Shown piece after piece: positions 1-64,000 of a stretch of DNA of 64,000 bases. The DNA lies in the NCBI RefSeq assembly GCF_021502675.1, contig NZ_JAKFHA010000018.1, forward strand, positions 62,001 to 126,000, written 5' to 3'. The position numbers and the translations under genes were made by a program. A model generated the notes under the pieces. That model saw only the letters and a program-made list of their open reading frames with translations, was not told the DNA's origin and did not search any database. Every line of letters starts with the position of its first letter. Positions within the stretch are counted from its first letter, which is position 1. The DNA comes from Yinghuangia soli. GTDB taxonomy: Bacteria > Actinomycetota > Actinomycetes > Streptomycetales > Streptomycetaceae.

Positions 1-365
1 GTGGGCGCGGCCGTTCCTCCCCGCACTCGGGAGGGTCTTCACCACCGGGGACAGGTCCGCCTTTCCAGCTTCCGGCGGCTCTCTCGTACCTGCCCGATCC
101 GGTGACTACTTGTCTCCGTCGACGCGTTGCCCGGGAGGCTATGCGCACGCCGCCGCGCTCGGCAACCAGAAAATCCGCGCCGCGCACGGCGGCTGCACAT
201 CCCGGCACACCCGGCCCCAAACCCGCCCGACGTCGACCCGACGCCGCCCGGATGCCACCCGCACGCCCGCCTCCGGCCTACCTCCAACCCCACCTCCAGC
301 CCACCTCCAGCCCACCTCCGGTCCCGTCCCACGCCGACTCCACGAGGCTTCGACGCGCCCCGACT
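1..365. other. No recognisable gene; Pro/Arg-rich low-complexity DNA
   Basis: Open frames run through this stretch but translate into Pro/Arg/Thr-rich low-complexity protein, with no start preceded by a good ribosome site. Three 11-bp copies of CCCACCTCCAG (last one CCGG) lie head to tail at 289-321. It could contain the unseen end of a gene from the left, but nothing supports that. Confidence 0.5.
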
Positions 366-407
366 CGATCTTGACTGATCGTTCCATAATCGAGATAGGG
401 TTCCCTC
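366..407 (+). promoter_or_regulatory. Probable TetR autoregulated, leaderless promoter
   Basis: A TTGACT hexamer (371-376) lies inside a small dyad, CGATC at 366-370 and GATCG at 377-381. TAGGGT (396-401) sits 6 bases before the ATG at 408, so the transcript would start at or next to the start codon. The 19-base spacer is long. TetR proteins commonly bind dyads over their own -35 box, so this is a plausible operator, but the arms are only 5 bp. Confidence 0.45.
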
Positions 408-1007
408 ATGGCACGCACCAGGGAGTTCGACACCGCAGCCGCGGTCGACCAGGCGATGCACGTCTTCTGGCGGAAAGGCTACGAAGCGACGTCCATCCAG
501 GACCTCGTCGACGCCACCGGCATCGGCCGCGGATCGCTGTACGCCGCCTTCGGCAGCAAGGACGGCCTGTACGAAGCCGCCCTCGCCCGCTACGCGGCGC
601 AGGCCGCCACCGTCAACACCGGCGTCCTGCAGCGCCCCGCCCCGATCCGCGAACTCCTCCGCGACCTGCTGCTCGGCATGGTCGACGAGACCGTCGACGA
701 CCCCGAACGGCGCGGCTGCCTCATCACCAACACCGCCGTCGAACGCGCCCCCCGCGACCCGACCGCGGGCCGCATCGTCGGCACCGCCCTCGACGCCCTC
801 GCCGACGCGGTCACCGCCGCCCTGCGCCGCGCCCGCGACCAGGGCGAACTCCCCGCCGACACCGACCTGACCGCGTACGCCGACCTGATCGTCACCACCG
901 TCCAGGGACTGCGCGTCCAGGGCAAAGCCGGCGCGGACCGGCGGCGCCTGGCCTCAGTCGTCGCCCTCACTCTTTCTGTACTGCCCGTTCACGATAGGAC
1001 GTCTTGA
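408..1007 (+). CDS. TetR/AcrR family transcriptional regulator
   Basis: 199-residue DNA-binding repressor of the TetR type. The N-terminal helix-turn-helix spans about residues 7-55 and contains the typical GRGSLYAAFGSKDGLYEAAL helix 3-4 region. The remainder is an all-alpha ligand-binding domain with the GCLITNTAVE segment common in actinobacterial members. No ribosome site is visible and TAGGGT ends 6 bases before ATG, suggesting a leaderless mRNA. Its TGA overlaps the ATG of the downstream reductase by one base, so the two are surely co-transcribed, and the regulator probably controls that enzyme in response to an unknown small molecule. Confidence 0.93.
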   Translation: MARTREFDTAAAVDQAMHVFWRKGYEATSIQDLVDATGIGRGSLYAAFGSKDGLYEAALARYAAQAATVNTGVLQRPAPIRELLRDLLLGMVDETVDDPERRGCLITNTAVERAPRDPTAGRIVGTALDALADAVTAALRRARDQGELPADTDLTAYADLIVTTVQGLRVQGKAGADRRRLASVVALTLSVLPVHDRTS

Positions 1008-1915
1008 TGGCCACGCCCGCACACCTGACCGCCCATCTGACCGTCGCTGTACTGGGCACCGGCATCATGGGCTCCGGCATGGCCCGCAACCTCGTCAGGG
1101 CCGGCCACACCGTACGCGTGTGGAACCGCACCCCGGGCAAGGCGTTGCTGCTCGAGGCGGACGGCGCAACAGCCGCCGCCGACCCGGCCGAAGCGGTCGC
1201 CGGAGCCGATGTCATCGTCACCATGCTCAGCGACGGCGACGCCGTCCACGCCGCGATCACCGCCGCTGCACCCGCCCTGCGCGCAGGCCAGGCCTGGGCC
1301 CAGATGAGCACCGTCGGCACCACCGCGCTGGACCGCCTCGCCGACCTCGCGGACACCCATCACCTGCTCTTCGCCGACGCCCCGGTCCAGGGCACCCGCC
1401 AACCCGCCGAAGCCGGAACGCTCGTCGTCCTCGCATCCGGCCCCGAACCCGCCCGCACCGACCCACGCCTGGCCGCGGTCTTCGACGCCGTCGGCAGCGA
1501 CACCGTGTGGGTCGGCACCACCGGGGCCGCCACCCGCCTCAAGCTCGCCACCGTCGGCTTCGCCGTCACGCTCACCTCGGTGCTGGCCGAGTCCCTCGCA
1601 CTCGCCGCGGGCCTGGGCATCGACCTCTCCCTGTTCGCCCGCGCGGTCAGCGGCGGACCGATGGACAGCCCGTACGTGCAGGCCAAGATGGGCGCGATCC
1701 TCGGCGGCGACTACGCGCCGAGCTTCTCCGTCCGCAACGCCGAAAAGGACACCCGGCTCATCGCCGAGGCCGCCGCCGAAGCCGGCGTACCCGTCGACCT
1801 GGCCACCGCGGCAGGGGACCGCTTCCGCCGCGCCGCGGCCCAGGGCCACGCCGACGACGACATGGCCGCCACGTACTTCGCGGGCCTCCCTGCCGTGGAG
1901 CCTTCGCAGCACTGA
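1007..1915 (+). CDS. NAD(P)-dependent 3-hydroxyisobutyrate dehydrogenase-type reductase
   Basis: 302-residue member of the 6-phosphogluconate/3-hydroxyisobutyrate dehydrogenase family. The Rossmann motif GTGIMGSGMARNLVRAGH near the N-terminus binds NAD(P). A lysine in TRLKLATVGF matches the catalytic Lys of beta-hydroxyacid dehydrogenases, whereas imine reductases usually have another residue there. The C-terminal half is the helical dimerisation domain. ATG at 1007 shares one base with the TGA of the upstream TetR gene; a TTG three bases earlier is possible. The substrate is unknown; translational coupling to TetR suggests an inducible detoxification or catabolic step. Confidence 0.88.
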   Translation: MATPAHLTAHLTVAVLGTGIMGSGMARNLVRAGHTVRVWNRTPGKALLLEADGATAAADPAEAVAGADVIVTMLSDGDAVHAAITAAAPALRAGQAWAQMSTVGTTALDRLADLADTHHLLFADAPVQGTRQPAEAGTLVVLASGPEPARTDPRLAAVFDAVGSDTVWVGTTGAATRLKLATVGFAVTLTSVLAESLALAAGLGIDLSLFARAVSGGPMDSPYVQAKMGAILGGDYAPSFSVRNAEKDTRLIAEAAAEAGVPVDLATAAGDRFRRAAAQGHADDDMAATYFAGLPAVEPSQH

Positions 1916-2058
1916 CGGCGGTGAGCGCGGGCTCGGCGCTGCGCTCCTGCCCGTTCCCCCGGTGCGGTCGGTTCGTCCACGCTGGGGGAACGGGCGTTCC
2001 GCGGTCGGCACCGCGATCGCGTGACGTTGGACGTCCCTACGGCCACGAACGGGGAAGC

Positions 2059-2778
2059 ATGCACGAACTCCGGCCCGGCAAGTACGCGCTGATCGAACGC
2101 GAGCGCAGATTCCTCCTCCCCGGGCCGCCCCCGCCTGCCGCGGTGACGGTCACCCGCCGGATCACCGACCGGTACGTGCCCGGGACGCGCTTGCGGCTTC
2201 GGCGAAGCGAGAACGCCGCGACCGGCGAGTGCGTCTACAAGCTCACCCAGAAGATCCCCCGGTTGCCAGACGCGCCTCACGCACCCGGCCAGTCCGGCGT
2301 ACCTGGCGACCTCGACGTACCTGGCGACCTCGGCCTCGACCACACCGGCCACCCGTACGGCGCCGACAACGCTGTCGCCACCGCCGACAACGTCATCCCC
2401 GAACCCCACGAAGGCACTGACGCCAACAGGCTCTGCGCCGCAGACCACCAGGCCGTCCAAGGCCTCATCTCGTCCCTCTACCTCTCCCGCGCCGAGTACG
2501 AGGCGCTCGCGGTGCTTCCCGCCGCGGTCCTGGTCAAGACGCGCCACAGCGTTCCGCCGTTCGGGGTGGACGTGTTCGGCGGGCCGCTGGACGGCCTGGT
2601 CCTGGCCGAAGCCGAGTTCACTACCGACGCGGAGGCCCGCTCCTGCGGCCCGCCGCCGGCTGCGGTCGCGGAGGTCACCGCGGACCGCAGGTTCACCGGC
2701 GGGCGCCTGGCCCACACGTCGGCTGCCGAACTTCGCGTCCTTCTGGCGCAATTCGGCATCCGCCACGCGAGCAGCTGA
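2059..2778 (+). CDS. CYTH-domain protein with a low-complexity insertion
   Basis: 239 residues. The N-terminal ERERRFLL matches the ExExK/R strand of CYTH (CyaB/thiamine-triphosphatase) domains, and further charged strands (RLRLRR, CVYKLTQK, VKTRHSVP, LAEAEF) would line the triphosphate tunnel. CYTH enzymes act on triphosphate groups with divalent metal. The domain is split by ~60 Pro/Gly/Asp/His-rich residues (about 77-135) with no family counterpart. Part of it comes from a perfect tandem duplication (VPGDLDVPGDLG). Start ATG at 2059 has GGGGAAG just upstream. Whether the split domain is active is uncertain. Confidence 0.8.
   Translation: MHELRPGKYALIERERRFLLPGPPPPAAVTVTRRITDRYVPGTRLRLRRSENAATGECVYKLTQKIPRLPDAPHAPGQSGVPGDLDVPGDLGLDHTGHPYGADNAVATADNVIPEPHEGTDANRLCAADHQAVQGLISSLYLSRAEYEALAVLPAAVLVKTRHSVPPFGVDVFGGPLDGLVLAEAEFTTDAEARSCGPPPAAVAEVTADRRFTGGRLAHTSAAELRVLLAQFGIRHASS
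2299..2334 (+). repeat. 18-bp in-frame tandem duplication inside the CYTH gene
   Basis: Two copies of an 18-bp unit beginning GTACCTGGCGACCTCG (2299-2316 and 2317-2334) differ only at their last two bases. They encode VPGDLD then VPGDLG and lie in the low-complexity insertion, so the insertion seems to have grown partly by slippage. Confidence 0.85.
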
Positions 2779-2829
2779 CTCCCCCGACGGCACCCGGGCC
2801 CGGCCCCTGTGGTCCACACTGTTGTCCCG

Positions 2830-3729
2830 ATGACCACGACCGCGAGTACGAGCATCGACCCGGCCACCCGTTCCCTCCTGGACGCCTTCCTCGCCGGCAT
2901 CCGCCGCGAACTGCCCGTCGCCGCGCTCTGGGCACATGGCTCACTCGCCGGTGGCGACTACCGTCCGGGCGTCAGCGACCTCGACCTCATCGCCGTGCTG
3001 GACCGGCCGTGCACCGCGGCCGACGAAGCCGGGATCGCAGGCGTACACGAACACCTGGCAGCCGCCACGCCCCTGGCCGCGAAACTGCACTGCAGCTACC
3101 TCGCCACCACGGAGGCCGCCGACCCGGCCCGTGCGCACCTGACCTGGGCCCACGAGGAACTGATGCACCGGCCCGTCACCCCGGTGACCCGGCGCGAACT
3201 CCACAGCTTCGGCCTCGTCCTCCACGGAACGCCGCCCGACGCCCTCGTCCCGGCCGTATCCCGCAAGGAACTCGCCGCGTTCGTGACCGCCGACCTGACC
3301 GGCTTCTGGCGTCCCGCACTGGACCATCCCGAACGCTGGCTGCGCGACGTCTGGGTCGACCTCGGGCTGCTGACCCTGGCCCGTGCGTCCGCGACCCTCC
3401 GCGACGACACGCTGATCACCAAAGCCGAAGCCCTGGACGTCCTCACCCGATTGGACGCTCCCGCGGACGTCGTCCGCGACATCCGTACACGCCGCTACGC
3501 CGACGCCGCGTCCGAGCAGCCCCAGGCCCCGACGCCTGAATGGCTCACCCGCCGCGCCGAACTCACCCGCGCATTCCTCGGCCCGGCCATCGACGCGCTC
3601 ACCACCCCGGCGTCCGACCACACCACGCACCGCCAGGCCCAAGCCCACGGCCAGGACCAGGACCAAGCCCAGGGTCAGGACGGCGATCAGGACGACGGTC
3701 ACCGCACCGAGGAAGACACCAACCGATGA
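2830..3729 (+). CDS. Aminoglycoside-adenylyltransferase-like nucleotidyltransferase
   Basis: 299 residues. The Pol-beta nucleotidyltransferase signature GS-x9-SDLDL is at about residues 37-52 (GSLAGGDYRPGVSDLDLIAVL), supplying the two metal-binding aspartates. The middle resembles the helical C-terminal domain of ANT(3'')/ANT(9) enzymes (VDLGLLTLARAS, LITKAEAL). Family members adenylylate aminoglycosides or other hydroxyl groups. The last ~35 residues are an odd Gln/Asp/His-rich tail (QDQDQAQGQDGDQDDGH) produced by short DNA repeats. Start ATG 2830 is preferred over GTG 2809, since family similarity begins after it. The stop overlaps the next nucleotidyltransferase gene by 4 bases. Confidence 0.85.
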   Translation: MTTTASTSIDPATRSLLDAFLAGIRRELPVAALWAHGSLAGGDYRPGVSDLDLIAVLDRPCTAADEAGIAGVHEHLAAATPLAAKLHCSYLATTEAADPARAHLTWAHEELMHRPVTPVTRRELHSFGLVLHGTPPDALVPAVSRKELAAFVTADLTGFWRPALDHPERWLRDVWVDLGLLTLARASATLRDDTLITKAEALDVLTRLDAPADVVRDIRTRRYADAASEQPQAPTPEWLTRRAELTRAFLGPAIDALTTPASDHTTHRQAQAHGQDQDQAQGQDGDQDDGHRTEEDTNR

Positions 3730-4484
3730 CCACGTCCCCCGTCTCCCCCGTACCCCTCACCTACGAGGCGTTCGTGACCCGCGCCGTCGCCGACCCGGCC
3801 GTGGTCGGCATCGTCCTCAAGGGCTCCCACGCCCACGACGGCATGGCAGGCCCGCACTCCGACCACGACGTGTACGCGATCCTCGCCGACTCGGACCCTG
3901 CCCCCGCCTGGTCCGGAGGCCTCCGCAGCCCCGCACTCGACCTCGTTGTCGTCACCCTCGCCGAGTTCCGCGCGCTCGGCATGCCCGGCTTCGAGCGCTA
4001 CGCCCTGGCACGCGCCCGCGTCGTCCTGGACCGGCTCGACGGCGAGATCTCCCGCATCGTTGCCGCCAAGGCGCAACTGGACGCCGACGAAGCCACCACC
4101 GCATCGGCGTCCTGGCTCGACGCGTACGCCAATGCGCACTACCGCAGCCTGAAGAACGCCCGGGACGGACTCCCGCTCGCCGCCCGGCTCGACGCCGTCG
4201 ACAGCATCGGCTTCCTCCTGGAACTGCTGTTCGCAATGGACCGCCGCCCGCGGCCGTACAACAAGTACCTGGAATGGGAACTCGCCCGATACCCGCTACC
4301 CGACTGGGACACGCCCGCCCTCACCGCCGCACTCACCCGCATCGCCACGACCTGCGACCCCACCGACCAGCGCGCACTCTTCGCCCAGGTCGAGCCCCGC
4401 GCCCGCAAGGCCGGCCACGCCGCCGTCCTCGACGCCTGGGGCGAAGACCTCCACTTGATGCGCCCACCCGCCACCGCCCCATAA
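3726..4484 (+). CDS. Nucleotidyltransferase-domain protein
   Basis: 252 residues. GSHAHDGMAGPHSDHDVYAI is a Pol-beta-type GS-x10-SDxD motif near residues 29-48, but the fold family differs from the preceding gene. The helical C-terminal part (YRSLKNARDGLPLAARLDAVDS; RRPRPYNKYLEWEL) resembles kanamycin-nucleotidyltransferase-like orphan proteins. ATG overlaps the upstream TGA as ATGA, so the two nucleotidyltransferases are translationally coupled and presumably made together. Substrate unknown; antibiotic or small-molecule nucleotidylation is the family precedent. Confidence 0.8.
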   Translation: MTTSPVSPVPLTYEAFVTRAVADPAVVGIVLKGSHAHDGMAGPHSDHDVYAILADSDPAPAWSGGLRSPALDLVVVTLAEFRALGMPGFERYALARARVVLDRLDGEISRIVAAKAQLDADEATTASASWLDAYANAHYRSLKNARDGLPLAARLDAVDSIGFLLELLFAMDRRPRPYNKYLEWELARYPLPDWDTPALTAALTRIATTCDPTDQRALFAQVEPRARKAGHAAVLDAWGEDLHLMRPPATAP

Positions 4485-4608
4485 GGACTCGGTCGGCGTG
4501 ATCGGCGAAGTGACAGGCACCTCTCCGTAGTACGCCGAACTTGGGCGCTGAGGGGTGAAGCGGCACGGCCGTGTCAGTTGCCCGTTGCAGCATTCCCAGA
4601 GGAATCGC

Positions 4609-5634
4609 TCAGGCGAATGCCGGAGGCCGCCCCCAGGGGTCGTCCATCACCGGTTTGGCGGCCTGGTCGGGGTGGAGCAACCCGAGGACGCATCGCTGGA
4701 GTGCCGTGTCGCCGTCGTAGTCGACGGCGCGCATCCACGGCAGCGACTTCATCAGCTGTGCCGTCTCACCGGTCGCGCACGCATCCAGTACGGCGCGCAG
4801 GTCGTCCGGGACCGGCGCATCGGTCAGGCACAGCCATCCCAGCGCAGCGCTCACCCGGACCGCGGGCGGCATCGCGGGATCGGCCCACAAGGCCTGGGTC
4901 CATGCCTCGTGTTCAGGAGCCGGGTCCACGTACGCCAGTTGCGCGAGTGCGAGCACCAGGCCCGCGCGCACTGCGGGGTCGGCTTCGTCGCGAAAACGCG
5001 TGTGCAGGGCATCGCGGATGTCGTCGATACGCCCGGACGCGACCACGCCTGCGTAGGCGGCTGCGGCGCGCACCTCAGGGTCGGGGTCGTCCAGCAGAGC
5101 CATGACGAGGTCGGCGTCCGCAGCGACGGCATCACGCGCGGCCTCGATCCCCCAGGTCCCAACGTAGGCGCTCGGCTCGTACCGCCAACCGCCGTCACCG
5201 ACACGCAGCAGTGTTTCGCGAGTGCACCGGCCAGGGCCCGGCGTCCACTGCACGATGCCCGCCGCCAGCTCCAGCGCGTAGGCGCGGTGATGACCGTCGG
5301 GGTCGGCCGCCACACGGAGGAGGAACGGCACGGCAAGTGCCGCCACCGACCAGGCGCTGTTGGCCAGTTCCCCGTGCACACCGCGCAGGGCGCCGTACAC
5401 GACATTGGCGTCGGCGGAACGCAGCCGCGCCACGTTGTCCCGGGTCTCGGGGCCGCAAGGGAAGCGGTCCCACGGGATGTCGTCGTAGGCGAACGCGTCC
5501 TTGGACTCCCGAGAGAGCATCGCCACTACGGCGCGGACGTCGAGCGGCCCGCCCGCATGATCCTCTGGGTCTCCGTCCACGAATGCCCGCACGACCGCCT
5601 GGTAAGCCGGGTCGTCTTCCCACCACCACGCCAT
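4609..5634 (-). CDS. HEAT-repeat-like protein
   Basis: 341 residues, soluble, alpha-helical. Repeating helical pairs such as DLVMALLDDPDPEVRAAAAYAGV and DEADPAVRAGLVLALAQLAY are characteristic HEAT-type scaffolds for protein-protein contacts. The N-terminus has an unusual aromatic/acidic start (MAWWWEDDPAY). ATG at 5634 is chosen because GAGGGGG lies 6 bases upstream; the frame stays open 43 codons further. Streptomycetes carry many such orphan HEAT proteins; some act as inhibitors or immunity partners, but nothing here fixes the role. Confidence 0.75.
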   Translation of the reverse strand: MAWWWEDDPAYQAVVRAFVDGDPEDHAGGPLDVRAVVAMLSRESKDAFAYDDIPWDRFPCGPETRDNVARLRSADANVVYGALRGVHGELANSAWSVAALAVPFLLRVAADPDGHHRAYALELAAGIVQWTPGPGRCTRETLLRVGDGGWRYEPSAYVGTWGIEAARDAVAADADLVMALLDDPDPEVRAAAAYAGVVASGRIDDIRDALHTRFRDEADPAVRAGLVLALAQLAYVDPAPEHEAWTQALWADPAMPPAVRVSAALGWLCLTDAPVPDDLRAVLDACATGETAQLMKSLPWMRAVDYDGDTALQRCVLGLLHPDQAAKPVMDDPWGRPPAFA

Positions 5635-5741
5635 CCAAGCCCCCTCGACCGCAGACCGCAGCCGGCGCGCACCATGGTGGTCATCACACGCCAGTACGGC
5701 CGGTTGGGCCGCCAGCCTAACGATCAGCCCGACCGCGGGCG

Positions 5742-5938
5742 GTGCCCCTCGGGACAGAAGCAAAAGCGGTACGCCTCACGGATCTCCAGCCCGTGCCGCT
5801 GGATCGCCCGCCCGCCCAGTCGTGCGCGGTCCACTCTCCGGCCGACACCTTCAAACGTCTCGACTGGACGGAGTTCGCGCCGCGCGCGTATCTGCGGTGA
5901 AGCGGCGCGCAGCCGCGCTGCCGCGTACGCAGCCGCTG
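5742..5938 (+). pseudogene. Gene-end fragment homologous to the 3' end of the MTHFR-like gene
   Basis: A short frame (5742-5900, GTG start possible) ends in LDWTEFAPRAYLR before TGA. The MTHFR-like gene 1.4 kb away ends in LDRTEFAPRVHLR before TGA. Similarity is at DNA level and continues past the stop: CCGCGCTGCCGCG followed by TACG-x-AGCCGCTG is shared by 5859-5938 and 7314-7394. It is therefore a copied gene end rather than chance. Whether the 52-codon frame is still expressed is unknown; it lies antisense to the leader of the HEAT gene. Confidence 0.6.
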
Positions 5939-6055
5939 CCGCTCTCGACGTCGAGGCAACGGATCGCCATCAGCCTGTGCTCTACCCCAGGTCGCGATCA
6001 TCGGTTCGGCCGGCACGCTCGGGAACCTGTCCGATCGCTGCGGGAGTATGGGGGC

Positions 6056-6283
6056 GTGATACTGACCGGTGAAGGCGTGACGGCCCCGAGGATGTTGCTG
6101 CTGAACAGGATCGAATTCGAGTCTGGGTGCTCGGTGTTCGAGTTGGAGCGGCCGTTGTTCCTGAACGCCGGGGACCGGTTGTGGGCCGCAGACGGCGGGG
6201 TCGTGGTCGAGCGTGCGTCGGGTGACCGGGAGCGTCCTGCGGGCGCCATGGCGACCGTGTACCGCCGCTGGCGGCTTCTCTAG
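6056..6283 (+). CDS. Small hypothetical protein
   Basis: 75 residues from GTG 6056 (GGGAG about 10 bases upstream). Codons are almost all G/C at position 3 and the product looks like a compact beta-rich soluble protein (MLLLNRIEFESGCSVFELERPLFLNAGD). No family recognised. The frame stays open upstream to 5822, but that part has the wrong composition. It sits just ahead of the MTHFR-like gene, though with its own 124-base gap. Confidence 0.45.
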   Translation: MILTGEGVTAPRMLLLNRIEFESGCSVFELERPLFLNAGDRLWAADGGVVVERASGDRERPAGAMATVYRRWRLL

Positions 6284-6394
6284 CCTGATGCCGGAGTCGA
6301 GGGGCCGGGCGACACCCACCTGAAGCCCGCGCGTCCGGGCTGTCGCTGCGGCCGCGGCTGCGTTCGGATCACGCTGGAACGAGCGCCGACCGGT

Positions 6395-6407
6395 TAGGGT
6401 CGCTGCC
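6395..6407 (+). promoter_or_regulatory. Leaderless -10 box (TAGGGT) for the MTHFR-like gene
   Basis: TAGGGT at 6395-6400 is followed by 7 bases and then the GTG at 6408, and no ribosome site is present. This spacing places the transcription start at the start codon. Confidence 0.55.
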
Positions 6408-7355
6408 GTGAACCTCCAGCAGCGCATCCGTGACCGCGTAGGCGAGTTTCTGTTCTTCGCGGTGACGCCGCCGAGGCAGACGACCACCCCCGCGCGGGCT
6501 CAGGAGATCGCCGACATCACCCGCAAGCGGCTCGAAGGGCTGGAGCCCGACGGGCTCGTGCTCTACGACATCGACGACGAGAGCGACCGGAACCCGGCCG
6601 AGCGGCCGTTCCCGTTCACTCCGACGATGGACCCCGCCGAGTACCTCGCCCGGCACTTCGGGGAGCTCGACCTGCCGGTCGTGGTCTACCGGGCGGTCGG
6701 CAAGTACGACGAGAGCGACTTCCGAAGCTGGCTCACCGAGCAGCCAAACCAGGCCCTCTCGGTCTTCGTGGGCGCGGCGTCGCGGGAGACGCCGGTCGCC
6801 ACCACGCTGCCGCGCGCCCAGTCGCTGCGCGCCGAACTCAGGCCCGACGTCCTGCTCGGCGGCGTCGCGATCCCGGAGCGGCACAGGCGCACGGGTACGG
6901 AGCACCTGCGTCTGCTCGCGAAGCAGGAGACCGGCTGCTCCTACTTCGTCACCCAGGTCGTCTACGACGTCAACGCCGCCAAGGACCTGGTGTCGGACTA
7001 CCGCTACGAGTGCGCCGCGCGTGATGTGGCGCCCGTCCCGATCGTGTTCACGTTCTCGGTCTGCGGGTCGATGAAGACGCTCGAGTTCCTGAGGTGGCTC
7101 GGCGTGGATGTGCCCCGCTGGATCCACAACGAACTCCAGTACGCCGCCGACACGCTCGAGGCCTCGTTCGAGCATGCGCTGGCGGCCGCCCGCGAGCTGA
7201 TGGCCTTCTGCCGACGGCTCGACGTGCCGTTCGGACTCAACATCGAGAGCGTGTCCATCCGCCGCGAGGAGATCGAGGCGGCGGTCGACCTGGCCGCCCG
7301 GCTCCGGACCGAGCTCGACCGCACGGAATTCGCCCCGCGCGTACATCTGCGGTGA
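6408..7355 (+). CDS. Methylenetetrahydrofolate reductase-like protein
   Basis: 315 residues of the FAD-dependent MTHFR TIM-barrel superfamily, beginning with an EFLFFAVTPPRQTTTPARAQE segment that corresponds to the MetF strand 1/helix 1 region. Later signatures include DGLVLYDIDDESDR, VFVGAASRETP, GGVAIPERHRRTGTE and CSYFVTQVVYDV, the last matching the conserved FxxTQxxY stretch near the flavin/folate site. Canonical MetF makes 5-methyl-THF from methylene-THF. This divergent actinobacterial form stands alone, away from methionine genes, so a different C1 substrate is possible. The 3' end is duplicated at 5.86 kb. Confidence 0.75.
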   Translation: MNLQQRIRDRVGEFLFFAVTPPRQTTTPARAQEIADITRKRLEGLEPDGLVLYDIDDESDRNPAERPFPFTPTMDPAEYLARHFGELDLPVVVYRAVGKYDESDFRSWLTEQPNQALSVFVGAASRETPVATTLPRAQSLRAELRPDVLLGGVAIPERHRRTGTEHLRLLAKQETGCSYFVTQVVYDVNAAKDLVSDYRYECAARDVAPVPIVFTFSVCGSMKTLEFLRWLGVDVPRWIHNELQYAADTLEASFEHALAAARELMAFCRRLDVPFGLNIESVSIRREEIEAAVDLAARLRTELDRTEFAPRVHLR

Positions 7356-7494
7356 GATCCCCGCGCTGCCGCGCCGCCGCGTACGGAGCCGCTGTCGACA
7401 TAGGCGGGCGGCTCGCAGCGAAGACTCGGCCGGTCGGTGGACGGCAGTGAGCGCCGCCCGCCGAAAATGAGGTGGCGGCGTGGGTCCTCGTGCC

Positions 7495-7524
7495 TAGACT
7501 CCGAAGATCACCCCCGCCGAGGAG
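7495..7524 (+). promoter_or_regulatory. TAGACT -10 box and GAGGAG ribosome site for the DUF4180 gene
   Basis: TAGACT at 7495-7500 fits an actinobacterial -10. GAGGAG at 7519-7524 sits 10 bases before ATG 7535, giving a short conventional leader. Confidence 0.45.
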
Positions 7525-7534
7525 CACACCGCGC

Positions 7535-7906
7535 ATGACCGACACGCTCGAAGTCGTCCACGACACCGCCGTTCTCGTCTGCGCGTCCGACGGTGCGCCG
7601 GTACGGAGCGAGCGTGATGCGATGGACCTGATCGGCGACGCGTTCGGCCGCGAGGCCCAGTGGGTCGCGGTGCCGGCAGGGCGTTTCGGGGATGAGTTCT
7701 TCGCCCTGCACACGCGGGTCGCCGGGGACATCGTGCAGAAGTTCGCCAACTACCGGCTCGGCCTGGCGGTCATCGGCGACATCAGCGCGCGCACCGCCGA
7801 GAGCGGCGCGCTGCGCGACTTCGTATGGGAGAGCAACCGGGGCAGCCACCTGTGGTTCCTCCCGGACCTCGACGCACTCCGCACCCGCCTCGCCCCGGCT
7901 TCGTGA
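7535..7906 (+). CDS. DUF4180 family protein
   Basis: 123 residues. The segments DAMDLIGDAFGREAQWVAVPAGRFGDEFFALHTRVAGDIVQKFANYRLGLAVIGD and LRDFVWESNRG are the conserved core of DUF4180, small soluble alpha/beta proteins of unknown function widespread in actinobacteria and firmicutes. ATG at 7535 follows GAGGAG. The gene ends 90 bases before the SUKH gene in the same direction, so an operon is possible. Confidence 0.8.
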   Translation: MTDTLEVVHDTAVLVCASDGAPVRSERDAMDLIGDAFGREAQWVAVPAGRFGDEFFALHTRVAGDIVQKFANYRLGLAVIGDISARTAESGALRDFVWESNRGSHLWFLPDLDALRTRLAPAS

Positions 7907-7996
7907 ACTCTCCGCCTGAACCTCCCGCCTGAGCGTCACCGTCCGCGTCCCTCGGCCGCGCGCCGGATTGTCGGACGCGGACGGGATGCTGCATCC

Positions 7997-8581
7997 GTGA
8001 CCGACGACGAGGACCTGATCCGTCGAGTGGCGGCGGCGTCCGCGCGGAGACGCGGTCTGCGTCCCCCGGTCTCGGCTGCGGAACTGGCTGAGGTCGAACA
8101 GGACCTGGGCTTCCCGGTGCACCCGCTGCTTGCCGCGCTCTATCGCACGGTCGGCAACGGCGGGTTCGGCCCGGCGGGCGGGCTGATGCCGCTCTTCGGT
8201 GGTCCGGAGCAGGGGCTTCCCGTGTCCGAGGGACGCAAACGGGTGCCGGAACCGTCTGTCGTAGGGCAGTACCTGAACAGCATTCCTCGGGATCCGGCCG
8301 ACACGTGGTGGCGGTGGCCCGAGGGAGTCGTGCCGGTGCTCGACTGGGGCTGTGCGATGTCCGCGTGCGTGGACTGCCGCAGTGGCGGAGGCACCGTGCT
8401 GCTCTTCGAGCCGAACGCGATCACCGGCGAGGACGTATCCGCGGCGTGGTTCCTTGACGCGGGCAGCCTCGCGGAGTGGTTGGAGACCTGGTTTGCCGGC
8501 CGTGGCTGGTACGACGACAAGGCCGAGGGCGGCCCCGGCCTCGCCTTCGAGCGCTGGCCGGACGCGCCTCGCCGCCTGTGA
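7997..8581 (+). CDS. SMI1/KNR4 (SUKH) family protein
   Basis: 194 residues. The N-terminal half carries the SUKH pattern: PPVSAAELAEVEQDLGFPVHPLLAALYRTVGNGGFGPAGGLMPLF. The second half has the usual WP..VVPVLDWGCAMSACVDC block and a C-terminal helix (SLAEWLETW). SUKH proteins are established immunity proteins against nuclease and other toxins of bacterial competition systems, but orphan copies are frequent. No toxin gene is adjacent. GTG 7997 is used; no strong ribosome site is visible. Confidence 0.85.
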   Translation: MTDDEDLIRRVAAASARRRGLRPPVSAAELAEVEQDLGFPVHPLLAALYRTVGNGGFGPAGGLMPLFGGPEQGLPVSEGRKRVPEPSVVGQYLNSIPRDPADTWWRWPEGVVPVLDWGCAMSACVDCRSGGGTVLLFEPNAITGEDVSAAWFLDAGSLAEWLETWFAGRGWYDDKAEGGPGLAFERWPDAPRRL

Positions 8582-8595
8582 GCGTCGGTCTGCCG

Positions 8596-9816
8596 TCAGC
8601 TTGCTGGGCGCGTCCGCAGGTTGCGGAAGAAGCGGCGGATGTCGGCGACCAGGACGTCCGGCTGCTCCATCGCTGCGAAGTGGCCGCCGTCCGGGTACTC
8701 CGTCCACTGCACGATGTGGTCGGTGCGGTCGGCGATGTGGCGCAGCGGGATGAAGTTGTCGTGCGCGAAGGCTGCGAGCGCGGTCGGGGCGGTGGACGGC
8801 TCCGGCGGCTGTCCCCAGTAGTCGGCGTGCGCGCGTTCGTAGTAGATGCGGGCGGAGGATCCCGCGGTGCCGGTCAGCCAGTAGAGCATCACGTTGGTGA
8901 GCATGTGGTCGCGGTCGACCGCGTCCTCGGGCCGGTCGCGCGAATCCGTCCATTCCTTGAACTTCTCGGCGATCCAGGCCAGTTGCCCGACCGGCGAGTC
9001 GGTGAGGCCGTACGCGAGGGTCTGGGGGCGGGTGGCCTGGATGTCGGCGTAGCCCTGCTTGTCGCGGGTCCAGGCGCGCATGCGTTCCCAGGATGCGCGC
9101 GTGCGGTCGCGTTCGGCCGGGGACAGGGCGGCGAGTTCGGCATCGGTCGGCTCGGCGGCCGCGGCGGCACCAGGCAGGAGGTTGAGGTGGACGCCGACGA
9201 CCCGGTCGGGGTGCGTACGCCCCATCTCGCGGGTGATCGCCGCACCCCAGTCGCCGCCCTGCACGCCGTACCGGGCGTAGCCGAGCCGCGCCATGAGCTC
9301 GTGGAACGCGGCCGCGACGCGCTTGAACTCCCACCCCGTCTCGCGAGTCGGCCCGGACAGTCCGAACCCCGGGATGCTGGGCAGCACCAGGTGGAACGCG
9401 TCGGCCGGATCGCCGCCGTGCGCCCGCGGATCGGTCAGCGGCCCGGCGACGGCCGCGAACTCGGCGAACGAGCCGGGCCAGCCGTGCGCCATGAGCAGCG
9501 GGGTGGCGTCCGGCTCAGGGGCGCGCAGGTGTGCGAAGTGCACGGTGGCGCCGTCGATGGTGGTGATGAACTGCGGCCACGCATTGAGTTGTGCTTCGGC
9601 GGCGCGCCAGTCGTAGGTGTGCCGCCAGTAGTGCGCGAGTTCGCGTACGTAGGCGAGCGGGATGCCGTACGCCCAGCCCACACCGGGCAACTCGTCCGGC
9701 CAGCGCGTGCGGTCGAGGCGGTCGTGCAGGTCGTCGAGGTCGGCCTGCGGCACCTCGAGCCGGAACGGACGCAGGGCTGTCGGGCGTCCGTGCGCTCCGC
9801 TCGCGATGTCGATCAT
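8596..9816 (-). CDS. Epoxide hydrolase (EHN domain, alpha/beta hydrolase fold)
   Basis: 406 residues. An epoxide-hydrolase N-terminal lid (residues ~15-125) precedes the alpha/beta-hydrolase core. HGWPGS is the oxyanion-hole motif, GGDWGA carries the Asp nucleophile and GGHFAAMEQ the catalytic His; tyrosines in the lid would activate the epoxide. It hydrolyses epoxides to diols in the cytoplasm; the natural substrate is unknown. A short 14-base convergent gap separates it from the SUKH gene. ATG 9816 is preceded by TACCAT and no ribosome site, indicating a leaderless message. Confidence 0.92.
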   Translation of the reverse strand: MIDIASGAHGRPTALRPFRLEVPQADLDDLHDRLDRTRWPDELPGVGWAYGIPLAYVRELAHYWRHTYDWRAAEAQLNAWPQFITTIDGATVHFAHLRAPEPDATPLLMAHGWPGSFAEFAAVAGPLTDPRAHGGDPADAFHLVLPSIPGFGLSGPTRETGWEFKRVAAAFHELMARLGYARYGVQGGDWGAAITREMGRTHPDRVVGVHLNLLPGAAAAAEPTDAELAALSPAERDRTRASWERMRAWTRDKQGYADIQATRPQTLAYGLTDSPVGQLAWIAEKFKEWTDSRDRPEDAVDRDHMLTNVMLYWLTGTAGSSARIYYERAHADYWGQPPEPSTAPTALAAFAHDNFIPLRHIADRTDHIVQWTEYPDGGHFAAMEQPDVLVADIRRFFRNLRTRPAS

Positions 9817-9830
9817 GGGTACGCATGGTA
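9817..9830 (-). promoter_or_regulatory. Leaderless -10 box (TACCAT) for the epoxide hydrolase gene
   Basis: On the minus strand TACCAT (9830-9825) is followed by 8 bases and then ATG 9816. No Shine-Dalgarno is present. Confidence 0.5.
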
Positions 9831-10046
9831 GGCCGTACCCACCGGAAGCACCCCAAAGCCCCGGGACCTTCGAGCCCGCGTGCTCCGCCGGCGATGGGGC
9901 CAGGGAGCGAGCCAGCCACGGTGTCGCTGCCCCGAAAGCCCACGTCGGTCTCGAAGCCCCACCTCAGCCGGACACGCCACCCTCCGGCAGACTCCTCCCA
10001 CACCCCGACACATGCCCCGACGCATGTCCCGACCCCGGAGACCGCC

Positions 10047-10835
10047 GTGCCGCTGGACCTCGACCGCGAAGCCCTCGCCGGGATCGCCGCCGCACAGCCC
10101 GATCCACTCGTCTTCGCAACGGTGTCCGGCGCGCACCTGTACGGGTTCCCCTCCCGCGACTCCGACATCGACCTGCGCGGAGCGCACCTGCTGCCGCTGT
10201 CCGAGCTGGTCGGGCTGCGCGAAGGCGAGCAGACCCGCGTGCGCATCTGGACCGCGGACGCACCCGACGGGGACCCGGCCGGCGTCGAGAACGACCTGGT
10301 CACCCACGACCTCGGGAAGTTCGTCCGCCTGCTTCTCCGCCGCAACGGGTACGTCCTCGAACAGCTCCTCTCACCACTCGTCGTGCACACCATCCCCGCA
10401 CACGCCGAACTGGTGGAGCTGGCCCCCGGCCTCGTGACCCGCCATCACGCGCACCACTACGCCGGCTTTGCGCGAACGCAGACCCGCCTGTACGAGCGGA
10501 CCGGCGAGCTGAAGCCGCTGCTGTACCCCTTCCGCGTCCTGCTCACCGGCATTTACCTCATGCGCAGCGGGGAAGTCGTCGCCGACCTCCCCGCTCTCGC
10601 CGCGATCTGCCCTGCCGAAGCACCCGCGTACGTCCCCGACCTCGTGGCGGCCAAGCGCGAAGCCGAGCACGGAAGCGCCCACGGGCTGGTCGCCCCGACC
10701 GTCGCTGGCACCGACATCGTCCGGCTGCATGCGGCACTCGACGCTGCGCAGGCCGTATCGGCGCTGCCGGCACGGCCGTCCGGACACGACGCCCTGCACG
10801 ACCTGCTCGTCCGCGCCCGGCTTTCGCGCGCCTGA
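10047..10835 (+). CDS. Nucleotidyltransferase of the RlaP/COG3541-like type
   Basis: 262 residues. The N-terminal motif SGAHLYGFPSRDSDIDLRGA matches the G-S/A-x-LYG-x-SDxDLRG signature of the Pol-beta subgroup that includes RlaP (RNA-ligase-associated) and YcgL-type predicted nucleotidyltransferases. A conserved helical region follows (KFVRLLLRRNGYVLEQLLSPL; HHYAGFARTQ; KPLLYPFRVLLTGIYLMRSG). No RNA ligase is adjacent. Start GTG 10047 is supported by GGAG six bases upstream. Third of four nucleotidyltransferases in the first 14 kb. Confidence 0.82.
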   Translation: MPLDLDREALAGIAAAQPDPLVFATVSGAHLYGFPSRDSDIDLRGAHLLPLSELVGLREGEQTRVRIWTADAPDGDPAGVENDLVTHDLGKFVRLLLRRNGYVLEQLLSPLVVHTIPAHAELVELAPGLVTRHHAHHYAGFARTQTRLYERTGELKPLLYPFRVLLTGIYLMRSGEVVADLPALAAICPAEAPAYVPDLVAAKREAEHGSAHGLVAPTVAGTDIVRLHAALDAAQAVSALPARPSGHDALHDLLVRARLSRA

Positions 10836-10924
10836 GCCGATAGTCGAGCCGATCGGCGGGGTGACCGTCGAGCCGGGCACCCCGGTGGCAAGGGCCGGTC
10901 AACGCGTCGGCCACGGAGCACCCG

Positions 10925-11419
10925 TCAGGCGAGCCCGTCTGCCGCCAGCCCCCTCAGCACGGCCTCTCCCACGGTCTGCACCGCGGACAGCGGGCGCAGC
11001 ATGACCGTCACCTCGCTGATCAGGCCGGCCTCGTCGAACTGCAGCAGGTCCATGCCGTGGATCTCCCGCCCGCCGACCGTCGCGCGGAAGATCAGCACCG
11101 CGGACGGGACGCCGTTCTCGCCCGACTCGCCCGACTCACCAGACGCGCCTGACGCGCCCGAGGTGTCCGGGGCCTCCGCGGACGGGCGCGACGTCGGCTC
11201 CACGTCCCCCTCGAGCTCGCCGATGTAGTGGAAGCCCTCGAACGTGCGCAGCAGCACGCCGAACAGCCCCAGCACCGCCGCCCGCCCCTCGAACGGGGTG
11301 AACTTCACCGGGCTGTAGAGCCGGACGTCCTCGGTGAACAGCTTCTCCAGGGCGGCCAGGTCGTGCTGGTCGACTGCAGCGCGGAACTGCTCGGCGCGGG
11401 CCATCTCCATCGCCTCCAT
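10925..11419 (-). CDS. NTF2/SnoaL-like protein
   Basis: About 164 residues with the NTF2-like cone fold (QFRAAVDQHDLAALEKLFTEDVRLYSPVKFTPFEGRAAVLGLF). Such proteins act as small-ring isomerases, cyclases or ligand binders. A Ser/Gly/Glu-rich loop of ~25 residues (SGASGASGESGESG) replaces the usual short turn and looks repeat-derived. ATG 11419 is used; an in-frame GTG lies at 11425. The start lies inside the dyad shared with the divergent PadR gene, so PadR should repress it. Confidence 0.75.
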   Translation of the reverse strand: MEAMEMARAEQFRAAVDQHDLAALEKLFTEDVRLYSPVKFTPFEGRAAVLGLFGVLLRTFEGFHYIGELEGDVEPTSRPSAEAPDTSGASGASGESGESGENGVPSAVLIFRATVGGREIHGMDLLQFDEAGLISEVTVMLRPLSAVQTVGEAVLRGLAADGLA

Positions 11420-11453
11420 ACTCACGGATCAGAATAGTCAGATCCTTGAGTAT
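11418..11453. promoter_or_regulatory. Probable PadR operator between divergent genes
   Basis: Near-perfect inverted repeat: left arm ATACTCACGGATC (11418-11430), right arm GATCCTTGAGTAT (11441-11453), separated by 10 bases, with one mismatch in 13. It covers the start of the NTF2-like gene and lies ~115 bases upstream of the PadR start. A site in this position could silence both directions at once. Confidence 0.7.
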
Positions 11454-11568
11454 CATGACCGCGTCGCACCGCAACAGAGCCACCGCGCCCACCACGCCCA
11501 CCGCGCCACCCGACACACCCCGGCCACCGTCACCCCGCAAGCGCACAACGGAGAGGGGCACCATCCCG

Positions 11569-12138
11569 ATGGCCCTGCGGCACGCCGTCCTGGCCGCCCT
11601 GCTCGACGCCGAACTCAGCGGCTACCAGCTCGCCAAGAACTTCGACGCGGGCGTCGCGAACTTCTGGCACGCACTCCCCCAGCAGGTCTACGCCGAACTC
11701 GCCCGCCTCGAAGCCGACGGACTCGTCAGCGGACGCGAGGTCGTCCAGGACACCCGCCCCAACAAGCGCATGTTCAAAGTCACCGACACCGGCATCGGCG
11801 AACTCCAGCGCTTCGCCGCCACCACCGCCAAGCCCACGTTCCTGCGCGAGGACCTCCTCGTCCAGGTCCAGGCCTGCGACCTCGTCGCCGCCGACGAGGT
11901 CATCGCCCGCCTCGACGAACGCGCCGCCTACGCCGCCGCCAAGGTCGAGCTCTTCGGCGGCCTCCTCGACCGGATCCGCGGCGACCGCACCGAGGCGGAA
12001 TTCCTGCAGCACAGCACCCGCATCGGCCCCTACCTCACCTGCCTCCGCGGCCTCGCCTACGAACAGGCCAACCGGGACTGGGCCCAACACTGCGCAGCGA
12101 TCCTCAGGGAAAGGCAGAAGAACCATGCCCGCGACTGA
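11569..12138 (+). CDS. PadR family transcriptional regulator
   Basis: 189 residues. Winged-helix PadR domain at the N-terminus (ALRHAVLAALLDAELSGYQLAKNFDAGVANFW, then QQVYAELARLEADGLVSGREVVQD and KRMFKVTDTGIGELQRF), followed by the C-terminal coiled-coil dimerisation domain. ATG 11569 follows GAGAGGGG by 10 bases; the frame is open further upstream but the family starts here. Its 3' end overlaps the SGNH hydrolase gene by 14 bases, so PadR, hydrolase and the divergent NTF2-like gene form one regulatory unit around the 11.4-kb dyad. Confidence 0.9.
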   Translation: MALRHAVLAALLDAELSGYQLAKNFDAGVANFWHALPQQVYAELARLEADGLVSGREVVQDTRPNKRMFKVTDTGIGELQRFAATTAKPTFLREDLLVQVQACDLVAADEVIARLDERAAYAAAKVELFGGLLDRIRGDRTEAEFLQHSTRIGPYLTCLRGLAYEQANRDWAQHCAAILRERQKNHARD

Positions 12139-12922
12139 ATACCTCCGCTACGTCGCCCTCGGCGACAGCCAGACCGAAGGACTCGGCGACGGGGACGACA
12201 CCACCGGCCTGCGCGGCTTCGCCGACCGCCTCGCGGAGCACCTCGCCGCGCACAGCCCCGGCCTGCAGTACGCCAACCTCGCCGTACGCGGACGCCTGGC
12301 CGGCCAGGTCCGCGAAGGGCAGCTCGACGCGGCCCTGGCGCTGCGCCCCGACCTGGCCAGCGTCGCGGCCGGCGTGAACGACCTGCTGCGCCCCGGCTTC
12401 GACGCCGACCAGGTCGCCGGGCACCTGGAGGCGATGTTCGCCGCGCTCACAGCGCAGGGCGCGCACGTCGTCACCGTGACCTTCCCGGACCCGGCGAACA
12501 TCACGCCGCTCGCCCGGCGCCTCAGCCCGCGCTGCGCCGCGCTCAACGAGCGGATACGCGAGGCCGCCGCCCGGCACGGCGTCACCGTCGCCGACACCGG
12601 CTCCCCGTCGATCACCGCCGACCCGCGGCTGTGGAGCGCCGACCGGCTGCACGCCAGCCCCCTCGGCCACGAACTCATCGCGGCCGCATTGGCCGACGCC
12701 CTGCGGCTGCCCGGCAGCTCCGACGCATGGACGCGCCCGCTGCCGCCGCCGGCCACCCCGTTCCCGACCGGCTGGCGCGCCGGCGCCGCCGAAGTCCGCT
12801 GGGCTGCCTCGTTCCTCGGCCCCTGGCTCGGCCGCCGCCTGCGCGGCCGCTCCTCCGGCGACGGCCGCACCGCGAAGCGCCCGGCACTCCTGCCGGTGGC
12901 CCCGATGCCCGAGGCGGCATAG
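12125..12922 (+). CDS. SGNH/GDSL-type esterase
   Basis: 265 residues. GDSQTEG (block I, catalytic Ser near residue 15), a block II Gly in AVRGR, GVND (block III) and DRLHAS (block V, Asp and His) give the full SGNH catalytic set. No signal peptide is visible, so the enzyme is cytoplasmic, unlike many secreted relatives. It hydrolyses an ester of unknown identity. The last ~45 residues are Arg/Pro-rich and probably disordered. Co-transcribed with PadR through a 14-base overlap. Confidence 0.9.
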   Translation: MPATEYLRYVALGDSQTEGLGDGDDTTGLRGFADRLAEHLAAHSPGLQYANLAVRGRLAGQVREGQLDAALALRPDLASVAAGVNDLLRPGFDADQVAGHLEAMFAALTAQGAHVVTVTFPDPANITPLARRLSPRCAALNERIREAAARHGVTVADTGSPSITADPRLWSADRLHASPLGHELIAAALADALRLPGSSDAWTRPLPPPATPFPTGWRAGAAEVRWAASFLGPWLGRRLRGRSSGDGRTAKRPALLPVAPMPEAA

Positions 12923-12983
12923 GCGAAGGGCCGGGACGCGGACCCGCGCCGAACCAGCCGAGCGCGTAGCCCAGGCACGGAAG

Positions 12984-13039
12984 AGCCCTGTGGGTCACGG
13001 CATCCCCGAACCGAGCGGGAGTCGACGTCCCACAGGGCT
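12984..13039. terminator. Inverted repeat in a convergent gap, candidate two-way terminator
   Basis: Perfect 11-bp arms AGCCCTGTGGG (12984-12994) and CCCACAGGGCT (13029-13039) with a 34-base loop lie between the converging SGNH and nucleotidyltransferase genes. There is no T-tract, as is usual in very GC-rich actinobacteria. The long loop makes a structured RNA an alternative. Confidence 0.5.
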
Positions 13040-13146
13040 TCGTGCGCAAAGCCCTGCCTCCACGCCGTTCGTACGCATGCCGGTCCCCGACGAAGATCGT
13101 GCGACACGCCCCGTGCCGCAGGGTGAACGAGGCGGAAGAGGCGGAT

Positions 13147-13959
13147 TCAGGGCCGGGGTGTCTTGTGTCCGTGGACGGCGATGTACTCCGCCGCCAGCCA
13201 CGGCCCGAGGTCTTCGACCAGCATGGTCAGGACAGCCGGATCGGACGACGGCGTGCGCGCGACGGCCGCAGCCCGGCGCATCTGGTCGGCGCGCTGCGGG
13301 TAGTAGCGGCCGAACACCTCGGCGGACCGGGCGAGGTCGCTGGTCCAGCCGCCCCAGCGCGGCATTACCAGGGTCAGGCCGGTCCGGACGATTCGGCGTG
13401 CGGCGCCGCGGCTGAGCGCGCGTCGGGCTGCGGGGGATTCGGCTGCGGCTGCCTGGGCGCGCCAGGGCGCGAGCGCGAGGCCCAGGTCGCCGTTGGTCTC
13501 GCGGGCCAGCAGGGCATCGGGGCGGTAGCGCGGCAACTCGGCGGCGAGGTCGGCGCCGAGCAGCGGGGTGCACAGGCAGGCGACGAACCAGCCCAGGTCG
13601 TGGCGTTCGAGGTCGCTGAGCAGCGTGCCGACGCCGAACAGGAGCACGCCGACTCCGTCGACCTGCGGAAAGGCGGCGTCGAGCGAGGATTCGAGCCCGT
13701 CGGCTTCCGCGCGGTCCGCCCGGGACGGCTCCGTGCGCAGTGCGAGGAGGAGGTCGAGGTCGGAGACCCCAGGGATCGCGGTCCCCCGGGGGATGCTGCC
13801 GTACAGGTACGCGCCGTGCAGCCGGTCGGACCCGAAGACCCGGGCGATGCGTACGCGGGCCGACGCGACCACCGGGGCGAACACCTCGGTCACCCGGTCG
13901 AGCGATCCCTCCCGGGCGATGAACCCCTCAGCGTCCAGGCCGGTCCCCGTCTCCGTCAC
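13147..13959 (-). CDS. Nucleotidyltransferase-domain protein
   Basis: 270 residues from GTG 13959 (an in-frame TTG at 13983 is the alternative). The Pol-beta motif GSIPRGTAIPGVSDLDLLL lies near residues 55-73, giving both catalytic aspartates. The rest is largely helical with a conserved-looking GWFVACLCTPLLGADLAAELPRY segment. Similar orphan proteins are common in streptomycetes; the target is unknown. Fourth member of the nucleotidyltransferase group in this window. Confidence 0.78.
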   Translation of the reverse strand: MTETGTGLDAEGFIAREGSLDRVTEVFAPVVASARVRIARVFGSDRLHGAYLYGSIPRGTAIPGVSDLDLLLALRTEPSRADRAEADGLESSLDAAFPQVDGVGVLLFGVGTLLSDLERHDLGWFVACLCTPLLGADLAAELPRYRPDALLARETNGDLGLALAPWRAQAAAAESPAARRALSRGAARRIVRTGLTLVMPRWGGWTSDLARSAEVFGRYYPQRADQMRRAAAVARTPSSDPAVLTMLVEDLGPWLAAEYIAVHGHKTPRP

Positions 13960-14032
13960 AGACGCAACTCTGCCCGCTCCCAAGCCCGTACGCGAGCAAG
14001 GCGACGCCTCCGTACCCGCGGGCGTACCGCCG

Positions 14033-14551
14033 TCAGCGCAGCGAGCCCGTCATCGGGCCGGCCGGGTCGGTGACAAAGCACGTCACGTTCCGGTCCCCGT
14101 CCATGAGCCATGCCGCTTCGCTCGGGTTGTAGAAACGCAGCGACAACTTCGCCGCCGCCGGGGACCCTTCGCCAAGGTACGCGGCGGCGCGCGCTGGGCA
14201 CTGCTCGCGGGCGAGCGTCCCCAGGGCCGCGCTGCCGGGGTAGGTGTCCCCGGTCGGCGGGGTGAGGATCGCGACGACCTCGGCGTCGTGCGGCCCGTCG
14301 CACGGAACCTTCCCCCGCGGCATGTCGGGGCCGCCCTGCGGGCCGCGGAGGAAGTCGAAGCAGTCGCCCGCATCGAAGCGCGGCACGGCCGTCACCTTCC
14401 GCATGTCTTCGAGCTCGTCGCCGGACGACGATCCGGACATGGCGACGACCACCGCGACAACAACACCCGCTATCGCGGCCGTCGCGATGCCGAGCACCAC
14501 GGGCGTACGGCGCCACCACGGGCGGACGGAAACAGGGGCGGGCGCTGCCAT
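14033..14551 (-). CDS. Septum-formation-like single-pass membrane protein
   Basis: 172 residues: a cytoplasmic Arg/Trp-rich start, one transmembrane helix (about residues 17-38) and an extracellular domain with the GDCFDF ... VPCDGPHDAEVV ... EQCPA ... VTCFV pattern. The four cysteines and the C-x-x-PH-D/E-V motif are typical of the Septum_form domain found in actinobacterial surface proteins. AGGAG precedes ATG 14551, and a TAGCTT -10-like box lies further upstream. Function is not established; a cell-surface or septal role is the family annotation. Confidence 0.72.
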   Translation of the reverse strand: MAAPAPVSVRPWWRRTPVVLGIATAAIAGVVVAVVVAMSGSSSGDELEDMRKVTAVPRFDAGDCFDFLRGPQGGPDMPRGKVPCDGPHDAEVVAILTPPTGDTYPGSAALGTLAREQCPARAAAYLGEGSPAAAKLSLRFYNPSEAAWLMDGDRNVTCFVTDPAGPMTGSLR

Positions 14552-14759
14552 GACCTGGAACTCCTGACGTACGGGGCCTGAAAGCTATCCCTCGGCGAAA
14601 ACCAGCCATCACCCGCCCCACTGATGAAAGGCGCGGCGCGCTGTCGGCGGAAGTACCGGCGGTTCACGTGCCCCTCACCACCCACGAGCCGCGGGAACGC
14701 CGAGTCCGGCGGCCGACGCGTCGGCGTGGGAGTCCCCGGCCGCATGCGGAGGCCCCGCC

Positions 14760-14794
14760 TATAGTGATCATCCGTTCGCACGGTGAGGGAGAAT
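14760..14794 (+). promoter_or_regulatory. TATAGT -10 box and ribosome site for the N-acetyltransferase gene
   Basis: TATAGT (14760-14765) is a near-consensus -10 hexamer about 30 bases before the ATG. GAGGGAG at 14785-14791 is the ribosome site. The divergent septum-formation-like gene starts 240 bases away. Confidence 0.55.
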
Positions 14795-15649
14795 ATGATC
14801 GACGTCGACGGGTATCTGGCCGCGCTGGGGATGGCCCGACCGACGGCCCCCACCGCCGAGGCGCTGTGGGCGCTGCACCGTGCGCAGGTGGAGCGAATCC
14901 CCTACGAGACCCTCGACAACCAACTCGAACGCCCGACGGGCATCAGCGCCGAGGAGTCCGTGGCCCGGATCCTGCGGGGGCGCGGCGGCTACTGCTTCCA
15001 CCTCAACGGGGCCTTCGCCGCGCTGCTCGCTGCCCTCGGCTACGACGTGACCCTGCACCGAGCCGGAGTCCAGGACGAGGTCGAGGACCCGGACGGCCCA
15101 GGCGGTGACCATCTCGCCCTCACCGTGGGGCTCGACGGCGAGCGGTGGCTGGTCGACACCGGGCTCGCCGGCGGCATCCACGAGCCGCTGCCGCTCCGCG
15201 AAGGAACGTACACCCAGGGGCCGTTCACGTACGCCATGGCGCCCTCGACGGTGGTTCCCGGCGGCTGGCGGTTCACCCACGACCCGCGGGGCGCCTTCAC
15301 CGCGATGGTCTTCGCGCCCGAGCCCGTGGACCTGTCCGCCTTCACCGCGAAGCACCTCCAGCTGTCCTCTTCCCCCGAGTCCGGGTTCGTCCGGGTCCTC
15401 CAGGTCCAGCTCCGCGATGCCAAGGGCGTGGACATGCTGCGCGGCTGCGTGCTGCGCCGAATCGACGCCGACGGCACGCACGAGCGGATCATCGACACGG
15501 CCGCGGAGTGGTACGACCTGCTCGCCGATGTGTTCCATCTGGACCTGGCCGACGTCGACACCCCCGCACGGGCCCGGCTGTGGCATCGCGTCCGCGCCGA
15601 ACACCAGGGCTGGGAAGCCGCGCGACAGCGCACGACCACCACACGCTGA
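14795..15649 (+). CDS. Arylamine N-acetyltransferase
   Basis: 284 residues. The catalytic triad is visible: Cys67 in RGGYCFHLNG, His106 in GGDHLALTV and Asp121 in WLVDTGLAGG. The enzyme transfers acetyl from acetyl-CoA to aromatic amines or hydrazines, or acts in amide-bond release in some antibiotic pathways. It is cytoplasmic and close to the usual 270-285 residue length. ATG 14795 follows GAGGGAG; an upstream GTG (14783) would add four residues. It stands alone between a divergent and a convergent gene, favouring a xenobiotic role over a biosynthetic one. Confidence 0.93.
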   Translation: MIDVDGYLAALGMARPTAPTAEALWALHRAQVERIPYETLDNQLERPTGISAEESVARILRGRGGYCFHLNGAFAALLAALGYDVTLHRAGVQDEVEDPDGPGGDHLALTVGLDGERWLVDTGLAGGIHEPLPLREGTYTQGPFTYAMAPSTVVPGGWRFTHDPRGAFTAMVFAPEPVDLSAFTAKHLQLSSSPESGFVRVLQVQLRDAKGVDMLRGCVLRRIDADGTHERIIDTAAEWYDLLADVFHLDLADVDTPARARLWHRVRAEHQGWEAARQRTTTTR

Positions 15650-15715
15650 CCGCAGGCGCGGGACGAACGTGACGGGCACGACGGGCACGACGGACTCGCC
15701 GCCCCCGGCCGCGCA

Positions 15716-17752
15716 TCACGTACCCGAGGGCCCCGGCAGCGGCGCAGCCCCGGCAACGCCCCGCGCGGCGGTTGCACGCTCGCGGGTCCGGAGCACGTAC
15801 GCCTTGTGCGCCTCGAAGCGGGCCTCGGCGGCCAAGTACCGCTGCTCCCAGGTGCGGCGCTCGTCGTCGAACCCCGGCAGCCATTCCTCGGCGTCGACGT
15901 CGAAGCCGACCGGGTAGACGTAGTCCCCGTTCTTGTCGTAGTCAATGTTCATCCCGTAGTGGCCGGGGTGGAAGGAACCCCCGTCCTCGTCGTCGAGGTC
16001 GTCGCCGAACCAGGCGATCGCGGCAGCGAGCGACACTGCGATCCGGCGCTGATCCCTGTCGACGTGGGTAATCCTCACGAACACCTCGTCGCCCGGCACG
16101 GCTTCGGCACCATGCCCGGCGAAGTCGTCCCCCGAGACCACGGCCTCGACGGCGTCGGCCAGACGGATCACGACCGTGCCTGTGTTCGTGCCCGTGTTCG
16201 CGTCTATGCCCGTGCCCTCGCGCATGTCGGCGGTCGTGTCAGCGGGCGTGTCGACGCGGGCGCCTGCAACCGCGCGCACCGAGTCCACCACTCCTCGGAC
16301 GATCTCGCCGTCCTCGACCGTGTCCGCGTACTGCCGCCACGGATCCGGCTGCAACGCCCGCACCGACAGGTACACGTGCTCGCGCGCCCAGTCGATGTCC
16401 TGCACCCGGGCCCGGACCGCCGCCCCCGGCGGCGCGACATCGCCGACCGAGTCGACCCGCGTCCAGGACAGGTGCGGAAACCGGACCACCCCCATCACCG
16501 TGCCCCAGGCGGACACCTCCCACGGGACGTCGAGCTCGACGTACACGCCCACTTCGGTCCACGCGGGCGACACGACACCGGACACCACGTCCCCGACACG
16601 CAGCCCGGCCAGGTACGCGCGCCGCCTGTCGGCGGGCGTGGCATCGGTACGCCAGCGCGCCCGTACGACGCCGTCCGCATCCGGGACCACCGCGGCCAGC
16701 AGCGGCCGGCGGTCCGTGCGGAGCAGCGGCACCAGGGCGGAACGGTGGCCGCGAGCCGGGCAGCCCGTCGGATCGGGTACGTCGGCGCGGGCCACGTGCG
16801 GCTCGGCGATCATCTCGGGGTGGAATCTCCCGTCCGGGCAGTACCGGACGAGGAGTTGCAGGCAGTCCTGGCGTCGGACAGCCGCCCGGACCGTCTCCGA
16901 CTCAGTCTTTGCCCCCGTCTTTGCTTCGGCCTCCGCCTCGTCGTCGCCGGCGTCCGGCCAGACCGCGAGCCGGGCCCGCGGGCCGAGCACGCCGCGGACC
17001 TCCTCCACCGTGCGCATCGCCGGGGTCGCCCCGGCCGCGGAGATCCAGTGCCGGCGGTACGCGTTGCCGACGTACTGCTCCTCCAGCAGCACGCTGCCGC
17101 GCTCCGCCGCCAGTTCGGCGACGGCCGTCCAGAACGCGTCGTCCGCCGCGGGCTCCTCGCCCGGCCCGGCGACCTCGTCGGCGTCCGGCGCGAACGGCGA
17201 CTCGGCGACACGGGCCACCTGCAGCCCCAGCACCCGGGCGCGGGCCGCGGCCTCCGTGAAGGGGCGGTCGCCTCCGACGTAGATGTCGTCCTCGTACCCG
17301 ACATGGACGAAGAACCCGCCGTCCCTGCTGTCCCCGCCGTGCAGTCGGCACCACACGCCCTCCTGCAGCACCATGGCGCGGACCAGCTCGAGGCCGATCG
17401 ACAACGGCAGCCGCGCCCCGTCGTGGAAGCCGGAGCCGTCCGGCGGGAACAGGCCTTCCAGACCCGGTGCGGGTCTGCGCGGGGAGGGCATGGCGAAAGA
17501 GAAGAAACCGTCCAGCATCGGGTTGTCGACGACCAGTTGAGCCGCGCCGGCGTCGAACGCGAAGCCGGCCACCGCAGCCACACACGCATCGGCGAGTCGG
17601 CGGCGCGCAGGGACCGGGCGGTCCGCAGCAGCAGCGGGCGTCGCAGATGCCTGACTGCCGAGAGCCGCGACCGTCGTACCCGGGTCGGGGGCCGCCAGGG
17701 ATATCCGGTAGACGAAGGGCGCCACGTCAGCGACCCGCAAGACTCGCGTCAC
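15716..17752 (-). CDS. Large S1-domain (OB-fold) protein
   Basis: About 678 residues. Two S1-like OB folds are recognisable in the C-terminal half: GLRVGDVVSGVVSPAWTEVGVYVELD and EIVRGVVDSVRAVAGARVD with the closing DEVFVRITHVDRDQRRIAVSL. S1 domains bind RNA. The N-terminal ~350 residues are an unrecognised globular part (GVWCRLHGGDSRDGGFFVHVGYEDDIYVGGDRPF). A charged insert (DDEAEAEAKTGAKTESE) and a DTPADTTADMREGTGIDANTGTNTGT repeat-like linker split it. The start is uncertain: GTG 17752 is chosen because the composition upstream looks non-coding. Role unknown. Confidence 0.7.
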   Translation of the reverse strand: MTRVLRVADVAPFVYRISLAAPDPGTTVAALGSQASATPAAAADRPVPARRRLADACVAAVAGFAFDAGAAQLVVDNPMLDGFFSFAMPSPRRPAPGLEGLFPPDGSGFHDGARLPLSIGLELVRAMVLQEGVWCRLHGGDSRDGGFFVHVGYEDDIYVGGDRPFTEAAARARVLGLQVARVAESPFAPDADEVAGPGEEPAADDAFWTAVAELAAERGSVLLEEQYVGNAYRRHWISAAGATPAMRTVEEVRGVLGPRARLAVWPDAGDDEAEAEAKTGAKTESETVRAAVRRQDCLQLLVRYCPDGRFHPEMIAEPHVARADVPDPTGCPARGHRSALVPLLRTDRRPLLAAVVPDADGVVRARWRTDATPADRRRAYLAGLRVGDVVSGVVSPAWTEVGVYVELDVPWEVSAWGTVMGVVRFPHLSWTRVDSVGDVAPPGAAVRARVQDIDWAREHVYLSVRALQPDPWRQYADTVEDGEIVRGVVDSVRAVAGARVDTPADTTADMREGTGIDANTGTNTGTVVIRLADAVEAVVSGDDFAGHGAEAVPGDEVFVRITHVDRDQRRIAVSLAAAIAWFGDDLDDEDGGSFHPGHYGMNIDYDKNGDYVYPVGFDVDAEEWLPGFDDERRTWEQRYLAAEARFEAHKAYVLRTRERATAARGVAGAAPLPGPSGT

Positions 17753-17925
17753 GTCGACGCAGGCATTCGGCGCACCGCGTACGGACGGGGGAAACGACCA
17801 TCCGAGCAGCCTAACCACCCGAAACGGCCGCCATACGGGGTGCAACGGCGATGCGCGGCAAGCCAAGGCGGTGTGGTGTCCACCCCGCAATAGCAGGGCG
17901 GACACCACCGCGTACGTCCGATCGG

Positions 17926-18018
17926 ACCGACCAGACCGATCAAACCGTTCAGACTCACCTGACCGGTCAGTCCGACCAGACCGGTCAGAGCGATCAGCCG
18001 TTCAGGCCGTTCGAACGG
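17926..18018. repeat. Nine degenerate 9-bp tandem repeats plus a palindrome
   Basis: Units such as ACCGACCAG, ACCGATCAA, ACCGTTCAG and ACCGGTCAG follow each other without gaps from 17926 to 18006. They are followed by the perfect palindrome CCGTTCGAACGG (18007-18018), two bases from the isochorismatase stop. The array lies immediately downstream of that gene and may act in termination; no frame through it looks coding. Confidence 0.75.
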
Positions 18019-18019
18019 C

Positions 18020-18643
18020 TCAGGCCGGGAGTTCGTCCACCGTCGGCACAACAACCCCGAACAGGTCCCCGATCCCGGTCAGCGCCGCCGCGTGCACGGT
18101 CGCAGCAGGCAGGACGGCCCCGTCCGGACCGGCCAGCGAGCGCGTCGCGGTGGCTTCGGCCACCACTGTCGGCCGGTAGCCGAGGTTGAATGCGCCCTGC
18201 GCCGTGTAGTTCACGCACATGTGCGTCATGAACCCGGCCAGGACCAGGTCCTTGCCGCTGCCCGGCGCCGCACCCAGACCGGTCAGCGTCTGCTCCAACT
18301 CGGTCAGGTGGAACGAGTTCGGGAACTGCTTGACCACCACCGCCTCGCCGTCGACCGGCGCGACCGGGTCGCTGATCGCGCCGATCTCCGCGCGGATGTC
18401 GTACGGCGTGCCCTCGCCGCCGTCGTTGATCACGTGTACGACCGGGGTGCCCGCGGCACGAGCGCGCTCCAGCAGGCGGGACGCGGCGGCGAGCGCCTCC
18501 TCGGCGCCTTCGAGGGCCATCACGCCGGTGCGGTAGGTGTTCTGGAAGTCGATGAAGACCACGACGGAGTCGCTGAGCTTCGCCGGCTGGTTGTCCAGGC
18601 CGATCACGTCGCGCAGGGTCGCGGAGGGCTGGTTCGTGCTCAT
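18020..18643 (-). CDS. Isochorismatase-type cysteine hydrolase
   Basis: 207 residues. The catalytic set is Asp32 (FIDFQNTY), Lys105 (VVKQFPNSF) and Cys143 (FMTHMCVN), as in nicotinamidase- and isochorismatase-like hydrolases. A cis-peptide motif upstream of the Cys is replaced by LAGFMTH, which is typical. Substrate unknown. An ATG with AAAGG nearby gives the start. Two direct copies of CGTTGTAC (18659-18666 and 18669-18676) lie just upstream. The GlxA-type regulator 260 bases upstream in the same direction is a frequent partner of such hydrolases. Confidence 0.9.
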   Translation of the reverse strand: MSTNQPSATLRDVIGLDNQPAKLSDSVVVFIDFQNTYRTGVMALEGAEEALAAASRLLERARAAGTPVVHVINDGGEGTPYDIRAEIGAISDPVAPVDGEAVVVKQFPNSFHLTELEQTLTGLGAAPGSGKDLVLAGFMTHMCVNYTAQGAFNLGYRPTVVAEATATRSLAGPDGAVLPAATVHAAALTGIGDLFGVVVPTVDELPA

Positions 18644-18807
18644 CAGGGGGCCTTTCGTCGTTGTACGGCGTTGTACTGCGTTTTTCCGTGTTCTTCCGGA
18701 TGGATGACGGACGGCGTCCGGCAGGCATGGCGAAGCCGCACCGGCGTGCTGCCGTGCCGTCTTCCCGTTCGATACGTGCGTGGAGCAGCGGGTCGGTATC
18801 GCGTAAA

Positions 18808-18863
18808 GCCGGTCCTGCCGGGCCAGTCCTGTCGGGCCGGTCCCGCCGGGCCGGTCCCGCCAC
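18808..18863. repeat. Four 14-bp tandem repeats
   Basis: Units GCCGGTCCTGCCGG, GCCAGTCCTGTCGG, GCCGGTCCCGCCGG and GCCGGTCCCGCCAC follow head to tail. The array starts about 40 bases behind the stop of the GlxA-type gene and precedes the isochorismatase promoter. Confidence 0.8.
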
Positions 18864-18904
18864 TCGTGCCGGTCACCCCGGCCGCGCTGGTCTTGCCGCC
18901 GACC

Positions 18905-19897
18905 TCAGGCCGACTGCGTACGGAACCGCCGCCGGTACGCCGCCGGCGTGGTCGCGAGCTGCCGCCGGAACGCCCGGTGGAGTGTCTCCGCCGAGCCGAG
19001 CCCGGCCCCGGCCGCGACCTGCTCGAGCGGACTGTCGGTGGTCTCCAGGAGCCGCCGGGCCACTTCGACCCGGGCGGCCTCCACGTACCCCGCGGGGCTG
19101 GCGCCGGTCTCCTGTTTGAAGACGCGTGCGAAGTGCCGCTCGCTCAGGCACATCCGCGACGCCAGCACCTCCGCCGACAAGTCCCGGTCCAGGTTGTCGG
19201 CGATCCACAGCCGCAGTTCGTCGATGTCCCGCCGTGCCGACGCGGGCCGGCTGAGCGGTACCGAGAACTGGCTCTGCCCGCCCTGGCGTTTGAGGTACAT
19301 CACCAACTGCCGCGCCACCGTCAGCGCGACGTCCTCGCCCAGGTCCTCGGCCACCAGCGCGAGCGCCAGGTCGAGGCACGCGCTGATGCCCGCCCCGGTC
19401 CAGATCCGGCCGCGGTCGGTGCGTACGAAGATCGGATCCGGGTCGACCGTGACCGACGGGTGGTCGGCGGCCAGCTGGGCGGCGGTCGACCAGTGCGTGG
19501 TCGCCGTCTTCCCGTCCAGCAGCCCGGCCGCGGCCAGGACGTGCGCTCCGACGCACACCGACGCCACCCGCCGCGCGTACCCTGCGGTCTCCTTGACCCA
19601 GGCCACGACGTCCGGATCGATCCGGGCCACCGGGACCTCGTCGGCCATGTCGACCGCGCCGGGCACGAGCAGCGTGTCCACGTCCCGGCCGACCTCGTCG
19701 AACGCAAGATCCGCCACCAGCCGGACCCCGGCCGAGGTACGGACCACGCCGCCCTCCGGCCCGGCCAGCCTGACCTGGTACCCGGCGCGGCCCGCGGTCT
19801 CCCGGTTGGCCAGCGCGAAGACCTCGGCGGGGCCGGTGACGTCGAGGAGGTCGACGTCGGGGAAGACCGCGATCACGACGCGGTGGGTCAGGGGCAT
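18905..19897 (-). CDS. GlxA-type transcriptional regulator (DJ-1/PfpI plus AraC)
   Basis: 330 residues in two domains. Residues ~5-185 form a DJ-1/PfpI amidotransferase-like sensor (VVIAVFPDVDLLDVTGPAEVFALAN; cysteine elbow SVCVGAHVLAAAGLLDGKTATTHW). Residues ~225-320 form the AraC HTH pair (LSAEVLASRMCLSERHFARVFKQ; SPLEQVAAGAGLGSAETLHRAFRRQ). Such proteins activate neighbouring hydrolase genes in response to nitrogenous small molecules. ATG 19897 starts the family core; an ATG nine codons earlier is possible. The isochorismatase gene downstream is the obvious target. Confidence 0.9.
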   Translation of the reverse strand: MPLTHRVVIAVFPDVDLLDVTGPAEVFALANRETAGRAGYQVRLAGPEGGVVRTSAGVRLVADLAFDEVGRDVDTLLVPGAVDMADEVPVARIDPDVVAWVKETAGYARRVASVCVGAHVLAAAGLLDGKTATTHWSTAAQLAADHPSVTVDPDPIFVRTDRGRIWTGAGISACLDLALALVAEDLGEDVALTVARQLVMYLKRQGGQSQFSVPLSRPASARRDIDELRLWIADNLDRDLSAEVLASRMCLSERHFARVFKQETGASPAGYVEAARVEVARRLLETTDSPLEQVAAGAGLGSAETLHRAFRRQLATTPAAYRRRFRTQSA

Positions 19898-20027
19898 GAC
19901 TCTATACTCACGCCCCCCGACCATGACCGCAATGACGGCAATCTGTCACATCCGGACACGACCGCCATCCGCACTCCCCACCTGACCTGCTCCTATCCGG
20001 AATGGGATGGTGCGCATGGCCCAATAG

Positions 20028-20053
20028 TCTATTTGGACTGATAGATTTCGACT
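20028..20053 (+). promoter_or_regulatory. PadR-type operator over a leaderless promoter
   Basis: TCTAT (20028-20032), 8 bases, then ATAGA (20041-20045) forms a 5-8-5 dyad with the geometry known for PadR sites. It overlaps the -10 box TAGATT (20042-20047), which ends 6 bases before the ATG at 20054. Autorepression of the PadR gene is the simplest reading. Confidence 0.6.
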
Positions 20054-20629
20054 ATGCCTCGCCGCGCCCTCGACAACCCCATCGTCCTGGCCGTCCTCGG
20101 CCTCCTCCTCGAACAGCCGTCCCACCCGCACCACCTGCTCAACCAGCTCCGGCAGCGCAGCGACACCCACGCTGCGGCCGTCACCCGCGGCACCCTCTAC
20201 AACACCGTCGCCGCCCTCGCCGACGCCGACTGGATCGCCGAACAAACCCGCGAACGCGCCGGCAACCGCCCCGAGCGCACCGTCTACGCCCTCACCCCGG
20301 CCGGACACGCCGAACTCGTCCGCCGCCTCGACACCCTGATCCGCAACCCGGAACACGAGTTCACCCCCTTCCTCGGCGCCGTCTCCTACCTCGGCGCGCT
20401 CGGCCGCGACGGTGCCCTGGCCGCCCTCGCCGAACGCACCGAACGCCTCAGCGCCCGTACGGAATCCGACACGGCGCGCCTCGCCCGCACCCTCGCCGCG
20501 GACGTCCCCCGCCTGCACGTCATCGAAGCCGAGTACGCCCTCGCCCTGGCCCGCGCCGAGATCGCCTGGCTCGACTCCGTCGCCGACGACATCCGCACCG
20601 GAGCACTCACCTGGCCCGCCCCCGCGTGA
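20054..20629 (+). CDS. PadR family transcriptional regulator
   Basis: 191 residues. N-terminal winged helix (PIVLAVLGLLLEQPSHPHHLLNQLRQRSDTHAAAVTRGTLYNTVAALADADWI, then RTVYALTPAGHAELVRRLDTLI). The C-terminal part is a helical dimerisation domain containing EAEYALALARAEIAWLDSVADDI. No ribosome site; leaderless ATG. The glycoside-hydrolase-like gene 122 bases downstream in the same direction may be a target, although a tandem-repeat array lies between them. Confidence 0.9.
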   Translation: MPRRALDNPIVLAVLGLLLEQPSHPHHLLNQLRQRSDTHAAAVTRGTLYNTVAALADADWIAEQTRERAGNRPERTVYALTPAGHAELVRRLDTLIRNPEHEFTPFLGAVSYLGALGRDGALAALAERTERLSARTESDTARLARTLAADVPRLHVIEAEYALALARAEIAWLDSVADDIRTGALTWPAPA

Positions 20630-20630
20630 C

Positions 20631-20678
20631 GTCCGCCTGCCCGCCCGTCCGCCTGCCCGCCCGTCCGCCTGCCCGCTC
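20631..20678. repeat. Three 16-bp tandem repeats behind the PadR stop
   Basis: GTCCGCCTGCCCGCCC occurs twice without mismatch (20631-20646, 20647-20662) and once ending CTC (20663-20678). It begins one base after the PadR stop codon. Confidence 0.85.
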
Positions 20679-20751
20679 ATCCCCTCACCCGGCCGCTCAC
20701 CCAGCCGCTCGCCCGTCCACCCGTTCGCCCCCGAAGGAAGCCTCCGGCCCC

Positions 20752-21918
20752 ATGAACGTGAACGCATCCACGACCGCCCCCACCCCCAGGGCCGACGACC
20801 CGACCCACCGCAAGACCGCGGACGCAGACACCGATGCTCCCGCGACCCCCCGAGCGCTCACGGCACCGGAAGCCGCCGAAGAAGCAACCCCGTCCACCGG
20901 CTTGCTCTTCGGCATATACCCAGGCAGCGCCGTAGGCGACGACTCAGGCGGCCTGGCCGGCGGACCTCCCGACGACCCGGCGCGCATCGACCACGCGCTC
21001 GACCTCCTCCAAGGCCGCCCCGGACGCCCGTTCCTCGTCCGCGCCTACCTCGCCTTCGACGACACCACACGCCTCGGCCCCGGCGCAGCCCACCCCACCG
21101 CCACCCCCGGCGACGCCGCCCGGCACGCCGTCCGCGGACGCCGCCTCGACCTCGTCGCCCAGTACCACTCCGCCTCCGGAGACGTCGACGGCTACTGCAC
21201 CTTCGTACGCGAACTCGTCGACCAGTACGGGAGCGTCACGGAAACCCTCCAGATCACCGAGGAACCGGACGTCACCACCCTCCCCACCCTGGACGGGTAC
21301 TACCCCGGCGTCCAGGACGCCATCGTCCGCGGCGTGGCCGCCGCAAAGCAGCGCGCCCGCGAACTCGGGCACACCCACCTGCGCGTCGGCTTCAACACCA
21401 CACCGCTCTTCGGACCCGCCGCGTCCTTCGCCACCGACCTGGCCGACCGCGGCGGCACCACCTTCACCGCCGAACTCGACTACATCGGCCTCGACTTCTT
21501 CCCCGACGTCTTCCGCCCGATCGCCGCCGCCGAACTCGACCGCGCCGTCATCGGCCTCCTCGGCCACCACCGCGACACCGTCCTCGCCCCCGCCGGCCTG
21601 GGACACCTCCCCCTCCACATCACCGAACACGGCTGGCCCACCGGCCCCGACCGGCCCCCGCACCGCCAAGCCGAGGTCGTCGAGACCATCGTCGAAGCCC
21701 TCGCCGCCCACGCCCACCGCCTCAACCTCGCCGGCTACACCCACTTCGCCCTCCGCGACGCGGACACCAGCCGCCCCGGGCTCTTCCACCGGTTCGGCCT
21801 CACCACCGACGACTACACCCCCAAACCCGCCTTCCACACCTACCGCAACCTCGTCACCCGCCACAGCCGCGACACCGCCGCGCACTCCACGGCACAATCC
21901 GCACCAGCACCCGCGTAA
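20752..21918 (+). CDS. Glycoside-hydrolase-like (TIM-barrel) protein
   Basis: 388 residues with a disordered Thr/Ala-rich N-terminus (~50 residues) and then a barrel-type domain. LQITEEPDVT resembles the acid/base glutamate strand (x-N/T-E-P) of clan GH-A enzymes, and LHITEHGWPTGP resembles the nucleophile strand (TExGWP). GVQDAIVRGVAAAKQRARELG and YIGLDFFPDVF fit intervening strands. No signal peptide is present, so an intracellular sugar-processing role is inferred, with unknown substrate. ATG 20752 follows GAAGGAAG by 11 bases. Confidence 0.7.
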   Translation: MNVNASTTAPTPRADDPTHRKTADADTDAPATPRALTAPEAAEEATPSTGLLFGIYPGSAVGDDSGGLAGGPPDDPARIDHALDLLQGRPGRPFLVRAYLAFDDTTRLGPGAAHPTATPGDAARHAVRGRRLDLVAQYHSASGDVDGYCTFVRELVDQYGSVTETLQITEEPDVTTLPTLDGYYPGVQDAIVRGVAAAKQRARELGHTHLRVGFNTTPLFGPAASFATDLADRGGTTFTAELDYIGLDFFPDVFRPIAAAELDRAVIGLLGHHRDTVLAPAGLGHLPLHITEHGWPTGPDRPPHRQAEVVETIVEALAAHAHRLNLAGYTHFALRDADTSRPGLFHRFGLTTDDYTPKPAFHTYRNLVTRHSRDTAAHSTAQSAPAPA

Positions 21919-21931
21919 CGGACCGGCCCCC

Positions 21932-21956
21932 GCGCCCGCCTGCGGCCGGCGGGCGC
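21932..21956 (+). terminator. GC-rich hairpin after the glycoside-hydrolase-like gene
   Basis: Perfect stem GCGCCCGCC (21932-21940) and GGCGGGCGC (21948-21956) with a 7-base loop, 14 bases after the stop codon. It lacks a T-tract, like most streptomycete terminators, and lies in the convergent gap before the kinase gene. Confidence 0.7.
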
Positions 21957-22179
21957 AAAGCATCTGCCACGCGCGTACGCCGCAGCCCACATCCGCTTCG
22001 AAGCCCCGGACGGATCTCCGCGTCCAGGCACACCGCCGCGAATCCGCCTCCCGAGGCAAGGACACCCGGCCGGCAGCATCCCGCCTGGCGGCATCCCGGC
22101 CGGCAGTTCCCTGGCCGGTCCTCGTCGCACCGGTCGCGCCCCGGGGCGGGCACCGACGTCCCGCCGGGGGTCCGCCGGG

Positions 22180-23187
22180 TCAACGCCCGTCCGGGTACCC
22201 GCCGTCGGCAAGGACGCGGTCGAGCGCCGCCCGGCCCGCGGGCCCCCAGGACGGCTTGCCACCGGGCAGTCCGCGCTGCCCGTTCAGTCCCATCAGGATC
22301 AGGAAGAGGCTCTTGAGCGCGGCCAGTCCGCGCGCGCGGCGGATCGTCGCCTCGTCCGCGCCTCCGTACGCCGCAAAGAACCTCGGCGCGGCCCCCGCGG
22401 GCAGCAGAATCCACGCAGCCGCCAAGTCCCAGGCCGGGTCGCCCGCGAACAACTCGCCGAAGTCGACCACGCCCGCGAGCGTCCCGTCCGCGACGACGAC
22501 GTTCGCCGGGTGAAGGTCGCCGTGCTGCCACAGCGGCGGCCCGTCCCACCCGGGGGCGGCGACCGCGTCGTCCCAGACCGCGCGGACGGCCCGGACTCCG
22601 CGGGAACCCGCAAGGCCGGCCGGCACCACCGCGGCCAGGAAGTACTCGAAGGCCGGCGCGCAGTCCTTCGGATGCCCGCCGCGCTCCACTTCCGCACCGG
22701 TCGGCGCGTCGGCGGGCGCCTCGGCATGCAGTGCCCGGAGGAAGCCGCCGAGCGTGTCGGCCGCATGCCTGCCGCGACCGAGCACGGCCTGGTCCAGCGG
22801 TTCGCCCGGAACCCACGTCAGCACCGTCCACGGCTTCGGGAACCGCACGGACGCGGCACCCTCCCGCACCGGGACCGGAACCGGCAGCGGAAGCCGCGGG
22901 GCCAACACGGGAAGCCAGCGGCGCTCCTTGAGCTGCAGCCGCGGGGCGCGCTCCGTCCGCGGCATCCGGACCGCCAACTCCTCGCCGAGACGCCACATCT
23001 GGTTGTCCCACCCACCGGCCACCTCGCGCACCGGCAGCCCGGCGAGGTCCGGATGCTGCTCCTCGACCAGCGCCCGCACCACCTCCGCAGTGATCGCCAC
23101 CTCACCCGGCACCCCGCCCCGGACAGCCTCCGCAGACCGGGGACCGGACTCGACAGCGGGCAGGTCCTCGAACTCCGCAGCAGTCAT
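22180..23187 (-). CDS. Aminoglycoside-phosphotransferase (APH) family kinase
   Basis: 335 residues with the protein-kinase-like APH fold. The catalytic loop HGDLHPANV places Asp224 and Asn229 about residues 222-230, and VVDFGE (242-244) is the metal-binding DFG equivalent. GGWDNQMWRL is the nucleotide-binding glycine region. Such enzymes phosphorylate aminoglycosides, macrolides or housekeeping metabolites; specificity cannot be read from sequence. ATG 23187 is preceded by TATGGT at leaderless spacing. Confidence 0.88.
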   Translation of the reverse strand: MTAAEFEDLPAVESGPRSAEAVRGGVPGEVAITAEVVRALVEEQHPDLAGLPVREVAGGWDNQMWRLGEELAVRMPRTERAPRLQLKERRWLPVLAPRLPLPVPVPVREGAASVRFPKPWTVLTWVPGEPLDQAVLGRGRHAADTLGGFLRALHAEAPADAPTGAEVERGGHPKDCAPAFEYFLAAVVPAGLAGSRGVRAVRAVWDDAVAAPGWDGPPLWQHGDLHPANVVVADGTLAGVVDFGELFAGDPAWDLAAAWILLPAGAAPRFFAAYGGADEATIRRARGLAALKSLFLILMGLNGQRGLPGGKPSWGPAGRAALDRVLADGGYPDGR

Positions 23188-23201
23188 GCGAACCCACCAT
23201 A
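23188..23201 (-). promoter_or_regulatory. Leaderless -10 box (TATGGT) for the APH-family gene
   Basis: On the minus strand TATGGT (23201-23196) is followed by 8 bases and then ATG 23187. Confidence 0.5.
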
Positions 23202-23467
23202 CGCATGAGTTGGGCTTGCCGCGCCAAACCGTCCACAGCCTCCGAACACTGCCCCCGACGCCCGACGCCCCTGGCCATGCGAACACCCGTGCACGCGACC
23301 GGGCGTGGAGCCGTGCACACAGTCGTACGCACCCACCACGCACCCACCGCAGCACCCGCAGCGCCCGCGCCGGACCCGACGCAGTGGTACTGCACAGGCG
23401 CACCCTCGCCGATGCCCGGCCCGCTGGAATCCTTCTCCCCGCACAGGCCGGCTTCGCACCCGTCCTG

Positions 23468-23878
23468 GTGTCCACCGCCGAGCACGCCTTCGCCGCGCTC
23501 TTCGTGGCGGCCGGGATCGCGGCTTCCTGCGTGGCCGTACTGCTTGTGCGCGGCAAGGCCGACCGGCACGTCGTACGCATGGCGATCGGGCCCGAAGACG
23601 CGTACCTGGGCTCCTGGGAACCGCAGTTCCTGCGCTGGGACGACGCCACCGAGGCAAACGTCTTCCGCTACGACGACTCACGGCGCGACAGCGGCCGCCA
23701 CGCGAACTACGGCGTGGCGCTTCGCCTGTTCGGCAGCGCGTGCGGCGGCTTCAGCGTCGTGGACGGAGCCTCCGCCCACGACGCCGCCGACCTGGCGGCC
23801 GCGGTCGGGGAATTCGCACCGCAACTGGCCGTCGCCGACGGCCGCGGCGAGTGGGTGGACCGCAGCGACTACCTGTGA
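23468..23878 (+). CDS. Small single-pass membrane protein, unknown function
   Basis: 136 residues from GTG 23468. One N-terminal transmembrane helix (HAFAALFVAAGIAASCVAVLLV) is followed by a ~100-residue soluble domain (YLGSWEPQFLRWDDATEANVFRYDDSRRDSGRHANYGVALRLF). No family recognised. The frame is open far upstream, but GC-rich low-complexity sequence there looks non-coding; GTG 23387 is another possible start. The flanking gap to the protease gene is 395 bases and holds nothing else that I can support. Confidence 0.55.
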   Translation: MSTAEHAFAALFVAAGIAASCVAVLLVRGKADRHVVRMAIGPEDAYLGSWEPQFLRWDDATEANVFRYDDSRRDSGRHANYGVALRLFGSACGGFSVVDGASAHDAADLAAAVGEFAPQLAVADGRGEWVDRSDYL

Positions 23879-24273
23879 CCCGGCTGTGCACCGGCGCCGA
23901 CCGGTGCACCGGTTCCGCTTCCGGCCGGTTGGCACTTCGCGTCCCACGAGTGGCGGGATTCGTCCGAAGTCCGCAGGGCCGGTCGGACCTACGTTGGCGG
24001 TGCGGCGGGAACGCCGCCACGGTTCTTCCCCGCACCCGAGCCCGCCCTGCACACCGCCTCGCACCCGAGCCCGGCGCTCACCGTCTCGGCCTCGCCCCGC
24101 ACGCACGCACGCACGCAGCCGGTCTCCCGTGCCGGGCGAGCGCCGCGCCGCCCGGTCGCCGTCGGCCTGGTGTGCCTGCGGACAGGGCGTTCCGCGGCGG
24201 ATGTCCGTGATCGCGTTGTCTCCGCCGGACCGCCGCACCCGCAGCGGACCCGGCGAACCCGAACGGAGGTACG

Positions 24274-27200
24274 TTGAAGCACGTTCTCACGGTGCTCGTC
24301 GCGCTGGCGGTGCTCGCGACCCCTGCCGCACCCTCTGCCGCGACCACCGCGCCGCCGACGGCGGCAGCGGTGTCCACCGAGGTGTCCGCATCAGGTTCCG
24401 CAGCCGAAGCACCGTCGTCGGCAGTCCCACCCGCCGCGGTCCCGCCCGGCGCCCTCACAGTCGGCGCGCCACCCGCCACCCCCGCCCCCGCTTCGCCGGG
24501 GACCACCGCGGCCCCGCCTGGCACACCGCCCACCTACCACCCGGCCCGCGCCGAGGCCGCGTACCCGACCCGGCCGGCCCCGGCCGCTGATCCTTCCGCC
24601 GTCCCGGACTTCGGCCCGGCCGACAAGGTCGTCGCGGCCTGGCAGGCCAAGCGGATCAGCGACGACGACCTGGTCCGGTACGGCGTCCTCCGCCTGACGA
24701 ACTCCCCCGAGCTGCCCGCCGACTTGCGGTCCACCACCGACCTCGGACACCGGATCGGCGCGTACAAGGCGTTCCTGTTCTCCCGGCTCTCCTCGGCCAC
24801 CCCGCGGACCCAGGCCTGGGTCCGCGACCTGTTCACCACCAAGGGCGGCCCGCCCGACCAGCCGCCGGCCGGCACCGCGGCACCCACCGCAGCACCCGCA
24901 GCGCCCGCCGCCGGCGCGGAACGCCCGGACGACCCGCGCAACGTGTGCTCGACCATCCCGTGGGTGTACGTCCTGGAAACGTTCGAATGCCTCTACACCG
25001 GCGACAGGTTCCAGATCTACTACAACATCGCCGAAGCCACCGGAGCCAAGGGACTGCCCCCGGTGTTCACCCGCAGCACCGACACCCCGGACACCGTCTA
25101 CCAGATGGTCCAGGGCATGGAATCCGGATTCCGGACCTACGACGCGCTGGGCATGGGGCTCCTCCAGCCCGAAGGCCGCCTCAAGATGTACGTCGGACAC
25201 GCCTTCGCCCGCGGCGGCGGCTCCACCACGCCGGGCGACAGCCCCGATCCCTACGAGAACCCGATGATCTTCCTGCCGGACAGCCTCGAGAACACCGGCC
25301 CGGACGCCGAAATCGCCGCGTCCCGCTACAACTACCTGCCGCGGCACGAACTCTTCCACGCCTACCAATACACCACCATCGACTTCCTCCGAGCCGTACC
25401 GCCCAGCGAGGAGACGAACTGGTGGATGGAGGCGACCGCCGAATGGGCGACCCACAAGAGCTTTGAAGCCGACGGCACCGCCTGGAACGGCGTACCGGGA
25501 GAGGACGTGTACTACACACGCTCCCTCGACCGGTTCCTCGGCCAACCGCACCGCGCCCTCACCGCATGGGACGGTTGGGGCGCACTGCGCCAGTACTCCC
25601 TCTTCCCGCTCGTCCAATACCTCACCGAGCGGACCGACAGCCGCTTCGTGGCCAGGACGTGGGGGAACTACCCGGACACCGCCGACCACATCGTCGACGC
25701 GGTGAAGCGGACGCTCGCCGGCTACGGCCTCGACCTGTCCGCGGTCCTGCTCGACTTCGCCATCGCCAACTACCGCATCGACGCACCCAAGACCGTGTAC
25801 TCCCCACAGACCGGCGGCCAAGTCACCGTCCCCGGCTACACCGACCCGGACGTCACCGACGGCACCTGGCGGAAGGCACTGACGAACGCGAAGACGTTCC
25901 CGGCCGAAGTCATCCACGACCAATACGCCGGAGCCCGCCCCAAACGCGACCGCATCCTCATGGGCGGCGCCGACGGCCTGCCCGACACCGGCCCGCGGAC
26001 GACCCTCCTGCAACCCGGCGGCACGCACTACGTCGACCTGGTCGACAACCTCGGCGCGACCCCGTCCGACAACCCCTCGGTCCTGCGCATCCAGGTCCGA
26101 CCGGGAGAGAACCTGCGCTACGCAGTCCTGACGTGGCGCCGCGGCGGCCAGGGGGCTCCCGCGGTCGCCCGACTCGACACCTTCGACGCGACCGGCTCCG
26201 CGACCGTCCGCCTCGACGACCCGGACTTCGTCTCCACGCTCGTCATCACCCGCGCGGAACTCGACGGACCGCCCGCGGACGCGGTCGAGGACGTCCTGGC
26301 CGTGACCTGGGAAGCCTCCCTCGGCCTCGAACGGCCCTCGAACGTCACCCCGGACTCCGCACCGGTCCGGGTCATCGCCCCGCGCCCGGGGCTCCCTGCC
26401 CGGTACACCTTCACAGGTGCCAACGAGGAGTACCTCTACCTCAGCGCGAAGGTCAACGGCCCCGCCGACTACATCCTCCGCGGCTGGAACGGCGCCGAGA
26501 TCGCACGCACGGAGATCCGCGACTCGAACGCCGACGTCCACCCACTGTTCATCGGCCCAGGCCCCCACGGGCTCTTCGTCTACAAGGGCCCCGGAAGCCT
26601 CGTCTTCACCGTCGACGTCATCCCGCGATCGGAACGGCCGCTCGACGTCACCCTCCGCGTGTTTCGCTACGGCGCGCACTCGTACACGACAACTGCCGCC
26701 GACGGACCCACCGGCTCGGTCGGCACCACCGTCTGGGGGCAACGCGCCTGGGTCCGGGTCCCCGTGACCTACGGCAGGGAGTTCTCCACGGTCTTCACCC
26801 ACCCGAACCGGGCCGCCGTCATCGCGACCGGCAGCGGCGGCCCCGACCAGCTACGCGAGTACCCGCCCGGCGCCGAGCAGACGGTGACCGAACCGCGCCC
26901 CGCCGAAAGCACCGGCGAACACTGGCTGCACATCATCCCGCTCGGCAACAGCGGCACCGACACCCCGGTCACCTACCAGGCACGCGCGTTCGGAACAGTC
27001 AGCACCACCGCAACCACCGCGGACGGCCGGCCGAACCGCATCACCCTGCCCGACTCCGGCCGGCGGACCCGCCTGACCTTCGCCGGCAAACCCGGCCAGA
27101 CCCTGTACGCATCCGCCCTGGACGCCGCCGCGACCGGATGCGCCGAAGCCACCGCCTGCCGCATCACCGGCACCCTCAAGGCCCCCAACGGCGACATCGT

Positions 27201-27732
27201 CGCCCGCGGCGAATTCCCGGTCGGCGCCACCCCGCCCCAGCCCCTCACCGCATTCGACCGCACCCCGCTGACCCAGGACGGCCCGTACACCCTCGAACTC
27301 GAGAACCGCCGCATGGCATCGGCGACCTTCACCGTCGCCGTGTTCTCCACCACGGCCGTCCCCAGCGGCATCAGCATGAGCGGCACCCCCGTCGGCCCGA
27401 TCACCATGCCCCAAGGCAAGCAGGGGACGTACGCCTTCACCGCCGCCCAAGGCGCGACCCACACGATCACCGCAACCGTCTACCAGGCCCCGCCACCCGG
27501 CTCCGAGCTCCCCCGCTACTCGCCCCAACCGATCGCCTGCACCGGAACCATCGGATACAGCGTCCGCGACCCGTTCGACCGGGAAATCGCCAGCGGCACC
27601 CTCTCCTGCGGCACCGGCACCCCGCAGACCATCGCCGCGGCCCTGACCATCCCCCTCCCGGGCACCTACACGGTATGGCTCCGCGCCCCCGGCGCCGGCG
27701 CCACCGTCACCGTGACCGCCCCCAAGATCTGA
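24274..27732 (+). CDS. Large secreted protein with gluzincin-type HExxH protease motif
   Basis: 1152 residues. Sec signal peptide (MKHVLTVLVALAVLATPAAPSAA), a Pro/Ala/Thr-rich linker to about residue 100, and then a catalytic-looking domain. His358-Glu359-Leu-Phe-His362 (LPRHELFHAYQY) is a zinc HExxH site, and WMEATAEWATHKS (Glu386, Glu390) is a candidate third-ligand helix, as in Peptidase_MA/gluzincin proteins. Residues ~600-1150 contain several beta-rich repeats resembling pre-peptidase C-terminal or adhesion domains. TTG start with GGAGG four bases upstream. The C-terminus lacks a sortase signal, so it is probably released. Substrate unknown. Confidence 0.8.
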   Translation: MKHVLTVLVALAVLATPAAPSAATTAPPTAAAVSTEVSASGSAAEAPSSAVPPAAVPPGALTVGAPPATPAPASPGTTAAPPGTPPTYHPARAEAAYPTRPAPAADPSAVPDFGPADKVVAAWQAKRISDDDLVRYGVLRLTNSPELPADLRSTTDLGHRIGAYKAFLFSRLSSATPRTQAWVRDLFTTKGGPPDQPPAGTAAPTAAPAAPAAGAERPDDPRNVCSTIPWVYVLETFECLYTGDRFQIYYNIAEATGAKGLPPVFTRSTDTPDTVYQMVQGMESGFRTYDALGMGLLQPEGRLKMYVGHAFARGGGSTTPGDSPDPYENPMIFLPDSLENTGPDAEIAASRYNYLPRHELFHAYQYTTIDFLRAVPPSEETNWWMEATAEWATHKSFEADGTAWNGVPGEDVYYTRSLDRFLGQPHRALTAWDGWGALRQYSLFPLVQYLTERTDSRFVARTWGNYPDTADHIVDAVKRTLAGYGLDLSAVLLDFAIANYRIDAPKTVYSPQTGGQVTVPGYTDPDVTDGTWRKALTNAKTFPAEVIHDQYAGARPKRDRILMGGADGLPDTGPRTTLLQPGGTHYVDLVDNLGATPSDNPSVLRIQVRPGENLRYAVLTWRRGGQGAPAVARLDTFDATGSATVRLDDPDFVSTLVITRAELDGPPADAVEDVLAVTWEASLGLERPSNVTPDSAPVRVIAPRPGLPARYTFTGANEEYLYLSAKVNGPADYILRGWNGAEIARTEIRDSNADVHPLFIGPGPHGLFVYKGPGSLVFTVDVIPRSERPLDVTLRVFRYGAHSYTTTAADGPTGSVGTTVWGQRAWVRVPVTYGREFSTVFTHPNRAAVIATGSGGPDQLREYPPGAEQTVTEPRPAESTGEHWLHIIPLGNSGTDTPVTYQARAFGTVSTTATTADGRPNRITLPDSGRRTRLTFAGKPGQTLYASALDAAATGCAEATACRITGTLKAPNGDIVARGEFPVGATPPQPLTAFDRTPLTQDGPYTLELENRRMASATFTVAVFSTTAVPSGISMSGTPVGPITMPQGKQGTYAFTAAQGATHTITATVYQAPPPGSELPRYSPQPIACTGTIGYSVRDPFDREIASGTLSCGTGTPQTIAAALTIPLPGTYTVWLRAPGAGATVTVTAPKI

Positions 27733-28108
27733 CGACCACGCCACACCCGGCCCCGCAACCAGGACGGCGCCTGGCCCCGGGCCGGCCCCGCCCGGCCCAC
27801 ACCACCGCACCCCCATCGCCCCCCCCCCGGCCCCCCGGCCCCGCCAGGCCCACACCACCGCACGCCCATCGCCCGCCGCCCTGCCCCCCAACACCGTCTT
27901 CCCCATCGGCGCGCCGCCCCGGCCCCACCAGGCCCGCCCCGAACCCCGACCCGCGCACCCCAACCCGAACCCCAGGCCGCACCAAGTCCCGCACCCAATC
28001 CCGCACCAGGCCCCGCATCACGCCCCGCATCACGTCCAACCCGCAAGCCACGCCCGGGATTCAGCCAGGTGCGGCGCTTAACCAGGTGCGGCGCGACATC
28101 ACGGCCGC
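27733..28108. repeat. Repeat-rich non-coding gap
   Basis: CA/CG-rich low-complexity sequence. A 28-bp segment starting GGCCCACACCACCGCAC occurs at 27794-27821 and again at 27846-27873 with one mismatch. CCAGGTGCGGCGC occurs at 28065-28077 and 28082-28094 (17-bp step), just upstream of the -10 box of the GNAT gene, where it could bind a regulator. No convincing ORF. Confidence 0.7.
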
Positions 28109-28121
28109 TACCCTCCCGCCC
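28109..28121 (+). promoter_or_regulatory. Leaderless -10 box (TACCCT) for the GNAT gene
   Basis: TACCCT (28109-28114) is followed by 7 bases and ATG 28122, with no ribosome site. The direct repeat CCAGGTGCGGCGC overlaps the expected -35 zone. Confidence 0.55.
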
Positions 28122-28616
28122 ATGACTTGGCTGCCCGCTGATTTCGTCCACCCGGTGCGTGTGCCCCTGCCCGGCGACCACCACCTGCGTCCGATCACCG
28201 GCGCCGACACCGAACTCGACTACCCGGCCGTGATGGGCTCGCGCGAACGCCTGTGGTCCATCTACGGCGAAGCCTGGGGCTGGCCGCCCGCCACCATGAC
28301 GGTCGAGCAGGACCGCGAAGACCTGATACACCACGAAGTAGAGATCGCGGCCCACGAGTCGTTCAACTACGCACTCCTGGACGACGCGGAAACCGCCCTC
28401 CTCGGCTGCGTCTACATCGACCCGCCGCGCAAGGCCGGCTCGGACGCCGAGATCTCCTGGTGGGTGGTCGACGACCGCGTAGGCACTGAACTCGAACAGG
28501 CCCTCGATGCCCTCGTCCCGCAGTGGATAGCCGAAGCCTGGCCCTTCGAACGCCCCTGCTACGTAGGCCGCGACCTCTCCTGGCAGGAATGGCTCGCCCT
28601 TCCCGACGCCAATTGA
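28122..28616 (+). CDS. GNAT family N-acetyltransferase
   Basis: 164 residues. N-terminal strand LRPITGADTELDYPAVMGSRE, then YALLDDAETALLGCVYIDPP (beta4) and AEISWWVVDDRVGTELEQALDALVPQWI (beta5/alpha3/alpha4 of the acetyl-CoA pocket) fit a divergent GNAT. The classical pyrophosphate loop is degenerate. Similar small acetyltransferase-like proteins are common in streptomycetes; acceptor unknown. Leaderless ATG. The frame is open for 2.5 kb upstream only as an antiphase shadow of the protease gene. Confidence 0.8.
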   Translation: MTWLPADFVHPVRVPLPGDHHLRPITGADTELDYPAVMGSRERLWSIYGEAWGWPPATMTVEQDREDLIHHEVEIAAHESFNYALLDDAETALLGCVYIDPPRKAGSDAEISWWVVDDRVGTELEQALDALVPQWIAEAWPFERPCYVGRDLSWQEWLALPDAN

Positions 28617-28736
28617 CCCACACCGACGGGCGCCACCAAGCTTCCTACCCTCGTCCCGCCACGGCCCGCAGGCCCCTGGCCCGTGCCGAGCAGGGCCGCA
28701 GCGCGGACGGCGGACAGACCCGTCGCAGCTTGGACG

Positions 28737-29204
28737 TCAGCCGCGACCCATAACGGTACGCGCCGCGGCCAGCAGCGCCCGGTTGGCGGCGATCCAGTCC
28801 TCGCGTACGTCAACCGGCACCTCCACCCCGATCGACGTACGCGGCCCGTCGCAGACCCGGACGCTGACCACGCCGTCCTCCCCGCTGACTGTCACGTAGC
28901 CGCTTTCGCCCGCCGGCGGCCAATCGAACGACAAGTCCTGGTGGGCGTCAGCTGCTTCCCACGCCTCGAAGCGGTCAAGGATCGTCTCCCACCAGTCCAG
29001 AGAGTCCTGCCCGTCGTCATCGACGTCGACATGGGTGTCCGTCTCGGCCGTGATCCAGTCGCTGTGCACCGCAATCGTGCCGGCGAACATGCGGGACCCT
29101 CCGTCCACCCACCGCGGCACCGGCGAAAACCGGACCGTCACGCCCTGAACCTCATCGGCGATCCTGAACAGCTCCACCATCGCCACCGTCTCTGACTCAC
29201 CCAA
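28737..29204 (-). CDS. DUF5959-like small soluble protein
   Basis: 155 residues. VELFRIADEVQGVTVRFSPVPR ... GTIAVHSDWITAETDTHVDVDDDGQDSLDWWETILD resembles the DUF5959 family of streptomycete beta-rich proteins; the assignment is from memory and tentative. TTG 29204 is the start because GGGGAGGGG lies 5 bases upstream. Very acidic, cytoplasmic. Similar proteins often occur among orphan immunity-like genes. Confidence 0.6.
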   Translation of the reverse strand: MGESETVAMVELFRIADEVQGVTVRFSPVPRWVDGGSRMFAGTIAVHSDWITAETDTHVDVDDDGQDSLDWWETILDRFEAWEAADAHQDLSFDWPPAGESGYVTVSGEDGVVSVRVCDGPRTSIGVEVPVDVREDWIAANRALLAAARTVMGRG

Positions 29205-29430
29205 GGCTTCCCCTCCCCGCAGCGACTACCGTGAGCCCGGCCGTACATCGCCGCTACCTGACCGCACACGCACCCCCGCGGCAACACACTTGCACACCAA
29301 ACAACATGAGCCGCCACCTGCCTCGTGGTCGGCCTACACGGCGGACGCGCACCCCGCAGGACCATTTCACGCAGGTCGCCGACGTGAAAGCAGGTTGATC
29401 ATCTCGGCCCCGCCCCGGTTCGATCAGCAG

Positions 29431-30318
29431 ATGCCCGAGACCGATGTCGACCTTGGTACCGTCACCGCGCCCTCCGGAATTCTTGTGCTGGGGATGGCGG
29501 GCTGGATCGACTACTGGCCTCGGTTGGGCCGGCCGCTGTCAGAACTGGCCAGGGCCGTAACAGGCGGTGGTGGCGGTGGCCACCTGCACGGGCCCGACAC
29601 CAGCGAGCCGTCCGGCTGGATGTGCGAGGCAATCGCCGTCGCGGCCGCCGCGGACCGGCCCTTGCAAGTGCGTGCTCAGACGTCGGCGTCACCCTTCGAC
29701 GGGGAGCCGACTATCGCCGTCCTGGAGGTCGACCTCGGCCTGCCCTGGCCCGGCTCCGATGACGGCGGTCCCGTCCTGCTCGGCGACCTCCCCGTCGATC
29801 GGTGCGGCATGGTCCTCGGCGACGCTCAGGCGCTGGACGGCTTCACCGGCTTGGACGGCCAGTCCACCAACGGCCTGGCGGACGTCACGTATTGGGGCAA
29901 GCACGAGGACAGCGTCCATGCGCGGTTCGGCGGTGACCGCATCGTCCAGTACCCCAGTGGACACGGCCCTCGCGGTTGGCTCGACCTCCCCATCGCCGAG
30001 GCCGAAGCCGTCGCCGAACAACTGCGGACCTGGACCCGAGAGGGTCCCGGCAACGGCTTGATGGTCTCCGTCGACCCCCACACGGACTTCCACCGCTTCA
30101 CCCGGGCCGGCTGGGGCCACCCGCTCCTGGCCGGCCGCATCGATCTCGACGGATGCCCGGTACTCGGTCTGGGGTGGGACCCGGGGGACCACTCCATGCG
30201 CCACCGCGGAGAGCGCGCCTACGGGCAGGTCTACCCGGCCACCCTCGAAAACCGCGCCGGCGAAGCGGTACTGCAATGGGCCATCCCGCCCTACGACTCT
30301 GCCGCTCCCGAAAACTAG
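29431..30318 (+). CDS. Hypothetical soluble protein
   Basis: 295 residues, mixed alpha/beta with a Gly stretch (AVTGGGGGGHLHG) and a well-conserved-looking C-terminus (FHRFTRAGWGHPLLAGRIDLDGCPVLGLGWDPGDHS). No transmembrane segment or known motif. Strong G/C third-position bias supports coding. ATG 29431 is the best-looking start but has only a weak ribosome site; the frame is open to 29290. Function unknown. Confidence 0.6.
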   Translation: MPETDVDLGTVTAPSGILVLGMAGWIDYWPRLGRPLSELARAVTGGGGGGHLHGPDTSEPSGWMCEAIAVAAAADRPLQVRAQTSASPFDGEPTIAVLEVDLGLPWPGSDDGGPVLLGDLPVDRCGMVLGDAQALDGFTGLDGQSTNGLADVTYWGKHEDSVHARFGGDRIVQYPSGHGPRGWLDLPIAEAEAVAEQLRTWTREGPGNGLMVSVDPHTDFHRFTRAGWGHPLLAGRIDLDGCPVLGLGWDPGDHSMRHRGERAYGQVYPATLENRAGEAVLQWAIPPYDSAAPEN

Positions 30319-30489
30319 GGCGTGACCGTGTCCGGCCGTCCTGCGAGAGCCGAGGCCGGAGTCGTACGCGCGCTGATCTCTCGCTGAACGTCTCGTCCGT
30401 CTCCGACGGGAACCATCTGATCGTGCAATCTCATCGCACGCTGTCGAATACGGTTGCGGTGGACCCTGCCGGCCGGGCGATACTCCCCC

Positions 30490-30810
30490 ATGAGCAGAAA
30501 TGCCAACCGAAGCGGCCTCCTGGCACATCTGGAGTCGCTGCCGTGGCTCTGTCCCGGAAGTGTGCAAGTGCTGATCCACGGCGAGAAAGACGACTGCTTC
30601 GGCCTGTGAATGATCCAGGACGGCAAGTTGGCCGGGGTGGCCCTACCGCGCAGTCTGCGGATCCACCCACCGGCCCCGGACAACCACGACTATCCGCCGA
30701 ACCCCGAATATCTGCTGCGCACCGAACGCGGTAGACCGTTGCCTGAGCAGACCCCGGAGGAAATAAGCGATGCACGCCCGGCCGGGCGATCACCACAGTG
30801 GTGCCGATGA
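30490..30810 (+). pseudogene. Hypothetical gene interrupted by an in-frame TGA
   Basis: From ATG 30490 the frame reads through SLPWLCPGSVQVLIHGEKDD to TGA at 30607-30609. In the same frame ATG follows immediately and continues MIQDGKLAGVALPRSLRIHP to a stop at 30810. The two halves read as one small protein in which TGA replaces a TGG (Trp) codon. Alternatives are a sequencing error or two abutting mini-genes. The second half overlaps the next gene by 41 bases. Confidence 0.5.
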
Positions 30811-31162
30811 ACCCGAACCGCTGACCGACGACGAGCTTGACGAGATCGAGAGAATTGCCGATTCGGCAACCCCAGGCCCCTGGTACGTCCGGCATCTCGA
30901 CGACGACTTCGCGATGAACCTTGTCGCCGTCAGTACTGTCTGCGATACCGGCTTGGGCGAACGCTGGCCGGAGTTCGATCATGAGCAGAGCGTTGCCGCC
31001 ACCCCGGTCCAGCAGCCACGCTACGTGGACGTCGCAGACGAACGTTGGGACGCGAACGCCAGATTCATCGCCATGGCCCGCGAGGAAATCCCACGCCTGA
31101 CCGCAGAGATCCGGCGCCTCAACGGGCTACTCGGCAACAAGGAGCTCGGCTACCCACGCTGA
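30770..31162 (+). CDS. Hypothetical acidic protein
   Basis: 130 residues. LTDDELDEIERIADSATPGPWYVRHLDDDFAMNLVAV ... NARFIAMAREEIPRLTAEIRRLNGLL: an acidic N-terminus, a central beta region and a C-terminal helix with heptad-like leucines. I recognise this as a frequent small actinobacterial orphan but know no function. GGAGGAAA sits eight bases before ATG 30770, and it overlaps the interrupted upstream ORF, so both form one unit. Its 3' end is copied at 34.55 kb. Confidence 0.75.
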   Translation: MHARPGDHHSGADEPEPLTDDELDEIERIADSATPGPWYVRHLDDDFAMNLVAVSTVCDTGLGERWPEFDHEQSVAATPVQQPRYVDVADERWDANARFIAMAREEIPRLTAEIRRLNGLLGNKELGYPR

Positions 31163-31200
31163 TGCCCGCTCCGGGCCCGATTGCCATGAACCGCTCGTCA

Positions 31201-31419
31201 TCAGGGCGCACCTGGTGGGGCGGCGGCCGACATCCACGTCGAGCAGCAGGGCAGCGGCTTGGACCTCGACCGAGCCGAGTGCTTACCGCCAACTGTGTAC
31301 CGATGTTCCCCACCACCGGTGACAGGCACGCGGAACTCCGGCATTTCGTAAGGCTCGTACTCGTATTCGTACCGGTACGCGTCGCCGAGCTCCCAAGCAT
31401 GCTCGTGCGCCGCCTTCGG
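31201..31419 (-). pseudogene. Possible gene relic (Tyr/Glu-rich)
   Basis: An open minus-strand stretch without a plausible start encodes AAHEHAWELGDAYRYEYEYEP then YEMPEFRVPVTG. The first ~30 codons have strong G/C third positions, unlike the surroundings, suggesting the remains of a coding region. Part of its DNA is also present in the 34.6-34.8 kb copy. No family recognised. Confidence 0.3.
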
Positions 31420-31705
31420 TCAATCCCCGTCTTGGCCGACGCACACTCCGCCGACGGCCTGGCACGCACGAGCCGATACTCGGCCGCGTCCCGCGTCGCG
31501 GCGGCGCGACCGGATCTTCCAGGGGCGGCCCGACGTACCGCACCCTGCTGCACATCTCGAAGGCGAGCCGGAGCCGATCGCGCTCACGATGCGCCTGACG
31601 GCAACTGACGTCAGGCGACTGACGGTTGAGGGACGGTTGAAGGGCCTCACTGTCTTCCCCTCGCCGTACGGACACCACGGCGCGACGCCCATGACGCGCT
31701 CCCTG

Positions 31706-31731
31706 ATGTAACGGCTGCTACATTCTGTTGC
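31706..31731 (+). promoter_or_regulatory. Operator overlapping a leaderless promoter of the ChrB/MFS pair
   Basis: ATGTA (31706-31710), 8 bases, TACAT (31719-31723): a 5-8-5 dyad. It overlaps the -10 box TACATT (31719-31724), which ends 7 bases before GTG 31732. A regulator bound here would block RNA polymerase, so feedback control by the encoded ChrB-like protein is plausible. Confidence 0.65.
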
Positions 31732-32298
31732 GTGACAAGCACTGACTCCGACGTCCGGTGGCTGATCCTGGTGATCAAGCTGCCTGCCGACCCGTCCCGG
31801 CACCGCGTCGCGGTGTGGCGGGAGTTGCGCAAGATCGGCGCCCTCTCGCTCGGCCAGGGCATCTGGGCCGTACCGGACGTACCCGTCTTTGCTTCCGGAG
31901 TGAAGCGCGCCCTCGCCCTCACCGGCGCGGCCGGCGGCCAGGGCCTCACACTCCAGGCCGCCGGCCGGTCCGAGCAGGACGCCGCACTCTTCCGCGACAT
32001 GTTCACCGCGGCACGCTCCGCCGACTGGGCCGAATTCCTGGCGGACTGCGGCAAGTTCGAGGCGGAGATCGCGAAGGAGATCCGCATCGCGAAGTTCACC
32101 CTGGCCGAGCTCGAAGAAGAGGAGCAGAGCCTGGAGCGGCTGCGGCGCTGGCACCGCGACCTCACCGCCCGCGACGTCTTCGGTGCCCCCGAGGCCGCGG
32201 AAGCCGGCGAGCGCCTCAAGCACTGCGCCGCCGTCTGCGAGGACTACGCGGAACGCGTCTTCGCCGCGCTGCACGCCACCGACCAGGAGCCGTCGTGA
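31732..32298 (+). CDS. ChrB-like regulatory protein
   Basis: 188 residues. WLILVIKLPADPSRHRVAVWRELRKIGALSLGQGIWAVPD is the winged-helix-like ChrB N-terminal domain, related to PaaX, used by regulators of chromate exporters. The rest (EFLADCGKFEAEIAKEIRIAKFTLAELEEEEQSLERLRRWHRDL) is a long helical sensor segment. In chromate resistance ChrB responds to chromate; here the partner is an MFS transporter rather than ChrA, so the inducer is unknown. GTG start is leaderless; the stop overlaps the transporter start as GTGA. Confidence 0.82.
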   Translation: MTSTDSDVRWLILVIKLPADPSRHRVAVWRELRKIGALSLGQGIWAVPDVPVFASGVKRALALTGAAGGQGLTLQAAGRSEQDAALFRDMFTAARSADWAEFLADCGKFEAEIAKEIRIAKFTLAELEEEEQSLERLRRWHRDLTARDVFGAPEAAEAGERLKHCAAVCEDYAERVFAALHATDQEPS

Positions 32299-33515
32299 CC
32301 GCCACGCCCACGGCCCCGGTCACCGCCGCCCCGCGGCGGGCCATGTGGCCGCTGTACGCAGCCGGCTTCACCACCGCCTTCGGCGCGCACGGCATCGCCG
32401 CCAACCTCGGCGGCTTCTCCGAGGACGCCGTCACCTCCCTCCTCGTGCTCGGCGGACTCCTCGCTCTGTACGACGGCGCCGAAGTCCTCCTCAAGCCCGT
32501 CTTCGGCTCGCTCGCCGACCGGATCGGCGCGAAGCCGGTCCTACTCGGCGGCCTTGTCGCCTTCGCCTGCGCCTCTGCGCTGTACGCCATCGCCGACAGC
32601 CCCGGCTGGCTGTGGGCCGCGCGCCTCGGGCAGGGCGCGGCGGCGTCCGCGTTCTCCCCGTCGGCGTCCGCGATGGTCGCCCGCCTCAACCCGGCGGCGA
32701 AGCGCGGGAGTGCGTTCGGCGGCTACGGCTTCTACAAGTCCATCGGCTACACCCTCGGCCCGCTGCTCGGCGGCGTCCTGGTGTGGGCGGGCGGACTGCG
32801 GCTGCTGTTCACGGTGATGGCCGTGTGCGCGGCGGCGGTTGCGCTGTGGGCTGCGCTCGCCGTACCCGTCGTCCCGCCGCTGCCGCGTAAGCGCCAGACC
32901 GTGGCCGACCTCGCCCGCCGGCTCGCGGACCGGAGCTTCCTCGTCCCGACCGCGGCGCTCGCCGCGGCGACCGCCGCGCTCTCGGTGGGCGTCGGGTTCC
33001 TGCCGGTGTCCGGGTCCGCCGCCGGGCTCGGCACCGTGGCCACCGGCGCCGCGGTCTCCCTCTTGGCCGCCACAGCCGCCGTCGTCCAGCCGCGAACCGG
33101 ACGCGCGCTCGACGCGGGACGCCTGTCCACCCGTACCGGACTGCTCACCGGCCTCCTCGCCACGGCCGCCGGCCTTGCCGCCGCCACACTTCCCGGCCTG
33201 ACCGGAATCCTGCTGGCCGCTGCGCTCATCGGCACCGGGACGGGCCTGATCACCCCGCTGGGCTTCGCCGCCCTGGCCGCCTCCACCCCGGAGGAACGCA
33301 TGGGCCAGACCATGGGATCAGCCGAACTCGGCCGCGAACTCGGCGACGCCGGAGGCCCCTTGTTGGTCGCCGGCGTCGCGACCCTCTCGACTCTGACCAT
33401 CGGCTACGCAGCACTCGCCGCCGTGATCGCCGCAGGCCCGCTCGTGGCGCTGCTGCTCCACCGAAACCGCCCGTCCCCGCAACCGGACGGCAAACCCCGC
33501 ACGCCGGCAGGCTGA
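32295..33515 (+). CDS. MFS transporter
   Basis: 406 residues with about 12 membrane helices. The loop between helices 2 and 3 carries the MFS motif (FGSLADRIGAKPVLLGG), and helix 4 has RLGQGAAASAF. The C-terminal half contains a second such loop in degenerate form. It is likely a drug or metal-compound exporter at the cytoplasmic membrane. Translationally coupled to the ChrB-like gene by a 4-base GTGA overlap, so the pair is a self-contained inducible efflux module. Confidence 0.92.
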   Translation: MTATPTAPVTAAPRRAMWPLYAAGFTTAFGAHGIAANLGGFSEDAVTSLLVLGGLLALYDGAEVLLKPVFGSLADRIGAKPVLLGGLVAFACASALYAIADSPGWLWAARLGQGAAASAFSPSASAMVARLNPAAKRGSAFGGYGFYKSIGYTLGPLLGGVLVWAGGLRLLFTVMAVCAAAVALWAALAVPVVPPLPRKRQTVADLARRLADRSFLVPTAALAAATAALSVGVGFLPVSGSAAGLGTVATGAAVSLLAATAAVVQPRTGRALDAGRLSTRTGLLTGLLATAAGLAAATLPGLTGILLAAALIGTGTGLITPLGFAALAASTPEERMGQTMGSAELGRELGDAGGPLLVAGVATLSTLTIGYAALAAVIAAGPLVALLLHRNRPSPQPDGKPRTPAG

Positions 33516-33893
33516 TCCTGCGCACACCCGACCCGCCGTCCGCTCTGTTTCGCTGCTGCCTTGGCCCATCCGGTTCGGGAGCCGGGAGAGGACACCGGAC
33601 CGCAGACCTCTGCGCCGTCGGCGACCTGTTCTTCAGGGAGTTCGGCGGCTATCGGCACGGGCCTGGTCGGCGAGGCAGCGCGCTCGGAGAAGCTCGATCC
33701 TACCTGTCAGTAATATTTGACCCAGATCGATTCTAAGAACTACGCCCTCATGGTGCACGCAAGCACCATGCGCCCCAGACGACCGCTTCTTCACCAGCTT
33801 GGCGGCTTGCAGTCACCAGACCGGGCCGTTTAGCGCCGACTGGGACGGATTGGCGCGGCCTGAGCACCCGTATCGACGGTGTTCAATGGACGG
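33516..33893. other. Gap with an 8-bp inverted repeat
   Basis: No gene seen. Composition is more AT-rich at 33700-33780. A perfect hairpin lies at 33749-33770: CATGGTGC, loop ACGCAA, GCACCATG. It is 230 bases behind the MFS stop, too far to be its main terminator, so it may be an operator or a relic. Confidence 0.5.
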
Positions 33894-34127
33894 ATGCCCC
33901 TCGACGCCGACGCACCTCCGCCACCGACTGCGCCCTCGGACGCAGTCCCGGCGGACCCGACTGCCAGGCCGACCCCGCTGCCGGAGCCTCCAGTACGCCG
34001 GGGAGAGTCGCAGCGGGACATCGAACGGGGCATCCTGCGCTGGATGTTCGTGTTCTTCTTCGCCACGCACATCATCGGCGGCGTGATCTGGCTGGCCATC
34101 TACCTGTCCGGCAAGAGCGGCCACTGA
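33894..34127 (+). CDS. DUF6126-like small membrane protein
   Basis: 77 residues: a Pro-rich cytoplasmic N-terminus (~35 residues), a charged SQRDIERGILRWM segment and one C-terminal transmembrane helix (FVFFFATHIIGGVIWLAIYL). The ERG...THxxG...YL arrangement resembles DUF6126, small actinobacterial membrane proteins usually found beside XRE regulators; no XRE gene is intact here. ATG 33894 is the start; an in-frame GTG lies at 33879. Confidence 0.65.
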   Translation: MPLDADAPPPPTAPSDAVPADPTARPTPLPEPPVRRGESQRDIERGILRWMFVFFFATHIIGGVIWLAIYLSGKSGH

Positions 34128-34309
34128 TGTACGCCACGCCCGCGCGCTGACGGCTCCCGCGCCCCGGCCGCCGCCGGCCGCGAAGCGCTGCCCGGCCCGT
34201 ACACCGAGCCCGGTGCCCACATCCCAGCCTCCGTGCCTGCCCTGCCTTGGCGTCCAGACGCATCGCCCTACAGCCGCCAGCCGAGGTGGTCCAGCGCTTG
34301 AGGCGACTA

Positions 34310-34500
34310 CCGCGCACGGGCCCTCACTTGCGTAACTACGAAGCTCGCCCAGTCGTGCGATTACGAAACAAGCAACATAGCGGGAATTGTGTTGTACCTC
34401 AGACAGGCATCCCGAATAGCCGAAAGATCCGATTTTCCGGCCCAAGAACCCTTTATCAGCATGGAGTTACCGGTAATTCGTTAATGGCACGACGATGAGG
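34310..34500. other. AT-rich scar with promoter-like repeats
   Basis: Clearly lower GC than all surroundings. It contains two similar blocks, TGCGTAACTACGAAGC and TGCGATTACGAAAC, 25 bases apart, and TTGTAC with GAATAG at promoter-like spacing. This is followed by an ATG that opens only a 7-codon frame. It looks like a regulatory region whose gene has been lost, next to copied gene debris. Confidence 0.4.
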
Positions 34501-34548
34501 TGCCCGACGGATCCCGACCATCACGCCCGGATGCCCGCCGCAGTGCCC

Positions 34549-34800
34549 ACGCGGACATCCCGCGCTCGTTCGCCGAGATCCGGCGCCTCAATCGGCTACT
34601 CGACAATAAGGAACCCGGCCGCCACCCACGCTGACGCCCGCCCCGGGCACGGCTGCCATGAACGAGTCGTCAGCGGAGCCGTCTGCCGAGTTGGTCATGG
34701 CGTCGACTTCGAGCAACAGGTGAGCGGCTTGGGCCATCGGTCGAGCCAAGTGCGTACCCGAGCGCGTACCGCTGACTGCTGTACCGATGTACGCAAGGCG
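34549..34800 (+). pseudogene. Copied 3' end of the 30.8-kb hypothetical gene
   Basis: The frame to TGA 34632-34634 reads AEIRRLNRLLDNKEPGRHPR; the intact gene ends AEIRRLNGLLGNKELGYPR. DNA similarity continues about 165 bases past the stop (compare GCCATGAACGAGTCGTCA with GCCATGAACCGCTCGTCA near 31190), so gene end and flank were copied together. There is no start codon or 5' part. Confidence 0.7.
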
Positions 34801-34875
34801 CCTTCGGTTGCCTGGCCGTACCGCGCCCTTGCCGACGCCGCACCGGAGTAGTGCGTGCGACCGACGTCTTGCCGA

Positions 34876-35870
34876 CTACTGCGTCACCGTACTGAGCGGG
34901 TGGTCGTGCGAATTGGGACAGGTGTAGATCTGCATCCCGTGTGTGCGGCCGATTTCGACCATCGTCGGCATGTACGCGGGGCGATCGTCCACCTGGCGCT
35001 CGTCGGCGTCTTCGAGCGGGCGCCAGCTGTCGTTGCCGTCCCATTCGGTGCTGTCGACGTAGAGGAAGGGAAGCATGACGGCGTCGCAGACCCCGCAGAC
35101 CTCCGGCGAGGGGTCGCGGAAGCTCCACGGGCCCCAGCCGCCGAGCTTCCAGCCCGTCGCGACACCGAGCTCGTACTGGTAGACCAGGCCCACGCTCTCC
35201 TCCCACACGCCGACCCGCTCACGGAGTTCGCGGGAGAGCTCGTGCGGTGCGGGGTACTCGCGGACCTGCTCGGGGTGGACGACGCACGGCTCGGGGACGT
35301 ACTCGTCGTGCTCGACGAGGAACGGCGCCGGCGGATCGGTCAGCACAGCGGCCACGTCGTCCGCGCGCCTCCAGCGCAACTGCACACCCGGCAGGGCCTC
35401 TTCGCCGTGCTCGAAGGGGCACCACAGCACCTGGAGCAGGTCGCACCCGAGGGGGCCGTCCAGGCCGGGAGTGTCACGCGCGTACAACTGGGCGACGGGC
35501 AGGAGGGGCACAGCGGCATCGACCTGGTCGGATGGATGGCCCGCGTCGATGCGGTCGAGCTCGGCCCGCTCGTCAGCGGTGAACCGGCGGTGCCCTGCGG
35601 CAGGCCCCGAGCCCAGGCTTGATTGCGGATTTCACGGCTGCGGCGTACGCCGCCGAGGGACTGGCGGTTCCTGGAGGAAGGCCCGTGCGTCTCAGGGCAC
35701 ACCGGCCACGGCTCGTCCGCCGGCCACAGCAGCGGCCCACCCACGGAACTCTCGCGCACCGTCGGGGTGCCCGGCCGAGGGTGCAGGCGCGTCGTCGTGC
35801 GTGCGAGCGGACTCAGTTCCGGGAACACGGCCGTGACGTCGAGCGGGCGCGGCGGCGTGGTGCGGGACAT
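34876..35870 (-). pseudogene. Frameshifted hypothetical gene
   Basis: N-terminal part from ATG 35870 (CAGGAG eight bases upstream): DVTAVFPELSPLARTTTRLH, then SSVGGPLLWPADEPWPVCPE. After roughly 35640-35600 coding sense continues in another frame as FTADERAELDRIDAGHPSDQ, then VPLLPVAQLYARD ... VHPEQVREYPAPHELSREL and ends MQIYTCPNSHDHPLSTVTQ. Together they give the ~330-residue layout of a streptomycete orphan with cysteine pairs (VCGVC). One indel explains it: either a pseudogene or a sequencing error. A truncated copy of its 3' end lies at 40846-40952. Confidence 0.7.
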
Positions 35871-36256
35871 GGACAAGCTCCTGATACGTCGGGAGAACAC
35901 ATCGAACCAGAGGGAGCGGACTCCGGACTCGGGCAGCCGGCGGTCTGCAGGGTTCATGCGTCCGGGAGTCCGGCGGACGGGCAGCACCCGAAGCCACTGC
36001 GCCCTGTCGGCTGATGCGCCCATCGTCGACGGCGCCCGGATGAGGACCGGTTCGGGGCCGGGCTCCGACCACCGCGGCGGTCGCGTAATGCTCTTGTCCC
36101 TTTGGCCGTATCACGTCGAATTCAGGGTCGTTCCGGAGGGACGCGCGCCAGGACCCGGTGTCGACTGCCGGGCCGCCTCCACGACGGAGCCGTGCCGTTG
36201 GCCTGTCACCGTTCACTGCGATGATGATCGACCGCGCGAAGGGATGGGGGCCGGAC

Positions 36257-37843
36257 ATGGTGGAACACGCGGCGCAGCAACTCGCCGAAGCGATCGTCGC
36301 GCATGCGCCTACGGGTTGGACGCGGGCGATTCTGACCCGCACCGCCGACTACCGAAGCGTCTCCGCAGCCGGTAACTACTCCGCTCCTGACAGCCCTCCG
36401 TGGGGCCACTTCATCCCCAGTCCCTTCACGGAACTCGACGCCCTCGCCGCGGCGTTGCGTGAGGCCCGCGGCTGGGAACGCGTCAGCATCGAGATCGAGT
36501 GCCGCCCGTCCGGACGGTACCGGATGGTCGCGGCCACGGACGCGGTCACCAGTCTGCGCGGACGAGGCGGCGGTTTCCTCGCCGTTCTGGACCCCGGCCA
36601 CCGGCTCGTGCAGCCAGGCGCCGAACAGGAGGAGGGCACGGCCCAGCCACTCGGCGACCCGCACCTTGCGGCGGCGCGCTTCCACCAGTACATGGAGCAG
36701 CGGCAGCAGATCCTCGGGCGGCCCGAGCCGCTTCCTCCGGCTGCCTCTGCTGCGGAAATCGACGACGCCGAGCACGGGATGGGCCGGGCCCTGCCCGCCG
36801 ACTTGCGAGCGCTGTACCTGATCGCCGACGGCGACGGCATAGACCACAAGCACCACTACGTCCTCGCCGACTACGCCTGGCTCCGGCTGGCAGACCTCGT
36901 GGCGGCGAACACCGATCTGCGCGAACCGAACTGGTTCGGCTGGGAGATGGACTGGGACCACGTGGTCTTCGACGCCGATCCGCCGGAGACCGTCCGGCGC
37001 TGCGGCGGACACCCGGGCTGGTTGCCGTTCGCCAGCGGCGAGGACGGCAACTACCTGGCAGTGGACATGGCCCCGGCACGCGACGGCCGCCCCGGTCAGG
37101 TCATCCGCATAGGCCGGGACTACCGGGACGGCCCTACGTACGTCGCGGACTCGGTCACCTCACTGCTCGGCCACCACCTGGAGGCACTGGAGGAGACGGA
37201 GTACGAGCTGGACGGCGGTGACGACGAGCAGCAGGGGGCCTACCTCACGCTGCCGGAGCCGGACCCGGTCGGCGGCCCGCGCGAGGTCGTCGGTGCGATC
37301 CCCGACGACGTCCCGTCCACCCTTCAGGCGATCCACATCAACGATGCCGGCCTCGTCGACCTCGCGCCGCTCACGGCAGCTCCCGGTCTGCGGCGGCTCC
37401 ATCTCAACCGGAGCGCGACCGCCGACCTGTCGCCCCTGCGTGGGCTGCCGGTCGAGGCGCTGCGCGTCACCCTGGACGGCGGCGACCTGGCTCCGCTCGC
37501 AGGCCACCGCCACCTCGCGGCCTTGGAGTTGGCGGCCGCCGACCCGATCAACATCGCGCCGCTGTGCACCATTCCCGGTCTGCGGGCCGTGGACCTCGCG
37601 CGTGCCGAGGTGCTCGACCTGACGGTGCTGTCCTACCTGACAGGGCTTCGCTACCTGGCCCTGAACCGGGAGCAGTGGGCCGCGCTGCTGGGCCAGGGGC
37701 TGGTACCGCCGAAGCTCGCCGCAGTCCGGTTGGCCGACGATGATGCCCTGTTCGACGAGGCGCTGGCCTGGTCGAGCCTTCTCGGCCTGGACAGCCCGGA
37801 CGCCGTCCGCGCAGCCGGCAATCTGGGAACGGCCGACAGGTGA
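36257..37843 (+). CDS. SMI1/KNR4 (SUKH) plus leucine-rich-repeat protein
   Basis: About 528 residues in three parts. Residues ~1-140 are unrecognised. A SUKH-type domain follows around 165-330 (ASAAEIDDAEHGMGRALPADLRALYLIADGDGI ... GWLPFASGEDGNYLAVDMAP). The C-terminal ~180 residues are leucine-rich repeats (LVDLAPLTAAPGLRRLHLNRSATADLSPLRGL). SUKH domains are known immunity modules; LRRs bind proteins, so the combination suits toxin neutralisation, but no toxin is nearby. ATG 36257 has GGGGG upstream; ATG 36221 is an alternative. Confidence 0.75.
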   Translation: MVEHAAQQLAEAIVAHAPTGWTRAILTRTADYRSVSAAGNYSAPDSPPWGHFIPSPFTELDALAAALREARGWERVSIEIECRPSGRYRMVAATDAVTSLRGRGGGFLAVLDPGHRLVQPGAEQEEGTAQPLGDPHLAAARFHQYMEQRQQILGRPEPLPPAASAAEIDDAEHGMGRALPADLRALYLIADGDGIDHKHHYVLADYAWLRLADLVAANTDLREPNWFGWEMDWDHVVFDADPPETVRRCGGHPGWLPFASGEDGNYLAVDMAPARDGRPGQVIRIGRDYRDGPTYVADSVTSLLGHHLEALEETEYELDGGDDEQQGAYLTLPEPDPVGGPREVVGAIPDDVPSTLQAIHINDAGLVDLAPLTAAPGLRRLHLNRSATADLSPLRGLPVEALRVTLDGGDLAPLAGHRHLAALELAAADPINIAPLCTIPGLRAVDLARAEVLDLTVLSYLTGLRYLALNREQWAALLGQGLVPPKLAAVRLADDDALFDEALAWSSLLGLDSPDAVRAAGNLGTADR

Positions 37844-37984
37844 CGGGATCCGCACTACGCGGTGGCTCGGCAGTTCGCCCCAGGCACCGCATGGTGCGGA
37901 TCCCCGAGCGGGCCTGCAGCCGGAGACAGCCGGACCGCGACGCACGACACACCATGACATGGCGCCGCCGCACGGGAGGCAACG

Positions 37985-38470
37985 TCAGCAGGCGTCGTCC
38001 TCCCAGACGCGGAGGGACGACGGCCGGCGCGTGTCGAGGGCAGACCACACCTGGTGGCTGCCGATGGCTGCGGCCCACGCTTCCAGGTCATCGCCGCTGT
38101 CGTGGAAGAACCACGAGTTGAAGCCCCCGAGCGCGTCCAGTTCGGGATCCGCCGGGTAGATCAGTTCGCAGTGGACCTGGACGTAGTGCTCGAACTCGCC
38201 GTCCTCGCCGACGATCTCGAACTGGCGGCAGAAGTCCACACTGAACATCCGCGGTCCGTCGAACGCCCAGGTACCGAACTGGAACAGCAGGCCGTCGGCG
38301 TCCGGCGTCGGCGGCGTGGCGAACCGGGAACCGGCGTAGCGCAGATACCCCTGCCACACGAACGTTGCCGACGGCGGTCGGTCATGGGCGTCCTGGAGGC
38401 CCAACTGCGCGGAGAGCACCGCGGCGGCCTGTGTGACGGCCTGCCTATCGGGTACGTCGGCGGACTTCAC
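37985..38470 (-). CDS. Hypothetical protein coupled to DUF4259
   Basis: 161 residues, beta-rich and soluble (ATFVWQGYLRYAGSRFATPPTPDADGLLFQFGTWAF; FCRQFEIVGEDGEFEHYVQVHCELIYPADPEL). No known family. GTG 38470 overlaps the TGA of the upstream DUF4259 gene as GTGA, so translation is coupled and the two proteins probably work together. Confidence 0.72.
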   Translation of the reverse strand: MKSADVPDRQAVTQAAAVLSAQLGLQDAHDRPPSATFVWQGYLRYAGSRFATPPTPDADGLLFQFGTWAFDGPRMFSVDFCRQFEIVGEDGEFEHYVQVHCELIYPADPELDALGGFNSWFFHDSGDDLEAWAAAIGSHQVWSALDTRRPSSLRVWEDDAC

Positions 38471-38862
38471 GCTGCGGCCGGAACGGAGCGGATGCGGATG
38501 ACACCGGCACGCCACTGGGCCTCGTCAGCGGGGTCGACCCAGCCGGACGAGACGTCGCATCCGCCATGCAAGACCACCTCCAGCGCGTCCATGGCCAAGC
38601 CAGGCAGCTCGGCCGGGAACGCGGGCAGCGCGGGCAGTCCGTCCTCGTTGCCGGTGTACGCGCCTCCGCCGGGCAGTTGTATCGCGAGCAGCGCCGCAGC
38701 GGCCACCGCCTCGCCGCCGTAGTGCCGCCCGGGCCCGGTCGCAACACATTCCAAGGCTGCGTGCACCAGCGCCGTCGCAGCCGCTGAATCGCAGGCGCCA
38801 ACCGCGTCGACGAAGTCCCCGACGCTGTCGCGGTCGAACGGGCCCGTGCCCCATGTGCCCAT
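38467..38862 (-). CDS. DUF4259 domain protein
   Basis: 131 residues. MGTWGTGPFDRDSVGDFVDAVG is the DUF4259 hallmark, followed by a helical region containing RHYGGEAVAAAALLAIQLPGG and LPAFPAELPGLAMDALEVVL. These small proteins are frequent in actinobacteria; the function is unknown and an immunity-like role has been suggested by neighbourhoods only. ATG 38862 follows AAGGGGG by 8 bases. First gene of a two-gene operon. A truncated copy with the same promoter lies at 55.1-55.4 kb. Confidence 0.85.
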   Translation of the reverse strand: MGTWGTGPFDRDSVGDFVDAVGACDSAAATALVHAALECVATGPGRHYGGEAVAAAALLAIQLPGGGAYTGNEDGLPALPAFPAELPGLAMDALEVVLHGGCDVSSGWVDPADEAQWRAGVIRIRSVPAAA

Positions 38863-38910
38863 TGCTTGTCCCCCTTCTGGATCACTCTGCTGACACCGGA
38901 CCGTACCGTT
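38863..38910 (-). promoter_or_regulatory. Promoter region of the DUF4259 operon
   Basis: TACGGT on the minus strand (38905-38900) is a plausible -10 box about 38 bases before the start. The surrounding block (GATCACTC, GACCGTACCG, CGACGCAGCC on the plus strand) is preserved in the 55.3-kb copy. Confidence 0.45.
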
Positions 38911-39124
38911 GGCGTTCGACGCAGCCCTGGGAGGGCCCGGCCAGCCGGGACCTTGCACATGCGCCGGCATCGCAAAACGGCGGAACGGGGATTGCCGATG
39001 CGGAGCAGCGACCTCGGCCGACGCGACCCGCGTGTGTGGGATCGAGGGGAATCGGCGACCAGCTTGTCGGTGCGCTGCGCCATGGTGGGCGCGGGCGGGG
39101 ACCGGACGTACCGAAGAGAGAGTC

Positions 39125-40435
39125 ATGGCGGCGGCTGAGTACCTTGACGAGCTCGTACGTGACCTCGCCGTCGCCGAGCGGCGCCCGGCTGCCTCTGCGG
39201 CACTGGTCGCTGCAGGGGCCGAGGCCGCCCCGGCCGTCTTGCGGGAACTCGTCGACGAGTCGTCACCGGTGCCGTCGTACGTCGCCGGCGCCGTGCTCCG
39301 CGGCATCGGCATGGGTACGTTCGACATGGTCTTCGAGGCCCTCGTCGCCGCGCGGAACCCAGGAGCGCGTCGACGCATCGGCCGGGCGTACTGCGACTAC
39401 GGCACCGCTGCCCTCAGCCGGTACACCGCGGCTCTGTCCCATCCGGATGCCCACGTCCGGCACGCCGCCGTCGGCGGTATCCGGTCGTGCGGGCCGGATG
39501 CGCTGCCGGCGGCCGGGGCGCTACTGCCGCTGCTGGGCGACCGGGATGCCGAAGTCGCCGAGGCCGCCGGAACGGTCCTCATGCTCGTGGGCGACGCCGT
39601 CGTGCTCCGACGGGTCCGCCGCGACGGCCCGGGCCGGCTGCGGTCCCGGGCGCTGGCGGTCCTCGCGGACATCGGCGGGGAGTCCGCGCTGTCGGACCGC
39701 GACCGGGCGGCGGTCGAACGGCTGCTCAGGATCAAGCTGATCGGCGACCGGCCGGTCGCCCCGGACGCGTGCTGGATGCACTGGCTGGCCATACCGTCCG
39801 GCGACCAGGCGGGCATCATCGCCGCGCTGGGGCTGGCTGGGCCGCGGCAGGTGACGTTCACCCTGGGCAACGACGTTGTCGACAGCGACGCGCACGGCCG
39901 CCTCGACGCCGACCACGACTGCTTCGACCGGGTGTTCGTGACACCCGAGCTCGACGGCTGGACGTTCGTGATGGGCCGTTGGTGCGACCCGTGCGATCCG
40001 GACCGCTGCGACGACGTCCTGCGCCTGTGCGGGCTGCTCAGCTCCCGCTACGGCCGGGCCCAGGCGTACTACTACGGGGCGCAAGGCGACGGTTCGGCCT
40101 GGCTCCTCGCCGAGGACGGCGTCGTCGTGCGCCGGTACTGCGAGACCGGCAAGGGCGACGACGAGTTGCTGACCCTCGGGGAACCGCTGCCGCTGGAACG
40201 CCTTCGCCGCGCGGAACTGGGCCTCGCATCCGACTGGGACACGGCCGAAGAGGAGCAGGACGCCGAGGACGAATGGAAGTGGGCGGCTTTCGATCTGGCG
40301 CCGCGGATCGCCGCCGCGTACGGAGTCAGCCCGCTCGCCATCGGAGCAGACACACTCATGCGTGGCACGGGCGTGCTGGCGCTGACTCCGTACGCCACCA
40401 GCCGCACACTGCCGGCGGGCGCGTACCGAATCTGA
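39125..40435 (+). CDS. HEAT-repeat protein with a C-terminal orphan domain
   Basis: 436 residues. The first ~210 are helical HEAT-like pairs (AVLRELVDESSPVPSYVAGAVLRGIGMGTFD; ALSHPDAHVRHAAVGGIRSCGPDALPAAGALLPLLGDRDAEVAEAAG). The C-terminal ~220 form an unrecognised alpha/beta domain (FVMGRWCDPCDPDRCDDVLRLCGLLSSRYGRAQAYYYGAQGDGSAW), whose AQAYYYGAQGDGSAW stretch resembles orphan immunity-like proteins. ATG 39125 follows GAAGAGAG. It is divergent from the DUF4259 operon across 262 bases. Confidence 0.75.
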   Translation: MAAAEYLDELVRDLAVAERRPAASAALVAAGAEAAPAVLRELVDESSPVPSYVAGAVLRGIGMGTFDMVFEALVAARNPGARRRIGRAYCDYGTAALSRYTAALSHPDAHVRHAAVGGIRSCGPDALPAAGALLPLLGDRDAEVAEAAGTVLMLVGDAVVLRRVRRDGPGRLRSRALAVLADIGGESALSDRDRAAVERLLRIKLIGDRPVAPDACWMHWLAIPSGDQAGIIAALGLAGPRQVTFTLGNDVVDSDAHGRLDADHDCFDRVFVTPELDGWTFVMGRWCDPCDPDRCDDVLRLCGLLSSRYGRAQAYYYGAQGDGSAWLLAEDGVVVRRYCETGKGDDELLTLGEPLPLERLRRAELGLASDWDTAEEEQDAEDEWKWAAFDLAPRIAAAYGVSPLAIGADTLMRGTGVLALTPYATSRTLPAGAYRI

Positions 40436-40686
40436 TTGCGGACATCGAAGCAACTACTGCCCGCCGGCTTGCAGGAGTCAGCAATGCCCGCGCCCGGGGC
40501 GGGTTCCCTGGTGCCTTCGTACGGTCTCCGGCGGGGCTGGGCCGGATGGCGTTTTTACTTGCAGGCCGTGCCTGCGCTGCCCGGACTGCGGCATGCGCTA
40601 GGTCTGGAGTGCACGATTTTCTCTGGAATATGCATTCTGGTGGTCGCCCGTGTGCGCGGGCCCGGCGGACAAGGCGGGTGGCCCCT

Positions 40687-40833
40687 GTGTGGGCGATGAT
40701 CCTCAAGGAGTTCTTGGAGTTGCGGCGGGACCGCCGCACGATGGCGATGATCGTTGCCTTGCCGCTGGTGCTGTTGGTGGTGTTCGGGTACGCGGCGAAC
40801 TTCCGGGTGAGCGACGTCCCGACGACGAGGACC
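40687..40833 (+). pseudogene. N-terminal remnant of an ABC-2 type permease gene
   Basis: Frame from GTG 40687 reads ILKEFLELRRDRRTMAMIVA then LPLVLLVVFGYAANFRVSDVP: the cytoplasmic amphipathic start and first membrane helix of an ABC-2 permease (YhhJ/NatB type). After ~49 codons the similarity stops where the copied fragment of the 35-kb gene begins. No ATPase gene is nearby. Confidence 0.7.
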
Positions 40834-40845
40834 AAGCGGGCCATC

Positions 40846-40952
40846 GCTACCCGCACATGCCGACCAGGGTCGAGATCGGGCGCAGCTACGGCATGCAGAT
40901 CTACACCTGCCCCACCTCGTACGACCACCCGATCAGCACGGTGACGCAGTAG
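40846..40952 (+). pseudogene. Copied 3' end of the frameshifted 35-kb gene
   Basis: In frame to TAG 40950-40952 it reads MPTRVEIGRSYGMQIYTCP then TSYDHPISTVTQ; the gene at 34876 ends MPTMVEIGRTHGMQIYTCP then NSHDHPLSTVTQ. It lies in the opposite orientation to the original and is joined to the ABC-2 permease remnant. Confidence 0.75.
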
Positions 40953-41068
40953 CCGCCGAGGGGCCGGTCGCACCATCCCGGTTCGGCGTCGGCGAAGATG
41001 CGGCGGGGGTCGAGCGCGTTAGCGGCCCGCAGCCTGAGCCGCTCGGACCGGCTGTCAGGCAGGCGCCT

Positions 41069-41081
41069 TAGCCTCGTTCGC
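41069..41081 (+). promoter_or_regulatory. Leaderless -10 box (TAGCCT) for the SUKH-like gene
   Basis: TAGCCT (41069-41074) is followed by 7 bases and ATG 41082, with no ribosome site. Confidence 0.5.
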
Positions 41082-41804
41082 ATGCTCGACCCCCGACCGC
41101 ATCCCGATGCCGACGCTCCCGAGCGAATCCAGGGTGTGTGGAGGCGCTTCGCCGGCCTCCTTCGCACGCATGCCCCCGACAGTCATGCCACGCTCCGCCC
41201 CGGAGCGACGCCCGGACAACTGGCTGCGCTGGAGGCCGGGCTCGGCTTCGCGCCTCACCCCCAGTTGGCCGTCCTGCTGTCCCTGCACAATGGCGCCGGC
41301 CCGGTTGCAGGAGGTCCCCCGTACACATCGGGCGGTGGATTCCTGCCGTTCGGCCACCGGCTGAGCGACGTCGACGCGATCGCGAGTGCGTCCGAGCGCA
41401 CCAGGGACCTGGCCGAGGAGCTCGGTCAGCCTGGCGTGGCCGAACTGGCCGCCGATGTCGATGCGGACGACGAGTTCGCCGAGTTCGCCGAGTTCGCCGA
41501 GTTCGCCGACGCAGGAGTCCACGACTACCCCGAGGGGCACGTCGCGTTCTGGGTGCCGATCTCCGACACGGTCACGGGTGCCGTGATGTTCGTCGACCAC
41601 CATCCCGGTCCGTGCCACGGCCAGGTCTTCGAGATCGATTTCGGGAACGGCGGCATGCCGGAGTTCTGGGCGGTCGACCTCGCGCACCTCTTCGGCGTCC
41701 TCGCGGACGCGTGGGAGAGCGGCGGTTCGTTCCGCGGCCACTGGCCCTCGGCTGCGACCACGGCGGAGGGCCATCGCGTCCTTGAATGGGACTTCCGTGG
41801 CTGA
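41082..41804 (+). CDS. SMI1/KNR4 (SUKH) family protein
   Basis: 240 residues with the SUKH plan: ATPGQLAALEAGLGFAPHPQLAVLLSLHNGAG (helix and LxxLYxxhNG equivalent), then GFLPFGHRLSDVDAIASASE, a long insert, and FWVPISDTVTGAVMFVDHHPGPCHGQVFEIDF. The insert contains EFAEFAEFAEFAD from four exact 9-bp repeats (41472-41507), an acidic-aromatic stretch absent from relatives. SUKH proteins neutralise toxins of competition systems; this is an orphan. Start ATG 41082 is leaderless. Confidence 0.82.
   Translation: MLDPRPHPDADAPERIQGVWRRFAGLLRTHAPDSHATLRPGATPGQLAALEAGLGFAPHPQLAVLLSLHNGAGPVAGGPPYTSGGGFLPFGHRLSDVDAIASASERTRDLAEELGQPGVAELAADVDADDEFAEFAEFAEFADAGVHDYPEGHVAFWVPISDTVTGAVMFVDHHPGPCHGQVFEIDFGNGGMPEFWAVDLAHLFGVLADAWESGGSFRGHWPSAATTAEGHRVLEWDFRG
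41472..41507 (+). repeat. Four exact in-frame copies of GAGTTCGCC
   Basis: 9-bp units at 41472, 41481, 41490 and 41499 encode Glu-Phe-Ala four times inside the SUKH-like protein. Perfect identity implies a recent, length-variable expansion. Confidence 0.95.
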
Positions 41805-41927
41805 CCTTTTGCCGGCGGCCGCCGATTGCCGGAAGCCGGATGCCGATGCGCGAACCCGCGGACCGTCGGACTGGCGGCCGCCTGACGTGGCTCTGCCTGG
41901 GCGTGCAGCCTCTGAGGACTGGCGTAT

Positions 41928-41962
41928 CCCAAGACAAGCAACCAAAGGTTGCGCATCTTGGG
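41928..41962. promoter_or_regulatory. Operator O1 of the ArsR/SRPBCC operon (nested dyad)
   Basis: Inner palindrome GCAACC-AAA-GGTTGC (41938-41952) is framed symmetrically by CCCAAGA (41928-41934) and TCTTGGG (41956-41962), so the whole 35 bp is a two-level dyad centred at 41945. It is about 27 bp upstream of a -10 box TAGCGT (41972-41977). Confidence 0.8.
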
Positions 41963-41982
41963 GGACTGATCTAGCGTCATAG

Positions 41983-41997
41983 GCAACCCAAGGTTGC
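41983..41997. promoter_or_regulatory. Operator O2 of the ArsR/SRPBCC operon
   Basis: GCAACC-CAA-GGTTGC repeats the inner palindrome of O1, 45 bp centre to centre, overlapping the expected transcription start and lying just before AGGAGG (42001-42006). Two sites on either side of the promoter suggest cooperative repression by the ArsR-type protein encoded second in the operon. Confidence 0.82.
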
Positions 41998-42014
41998 ATG
42001 AGGAGGCGGGCCCG

Positions 42015-42476
42015 ATGGAGTACGGCAGCATCGCGCGGGAGATCCACATCGATGCCACACCCGAAGTGGTCTACCAGGTGATCAGTACGCCCGAACACCT
42101 CCGCGAATGGTGGCCCGACGACGCCGAGCTCGATCCCGTACCCGGCGGCACCGGGGTCATCACCTTCGGCACGAAGGGCGCCCCCGACGCCGTCATCGCA
42201 CCGATCACCGTCGTCGAGGCCGACCCGCCGCGCCGCTTCTCCTTCCGTTGGGTCTACGAAGACGAGGCCGCGACGCCCACCAACTCGCTCCTCGTCACCT
42301 TCGACTTGGAGCCCTCCGGCACCGGCACGCTCGTCCGCTTCACCGAGGAGGGCTTCCGCGAGAAGGGCTGGGAAGCGGCCGTACTGGAAGAGGCGTACCG
42401 GGAGCACGTCGACGGCTGGAACTTCTTCCTCCCCCGCCTGGTCGCGTACGCCGAGCGCCTGGTGTCCGCGCCGTGA
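42015..42476 (+). CDS. SRPBCC (AHSA1-like) domain protein
   Basis: 153 residues. REIHIDATPEVVYQVISTPEHLREWWPDDAELDP and the C-terminal helix EAAVLEEAYREHVDGWNFFLPRLVAYAE are the START/AHSA1 fold with a hydrophobic ligand cavity. These proteins bind small hydrophobic molecules and are often paired with ArsR regulators. AGGAGG gives a strong start at ATG 42015. First gene of a regulated operon; the stop overlaps the ArsR GTG by 4 bases. Confidence 0.9.
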   Translation: MEYGSIAREIHIDATPEVVYQVISTPEHLREWWPDDAELDPVPGGTGVITFGTKGAPDAVIAPITVVEADPPRRFSFRWVYEDEAATPTNSLLVTFDLEPSGTGTLVRFTEEGFREKGWEAAVLEEAYREHVDGWNFFLPRLVAYAERLVSAP

Positions 42477-42811
42477 CCGCCGCCATCGACGACGAACTGT
42501 GGTCGGCCATCGGCGACCCGATACGGCGCCGCATGCTCGACCGGCTCCTGGCCGACGGCGGCGGCACCGCCACCACGCTCAGCGCCCACCTCCCGGTGAC
42601 CCGGCAGGCCGTCGCCAAGCACCTCGGGGTGCTCGACCGGGCCGGCCTCGTACGCGCCACCCCGTCCGGACGCGAACGCCTCTACCACGTCGACGAAGCC
42701 CAACTCGCCCGCGCCGTCGCACAGCTGTCGGCCGTGGGCGCGACGTGGGACGCCCGCCTCCAGCGCATCAAGCGCATCGCCGAGGCCATCCAGCGCAGCC
42801 AGGAGACCTGA
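42473..42811 (+). CDS. ArsR family transcriptional regulator
   Basis: 112 residues, essentially one winged helix: DELWSAIGDPIRRRMLDRLLADGGGTATTLSAHLPVTRQAVAKHLGVLDRAGLVRATPSGRERLYHVDEAQL. No cysteine metal-site pair is present, so it probably senses an organic ligand, or nothing directly. SRPBCC partners may be the sensor. GTG overlaps the SRPBCC stop as GTGA. The twin GCAACC/GGTTGC palindromes upstream of the operon are its likely sites. Confidence 0.92.
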   Translation: MTAAIDDELWSAIGDPIRRRMLDRLLADGGGTATTLSAHLPVTRQAVAKHLGVLDRAGLVRATPSGRERLYHVDEAQLARAVAQLSAVGATWDARLQRIKRIAEAIQRSQET

Positions 42812-42990
42812 CACTCGCCTCGGCTACCCCGGATCGCCCCAGGCCCCCAGCCCCGGGTTCTCCTGCAACAGGCCGACGCCGGATGCAACGCAGCGCCACC
42901 GCACCAGCGGCGGCGCCATCCCGGCACGCCCGGAGCCGGACTCCCCCATGCACGCACCATTCACCGCAACGCACGAGAGAGGTCACCGCA

Positions 42991-43431
42991 ATGCCCGACA
43001 TCCTGCACCGCGTAGGCGTGGTCGCCGCCCCTGACGCCGTCTACACGGCACTGACCACGATCGACGGCCTGACCGGCTGGTGGACGGACGACGCCACCGG
43101 CGATGCGTCCGCCGGCGGCGTCATCCGCTTCAGCTCCATCCCCGGCGGACTCGACCTGAAGGTCCTGGACACCCGCCCCGGCGAGCTCGTGCGCTGGGAG
43201 GTCGTCCAAGGCCCCAAGGAGTGGATCGGCACGCATATCGTCTTCGGCCTCTCCACCTCCGGCGACTACACCATCGTGCTGTTCAAGCACGAAGGCTGGC
43301 GTGAAGCCGCCGAGTTCATGCACCACTGCAGCACCAAGTGGGCGATCTACATGATCAGCCTGAAGAAGCTCGTCGAGACCGGCAAGGGGGACCCCGCGCC
43401 GCACGACTACACCATCAGCGACTGGAACTAG
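42991..43431 (+). CDS. SRPBCC domain protein
   Basis: 146 residues. HRVGVVAAPDAVYTALTTIDGLTGWWTDDATGDASAGGVIRF and the C-terminal HHCSTKWAIYMISLKKLVETGKG mark a second START/AHSA1-like fold, only distantly similar to the first. ATG 42991 follows GAGAGAGG. It lies 179 bases behind the ArsR gene in the same direction; no separate operator is evident, so it may be the third gene of the unit. Confidence 0.88.
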   Translation: MPDILHRVGVVAAPDAVYTALTTIDGLTGWWTDDATGDASAGGVIRFSSIPGGLDLKVLDTRPGELVRWEVVQGPKEWIGTHIVFGLSTSGDYTIVLFKHEGWREAAEFMHHCSTKWAIYMISLKKLVETGKGDPAPHDYTISDWN

Positions 43432-43628
43432 CCGGGACGGGACCGCGCTGGGCCGCGTAGGGGCCCGGTGGCGCGGACGACGGGGAAGCCGCCTGCGCCA
43501 CCGGGACTTCGGCCCCGGCGTGGTCCCGACTGGTCCCGACTGGCCTGCGTCTGCCGCGTCCGTACGCCCGCCTGCGGACGTACGGACGGGGCAGAGCGCA
43601 CGCCAAGCTGAACGGACGTTCTGCCCCG

Positions 43629-44342
43629 TCACCTCAACCGGCCGCGCGGCGCGCGGCGCGCGGCGGCGCGCAGGGACTCCAGGACGATGCGCCCGGGATA
43701 GTGCTCCCAGGGGTACCTGCCGCGGTAGTAGCAGTCCCAGTAGCTGGCCGCGCGTTGGCGCGTGAGGTGCAGGAACTCGCGGTTCGCGGCGAGGACGGAG
43801 CCGTAGACGTCGTGCTGCGGCGTTCCGGGGGTGTCGAGACCGCCCAGTCCGTCCTGGACGGCGCTCTGGATCTGCACCACGTACTCGCCGAGCAGTTGGA
43901 CGACGAACGGCACCACCCACGGCTCGACCACGGGCAGGACGTGCGCGAGGTGCCGTTGGCGTACCCGGCCGTCGTGGTGCCGGGTGTAGAGGCAGTGGAG
44001 AATGATCGCCTGTCGCTCCGAGAACGACGCCTGGAGGGCGGCATCCGGCTCGTCGCAGTAGAGGCGGTACGGGATCGCCACGGTTTCGCCCTGGACGTCG
44101 ACCACGAACGGCTCCGCAGGCGCGTGCTCGGGCGGCGGCATGGCCGAGGCCACGGCGTGCGCGTCGTCGGCGAGGAATCGCGGGAACGCACCGACGGCGA
44201 AGTACGCAGCGTGGCCGGGCGGTTCCGCGAGCGGGGGCGTCATCGGTGCGTTCTCCGGCGATCGGTGGGCGATGACCGCGCCGCCGAGAGGACGCAGACC
44301 GTCGGCGGCGCCGGGGTTCCGCGAGAGCCATCCCGTCGACAT
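43629..44342 (-). CDS. Hypothetical protein
   Basis: 237 residues. A recognisable conserved-looking middle (EPFVVDVQGETVAIPYRLYCDEPD, then SERQAIILHCLYTRHHDGRVRQRHLAHVL) is followed by HDVYGSVLAANREFLHLTRQRAASYWDCYYRG. Helical, soluble, His-rich. I have seen comparable actinobacterial orphans but know no function. ATG 44342 is preceded by TACGCT at leaderless spacing. Confidence 0.65.
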   Translation of the reverse strand: MSTGWLSRNPGAADGLRPLGGAVIAHRSPENAPMTPPLAEPPGHAAYFAVGAFPRFLADDAHAVASAMPPPEHAPAEPFVVDVQGETVAIPYRLYCDEPDAALQASFSERQAIILHCLYTRHHDGRVRQRHLAHVLPVVEPWVVPFVVQLLGEYVVQIQSAVQDGLGGLDTPGTPQHDVYGSVLAANREFLHLTRQRAASYWDCYYRGRYPWEHYPGRIVLESLRAAARRAPRGRLR

Positions 44343-44355
44343 GCGCCCCAGCGTA
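44343..44355 (-). promoter_or_regulatory. Leaderless -10 box (TACGCT)
   Basis: On the minus strand TACGCT (44355-44350) is followed by 7 bases and ATG 44342. Confidence 0.45.
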
Positions 44356-44774
44356 CGGGCCGCAGGCGACCGCACCCAGGGAATTCTTGGCCGGCACCGT
44401 TCCGCACACCGCATCGAAACCCGATGGCCCGCCCGCAGGTGCCACTCGGCCTCTCACGTGCCCGTCGGCTGCCGGGACTCGGTCTGCGCACGTGAATCCC
44501 CGTCATCAGGCGCGAGTACGCGCGCGTCCGCGGCAATTCGCGATAAGGGTCCCCATGGTGTGCGGGCGCGGCAAGGCCGCCCCCGCCGGAGGCGCAACGA
44601 GGCTGGGCGGAGGCGCCGTACACACGCAGGGCGCAGGGCGGTCGGCGCCCGGCCGAGGGGCACGGCGTCAGACCGCCGCCGGTTCACGGGAAGTGTGCGC
44701 ACCCGTAGACAGGTTCGACGTGTTCTCCGTGTCGGCCAGGCTCGGCCGGCTTCGCGGGCCCCGCGCGCGGCCGG

Positions 44775-45386
44775 TCAGATCCTGCGGGTGATGACCATGA
44801 TGTATTCGCAGGGTGCGTTCGTGCGGTTGGCGAAGCCGTGGTCGGTGTCGGCCTGGAAGAACAGCGAGTCGCCTGGGTCCAGGGTCTCGGTGATCCCGCC
44901 GATCGCGACGGTGAGAGTGCCCTTGAGCACCACGACCTGCTTCTCCGTGCCGGGTGGGTACGCGGGCAGCAGGCCCATGGAGACCTGCGCGGGCAGGTAG
45001 TGGACGATCAGTTCGGCGCCGCCCGCGCCGGGGGCCGCCGACACCATGTGCCGCTCGAAGCCGGTCTCCGGGTCGCGGAAGACGGGGCGTTCGTCCTTGC
45101 GCATGACGACGGCCACGCCGGACGCGGCTGCAGCCGGCGCGCCGACGAGGTCCGAGAGGGACGCGTCGAGGGCGTGGGCGATCCGGGACGCGATGCCGAT
45201 CGTCGGGCTCTTCTCGCCGCGTTCGACCTTGGACAGCATGGCCCGGCTGACCGACGACCGCTCGGACAACTGCTCCAGCGTCAGGCCTGCTTCGTCGCGG
45301 CGCCGCCGCACGTTGCGGCCGAACGCGCCGGCCAGGTCGTCGCCGTGCGTCGGCGGTTCGGCGGCGTTCTCGTCCTGCTCGGCCAC
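44775..45386 (-). CDS. XRE-cupin transcriptional regulator
   Basis: 203 residues: HTH_3 domain at ~27-80 (RNVRRRRDEAGLTLEQLSERSSVSRAMLSKVERGEKSPTIGIASRIAHAL) and a C-terminal cupin (ERHMVSAAPGAGGAELIVHYLPAQVS ... KQVVVLKGTLTVAIGGITETLDPGDSLFFQADTDHGFAN) that likely binds a metabolite. GAGGAG precedes GTG 45386. It is divergent from the metallo-beta-lactamase-fold gene with a dyad in between; the pair is a regulator and its target. Confidence 0.92.
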   Translation of the reverse strand: MAEQDENAAEPPTHGDDLAGAFGRNVRRRRDEAGLTLEQLSERSSVSRAMLSKVERGEKSPTIGIASRIAHALDASLSDLVGAPAAAASGVAVVMRKDERPVFRDPETGFERHMVSAAPGAGGAELIVHYLPAQVSMGLLPAYPPGTEKQVVVLKGTLTVAIGGITETLDPGDSLFFQADTDHGFANRTNAPCEYIMVITRRI

Positions 45387-45436
45387 GCTGCTCCTCGGTC
45401 GGTGTCGTCGTCGTATCGCTGCGCACAGTTTAGGGT

Positions 45437-45471
45437 TTCTCTTATAGAAGACGTGATCTACTATGAGAGAA
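45437..45471. promoter_or_regulatory. Operator between the XRE-cupin and MBL-fold genes
   Basis: Inverted repeat TTCTCTTATAG (45437-45447) and CTATGAGAGAA (45461-45471), one mismatch in 11, 13-base spacer. TAAACT on the minus strand and TACTAT on the plus strand provide -10 candidates for both genes within or beside it, so one bound dimer could govern both. Confidence 0.75.
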
Positions 45472-45516
45472 GCACGTTGTGTGCTCGACATCTCGTCGAC
45501 ATCTCGGAGGGGTTCC

Positions 45517-46341
45517 ATGCGTCTGCTCTCGACCGGCCGCCACCACGCCGCGTTCGCATTCGGCGATCTGCAGGTCATCGCGCTGCGCGACGGCTACATC
45601 GACATGCCGCCGACGCGGCTCCGCGACGCGTGCGGCTGCCCGCTCGCCGAACTGCCGACCGCCGTCCCGCTGGTCGGCGGCAACCTGCGCCTGTCGGTCA
45701 ACGCCTTCTTCGTCACCGACGGCGCACAGTCGCTCCTCGTCGACACCGGCGCGGCCGACGTCTGGCACGACCCCACCATGGGACTCATCTACGACGCACT
45801 CGACGAAGCCGGCATCGACCGCGCGCAGATCACCGACGTGGCCATCACCCACCGGCACGAAGACCACGTGAGCGGCCTGGTCACGCCGGACGGCTCGGAG
45901 GCGTTCGCGAAGCTCGAGCGCGTGTGGATCGGCGCGGGAGACACCTCGGTGTTCACCGGGCGGCTGGCACCGCTCCGCGACCGGGTCGTCCCCGTCTCGG
46001 AGAAGGCCGCGATCAACGCCTGGGCCACCGCGGTCCCGGCACCAGGCCACACTCCCGGCCACACCGTGTACGAGATCGCTGCCGGCGCCGGCCGCCTCCT
46101 CGTCTGGGGCGACACCGTCCACGTGCCCACACTGCAGTTCGACCGGCCGGACGTGTCCTGGGAGTTCGACGGCGACCAGCCCCAGGCCCGCGCCGCCCGC
46201 GCAGCACTCCTCGAACAGCTGACCCGCCCCGACCACTTCGTGGCCGGCGCCCACCTCGACTCCCCCGGCATCGCCCGCATCACGCCCGCCGCCTCCGGCG
46301 AGGGCTATGCGCTGGAGTACCTCGCACCCCCGATCGGCTGA
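45517..46341 (+). CDS. Metallo-beta-lactamase-fold hydrolase
   Basis: 274 residues. Zinc motif THRHEDHVSG (HxHxDH), then GHTPGH, GDTVH and a late His (FVAGAHLDSPG). The family includes lactonases, arylsulfatases and glyoxalase II-like enzymes; AiiA-type quorum-quenching lactonases have the same layout, but specificity is not readable. ATG 45517 is chosen because GGAGGGG lies just upstream; the frame opens at 45463. Regulated by the divergent XRE-cupin protein. Confidence 0.9.
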   Translation: MRLLSTGRHHAAFAFGDLQVIALRDGYIDMPPTRLRDACGCPLAELPTAVPLVGGNLRLSVNAFFVTDGAQSLLVDTGAADVWHDPTMGLIYDALDEAGIDRAQITDVAITHRHEDHVSGLVTPDGSEAFAKLERVWIGAGDTSVFTGRLAPLRDRVVPVSEKAAINAWATAVPAPGHTPGHTVYEIAAGAGRLLVWGDTVHVPTLQFDRPDVSWEFDGDQPQARAARAALLEQLTRPDHFVAGAHLDSPGIARITPAASGEGYALEYLAPPIG

Positions 46342-46369
46342 GCGAGCCGGGCTGTCCCGGAGATTTGCC

Positions 46370-46425
46370 CGCTCGGCCACCGGCGCTCGGCCACCGGCGC
46401 ACGGCCACCGGCGCACGGCCGTCCA
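46370..46425. repeat. Four 14-bp tandem repeats behind the MBL gene
   Basis: CGCTCGGCCACCGG twice (46370, 46384), then CGCACGGCCACCGG (46398) and CGCACGGCCGTCCA (46412). The array starts 28 bases after the MBL stop codon. Confidence 0.9.
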
Positions 46426-46489
46426 GGCGACACGCCCGCCTCGCCGGGAGCTCGCGGCAGCCCGCCAGGGCGGCTGTTCGAGCGTTGGC

Positions 46490-46503
46490 TAGGCTTCCGC
46501 GCT
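46490..46503 (+). promoter_or_regulatory. Leaderless -10 box (TAGGCT)
   Basis: TAGGCT (46490-46495) is followed by 8 bases and GTG 46504, with no ribosome site. Confidence 0.5.
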
Positions 46504-47307
46504 GTGTCCAACCTGACTGGTGTTCAGCACGCCACCATCGATGCGATAGTCGCCAATGCCGGCCGTGCAACGCTGCCCTTCCGGCGGGCACACCGGGATG
46601 AGCAGTACGCGACCGCCTTCTGGTTCAACGAGTTGGTGGAGACCACCGCCGAGGTGGAGAGGGTCCGGCAGTTCCTCGTGACCGCTGGTGAGCCGACACG
46701 GGTCGAGATCGCGGAGTTCACTCTGCGGCCCGAGTTGTGCGCGCCGGCGGTGAGCGCGGAGAAGCTGATCTGGACCGGGTTCGCCGACGGATGGACCCAC
46801 CTTGGCGACCTGGGAGTGGCTGTCCTGCCGACCTCTGGGCTGCACGAACACGGTGAGCGCAAGGGGTGGCAGTGGACCACCGATGAGATCACCGACGGAA
46901 TGGCGGCCAAGGACGACGACATTGCCGCCCTCGGCGCGGAACCGGTGCCGGCCTACCTACTCGGCCATGACGTGGGGGCCGGGAACGGTGCACGGGAACA
47001 GGCCGTCGTAGTCGGTGCGGTGGCCCGTGCCCGTCGTGGCGGCGTCGTCTGGGTCGGTGACGTACCGCAGGGTTGCGTCGGCGCACCGGTGTTCATCGGT
47101 GTGAGTCTCGGCGGCGACAGCTTCAAGCTGGTCTGTGTCGGGGCGGTCCTCCCTGGCCGCGGCGGCCGCCACCCGATTGCGACGTTCGACCGCATCAGGA
47201 CCGCCTTGAGCCGCCTGGCACCGGATGCCGCATCAGCCGTCGAGGCCGCCGGGCAAACTCCTCCGACGCCTGAGAAGAAGAAGAGATGGTGGCAGCGACA
47301 CGGCTGA
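46504..47307 (+). CDS. Hypothetical protein, possibly a degenerate trypsin-like fold
   Basis: 267 residues, no signal peptide. The C-terminal stretch QGCVGAPVFIGVSLGGDSFKLVCVGAVLPGRGG recalls the GxSGxPV strand pair of trypsin-like proteases, but Val replaces the nucleophile Ser, and the N-terminal half lacks a clear His/Asp context. If related, it is an inactive homologue. The Lys/Trp/Arg tail (KKKRWWQRHG) is noteworthy. Leaderless GTG start. Confidence 0.6.
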   Translation: MSNLTGVQHATIDAIVANAGRATLPFRRAHRDEQYATAFWFNELVETTAEVERVRQFLVTAGEPTRVEIAEFTLRPELCAPAVSAEKLIWTGFADGWTHLGDLGVAVLPTSGLHEHGERKGWQWTTDEITDGMAAKDDDIAALGAEPVPAYLLGHDVGAGNGAREQAVVVGAVARARRGGVVWVGDVPQGCVGAPVFIGVSLGGDSFKLVCVGAVLPGRGGRHPIATFDRIRTALSRLAPDAASAVEAAGQTPPTPEKKKRWWQRHG

Positions 47308-47624
47308 CAGGCGACTCCTCCGAGCCCGGGACGCGCATGCGCTCTTCGCATCTGCAGCGGAGATCCGACAGGTGGTCGTCGGGGAATTCGGGTGAGGAAG
47401 TCGAGGTGTTCCTCCGGTAAACGGGCCTCGGCGGTCCTGCCTGCCTTCGGAGCACCGGGCGGGCGGACAGGACGCTGCAGGGGTAGAGGGGCGGAAGCAG
47501 CGGCAGCGTTGGCGGTGGCAGCGGCATGCGAAGTCGCGGCGCAGCGACGGGACGGGGGCCCAGAAGGAAGCTCTCGTTCTACGACGGGCGTTCCGCTCTT
47601 GGTCCGCTCTCGTTCAGTGTTCTT
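47308..47624. other. Gap without recognisable gene
   Basis: GC-rich, with only shadow frames. Convergent ends of the hypothetical gene (left) and the MFS gene (right); no clear hairpin seen. Confidence 0.5.
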
Positions 47625-48983
47625 TCAGTGCTCGCCTGTCGAAGGCGCGGTCGCGTACGCGGCGCCTTGCAGGGCAGGAGTACCGGGTTCCAGGTCGGTT
47701 GCGGTGCCGGGGGCGTGGGCGGTGGCGGCCTTATCCGCCGGGGCGGCAGCGGCGGGTGTTGCCGCGCGGAGGGCTGCCTCGACCCGGCGGTTGCTCGTCA
47801 TCGTCGCGGTGACGGCGGTCATGGCGAGCAGCAGCCCGGCCGCGACGTACAGCGGGGTGCGCACGTCGTACGCGGTGGCCAGCCAGCCGCCCAGGAACGC
47901 GCCGAACGGCGCTGCGCACATGCCGAGCATGCGGGACGTCGAGGCGACCCGGCCCATCAGGTGGGCGGGGACGATCGCCTGCCGCAGGGAGGGCCCGAGC
48001 ACCATGGTGGCGCCCATGCCCGCGCCGCAGACGGCGAGGGCGAGGCCGGCCGCGTAGGCGTTCGGGGCGGCGGCGAGGCCGAGGATGGCGAGGCCCTCGA
48101 CGGCGGCCGTGCAGGTGAGTGCCGTACCGGTGCCGAGGCGGCGGCCGAGGAACGATGCGACGCCCGCGCCGAGCAGGCCGCCGGCGGCTTCCGCGGTGAG
48201 GAGCAGCCCGAACCCGAACGCGCCGATGCCCAGGCGTTCGTGCGCGAACAGCGCGAGCACGGTCTCCACGGCGAGGAACGCGACGTTCCCGACCGCCGGG
48301 CGCAGCGCGAGCCCGAGCAGCAGCCGGTTCCGGAACACGTACGACGCACCTGCCCGCGCCTGCCGCAGCAGCGACTCGCGGGCTTCCGGCACGGGCCGGG
48401 GCACCGGGGGCAGGGAGCGTACGAGCACGGCGGAGACCGCGAAGGAGACGGCGTCGGCGACCAGCGGGACCGACCGCCCGGCCGCCAGCAGCGCGCTGCC
48501 CGCCGGGGGTCCCGCGAAGCCGGACGCGGCGGTCTGGGCGCCGCGCAGGCGGGAGTTGGCGCGTTCCAGGAGCATCGGGTCGCGGCCGAGCAGGTCCGGC
48601 AGGTACGCGGTGGCGGCCGTGTCGAAGAAGAGCCCGCCGAGGCCGAGGAGGAACGCGACGGCCGCGAGCAGCGGAATGCTCAGCACACCGAATACGGCGG
48701 CCAGGGCGGGTATCGCGAGCAGCACCGCGCGCGCCGCGTCCGCGACCCACATCGTGCGGCGGCGGTCCCAGCGGTCCACCAGGGCACCGCCGAGGATGCC
48801 GAAGAGCAGCCACGGCAGCGTCCCGGCGGCGGTGACGAGCGCGAGCGCCATCGGGTCCCGGGTCAGCGCGAGTGCGAGGAGCGGCAGCGCGGCGTGCGAA
48901 ACGCCGTCGCCGAGCGAGGAGATCGTCTGCGCGGTCCACAGCCGCCCGAAGCCGGTCGGCAGCTTGGCTGCGTCCAGGGTCAC
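47625..48983 (-). CDS. MFS transporter
   Basis: 452 residues with about 12 membrane helices (GFGRLWTAQTISSLGDGVSHAALPLLALALT at the start). ALVDRWDRRRTMWVADAARAVLLAI is the MFS loop 2-3 motif, and FLLGLGGLFFDTAATAYLPDLLGRD is typical of macrolide-exporter-like (MefA/H+ antiporter) members. The C-terminus is Ala-rich. GTG overlaps the ArsR TGA by 4 bases. Probably an ArsR-controlled drug exporter. Confidence 0.92.
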   Translation of the reverse strand: MTLDAAKLPTGFGRLWTAQTISSLGDGVSHAALPLLALALTRDPMALALVTAAGTLPWLLFGILGGALVDRWDRRRTMWVADAARAVLLAIPALAAVFGVLSIPLLAAVAFLLGLGGLFFDTAATAYLPDLLGRDPMLLERANSRLRGAQTAASGFAGPPAGSALLAAGRSVPLVADAVSFAVSAVLVRSLPPVPRPVPEARESLLRQARAGASYVFRNRLLLGLALRPAVGNVAFLAVETVLALFAHERLGIGAFGFGLLLTAEAAGGLLGAGVASFLGRRLGTGTALTCTAAVEGLAILGLAAAPNAYAAGLALAVCGAGMGATMVLGPSLRQAIVPAHLMGRVASTSRMLGMCAAPFGAFLGGWLATAYDVRTPLYVAAGLLLAMTAVTATMTSNRRVEAALRAATPAAAAPADKAATAHAPGTATDLEPGTPALQGAAYATAPSTGEH

Positions 48984-49660
48984 TCGGCGTCCCCTGCAGG
49001 TGCATCGTCGCCTGCAGCTGCTTGGTCTGCTCCGTCTCGTGTTGCTTCTTCGGCAGCTGCTGATGCTTCTCGGGCCTCTGCGGCGTGCGTGGGCAAAAAT
49101 GCCGGGGTGCCCGGGGTGCCCGGACCGCTCGGGGTGGTCGGCTGGACCGGGTGTACCGGGTGGAAGAGGGCGAAGACGAGCGACACGTCCGGGAGCGCCG
49201 GGTCGGACAGTGCCCGGTACTCGTCCGCAAGGGCCTGCAGGCGTGTCCCGAGTTCGGCGAACTGCTCGTCGGTGAGCCGCAGATGCGCCATCCGCACGTG
49301 CCGTGCGGTGTCCCCCGACGCCGCCTCCAGGTCCGCCACCGCGTGCCGCATCAGCACGTCGGGCCCGCCTTCGCCCGGATCCGGCAGGACGATCGACCGA
49401 GCGGCCATCGCGTAGTACCGCTCGGTGACGCCGCGTACCTTCCGGGTCCGTACGACCTTGATCAGGCCGGCCCGCTCCAGCAGCCGTACGTGGTAGCTGG
49501 AGCTGCCCTTGGCGAGCCCCACCCGGTCGGCGATCTGCGTGATCGTGGCGGGCTCGAAGCGGAGCACGGCCATGATCCGGTGGCGCGTGAGGTTGGAGAC
49601 GGCGCGGAGCTGCTCGTCCGTGGTGACGTGGAGCGTCTCGGGGAGATCGTCGGTGGGCAT
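48980..49660 (-). CDS. ArsR-type winged-helix regulator
   Basis: 226 residues. The N-terminal HTH spans LRAVSNLTRHRIMAVLRFEPATITQIADRVGLAKGSSSYHVRLLERAGLIKVVRTRKVRGVTERYYAM. It continues with a helical linker and an Ala/Glu/Pro-rich tail of ~60 residues (EASAAAEEATRDGADQAAAGDD). Such longer ArsR proteins often control adjacent MFS efflux genes. Coupled to the MFS gene by a GTGA overlap. An operator lies directly before ATG 49660. Confidence 0.92.
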   Translation of the reverse strand: MPTDDLPETLHVTTDEQLRAVSNLTRHRIMAVLRFEPATITQIADRVGLAKGSSSYHVRLLERAGLIKVVRTRKVRGVTERYYAMAARSIVLPDPGEGGPDVLMRHAVADLEAASGDTARHVRMAHLRLTDEQFAELGTRLQALADEYRALSDPALPDVSLVFALFHPVHPVQPTTPSGPGTPGTPAFLPTHAAEAREASAAAEEATRDGADQAAAGDDAPAGDAE

Positions 49661-49663
49661 GCG

Positions 49664-49696
49664 CCAATGGTCAAGACTTCTTGACTATTGGTCAAG
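49664..49696. promoter_or_regulatory. Operator of the ArsR/MFS operon
   Basis: Dyad CCAATGGTCAAG (49664-49675) and CTTGACTATTGG (49680-49691) around ACTT, one mismatch in 12. A third half-site GTCAAG follows at 49691-49696. On the minus strand TTGACC and GACCAT are spaced 17 bases, so the dyad covers the promoter and reaches to 3 bases before ATG 49660: an autorepression site. Confidence 0.82.
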
Positions 49697-49886
49697 GGGA
49701 ACGCGCGGACTTGCCGGCAGCGAAGGTCCGAAACACGCTCATTTGCGGTATTCCGCCATGCCCAGGACGGCGGCCGGCCGCATTGCGCGCGGAACCTGCC
49801 CGTACGCCTGCCTTGCCTCTGGTCCGCGGCTGCGCGGAGACGGATCATGGAAAGCGGGGGTCGACCCTGACCGCAGGAGGCACGTC

Positions 49887-50315
49887 ATGGGACAGGCACG
49901 CGAGGCCATGGACCGCCTCACCGAGGCGATGACGACAACCAGGAGCGCCGGCGCCATCGCGGAGTGCTTCGCACCGGACGCAGTGGCCAGCACGCCGGAC
50001 GGCGAGTTCCGCGGCCGCGACGCGATCGCCGACTACATGGCCGGCTTCGCCGTCGCCGTACCGGACAGCGAATTCGACCACGAGCACCGGTACGAGGCAG
50101 GCGACACCGCCGTCGACGAAGGCTGGCTCCACGGCACCAACACCGGCCCGCTGACCATGCCGGACGGCACCACCCTCGCACCCACCGGCAGGCCCATCCG
50201 CATCCACGGCTGCGACATCGCCACCGCCGAGGACGGCCGGATCGTCGACTACCGGCTCTACTTCGACCAGCTGGCCTTCCTCGAACAACTCGGCCTCGCT
50301 CCTGCAGCGGGCTGA
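49887..50315 (+). CDS. NTF2/SnoaL-like ester-cyclase-type protein
   Basis: 142 residues. ALTEAM-type first helix (MDRLTEAMTTTRSAGAIAECFAPDAVASTPDGEFRGRDAIADYMAGFAVAVPDSEFDHEHRYEAGDTAVDEGWLHGTNTGPL) and CDIATAEDGRIVDYRLYFDQLAFLEQLG are the SnoaL-like polyketide-cyclase-family layout. Function as an enzyme is unproven. AGGAGG precedes ATG 49887. Divergent from the ArsR/MFS operon across ~190 bases. Confidence 0.85.
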   Translation: MGQAREAMDRLTEAMTTTRSAGAIAECFAPDAVASTPDGEFRGRDAIADYMAGFAVAVPDSEFDHEHRYEAGDTAVDEGWLHGTNTGPLTMPDGTTLAPTGRPIRIHGCDIATAEDGRIVDYRLYFDQLAFLEQLGLAPAAG

Positions 50316-50800
50316 CGCTCAGTACTGCCGGGCCAAACCCGGACCGAGGGCGGCCGGGCGCAGCCGGGCTGAGCCGGGCCGGGCCGGTTGCAGACGCTTC
50401 CAACCGAGCCCGGCCGACACCACCGCGCCCGTCGCGCCGGTACGGGACCCCGAGCGCGCGTGTTCGACCTGAACGCCGAGCGCCGAGCGGACGCCCTCCG
50501 CACCCACGCGGACCCGCACGCTTGGCCGACGTTCGGACCGACGTTTCGCCCGTATATATGATGTAATCAACCGCTTCGGCGTGGCTCCCCGCCCGTCCGG
50601 CAGCAAGCACGTAGGCTCACTGGCCCGCGGCGGTCAGGCCCGCACGGTGTGCCAGACAAGGTTGGTTCGATGCCGAATCGAGTCCACGCTTCCCCGCACC
50701 ACGCAGAACCGGCGCCGCCCGCATCGCCGCCACCGACCCTCCCCCGCACCGTCCAGCCACCCGCCAATTCACCCACCAAGTCACCTGCCGAGGACGGACG
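50316..50800. other. Gap of 485 bases, no supported gene
   Basis: GGGC/CCGG-rich repeats near 50360-50400 and an isolated AT-rich word, TATATATGATGTAATC (50553-50568), that could be a promoter element. Frames through the gap give Arg/Pro-rich shadows only. Confidence 0.45.
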
Positions 50801-52123
50801 GTGAGCGGCGGCAGCGCCTGGGCAGGCGCCGCAGCAGCCGTCGCGACGGCCGGATACGCGCTGTGCTCGCGCCGGTTGACGACCACCCCGATCACGTCGG
50901 CCATGCTTTTCACCGGCATCGGCCTGCTGATCGGCCCCCTCGCTCTCGGCCTCATCGACCTCGCCCACGACGCAGGACCCGTCCTGGCCTTGGTCGAAGC
51001 CACCTTGACCGTCGTGCTGTTCACCGACGCGATGACCGTGCGTCGCAGCGACCTGCGTACCGAAGGGTTCGTCCCCCTGCGGCTGCTGACGATCGGGCTG
51101 CTGCTCACCATCGGCGCAGGCTGGCTGCTGGCCTGGCCGCTGCTGCCCGGCCTGACCGTGTGGGAACTGGCCCTGGTCGGCGTGATCCTGGCCCCGACCG
51201 ATGCCGCACTGGGCAAGACCTCGATCGCCGACCCGCGGGTCCCCCGGCTGGTACGCCACGGCCTGAAAGTCGAAAGCGGCCTGAACGACGGCATGGTCCT
51301 GCCGTTCTTCGTCCTCTTCCTCGCCGGCGTACCCGGCACCGCAGCTGCCGAGGAAGGCGCCGCCGGGACCTTCTGGCGCGCACTCGTCCTCAGCACCGCC
51401 ATCGGCGCGGCGGTCGGCCTGGTCGGCGGGACACTGCTGCCGCGCGCACAAGCCGCGCGGTGGGCAACCACCGGATGGGCGCAGGTGTTCATCCTCGCGG
51501 TCGCGGCCGCCGCGTACTTCCCGGCTGTCGCGGTCGACGGCAGCGGCTTCATCGCCGCATGGGTCGGCGGCTTCGCGTTCGCCGCAGCCATGCGCCGCAC
51601 CACCCCGCGCGACCGCGAGCCCCGCCCCGATCCGACGGCGACCGCCGAGTTCGCGGAACGACTCGGCGAACTCCTCACCGCGGTGAGCTTCCTGGTCTTC
51701 GGCGCCGTCCTGCTCGGCCCGGCCCTGCAGGACCTGACCTGGCGCATCGTGCTGTACGCCCTGCTCAGCCTCACCGTCGTCCGCATCATCCCGGTCGCCC
51801 TGTCCCTCCTGGGCACAGGGCTGCGCCTGCCCACCGTCCTGTACGCGGGCTGGTTCGGGCCGCGCGGCCTGGCCTCGATCGTCTTCGCGCTGCTCGTCGT
51901 CGAGGAAGGCGTCCCCGGCGTGGAACTCCTCGGCCAGGTGGTCGCCGTCACCGTCGGGCTGAGCGTCCTCCTGCACGGACTCACCGCCATCCCCCTCGCC
52001 ACCCGCTACAGCACCTGGCACGCCCACACCGCCCGAACCACCCCCACCCTGCGCGAAGGCGCCCCCGAACCGACCCCCGAACAAGACGACAGGCCGCAGC
52101 GCCCTCACCCGGCGGACGACTGA
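50801..52123 (+). CDS. CPA1-type cation/proton antiporter
   Basis: 440 residues, about 12 membrane helices. VGVILAPTDAALG contains the PTDAA motif and LKVESGLNDGMVLPFFVLF the ESGLND motif of NhaP-type Na+(K+)/H+ antiporters, whose aspartates bind the ion. YAGWFGPRGLASIVFALL is the conserved later helix. It acts at the cytoplasmic membrane in ion and pH homeostasis. GTG 50801 with GAGGA upstream. Followed at once by an IS remnant. Confidence 0.92.
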   Translation: MSGGSAWAGAAAAVATAGYALCSRRLTTTPITSAMLFTGIGLLIGPLALGLIDLAHDAGPVLALVEATLTVVLFTDAMTVRRSDLRTEGFVPLRLLTIGLLLTIGAGWLLAWPLLPGLTVWELALVGVILAPTDAALGKTSIADPRVPRLVRHGLKVESGLNDGMVLPFFVLFLAGVPGTAAAEEGAAGTFWRALVLSTAIGAAVGLVGGTLLPRAQAARWATTGWAQVFILAVAAAAYFPAVAVDGSGFIAAWVGGFAFAAAMRRTTPRDREPRPDPTATAEFAERLGELLTAVSFLVFGAVLLGPALQDLTWRIVLYALLSLTVVRIIPVALSLLGTGLRLPTVLYAGWFGPRGLASIVFALLVVEEGVPGVELLGQVVAVTVGLSVLLHGLTAIPLATRYSTWHAHTARTTPTLREGAPEPTPEQDDRPQRPHPADD

Positions 52124-52170
52124 AAACACCGGCCGCATCGCCACCCCGCACCATCGGCCGCCCCCCAGAC

Positions 52171-52845
52171 ATGACGGACGCCGAGTGGGCGCTGCTCGAA
52201 CCGCTGCTACCGGTCCCGGCCTGCGAGACGCAGGCCGGGACCGGCCGGAGAAGCACCCGCGCCGCGAAGTCGTCGCCGCGATCCACTACGTCGTCGACAC
52301 CGGCTGCAAATGGCGGGCGCTGCCCAGGGACTTCCCGCCGCCGCGGCCGTCAGCCGGGCCTCGCGCGGCTACGACGCGGCGAAGAAGATCAACGGACGCA
52401 AGCGGCACCTGATCGTCGACACCCACGGCCTGCTGCTATTCGTCGTGGTCACCCCGCCGACACCCCCGACCGCGTCGCGGCCAAGGAAGTCCTCTTCCGG
52501 CTCCGGCTGATGCACCCCGAGATCTCGATCTGCTGGGCCGACTCCGCCTACGGCGGACATCTGGTCCACTGGTCCAGGAAGTGGCTCGGGCTGACCCTGA
52601 AGACCGTCAACCGGCCCAAAGAACAGGTCGGGTTCGTGGCCCTGCCCCGCCGCTGGGTCGTAGGGAGAAGCCTGGCCTGGATCATGCACGCTCGCCCCCA
52701 CGCGCGGGACTACGAACGCCTCGTCCAACACGCCGAGAGCCTGCTGACGCTCGCGGCGATCACGCTGATGACCAGGTGCCTGACCCGGCGGCGCAAGACC
52801 CGCACCGCCAGCCCGGCGTCCCTGCTCCAGCCCAAGGCCGCCTGA
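52171..52845 (+). mobile_element. Decayed IS5-type transposase remnant
   Basis: Pieces of one DDE transposase are spread over three frames: MTDAEWALLEPLLP (52171 on), HPRREVVAAIHYVVDTGCKWRALPRDFPP, RGYDAAKKINGRKRHLIVDTHGLLLFVVVTPP, then LMHPEISICWADSAYGGHLV and LARDYERLVQ-like helices to TLMTRCLTRRRKTR. The order matches IS5/IS112-like transposases, but the segment between the N-terminal region and the KKINGRKRH block is deleted. Clearly inactive. Confidence 0.88.
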
Positions 52846-52923
52846 TCACCCGTCACCGTCGGGCCTCAGGAGTGGCGCCGGATCCTCGGCGACTAGGCGA
52901 ACTGGTCCTTCCCGTGCCGGGTG

Positions 52924-53790
52924 TCAGCGGCTGAGGTCGAACACGCTCCACTCGATGAACGGATCGGCCTGGACGTAGATCCTGCTTCCCCGGGCGACGA
53001 TCCGCCGGGGGCCGGGTGCAGAGCCGTCGGGCAGGGTGAGCAGGGCGACGTCCGTAGGCTCGACGGACGTTCCGGTGATCTCCGCGTAGGCGAGCCGGTT
53101 TCGGTTCCCGCCGTAGCCGCCGTAGAAGGCGACGCGCTCGCCGTGGACGGCCACCGCGTGGGCACCGCCGATGCGGTTCGCCCATATCTTGACGGGCTGG
53201 TCGGCGCGGTCGGGGCGTATCTCGACCAGCGGGAAGTCCGTGTAGGGGCACGCCCAGGCGGCGGTGCCCGACACGTTCAGGGCGTAGCAGTCGAAGAGTC
53301 CGGGGATGCCGGCGCCGTCGGAGGTCCAGGCGAGTCGGCCCGTGGCGCTCCAGCGGCGGATCCCGATGGGGTTCTCGTCGAAGTGCCCGACCCAGATACG
53401 GCCGGTCTCGTCGACGAGCAGGTGCTCGATGGCGTCCCCGACGGAGAACGACGCGGTCTCCCGACCGAGCGCGTCGAAGACCTGGACCTGGTCCCCGTCC
53501 TCGAACCGCCGGGCCCGCGGCGCGGCGACGACGAACCCGCCGTCGGGCAGGCGGTCCAGCTGCGGCCAGCGGGCCCGCACGGCACTCAGCTCGGTGAGTT
53601 CGACGCTGCCGCCCGGATCGACGGAGACAACCAGCGCGTCGAACGGCAGGACGTCGCCACCAGGCTGGGGAGCGTGTTCGGCAAGCAGCCAGTGCGCGGC
53701 GCCGAAGACGTCGACGGTACTGGTCAGGACGTGGTGGTCGTGGTGCGCCCGGGGAAGGCGGGCATAGGGCATGAGGGCAGTCTTCTGCAC
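52924..53790 (-). CDS. Beta-propeller-like hypothetical protein
   Basis: 288 residues of repeated beta strands: VQVFDALGRETASFSVGDAIEHLLVDETGRIWVGHFDEN, LFDCYALNVSGTAAWACPYTDFPLVEIRPD, AHAVAVHGERVAFYGGYGGNRNRLAYAEI. The GxIWVG-type blades suggest a propeller that binds a ligand or protein; no signal peptide. GTG 53790 has AGGAG eight bases upstream; ATG 53772 is an alternative. It lies between two IS5-type remnants in direct orientation, so it may have been carried in by them. Confidence 0.72.
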   Translation of the reverse strand: MQKTALMPYARLPRAHHDHHVLTSTVDVFGAAHWLLAEHAPQPGGDVLPFDALVVSVDPGGSVELTELSAVRARWPQLDRLPDGGFVVAAPRARRFEDGDQVQVFDALGRETASFSVGDAIEHLLVDETGRIWVGHFDENPIGIRRWSATGRLAWTSDGAGIPGLFDCYALNVSGTAAWACPYTDFPLVEIRPDRADQPVKIWANRIGGAHAVAVHGERVAFYGGYGGNRNRLAYAEITGTSVEPTDVALLTLPDGSAPGPRRIVARGSRIYVQADPFIEWSVFDLSR

Positions 53791-53970
53791 GAGTGGGCTC
53801 TCCTGGCTAGGCGGTCACGGCATCGGTCGGTCGCTGCGGTAAGCGGCGATCGGCGGCGCGCGAGCGGTGGAGAGCGGAACGGGGCACCTAGAGGGCACGG
53901 CCCTTTCTGGTTGTCATGAGGTGATCATCGTCGGTATCCCGATCCCATGACAAACCCTTTCGGCGTACCA

Positions 53971-54014
53971 CCCTCATTGATCGACGAAGCCGTCCAGGTC
54001 GGCCCCAATGAGGG
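53971..54014. repeat. Inverted repeat in the IS-flanked segment
   Basis: CCCTCATTG (53971-53979) and CAATGAGGG (54006-54014), perfect 9-bp arms with a 26-base loop. It lies in the promoter-side gap before the propeller gene and next to the second IS remnant. Could be an RNA stem or a recombination-site relic. Confidence 0.55.
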
Positions 54015-54100
54015 CTGCCCTCGTCGCGAAACGGGGAATTCGAAGGGCTCGTGAGGGCTGCAGCTCGGCTGCGCTCCACGGCGGGGTTCAGACACAGACA

Positions 54101-54426
54101 CTGATGCACCCCGAGATCTCGATCTGCTGGGCCGACTCCGCCTACTGGTCCACTGGTCCAGGAAGTGGCTCGGGCTGACGCTGAAGGCCGTCAACCGGCC
54201 CAAAGAACAGGTCGGGTTCGTCGTCCTGCCGCGTTGGGTGGTCGAGAGGTCCCTGGCCTGGATCATGCATGCCCGCCGCCACGCCCGGGGCTACGAACGC
54301 CTCGTCCAACACGCCGAGTCGCTGCTGACGCTCGCGGCAATCACGCTGATGACCCGGCGCCTGACCCGACGGCGCAAGACCCGCACCGCCGGCTCGGAGG
54401 CCGTCCTTCAGCGCGAGGCCGCGTGA
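54101..54426 (+). mobile_element. Second IS5-type transposase remnant (3' third only)
   Basis: Begins abruptly at CTGATGCACCCCGAGATCTC, exactly as at 52506, and continues to the transposase stop (ITLMTRRLTRRRKTRTAG) and ~25 bases beyond. It is closely similar to 52506-52845 but has a 10-base deletion after CTCCGCCTAC and a codon loss (LPRWVV versus LPRRWVV). Inactive, same orientation as the first. Confidence 0.88.
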
Positions 54427-54582
54427 TCAGCCTCCGCCGTCGGGCCTCGCACCACCGAACCGGTCCGGCTGGCGCCCCGCCTCGATGTTGATCCACAGCA
54501 CAGCCAGTTCGATCTGCCCCGGGCCCCGCTTCTTCGCCGCAGCCAAGACCTCGGCGGTCATGCCCTTCGGGCCTCGCGTCAT
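54427..54582 (-). CDS. Short hypothetical ORF, possibly truncated by the IS
   Basis: 51 residues: MTAEVLAAAKKRGPGQIELAVLWINIEAGRQPDRFGG core. Codon use is typical of real genes. Its ATG overlaps the upstream TGA as ATGA. The last ~30 bases coincide with the end of the IS-like sequence, so the natural C-terminus may have been replaced. Confidence 0.5.
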   Translation of the reverse strand: MTRGPKGMTAEVLAAAKKRGPGQIELAVLWINIEAGRQPDRFGGARPDGGG

Positions 54583-54986
54583 CGCGCGGGCGGGGAGTCG
54601 AGCTGAAAACCTTCGGACTCCTGCTTCATCACCGCGAAGGCCGACCTGCTGCGGTTGATCAGCTGGTCGTGGTGTCCGATATCGCGCACGAGCGTCGGAT
54701 AGCCCCACAAAGCGCGGACGTACGCCGTCGGGTCGAGCTCCGCGAAACCCCAGTTGGCCGGAAGCCGAGGATCCACCACCTCGAAGATTCCCAGCGGTTT
54801 CCAATTGGGTTTGCCGGTGTCGTCGATCACCAGGACACCCAACCCGGATGCCCACAGGGCCATGGCGTGTACGTAGTACTCGCGGCCCAATGTGATGTTG
54901 AACCTGGCTTCTGGGCGGTTCCCCGAGAGCCGCAGGAATTCGGCGGGGGCGTCAGCGCCCGTCGTACCGACACACAACACCTTCAT
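54579..54986 (-). CDS. Hypothetical protein
   Basis: 135 residues, alpha/beta (MKVLCVGTTGADAPAEFLRLSGNRPEARFNITLGREYYVHAMALWASGLGVLVIDDTG). NITLGREYYVHAMALW..GLxVLVxDD recalls streptomycete orphan proteins related to immunity clusters; no function known. GGGAG eight bases before ATG 54986. Operon with the short downstream ORF. Confidence 0.68.
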   Translation of the reverse strand: MKVLCVGTTGADAPAEFLRLSGNRPEARFNITLGREYYVHAMALWASGLGVLVIDDTGKPNWKPLGIFEVVDPRLPANWGFAELDPTAYVRALWGYPTLVRDIGHHDQLINRSRSAFAVMKQESEGFQLDSPPAR

Positions 54987-55095
54987 GACCCGCGTCTCCC
55001 TGGCGTTTTCCTGGACGCGGGTGACCGCGTCACGATGCTACGGGGTACCTCGAACAGGTTCCAGCAACTCATGGGGAGCCAACGACGGGACTGCC

Positions 55096-55293
55096 TCAGC
55101 CAAGGCACGTCGCCGCCACCAGCGCCGCAGCAGCCACCGCCTCGCCGCCGTAGTGCCGCCCGCGCCCGCCCGCGACGCGGTCCAATGCCTCACGCACCAA
55201 GGCCACCGCGCCGTCCGAATCTGCCGCACCCACCACATCGACCAAGTCCGCGGCGCTGTCGCTGTCGAACGGGCCCGTCCCCCATGAACCCAC
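55096..55293 (-). pseudogene. Truncated second copy of the DUF4259 gene
   Basis: 65 codons from GTG 55293: GSWGTGPFDSDSAADLVDVVG ... GRGRHYGGEAVAAAALVAATCLG, then stop. It matches the first half of the 131-residue protein at 38.5-38.9 kb. Upstream DNA to about 55405 also matches that gene's promoter region (GATCACTC, GACCGTACCG, CGACGCAGCC). The 3' half is missing. Confidence 0.8.
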
Positions 55294-55428
55294 GGCTGTT
55301 CCCTTCAAGATCACTCGGCTGGCACGAGACCGTACCGCCGACGTCCGACGCAGCCATGGGAAGCCCGAATCAGCCTGGACGTCGTACGTGCGCCGGGGCC
55401 GCCGTCGGCGTTCGCGGCGTCCTCGGCG

Positions 55429-55635
55429 GTGCTCCACGTCGCCTCCGGCGGGGTCACGCCGCGACCGCTGCCCTCGTCCGACGAACTCGACGAGGCGACC
55501 TGCAAGGTCGTGCACGGCTTGGCTGATCTAGCTGCAGCCACCTGGCGATGGGGCAACCTCAGCATGATGCTCAGCCCGTACAACCTCCCCGCTGATCGAG
55601 CGGCATGCAGGCGGTACGCCGGACTGGCCGAGTAG
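55429..55635 (+). CDS. Possible small protein or gene fragment
   Basis: 68 residues: RPLPSSDELDEATCKVVHGLADLAAATWRWGNLSMMLSPYNLPADRAACRRYAGLAE. Coding-like third positions and a helical composition, but no clear ribosome site. No family recognised. May be the end of a longer lost gene. Confidence 0.4.
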   Translation: MLHVASGGVTPRPLPSSDELDEATCKVVHGLADLAAATWRWGNLSMMLSPYNLPADRAACRRYAGLAE

Positions 55636-55729
55636 TGTGTGCCGGCGCCGCTCGGGAGGGCGGCGCCGGGAACGCCGGATCGTGACGGTCGCGTTGTTCC
55701 GGGTTCCGGGCGTCTGCACTGGGGAGCGA

Positions 55730-56215
55730 ATGAGGCGCACGCCGATTCCGAGGAACGTGGCGGTGGTTGCCGCCGTGGTTGCGGTTCTTGCCTCCTGCGG
55801 GGCCGAGAAGTCCAAGCCGGTCCACGCCTACGACGTCGCCGACGTCCGGACCGACCGCGGCCCTGTCGAGACGCGCTTCCCCGAGCTGGGCACGCTTGCC
55901 GAGGTGACCTGGATCGGCTCGGCATGGGGCTCCGTCCCAGGGCGCGTCGACGTCCCCGGGCCGACGGACGTCAGGGTCGTCGGTGTGGCAACGCTGTCTC
56001 CAGGCGACCTGGACAGGCTCGCCGGCCGGTATGCCTGGGCCACGTGCGGCGTCACCCCCGGCAACGTTCCCAAGCCGCTGGTCGCAGCCGTGGGCAAGAG
56101 CAGCACGTGGTGCGAGGACGAGGCGCTTGTGCGGCAGGTCGATGCGGATTCGTCGTGGTCGCTGCTGCTCGACAAGGCGCGTGGTGTCGTCTACTTCGAC
56201 TCCACCAACATGTAG
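55730..56215 (+). CDS. Putative lipoprotein
   Basis: 161 residues. Signal peptide with lipobox VLASCG (Cys near residue 23) predicts a lipid-anchored extracellular protein. The mature part has two cysteines (ATCGVTP, STWCEDE) that could pair, and a beta-rich body ending ARGVVYFDSTNM. No family recognised. ATG 55730 (start MRRTPIPRN) is preceded by GGGAGCGA. Confidence 0.72.
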   Translation: MRRTPIPRNVAVVAAVVAVLASCGAEKSKPVHAYDVADVRTDRGPVETRFPELGTLAEVTWIGSAWGSVPGRVDVPGPTDVRVVGVATLSPGDLDRLAGRYAWATCGVTPGNVPKPLVAAVGKSSTWCEDEALVRQVDADSSWSLLLDKARGVVYFDSTNM

Positions 56216-56261
56216 GGGCGGCGCGCCGAGGCCGGGGGCGGGTGAGGGGTCGGGCTTTGCG

Positions 56262-58118
56262 TTACTGCGCCGCAGGGCCGGGGGCCGGGGGGATGAGTGC
56301 TGCCATCACGTCGGGTGGCAGTGACGGGTTCGCGGCTGCGGATTCCGCTGCCTCCCGGTCGGGGTCGGCGAGGAGTACGACGATGGTGTCCGGCGGCAGG
56401 GCCGGATGGCCGGCGGCGTGGCGCCGGGCTTTTGCGTCCCCGAGGTATACGAGCAGTGCCGTGCCGGTCGCCTGCGGGTGGCAGGCGATCGCCTTGAGTG
56501 CCTTGCGGGACGGCGGATTCTGCAGGGCCAAGGTCTCCAGAAGACCGGACGGGGTCTCCCGGTTCGCGGCGACCATGGCGGCGACCTGCGGGCCGTAGCG
56601 TTCGACCATGCTCCGCAGCCGGGACGGCGCCAGGCCGGGGTGCCCGGCGATCGACTTGAGGACTTTCGCGTCCCGGTCCTCCGCGAGCGCATCGCGGATC
56701 ACGTCCGGGAGGTCCCGGCGTTCGGCCAGGAGCATGCGGACCTCCGGGACCGGCGACCCGGCCAGCTCGGCGATCTCGTCCGGCGCGGCGGCGGCAATCC
56801 GCGGCAGCAGCGTAGGCCCGATCCGGCAGCACACGGCCAACTCCGCGAGCACGTCGAGCGGCACCCGCGGATTGTGCGCCAACCGGCGCTGCACATCGTG
56901 TCCCCGGTCGGCGGCCAGCATCCGCATCACGGCAGCGTCGATCCCCGGATTCTGAGCAAGAGCGCCGCGTACGCCCGGAACCGGGTCCTCGGCCAGCCGG
57001 ACCGCGGCCTCCTGCGGCAGGTCGGGGCGTTCCGCCAGCGCCTGCCGCAGCCACGCCGACGGGTGGTCCGCGTACCCGAGCAGTACGTCGGTCGGCGTCG
57101 CGGGATTCTCCATCGCCCGCGACACGGTGACGCGGACGGTGGACTCGTGCGATCCGTCGCACGCCGCTCCCGGCGGCAGCGTGCAGTCGGGCCGCGGGCA
57201 GTACGGATCGTGCACGAGCGGCGTGTCCTCAACGTCGCACACCAGGCACGCCTCCGCAGGCGGCAGCCCTTCGCCGGTGACCAGCACGGCCAGCACCTGC
57301 GGCGGCGTCGCCGGGTTGCACGCCAGCGCGGAGCGGACCTCGGCATGCAGGTGCTGCGCCAGGCGCACCGCCAGGTCCGCGTCCGCCCACAGGGCCAGTT
57401 CGGCGACGACCGCGACCACCGGGTCGGCGGCGAGCACGTCCTGCACATCGCCGGGAAGCCCCGGGCAGGCGGCCAATGTCTCCCGGCGCGCCGGGTCCGG
57501 GTGCCGGGCGAACCACCTTGCCCAGTCCGGGGCGCCGCAGCCCTCGTCCAGCATCGCGAGTGCCGTGTCCGGCCGCGTACAAGGATCCACGTCGGCGACG
57601 GACAGGTGTCGGGAGCGCGCGAGCTGCGCACCGATCTGGTCGGCGATCCGGGTTGCGATCGAGTCTGCGGTCGGGTCTGCAGTGGGGTCTGCGGTCTTGT
57701 CGGTGGTCTTGTCGGTGGTCTTGTCGGTGGTCTTGTCGGTGGTCTTGTCGGTGGTCTCGTCGGTGGTCGGGCCGGTGGTCGGGCCGACGAGTGCGTCGGC
57801 ACGACCCGGTGCTTCGGGATCGGCGGCGCCGATCGCTGCGGCGCGTGCCAGCAGCGCCAGGACCTGTTCGCGGTCGAGGTCCGCACGGGCGGCGAGCGTC
57901 AGCGCTGTATCGGCGTCCGCGACCGCGATCAGAGCCAGGAGCAGCCGGGGCGGCAGCGCCTCGTTGGCGGCCAGGCCGTGCAGGACGTCAGTCCTGGTGC
58001 GGTCGCTGCGCCCGTTGCCGTCTGCGCCGTCTGCATCCACAGGACGACATCCTGCCTGCGGGCCGGGCCCGGTGGCCTGCGCTTTTCGGCGTCCGGTTGT
58101 GCTGCGCCCGTTGCCCAT
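56262..58118 (-). CDS. Leucine-rich-repeat-variant-like protein with TTDK array
   Basis: 618 residues. Many ~24-residue helical repeats with the pattern NPxxPxxVLxxLA (for example RRLAHNPRVPLDVLAELAVC, ALAQNPGIDAAVMRMLAADRG, AAANPSLPPDVMAALIPP) resemble the LRV/HEAT superhelix. A cysteine cluster sits in the middle (CLVCDVEDTPLVHDPYCPRPDC), reminiscent of the Fe-S binding cluster of LRV proteins. N-terminal linker TTDKTTDKTTDK from 12-bp repeats. ATG 58118 has GAGGGGG upstream. Role unknown. Confidence 0.75.
   Translation of the reverse strand: MGNGRSTTGRRKAQATGPGPQAGCRPVDADGADGNGRSDRTRTDVLHGLAANEALPPRLLLALIAVADADTALTLAARADLDREQVLALLARAAAIGAADPEAPGRADALVGPTTGPTTDETTDKTTDKTTDKTTDKTTDKTADPTADPTADSIATRIADQIGAQLARSRHLSVADVDPCTRPDTALAMLDEGCGAPDWARWFARHPDPARRETLAACPGLPGDVQDVLAADPVVAVVAELALWADADLAVRLAQHLHAEVRSALACNPATPPQVLAVLVTGEGLPPAEACLVCDVEDTPLVHDPYCPRPDCTLPPGAACDGSHESTVRVTVSRAMENPATPTDVLLGYADHPSAWLRQALAERPDLPQEAAVRLAEDPVPGVRGALAQNPGIDAAVMRMLAADRGHDVQRRLAHNPRVPLDVLAELAVCCRIGPTLLPRIAAAAPDEIAELAGSPVPEVRMLLAERRDLPDVIRDALAEDRDAKVLKSIAGHPGLAPSRLRSMVERYGPQVAAMVAANRETPSGLLETLALQNPPSRKALKAIACHPQATGTALLVYLGDAKARRHAAGHPALPPDTIVVLLADPDREAAESAAANPSLPPDVMAALIPPAPGPAAQ
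57663..57779 (-). repeat. 12-bp tandem array encoding TTDK repeats
   Basis: On the plus strand CTTGTCGGTGGT occurs five times exactly (57696-57755), flanked by degenerate units (CTCGTCGGTGGT, CGGGCCGGTGGT; GTCTGCGGTCGG, GTCTGCAGTGGG). In the minus-strand protein this gives TTDK and PTAD repeats between the N-terminal domain and the superhelix. Exact repetition implies variable length. Confidence 0.92.
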
Positions 58119-58348
58119 GCCCGAGCCCCCTCGTGGCTTCGTGGCCGGGAATCGAGGCAAACACAGGCGCGGATCGGTCTGGCCGACGCCGGGCAGGGCC
58201 GGGTGTCGGCGGCCTGTCGGTGCGGGAGAAAAAAGAAATCGGGAAAAGATCGCCCCGGGGTGTCGATCCGGCCGGGTCCCGTTCGTCGTCATGGTGTGCG
58301 GCACCCGCCGCACGAGGAACAGGACAGCACGGCCGGGGCATCTCACCC

Positions 58349-58374
58349 GGTTCTCGACCGCCCGGTCGAGAACC
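58349..58374. promoter_or_regulatory. Perfect 26-bp dyad upstream of the DGPF/sigma operon
   Basis: GGTTCTCGACC (58349-58359), loop GCCC, GGTCGAGAACC (58364-58374), without mismatch, ~82 bases before GTG 58457. It is followed by the direct repeat GATCACT x2 (58384-58397). Could be a repressor site or an mRNA stem. A TGTCGA word (58261) 17 bases before CGTC upstream is a candidate ECF42-type promoter, recalled from literature and uncertain. Confidence 0.6.
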
Positions 58375-58456
58375 ACGATCGATCACTGATCACTGATCGC
58401 CTGAGACGCGCCGGCCCGCGGGTCGGCAGATCCGCGGAACCGACAGGAGCAGGACC

Positions 58457-58807
58457 GTGAAGTACATGCTGCTGATCAACGCCGGATCGGCGGACGCCGA
58501 CGGCGGCGCCGCCGAATGCACCGTCGAGGACTGGATGGCGTACGACAAGGAGGTCAAGGACGCGGGCATCTTCGTGTCCGGCGAGTCGCTCGCCGACCTG
58601 GTCACCGCCACGACCGTGCGCGTCGCCGCGGACGGCAAGCGGTCCGTGACCGACGGCCCGTTCGCCGAGACGCGCGAGGTCCTGGGCGGGTTCTACGTCA
58701 TCGACGTGCCCGACCTGGATGTCGCTCTGGACTGGGCCGCCCGCTGCCCCGGCGCCCTGGGCACCGGCAACATCGTGGTCCGCCCGATCGCCGACTTCGG
58801 GGACTGA
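58457..58807 (+). CDS. YCII/DGPF family protein
   Basis: 116 residues. KRSVTDGPFAETREVLGGFYVIDVPDLDVALDWAARCP is the DGPF signature of the YCII-like ferredoxin fold. DGPF proteins are the conserved genomic partner of ECF42 sigma factors. GTG 58457 has AGGAG upstream. The stop is one base from the ATG of the sigma gene, so they form an operon. Confidence 0.92.
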   Translation: MKYMLLINAGSADADGGAAECTVEDWMAYDKEVKDAGIFVSGESLADLVTATTVRVAADGKRSVTDGPFAETREVLGGFYVIDVPDLDVALDWAARCPGALGTGNIVVRPIADFGD

Positions 58808-58808
58808 C

Positions 58809-60644
58809 ATGTCGGACGGCACGACCGCAGGAGCCGGCGCGACGGGCCGTCCCGCGTACTCAACCCGTCACGATCCCGATCGGGGCCGCGACGACCGCCC
58901 GGGCGGACCGGACCGGTCTGCTCGTCCCGCCCGTACCGGCAGCCTCGACGGCCCGGACGGGCGGGATCCGGCCGGGCGCGCCGGGTCGGGAGCAGGGGCC
59001 GGGGGTGCCCCGGACCCTCGGCGGGGCCGGGCGGCCGACCGATCTGCCGGCCCGGGGCCTGGCGGGTCACCTGGCAGGCCGCCCGGCCGCCCCTCGCCGC
59101 CCCCGGGCACCGGGGACGCAGCTTCCTCGGGACCGGACACGCCCCATGACACCGGCGACCACCCGTACGACCACGACGACGTCCACGCGCACGATCCCGT
59201 GGACAGGCCTGACGCCGATCAGGACGGGCTTGGGGAGGGGTGCGAGGACGGTCGCGAACCGGCGGACGACGAGCTCGAGGCTCGTCCGACCGGCAAGCCC
59301 GGTCGCCCCGGCCACTACGGCCAATCCGGAGAGCCCGAACAGCCCGGAGAGCGCGCGGAGTCACGAGAGCCCGGGGAGTCAGCAGGGTCTGGAGCACCCG
59401 CCGAGCCCAGCCCGACCCGGCAGGCCGTCGAGTCGGTGTTCCGTGAGGAACGCGGCCGGCTCCTCGCCTCCCTCGTTCGCCGCTTCGGAGATTTGGACCT
59501 GGCCGAGGAAGCCGCGTCCGAGGCCGTCGAGGCCGCGCTGCGGACCTGGCCCGCCGACGGAGTCCCGTCGCGCCCCGGCGCCTGGCTGCTCACCACCGCC
59601 CGCCGCAAGGCGGTCGACCGGCTGCGCCGCGACCAGGCGTACGCCGCACGGCTGGCCGTCCTGCAGGTCGAGGCGGACCGCGCCGACCCGGCGCCGCCCG
59701 CCGGTACCGACGGCGGCCTCCCGGACGACCGCCTGCAGCTGTTCTTCACGTGCGCGCACCCGGCGCTCGCGGAGGAGGACCGCATCGCGCTGACGCTGCG
59801 CTGCCTGGCCGGCTTGACCACGCCGGAGGTGGCCCGGGCGTTCCTCGTGCCGACTGCCACGATGGCCCAGCGGATCGTGCGCGCGAAGAAGAAGATCCGC
59901 GAGGCCCGCATCCCGTTCCGCGTCCCCGGCGCGGACGAACTCCCCGACCGGCTCCCCGGCGTCCTCCAGGTCGTCTACGCGGTCTTCACCGAGGGGTACG
60001 CCGCCAGTTCGGGCCCCGAACTGCAGCGCCTCGACCTGGCCGAGGAAGCCCTGCGCCTGGCGCGCATCCTGCACCGGCTGCTGCCCGCCGAACGCGAAGT
60101 CTCCGGGCTCCTCGCGCTCATGCTCCTCACCCACGCCCGGCGCGACGCCCGCACCACCGAGGACGGCGCCCTGGCCATGCTCGACGAGCAGGACCGCACC
60201 CGCTGGGACCGCACGATGATCACCGAGGGGCAGCAGCTGACCGTCGCCGCGCTCACCGGCGGCCCGCCCGGCCCGTACGGCGTGCAGGCCGCGATCGCCG
60301 CGCTGCACGACGAGGCGGACGGCGTCGCCTCGACCGACTGGCCGCAGATCGTCGCCCTCTACGACGTGCTCACCGCCCTGACCCCGTCCCCGGTCGTCGC
60401 CCTCAACCGCGCCGCGGCCGTGGCCATGCGCGACGGACCCGGCGCCGGCCTCGCACTCCTCGACGAACTCGCCGGGGAACCGCAGTTGCGCGCCTACCAC
60501 CCGTACCAGGCGGCCCGCGCCGACCTGCTCAGCCGCCTCGGCCGCCGCGACGACGCCGCAGCCGCATACCGCGAGGCCCTCGCCCTGGCCGGCACGGAAC
60601 CCGAACGGGCCTACCTGCGCCGCCGCCTCGACGCCCTGCACTGA
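58809..60644 (+). CDS. ECF42-type RNA polymerase sigma factor with long N-terminal extension
   Basis: 611 residues. Residues ~205-400 are the sigma core: region 2 (AVESVFREERGRLLASLVRRFGDLDLAEEAASEAVEAAL; RPGAWLLTTARRKAVDRLRR) and region 4 (LTLRCLAGLTTPEVARAFLVPTATMAQRIVRAKKKIREA). The C-terminal ~210 residues are the TPR-like extension of this group (AHDEADGVASTDWPQIVALYDVLT ... LALLDELAGEPQLRAYHPYQAARADLLSRLGR). Typical relatives are ~410 residues; here ~200 extra N-terminal residues are Gly/Pro/Asp/Arg-rich and disordered. GGGGA precedes ATG 58809. Probably works with the DGPF partner; no anti-sigma gene is adjacent. Confidence 0.88.
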   Translation: MSDGTTAGAGATGRPAYSTRHDPDRGRDDRPGGPDRSARPARTGSLDGPDGRDPAGRAGSGAGAGGAPDPRRGRAADRSAGPGPGGSPGRPPGRPSPPPGTGDAASSGPDTPHDTGDHPYDHDDVHAHDPVDRPDADQDGLGEGCEDGREPADDELEARPTGKPGRPGHYGQSGEPEQPGERAESREPGESAGSGAPAEPSPTRQAVESVFREERGRLLASLVRRFGDLDLAEEAASEAVEAALRTWPADGVPSRPGAWLLTTARRKAVDRLRRDQAYAARLAVLQVEADRADPAPPAGTDGGLPDDRLQLFFTCAHPALAEEDRIALTLRCLAGLTTPEVARAFLVPTATMAQRIVRAKKKIREARIPFRVPGADELPDRLPGVLQVVYAVFTEGYAASSGPELQRLDLAEEALRLARILHRLLPAEREVSGLLALMLLTHARRDARTTEDGALAMLDEQDRTRWDRTMITEGQQLTVAALTGGPPGPYGVQAAIAALHDEADGVASTDWPQIVALYDVLTALTPSPVVALNRAAAVAMRDGPGAGLALLDELAGEPQLRAYHPYQAARADLLSRLGRRDDAAAAYREALALAGTEPERAYLRRRLDALH

Positions 60645-60668
60645 CGGCCCATCCGCACCACCGCAGGC

Positions 60669-60712
60669 CCCGACACCGCCCCGACACCGCCCCGACACCG
60701 CCCCGACACCAC
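60669..60712. repeat. Four 11-bp tandem repeats behind the sigma gene
   Basis: CCCGACACCGC at 60669, 60680 and 60691, and CCCGACACCAC at 60702, 24 bases after the sigma stop codon. Confidence 0.9.
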
Positions 60713-60837
60713 TGTGCCCCGACATCGCACGGACACCGAACCGGCGCCGGACGTATCGCGCCGGACGTACCGCGCCCCCCGCGGTACGCCGCACCCGTTC
60801 GTCCCGTCCGGCACATCACCCAGGAGGACCGATCCCC

Positions 60838-61167
60838 ATGCCCCACAACACCGCATCCGCAGCCGCTTCGGCTTCCGTTTCTGCGCCCGCACCGGGGCAG
60901 CCGATCGACACGACGTTCACCGGCGCGATCACCAAGGACGGCACCAGCGGCTGGGCGTGCGTGGTGATGCCCGGCTCCCGCGACTTCTTCGGCACCGGCA
61001 AGGCCGTCAAGATCGCCGGCACCGTCGACGGACACCCGTTCCAGGCGACGATGCTCCCGGTCGGCGGCGGAACGCACATGCTCCCGCTGAAGGCCGCCCT
61101 GCGAAAGACCCTCGGCAAGGAACCGGGAGACACCGTCACCATCCGCCTGGAACGCCGCTTCACCTGA
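60838..61167 (+). CDS. DUF1905 domain protein
   Basis: 109 residues. After an Ala/Ser-rich start, FTGAITKDGTSGWACVVMPGSRDFFGTGKAVKIAGTVDGHPFQATMLPVGGGTHMLPLKAALRKTLGKEPGDTVTIRLERR is a complete DUF1905 beta-barrel, a small domain often fused to YdeI-like proteins. Function unknown. CAGGAGGA lies ~10 bases before ATG 60838. The gap to the ankyrin gene (61168-61495) holds no supported gene. Confidence 0.88.
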   Translation: MPHNTASAAASASVSAPAPGQPIDTTFTGAITKDGTSGWACVVMPGSRDFFGTGKAVKIAGTVDGHPFQATMLPVGGGTHMLPLKAALRKTLGKEPGDTVTIRLERRFT

Positions 61168-61495
61168 GAACCCGAGACCCCGCGTCCTTGAGAAGCCGCG
61201 TCGGCACTTCACATTCTCGGCCGTCGCGTCGCCGACCGGGCCCGGATGGCCGTCCACGACCCGGAGGAGCCCTGACGACCCGAACACGGAAATCCGCACC
61301 CGGAGTGCGCGCACCGACGCTCCCCGAGCCGGACACCGCGGCGCGGCCTCGGTGTACCGCTTTCCGGTCCGATACTCGCCAGGGGCAGACCGCTTCCCAC
61401 GGGCGGGGCGCCCCATCCAGGCGCTTGCGCCGAGGCGGTATCGTGCCGCCGGGTCCTGGCGGATGACCAGAACCCGGCGACGAAGGGGGAGTCGG

Positions 61496-62527
61496 ATGTC
61501 CACGGGCAGTTTTGCCGAGGCCTGTGCGACCGGCGACTCGGCGGCGGTGAACCAGGCGCTGCAGGACGGAGCGATACTCGGGCCGCTCGACGGTTCCGGG
61601 GTCACGCCGCTGCATCTGGCGGCGGCGGCCAGGTCCGCCGAGGTCGTTGCGGCCCTGCTGGGAGCGGGCGCGGACCCGAGTGCGGCGACGACCCAGGAAG
61701 CCGTCACCGAACGCTGGTTCGCCGACGGGGGCGAGGCCGTGTTCCTCGCCGGCTCCACGCCGCTGCACGTCGCCGTGGACAGCCTCACGATGGGCAGCAT
61801 CCCGGACCCTGCCGTCGTACGGCTCCTCATCGACGCGGGTGCCGACCTCGGCGCTGTGGACTCCGACGACGACACCCCGCTCGGGGTCTGCTTCCAGTGC
61901 CTGACCTTCGACGAAGCCCTGACGCTGGCGCAGACCGAGTGCATCCGGCTGCTGCTGGCGGCCGGCGCAAATCCGAACATCGCCCTGTCGCCCACGCAGA
62001 CGCCGCTGGCCCTCGTCGAGGGGGACTCCGAGCGCACGCGGGTGCTGCGCGAACTGCTGTGGGACGCCGGCGCGGTGCCGCCACCGCCGGCCGGCGGCCC
62101 TGGCGAGCGCGTCATCGAACAGCTCGGACGACTCGGCGGGCAGGTGCCCGACCAGTTCGCGCCGATCGACTGGGTTGTCGCCACACCGGCCGGCAAGAGA
62201 CAGGTGCCCGAGTGGGCGCAGCGGCTCTTCGCCGTCGCCTTCACGACCGGCGACGTCCGCGTCGACGACTACTCCGATGCCGTCGTCAGCTTCTACGGCA
62301 CAGAGATCGAGAACGGGTACTTCCGCGAGCAGCGCGCCTGGTACGGCATCGGCCAGAAGGGCGACTACCACTGGTACATCGCCGACCTGGACGAGCAGTG
62401 CACGGACGACCCGACGATCCACCGCCTCGACATGGAGGGCGGGGACGACGCCCTCGGCGACGGGCGCGGGCTCATCCAGGAGCTGGCCGGGATGAAGGTC
62501 GTCACGCGAAGGCCAGGTGCGCGGTGA
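61496..62527 (+). CDS. Ankyrin-repeat protein with a C-terminal orphan domain
   Basis: 343 residues. Ankyrin repeats: SGVTPLHLAAAARSAEVVAALLGAGADPSA, GSTPLHVAVDSLTMGSIPDPAVVRLLIDAGADLGAVDSDDDTPLGV and ECIRLLLAAGANPNIALSPTQTPLALV. The C-terminal ~110 residues (WAQRLFAVAFTTGDVRVDDYSDAVVSFYGTEIENGYFREQRAW ... WYIADLDEQCTDDPTIHRLDMEG) resemble the sheet of SMI1/SUKH-like immunity domains, tentatively. GGGGGAG gives the start ATG 61496. Confidence 0.82.
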   Translation: MSTGSFAEACATGDSAAVNQALQDGAILGPLDGSGVTPLHLAAAARSAEVVAALLGAGADPSAATTQEAVTERWFADGGEAVFLAGSTPLHVAVDSLTMGSIPDPAVVRLLIDAGADLGAVDSDDDTPLGVCFQCLTFDEALTLAQTECIRLLLAAGANPNIALSPTQTPLALVEGDSERTRVLRELLWDAGAVPPPPAGGPGERVIEQLGRLGGQVPDQFAPIDWVVATPAGKRQVPEWAQRLFAVAFTTGDVRVDDYSDAVVSFYGTEIENGYFREQRAWYGIGQKGDYHWYIADLDEQCTDDPTIHRLDMEGGDDALGDGRGLIQELAGMKVVTRRPGAR

Positions 62528-62740
62528 GTACGGCCATGTCCTCGCCGGTGGGGTGGAAGCAGCTGCGAAGGCTGTCGGCCCCGGCCGCCACAACATCGGG
62601 ATGAAACCGAGGCTGACAGGTCGAACAGCAAGCTGAGAAGGGGCGGCGCGACACCGTTCGGCGGTCGCCGAGCGCATTGCCGCCCCTCACGTGACCGCGC
62701 TTCACATGCCCGGCCCTCCTTGGCCGTTCCTCCCGGCGGG

Positions 62741-63697
62741 TCAGCGTGCGTACAGGTAGCGGTTGACCGCCGCGAGGTCGGTGTTCCAGAACGTGGACGT
62801 CGCGCTGGGGCCGAACTTCACCGCCTGCCAGCCTTCCGGCAGCGACAGGTCGATCGGGTTGCCGGTGTAGCCGTCGTTCACGGCGTCGCGCAGGTTGACC
62901 GCCATCGACCGCGACGCCTCCAGCGACTCGTTCGCCCGGTACAGGAAGATCCCGGAGTAGGCCTTCTGGCCGGGGGCGAGGGTGGCGATCGCCGCGGCGG
63001 GCGACTCCATGGGGCCGATGGAGTCGTGGACGACGCCGTGGAAGACGACGTCCGGGTAGAAGTGCAGGGTGCAGGCCGATGCGCTGGTGTTGGTCGCGGT
63101 CATGAGCAGGTGCCGGACGGACCGCTGCGCGTCACCGCTCAGCACGACCGACACGTCTGAACTGGCGCAGGACCTGGTGCCGTTCGTCCCGCCGGTGCCG
63201 CCGCCCGAATTGTTCGGGGCGCCGGTGTTCGGAGCTCCGGTGGCCGGCCGCGTCGCCGTCCCGGTGCCGGTACCCGGCCCGGGGGTCGCGGGCGGCAGCG
63301 CGGGCAGGGTCGCCGTCCCGCCCTGGTGCGTACCGCTCGGGGACGGGTTTCCGGGGGCGGTTGTCGCAGCAGGGCCCGTGGTCGGCGGCTGGGCGGGGCC
63401 GGTCTCGGCGGGCGGCGAAGTTGCGATGGTCGCGGGCGGGTTCGCCAGGTGCGCCTCGTCGCCGCCGCTGCCCATGAGGGCGACCGCGGCCACCACCGCG
63501 CCGGCGGTCACCGCCGACACCGCGCACACGGCCATGCTCGCCCGGCGGCGCCGGATGCCGCGGCGGCGGGAATCGATGGACGCGAGGTCCGGCGGCCGGA
63601 CGAGGACGTCACCGGCGTGCATGCTCAGTTGCGTACGCAGCCAGTCCTCCCCCGGCGTGCCGTCGGTGCCGTGCGTATGCGGATCAGGCGCGTCCAT
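62741..63697 (-). CDS. Membrane-anchored DUF4232-like protein behind a sigma factor
   Basis: 318 residues: cytoplasmic N-terminus (~60 residues, LRTQLSMHAGDVLVRPPDLASIDSRRRGIRRRR), one membrane helix (MAVCAVSAVTAGAVVAAVALMG), a Pro/Thr/Gly linker and an extracellular DUF4232-type beta domain (CASSDVSVVLSGDAQRSVRHLLMTATNTSASACTLHFYPDVVFHG). This layout is common directly downstream of SigE-family sigma genes and suggests an anti-sigma-like or sensory partner. It overlaps the sigma gene by 14 bases. GGAAGGAA upstream of ATG 63697. Confidence 0.82.
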   Translation of the reverse strand: MDAPDPHTHGTDGTPGEDWLRTQLSMHAGDVLVRPPDLASIDSRRRGIRRRRASMAVCAVSAVTAGAVVAAVALMGSGGDEAHLANPPATIATSPPAETGPAQPPTTGPAATTAPGNPSPSGTHQGGTATLPALPPATPGPGTGTGTATRPATGAPNTGAPNNSGGGTGGTNGTRSCASSDVSVVLSGDAQRSVRHLLMTATNTSASACTLHFYPDVVFHGVVHDSIGPMESPAAAIATLAPGQKAYSGIFLYRANESLEASRSMAVNLRDAVNDGYTGNPIDLSLPEGWQAVKFGPSATSTFWNTDLAAVNRYLYAR

Positions 63698-64000
63698 ACT
63701 GCGGTTCCTTCCTTTCCTTCCTGGCTTGGCGGTGTGCTTCGCGGCTCTGCCGGTCGTGCGGGAGCTGCAGGTTCTGCGGGGCGTCCCAGTCCGGCAGGTA
63801 CGCCGTTCCGGTCTCGGCCCCTGCCCCTGCCTCTGCCCCTGCCACGGCTCCGGTTGCGGTCGTGGTTGTGTGTGCCGCAGGGTTGCCGTCCTGGTATCTG
63901 GGCGCGGCATCGGCGAGCGCTGGGTCGGCTCGTAGCTTCTCCAGCCCGCGCGCGGCCTGGCTTTTGACGGTTCCCACCGAGCAGCCCATGGCGAGTGCGA
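63684..64000 (-). CDS. SigE-family ECF sigma factor, C-terminal part (runs off the window)
   Basis: Partial. The visible part starts inside region 4 (MGCSVGTVKSQAARGLEKLRADPALA), the HTH that reads the -35 element in SigE-family sigma factors. It then has a ~70-residue Ala/Gly/Gln/Arg-rich tail (GAVAGAEAGAGAETG; QARKERKEPQYGRA) that is long for the family. The N-terminal region 2 lies beyond 64000. Transcribed before, and overlapping, the DUF4232-like gene. Confidence 0.85.
   Translation of the reverse strand, partial: ALAMGCSVGTVKSQAARGLEKLRADPALADAAPRYQDGNPAAHTTTTATGAVAGAEAGAGAETGTAYLPDWDAPQNLQLPHDRQSREAHRQARKERKEPQYGRA

Follow-up and report, generated by a model that had tools for sequence, protein, structure and literature searches.

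How much of a sigma factor gene is translated when its open frame begins some 200 codons ahead of the conserved core? The question is raised by a locus of Yinghuangia soli (Actinomycetota, Streptomycetaceae), for which we analysed a stretch of 64,000 nucleotides (contig NZ_JAKFHA010000018.1 of assembly GCF_021502675.1, positions 62,001 to 126,000), referred to here as the window and numbered from its first letter. A first-pass annotation had proposed that an ECF42-type sigma factor with a long disordered N-terminal extension is encoded at this locus.

Locus and Domain Architecture

The ATG at 58809 opens a plus-strand sigma frame of 611 amino acids that is free of stops to 60644, and a single base separates it from the TGA of the DGPF gene, which ends at 58807; both were as the first-pass annotation had read them. 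The Shine-Dalgarno pairing at this ATG is -5.7 kcal/mol, inside the ortholog range (median -6.0 kcal/mol), and bears out the ribosome site that had been noted there. The DGPF gene (58457–58807, plus strand) is the first of the pair and encodes a DGPF/YCII-domain protein of 116 amino acids (Pfam YCII, E = 1.9e-19). The ECF42 architecture consists of a sigma2-sigma4 core, a C-terminal extension with DUF6596 and TPR, about 200 residues long, and an adjoining DGPF/YCII gene (PMC8999054). Besides the DGPF/YCII neighbour, the window gene contains, on the plus strand, sigma-70 region 2 at 59442–59636 (residues 212–276; PF04542, E = 1.4e-8) and sigma-70 region 4 at 59751–59897 (residues 315–363; PF08281, E = 2e-8), both above the Pfam cut-offs. 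The C-terminal extension, residues 381–611, begins with DUF6596 at 59949–60251 (residues 381–481; PF20239, E = 1e-35) and includes a weak, sub-threshold TPR_2 match at 60510–60590 (residues 568–594); the C-terminal half is all-helical in the predicted model. These features support the assignment to the ECF42 type, with a normal sigma2-sigma4-DUF6596/TPR protein standing behind the leader.

The leader consists of two dissimilar halves. Residues 1–100 (58809–59108) are Gly/Pro/Arg-rich and net neutral to basic, and residues 101–204 (59109–59420) are acidic, rich first in Asp and His and then in Glu and Pro. The acidic stretches quoted in the first-pass annotation are present, and only the second half is acidic. 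We ran AlphaFold2 on the window sigma with 50 orthologs. For residues 1–200, pLDDT stayed mostly under 50 and secondary structure was lacking, such low confidence being expected where the alignment is empty, and from residue 202 the model was a mostly confident helical protein (mean pLDDT 73.0, pTM 0.55) with its first sigma helix at residues 202–226. Together with the region 2 match from residue 212, this places the core at about residue 205, as had been annotated. A Pfam search of the leader alone and an Rfam search of 57800–60900 gave no match. We also considered a repeat or mobile element as the source of the extension and rejected it: elsewhere the genome gave only short low-complexity matches to it, no terminal inverted repeats were found for it, and its sole tandem repeat is a weak one of 18 bp.

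At 57693–57780 lies a 12-bp tandem repeat of 7.3 copies, which codes for TTDK repeats in a minus-strand leucine-rich-repeat-variant/DUF2336 protein (56262–58376). Directly 3' of the sigma stop, two short tandem arrays (11 bp × 4.0, perfect, and 14 bp × 2.4) occupy 60667–60776, and a DUF1905 gene is found beyond them at 60838.

Leaders of the Orthologous Sigma Factors

A clear group of orthologs was gathered from 395 genomes of the family, from contigs of named actinobacteria (such as Streptomyces, Nonomuraea, Planobispora, Amycolatopsis, and Kribbella), and from 394 genomes across the class. We compared 110 loci, the window's own and 109 orthologous ones, with some species present twice. The orthologs are about 70–84% identical to the window sigma in the core. 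In all 110 loci the DGPF gene is directly upstream of the sigma gene, and the orthologs have an in-frame start near the DGPF stop, usually at -8 to +11 nt. This alignment with ECF42 relatives, which had been proposed as a check, showed a leader in the same place in the 109 loci, but it is short and hypervariable there, with a length of 5–75 residues (median 16, 95th percentile 36) against 209 in the window, an outlier by 4.7 standard deviations when lengths are put on a log scale. Between the DGPF stop and the conserved VFREE motif lie 628 nt in the window, against a median of 53 nt for the loci compared and next-largest values of 230, 173, and 161 nt. No ortholog leader reaches half of the window leader's length, and 13 additional loci have leaders of 11–50 residues.

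In sequence, the ortholog leaders are low-complexity and rich in Gly, Ala, Pro, Glu, and Asp. Of 65 leaders that extend 14 residues or more ahead of VFREE, 53 carry a net negative charge and 3 a net positive one. Several relatives carry low-complexity leaders of 43–75 amino acids, and some of the leaders (L159, L156, and L083) are visibly built from repeats. A close ortholog is absent from the two other genomes of the genus (three genomes in all). The window leader very probably represents a disordered, hypervariable leader that has grown to an extreme in this lineage. Other DUF6596 sigma genes of the genus, L008 (G000:C23) and L024 (G001:C2), have low-complexity leaders too (GTGTGPGPG... and PEPGPGPEPGTGPGDD..., respectively), and repeat-prone leaders may, judging from these sequences, be common among ECF42 proteins.

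Probable Translation of the Leader and Choice of Start Codon

GC3 and open frames can mislead in DNA of 78% GC, and the GC3 bias that had been ascribed to the extension did not hold up. The GC contents at codon positions 1/2/3 are 0.84/0.72/0.775 in the extension, 0.81/0.52/0.94 in the core, and 0.70/0.47/0.97 in the DGPF gene; the GC3 of the extension equals the local GC content, and its codon-usage score gives no coding signal, being about zero or negative in every frame. In Markov shuffles of the region, a stop-free frame as long as the extension has a 28% chance, and one further forward frame and one reverse frame of the same stretch are likewise stop-free; hence, the open frame is weak evidence by itself.

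Base use by codon position gave a different kind of signal. Across the extension, phase-dependent base use has a z of 13.0, a value reached in 0 of 1000 shuffles, with G in position 1, C in position 3, and A in position 2, the last in the acidic half. The signal is unevenly spread, with z = 10.3 for residues 101–204 and only 2.9 for residues 1–100, and the codon phase is about zero in three non-coding stretches nearby. In the sigma frame, the extension encodes 38 Asp and Glu residues versus 17.2 ± 4.1 expected and a maximum of 34 in 3000 shuffles, together with 9 hydrophobic residues versus 19 expected; the acidic excess is confined to this frame, and the other frames of the extension are without it.

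For comparison, we sampled surely translated disordered segments from 1.26 Mb of the same genome, window included. Their GC3 is 0.83–0.91 in internal segments (n = 6) and 0.76–0.93 in C-terminal segments (n = 4), and the extension sits at or under the low edge of these. Among the orthologs, leader GC3 declines with length (0.91, 0.90, and 0.86, with single cases of 0.71 in L083 and 0.77 in L156); hence, a low GC3 is compatible with translation. The DGPF-to-core distances are distributed as 77/21/12 modulo 3 overall and as 28/4/2 for leaders of at least 20 amino acids, a non-uniformity that fits translated leaders, with shared descent inflating the signal. The extension of about 205 residues is probably translated from ATG 58809, consistent with the original reading of an ECF42-type sigma with a disordered N-terminal extension.

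As far as the first sigma helix, the frame has only three in-frame starts: ATG 58809, the GTG at 59199–59201 (residue 131), and the GTG at 59436–59438 (residue 210), all on the plus strand, with no ATG, GTG, or TTG between 59199 and 59436. The main alternative, an unlikely one, is that these 600 bases form an untranslated spacer inserted between DGPF and sigma, with a sigma of ordinary size starting from GTG 59436 or another late site. It would account for the missing GC3 bias, for the further frames left open by chance, for the weak phase of the first 300 bases, and for the SD-like pairing of -8.2 kcal/mol ahead of GTG 59436, where internal initiation is possible. However, this GTG follows the nearly invariant V207 and falls within the first predicted helix, so that a start there would yield a truncated sigma2 that lacks the conserved pair V207/E208 as well as eight helix residues. 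The spacer would also give up the start site common to the orthologs, and it leaves the codon phase of the stretch, seen in the sigma frame and in none of the nearby non-coding stretches, and the acidic excess of that frame alone to be accounted for. Conservation likewise does not place the start near 59410, the position that the first-pass annotation had set against its own reading: the window gene has no in-frame start between 59199 and 59436, GTG 59436 comes too late, and the orthologs start right behind the DGPF stop.

Promoter and Proposed Operon Control

The ECF42 promoter consensus consists of TGTCGA at -35 and CG(A/T)C at -10. A promoter of this type, TGTCGAT-N12-CGTTCGTC, is found on the plus strand at 58261–58287, upstream of the DGPF-sigma pair. 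The spaced motif TGTCGA-N15-19-CG[AT]C is present in 54 of the 110 orthologous upstream regions (window counted) versus 1.2 expected. In the genome of 9.7 Mb, TGTCGAT-N12-CGTTCGTC has exactly one match, and the control has 0. Since the motif is unique despite the eight DUF6596 sigma genes that the genome carries, its distribution suggests a single target, the DGPF-sigma operon itself, i.e., autoregulation. The eight DUF6596 sigma genes also stand against a single exact TGTCGAT-N11-13-CGTTCGTC site in the genome, which suggests, at the level of sequence, that every ECF42 paralog could have its own promoter variant.

The motif starts 196 nt before the DGPF start, compared with about 60–110 nt in the orthologs. 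The segment between the promoter and the DGPF start (58288–58456) folds much more stably than shuffled sequence (z = -4.3) and includes a perfect 11-bp hairpin at 58350–58373, of which, when tested as a repeated element, no other copy was found in the genome.

Comparison with Known Sigma Factors and Function of the Leader

In the case of known ECF42 sigma factors, such as Sven_0747, Sven_7131, and Sven_4377 of Streptomyces venezuelae and ECF-10 of Pseudomonas putida, the core, the C-terminal extension, and the adjoining DGPF/YCII gene are the same as in the window (PMC8999054), but the window sigma has an N-terminal disordered leader in addition. In the literature searched, descriptions of ECF42 mention only the C-terminal extension and no N-terminal leader. 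Extra sequence ahead of sigma2 is also present in Planctomycetes ECFs (formerly ECF87-89) and in some ECF36 members (PMC8103513, PMC8999054); however, the ECF36 extensions are membrane-spanning and contain DUF2275, whereas the window leader is soluble, low-complexity, and variable in length. According to a review, the N-terminal extensions found in ECF sigma factors have no known mechanism (PMC8103513). Actinobacterial primary sigma factors, such as SigA of M. tuberculosis, likewise have a long N-terminal stretch of disorder ahead of the core (PMC10011835), a likeness at the level of general description, but they are primary sigma factors, and the window leader is not conserved between orthologs.

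The pro-sigma factor BldN of Streptomyces is an ECF sigma factor whose N-terminal extension is a processed pro-sequence. The window sigma shares with it the ECF type and an N-terminal extension, but evidence of processing is absent for the window sigma.

The first-pass annotation had suggested that an acidic arm could mask the DNA- or polymerase-binding face. In a fuller form, the acidic half would be an auto-inhibitory arm that shields this surface of sigma2, akin to region 1.1 in primary sigma factors, until a signal or proteolysis relieves the inhibition; the strongly acidic second half and the mostly acidic ortholog leaders fit such an arm. However, neither its length nor its sequence is conserved in the orthologs, residues 1–100 are not acidic, residues 1–200 have no predicted structure, and the known control element of ECF42 proteins is the C-terminal TPR part (PMC8999054). 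Since the orthologs lack a conserved acidic arm and the window leader is not acidic in its first half, a specific masking function is unsupported, and we consider auto-inhibition unlikely. It is equally doubtful that the leader is a working disordered regulatory arm, in which the acidic half would shield sigma2 and act jointly with the TPR part at the C-terminus and with the co-translated DGPF protein, and tail length would tune sigma activity between species. Translation of the second half alone from GTG 59199, a possible but poor start, would leave a leader of about 76 residues, as long as the longest one among the orthologs (75 amino acids in one relative), and would suit a phase signal and acidic composition concentrated beyond residue 100. 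It is nevertheless very improbable: the SD pairing at this GTG reaches just -0.8 kcal/mol, and the start beside the DGPF stop would be lost.

We therefore favor, as the likely reading of this locus, a two-gene, self-regulated DGPF-ECF42 operon whose sigma factor carries a disordered leader of about 205 residues, extreme in this lineage. Translation of sigma would begin at ATG 58809, immediately behind the DGPF stop, and the leader would precede an ordinary sigma2-sigma4-DUF6596/TPR protein. The leader, usually acidic, would drift freely in length as low-complexity sequence is gained and lost in frame, and in this lineage it may have grown to its extreme through slippage or duplication. Such a leader would be a loosely constrained, solvent-exposed tail, at most with a weak electrostatic or solubility effect, or a role as a tether to the co-translated DGPF protein. 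Sigma activity would be controlled by the C-terminal TPR part, by analogy with known ECF42 proteins.

A hypervariable, mostly acidic disordered leader thus occurs generally across a widespread clade of actinobacterial ECF42 sigma factors, and the window presents one extreme case of it. The clade provides a natural length series, from 5 to about 209 residues, for asking whether such tails affect sigma activity.
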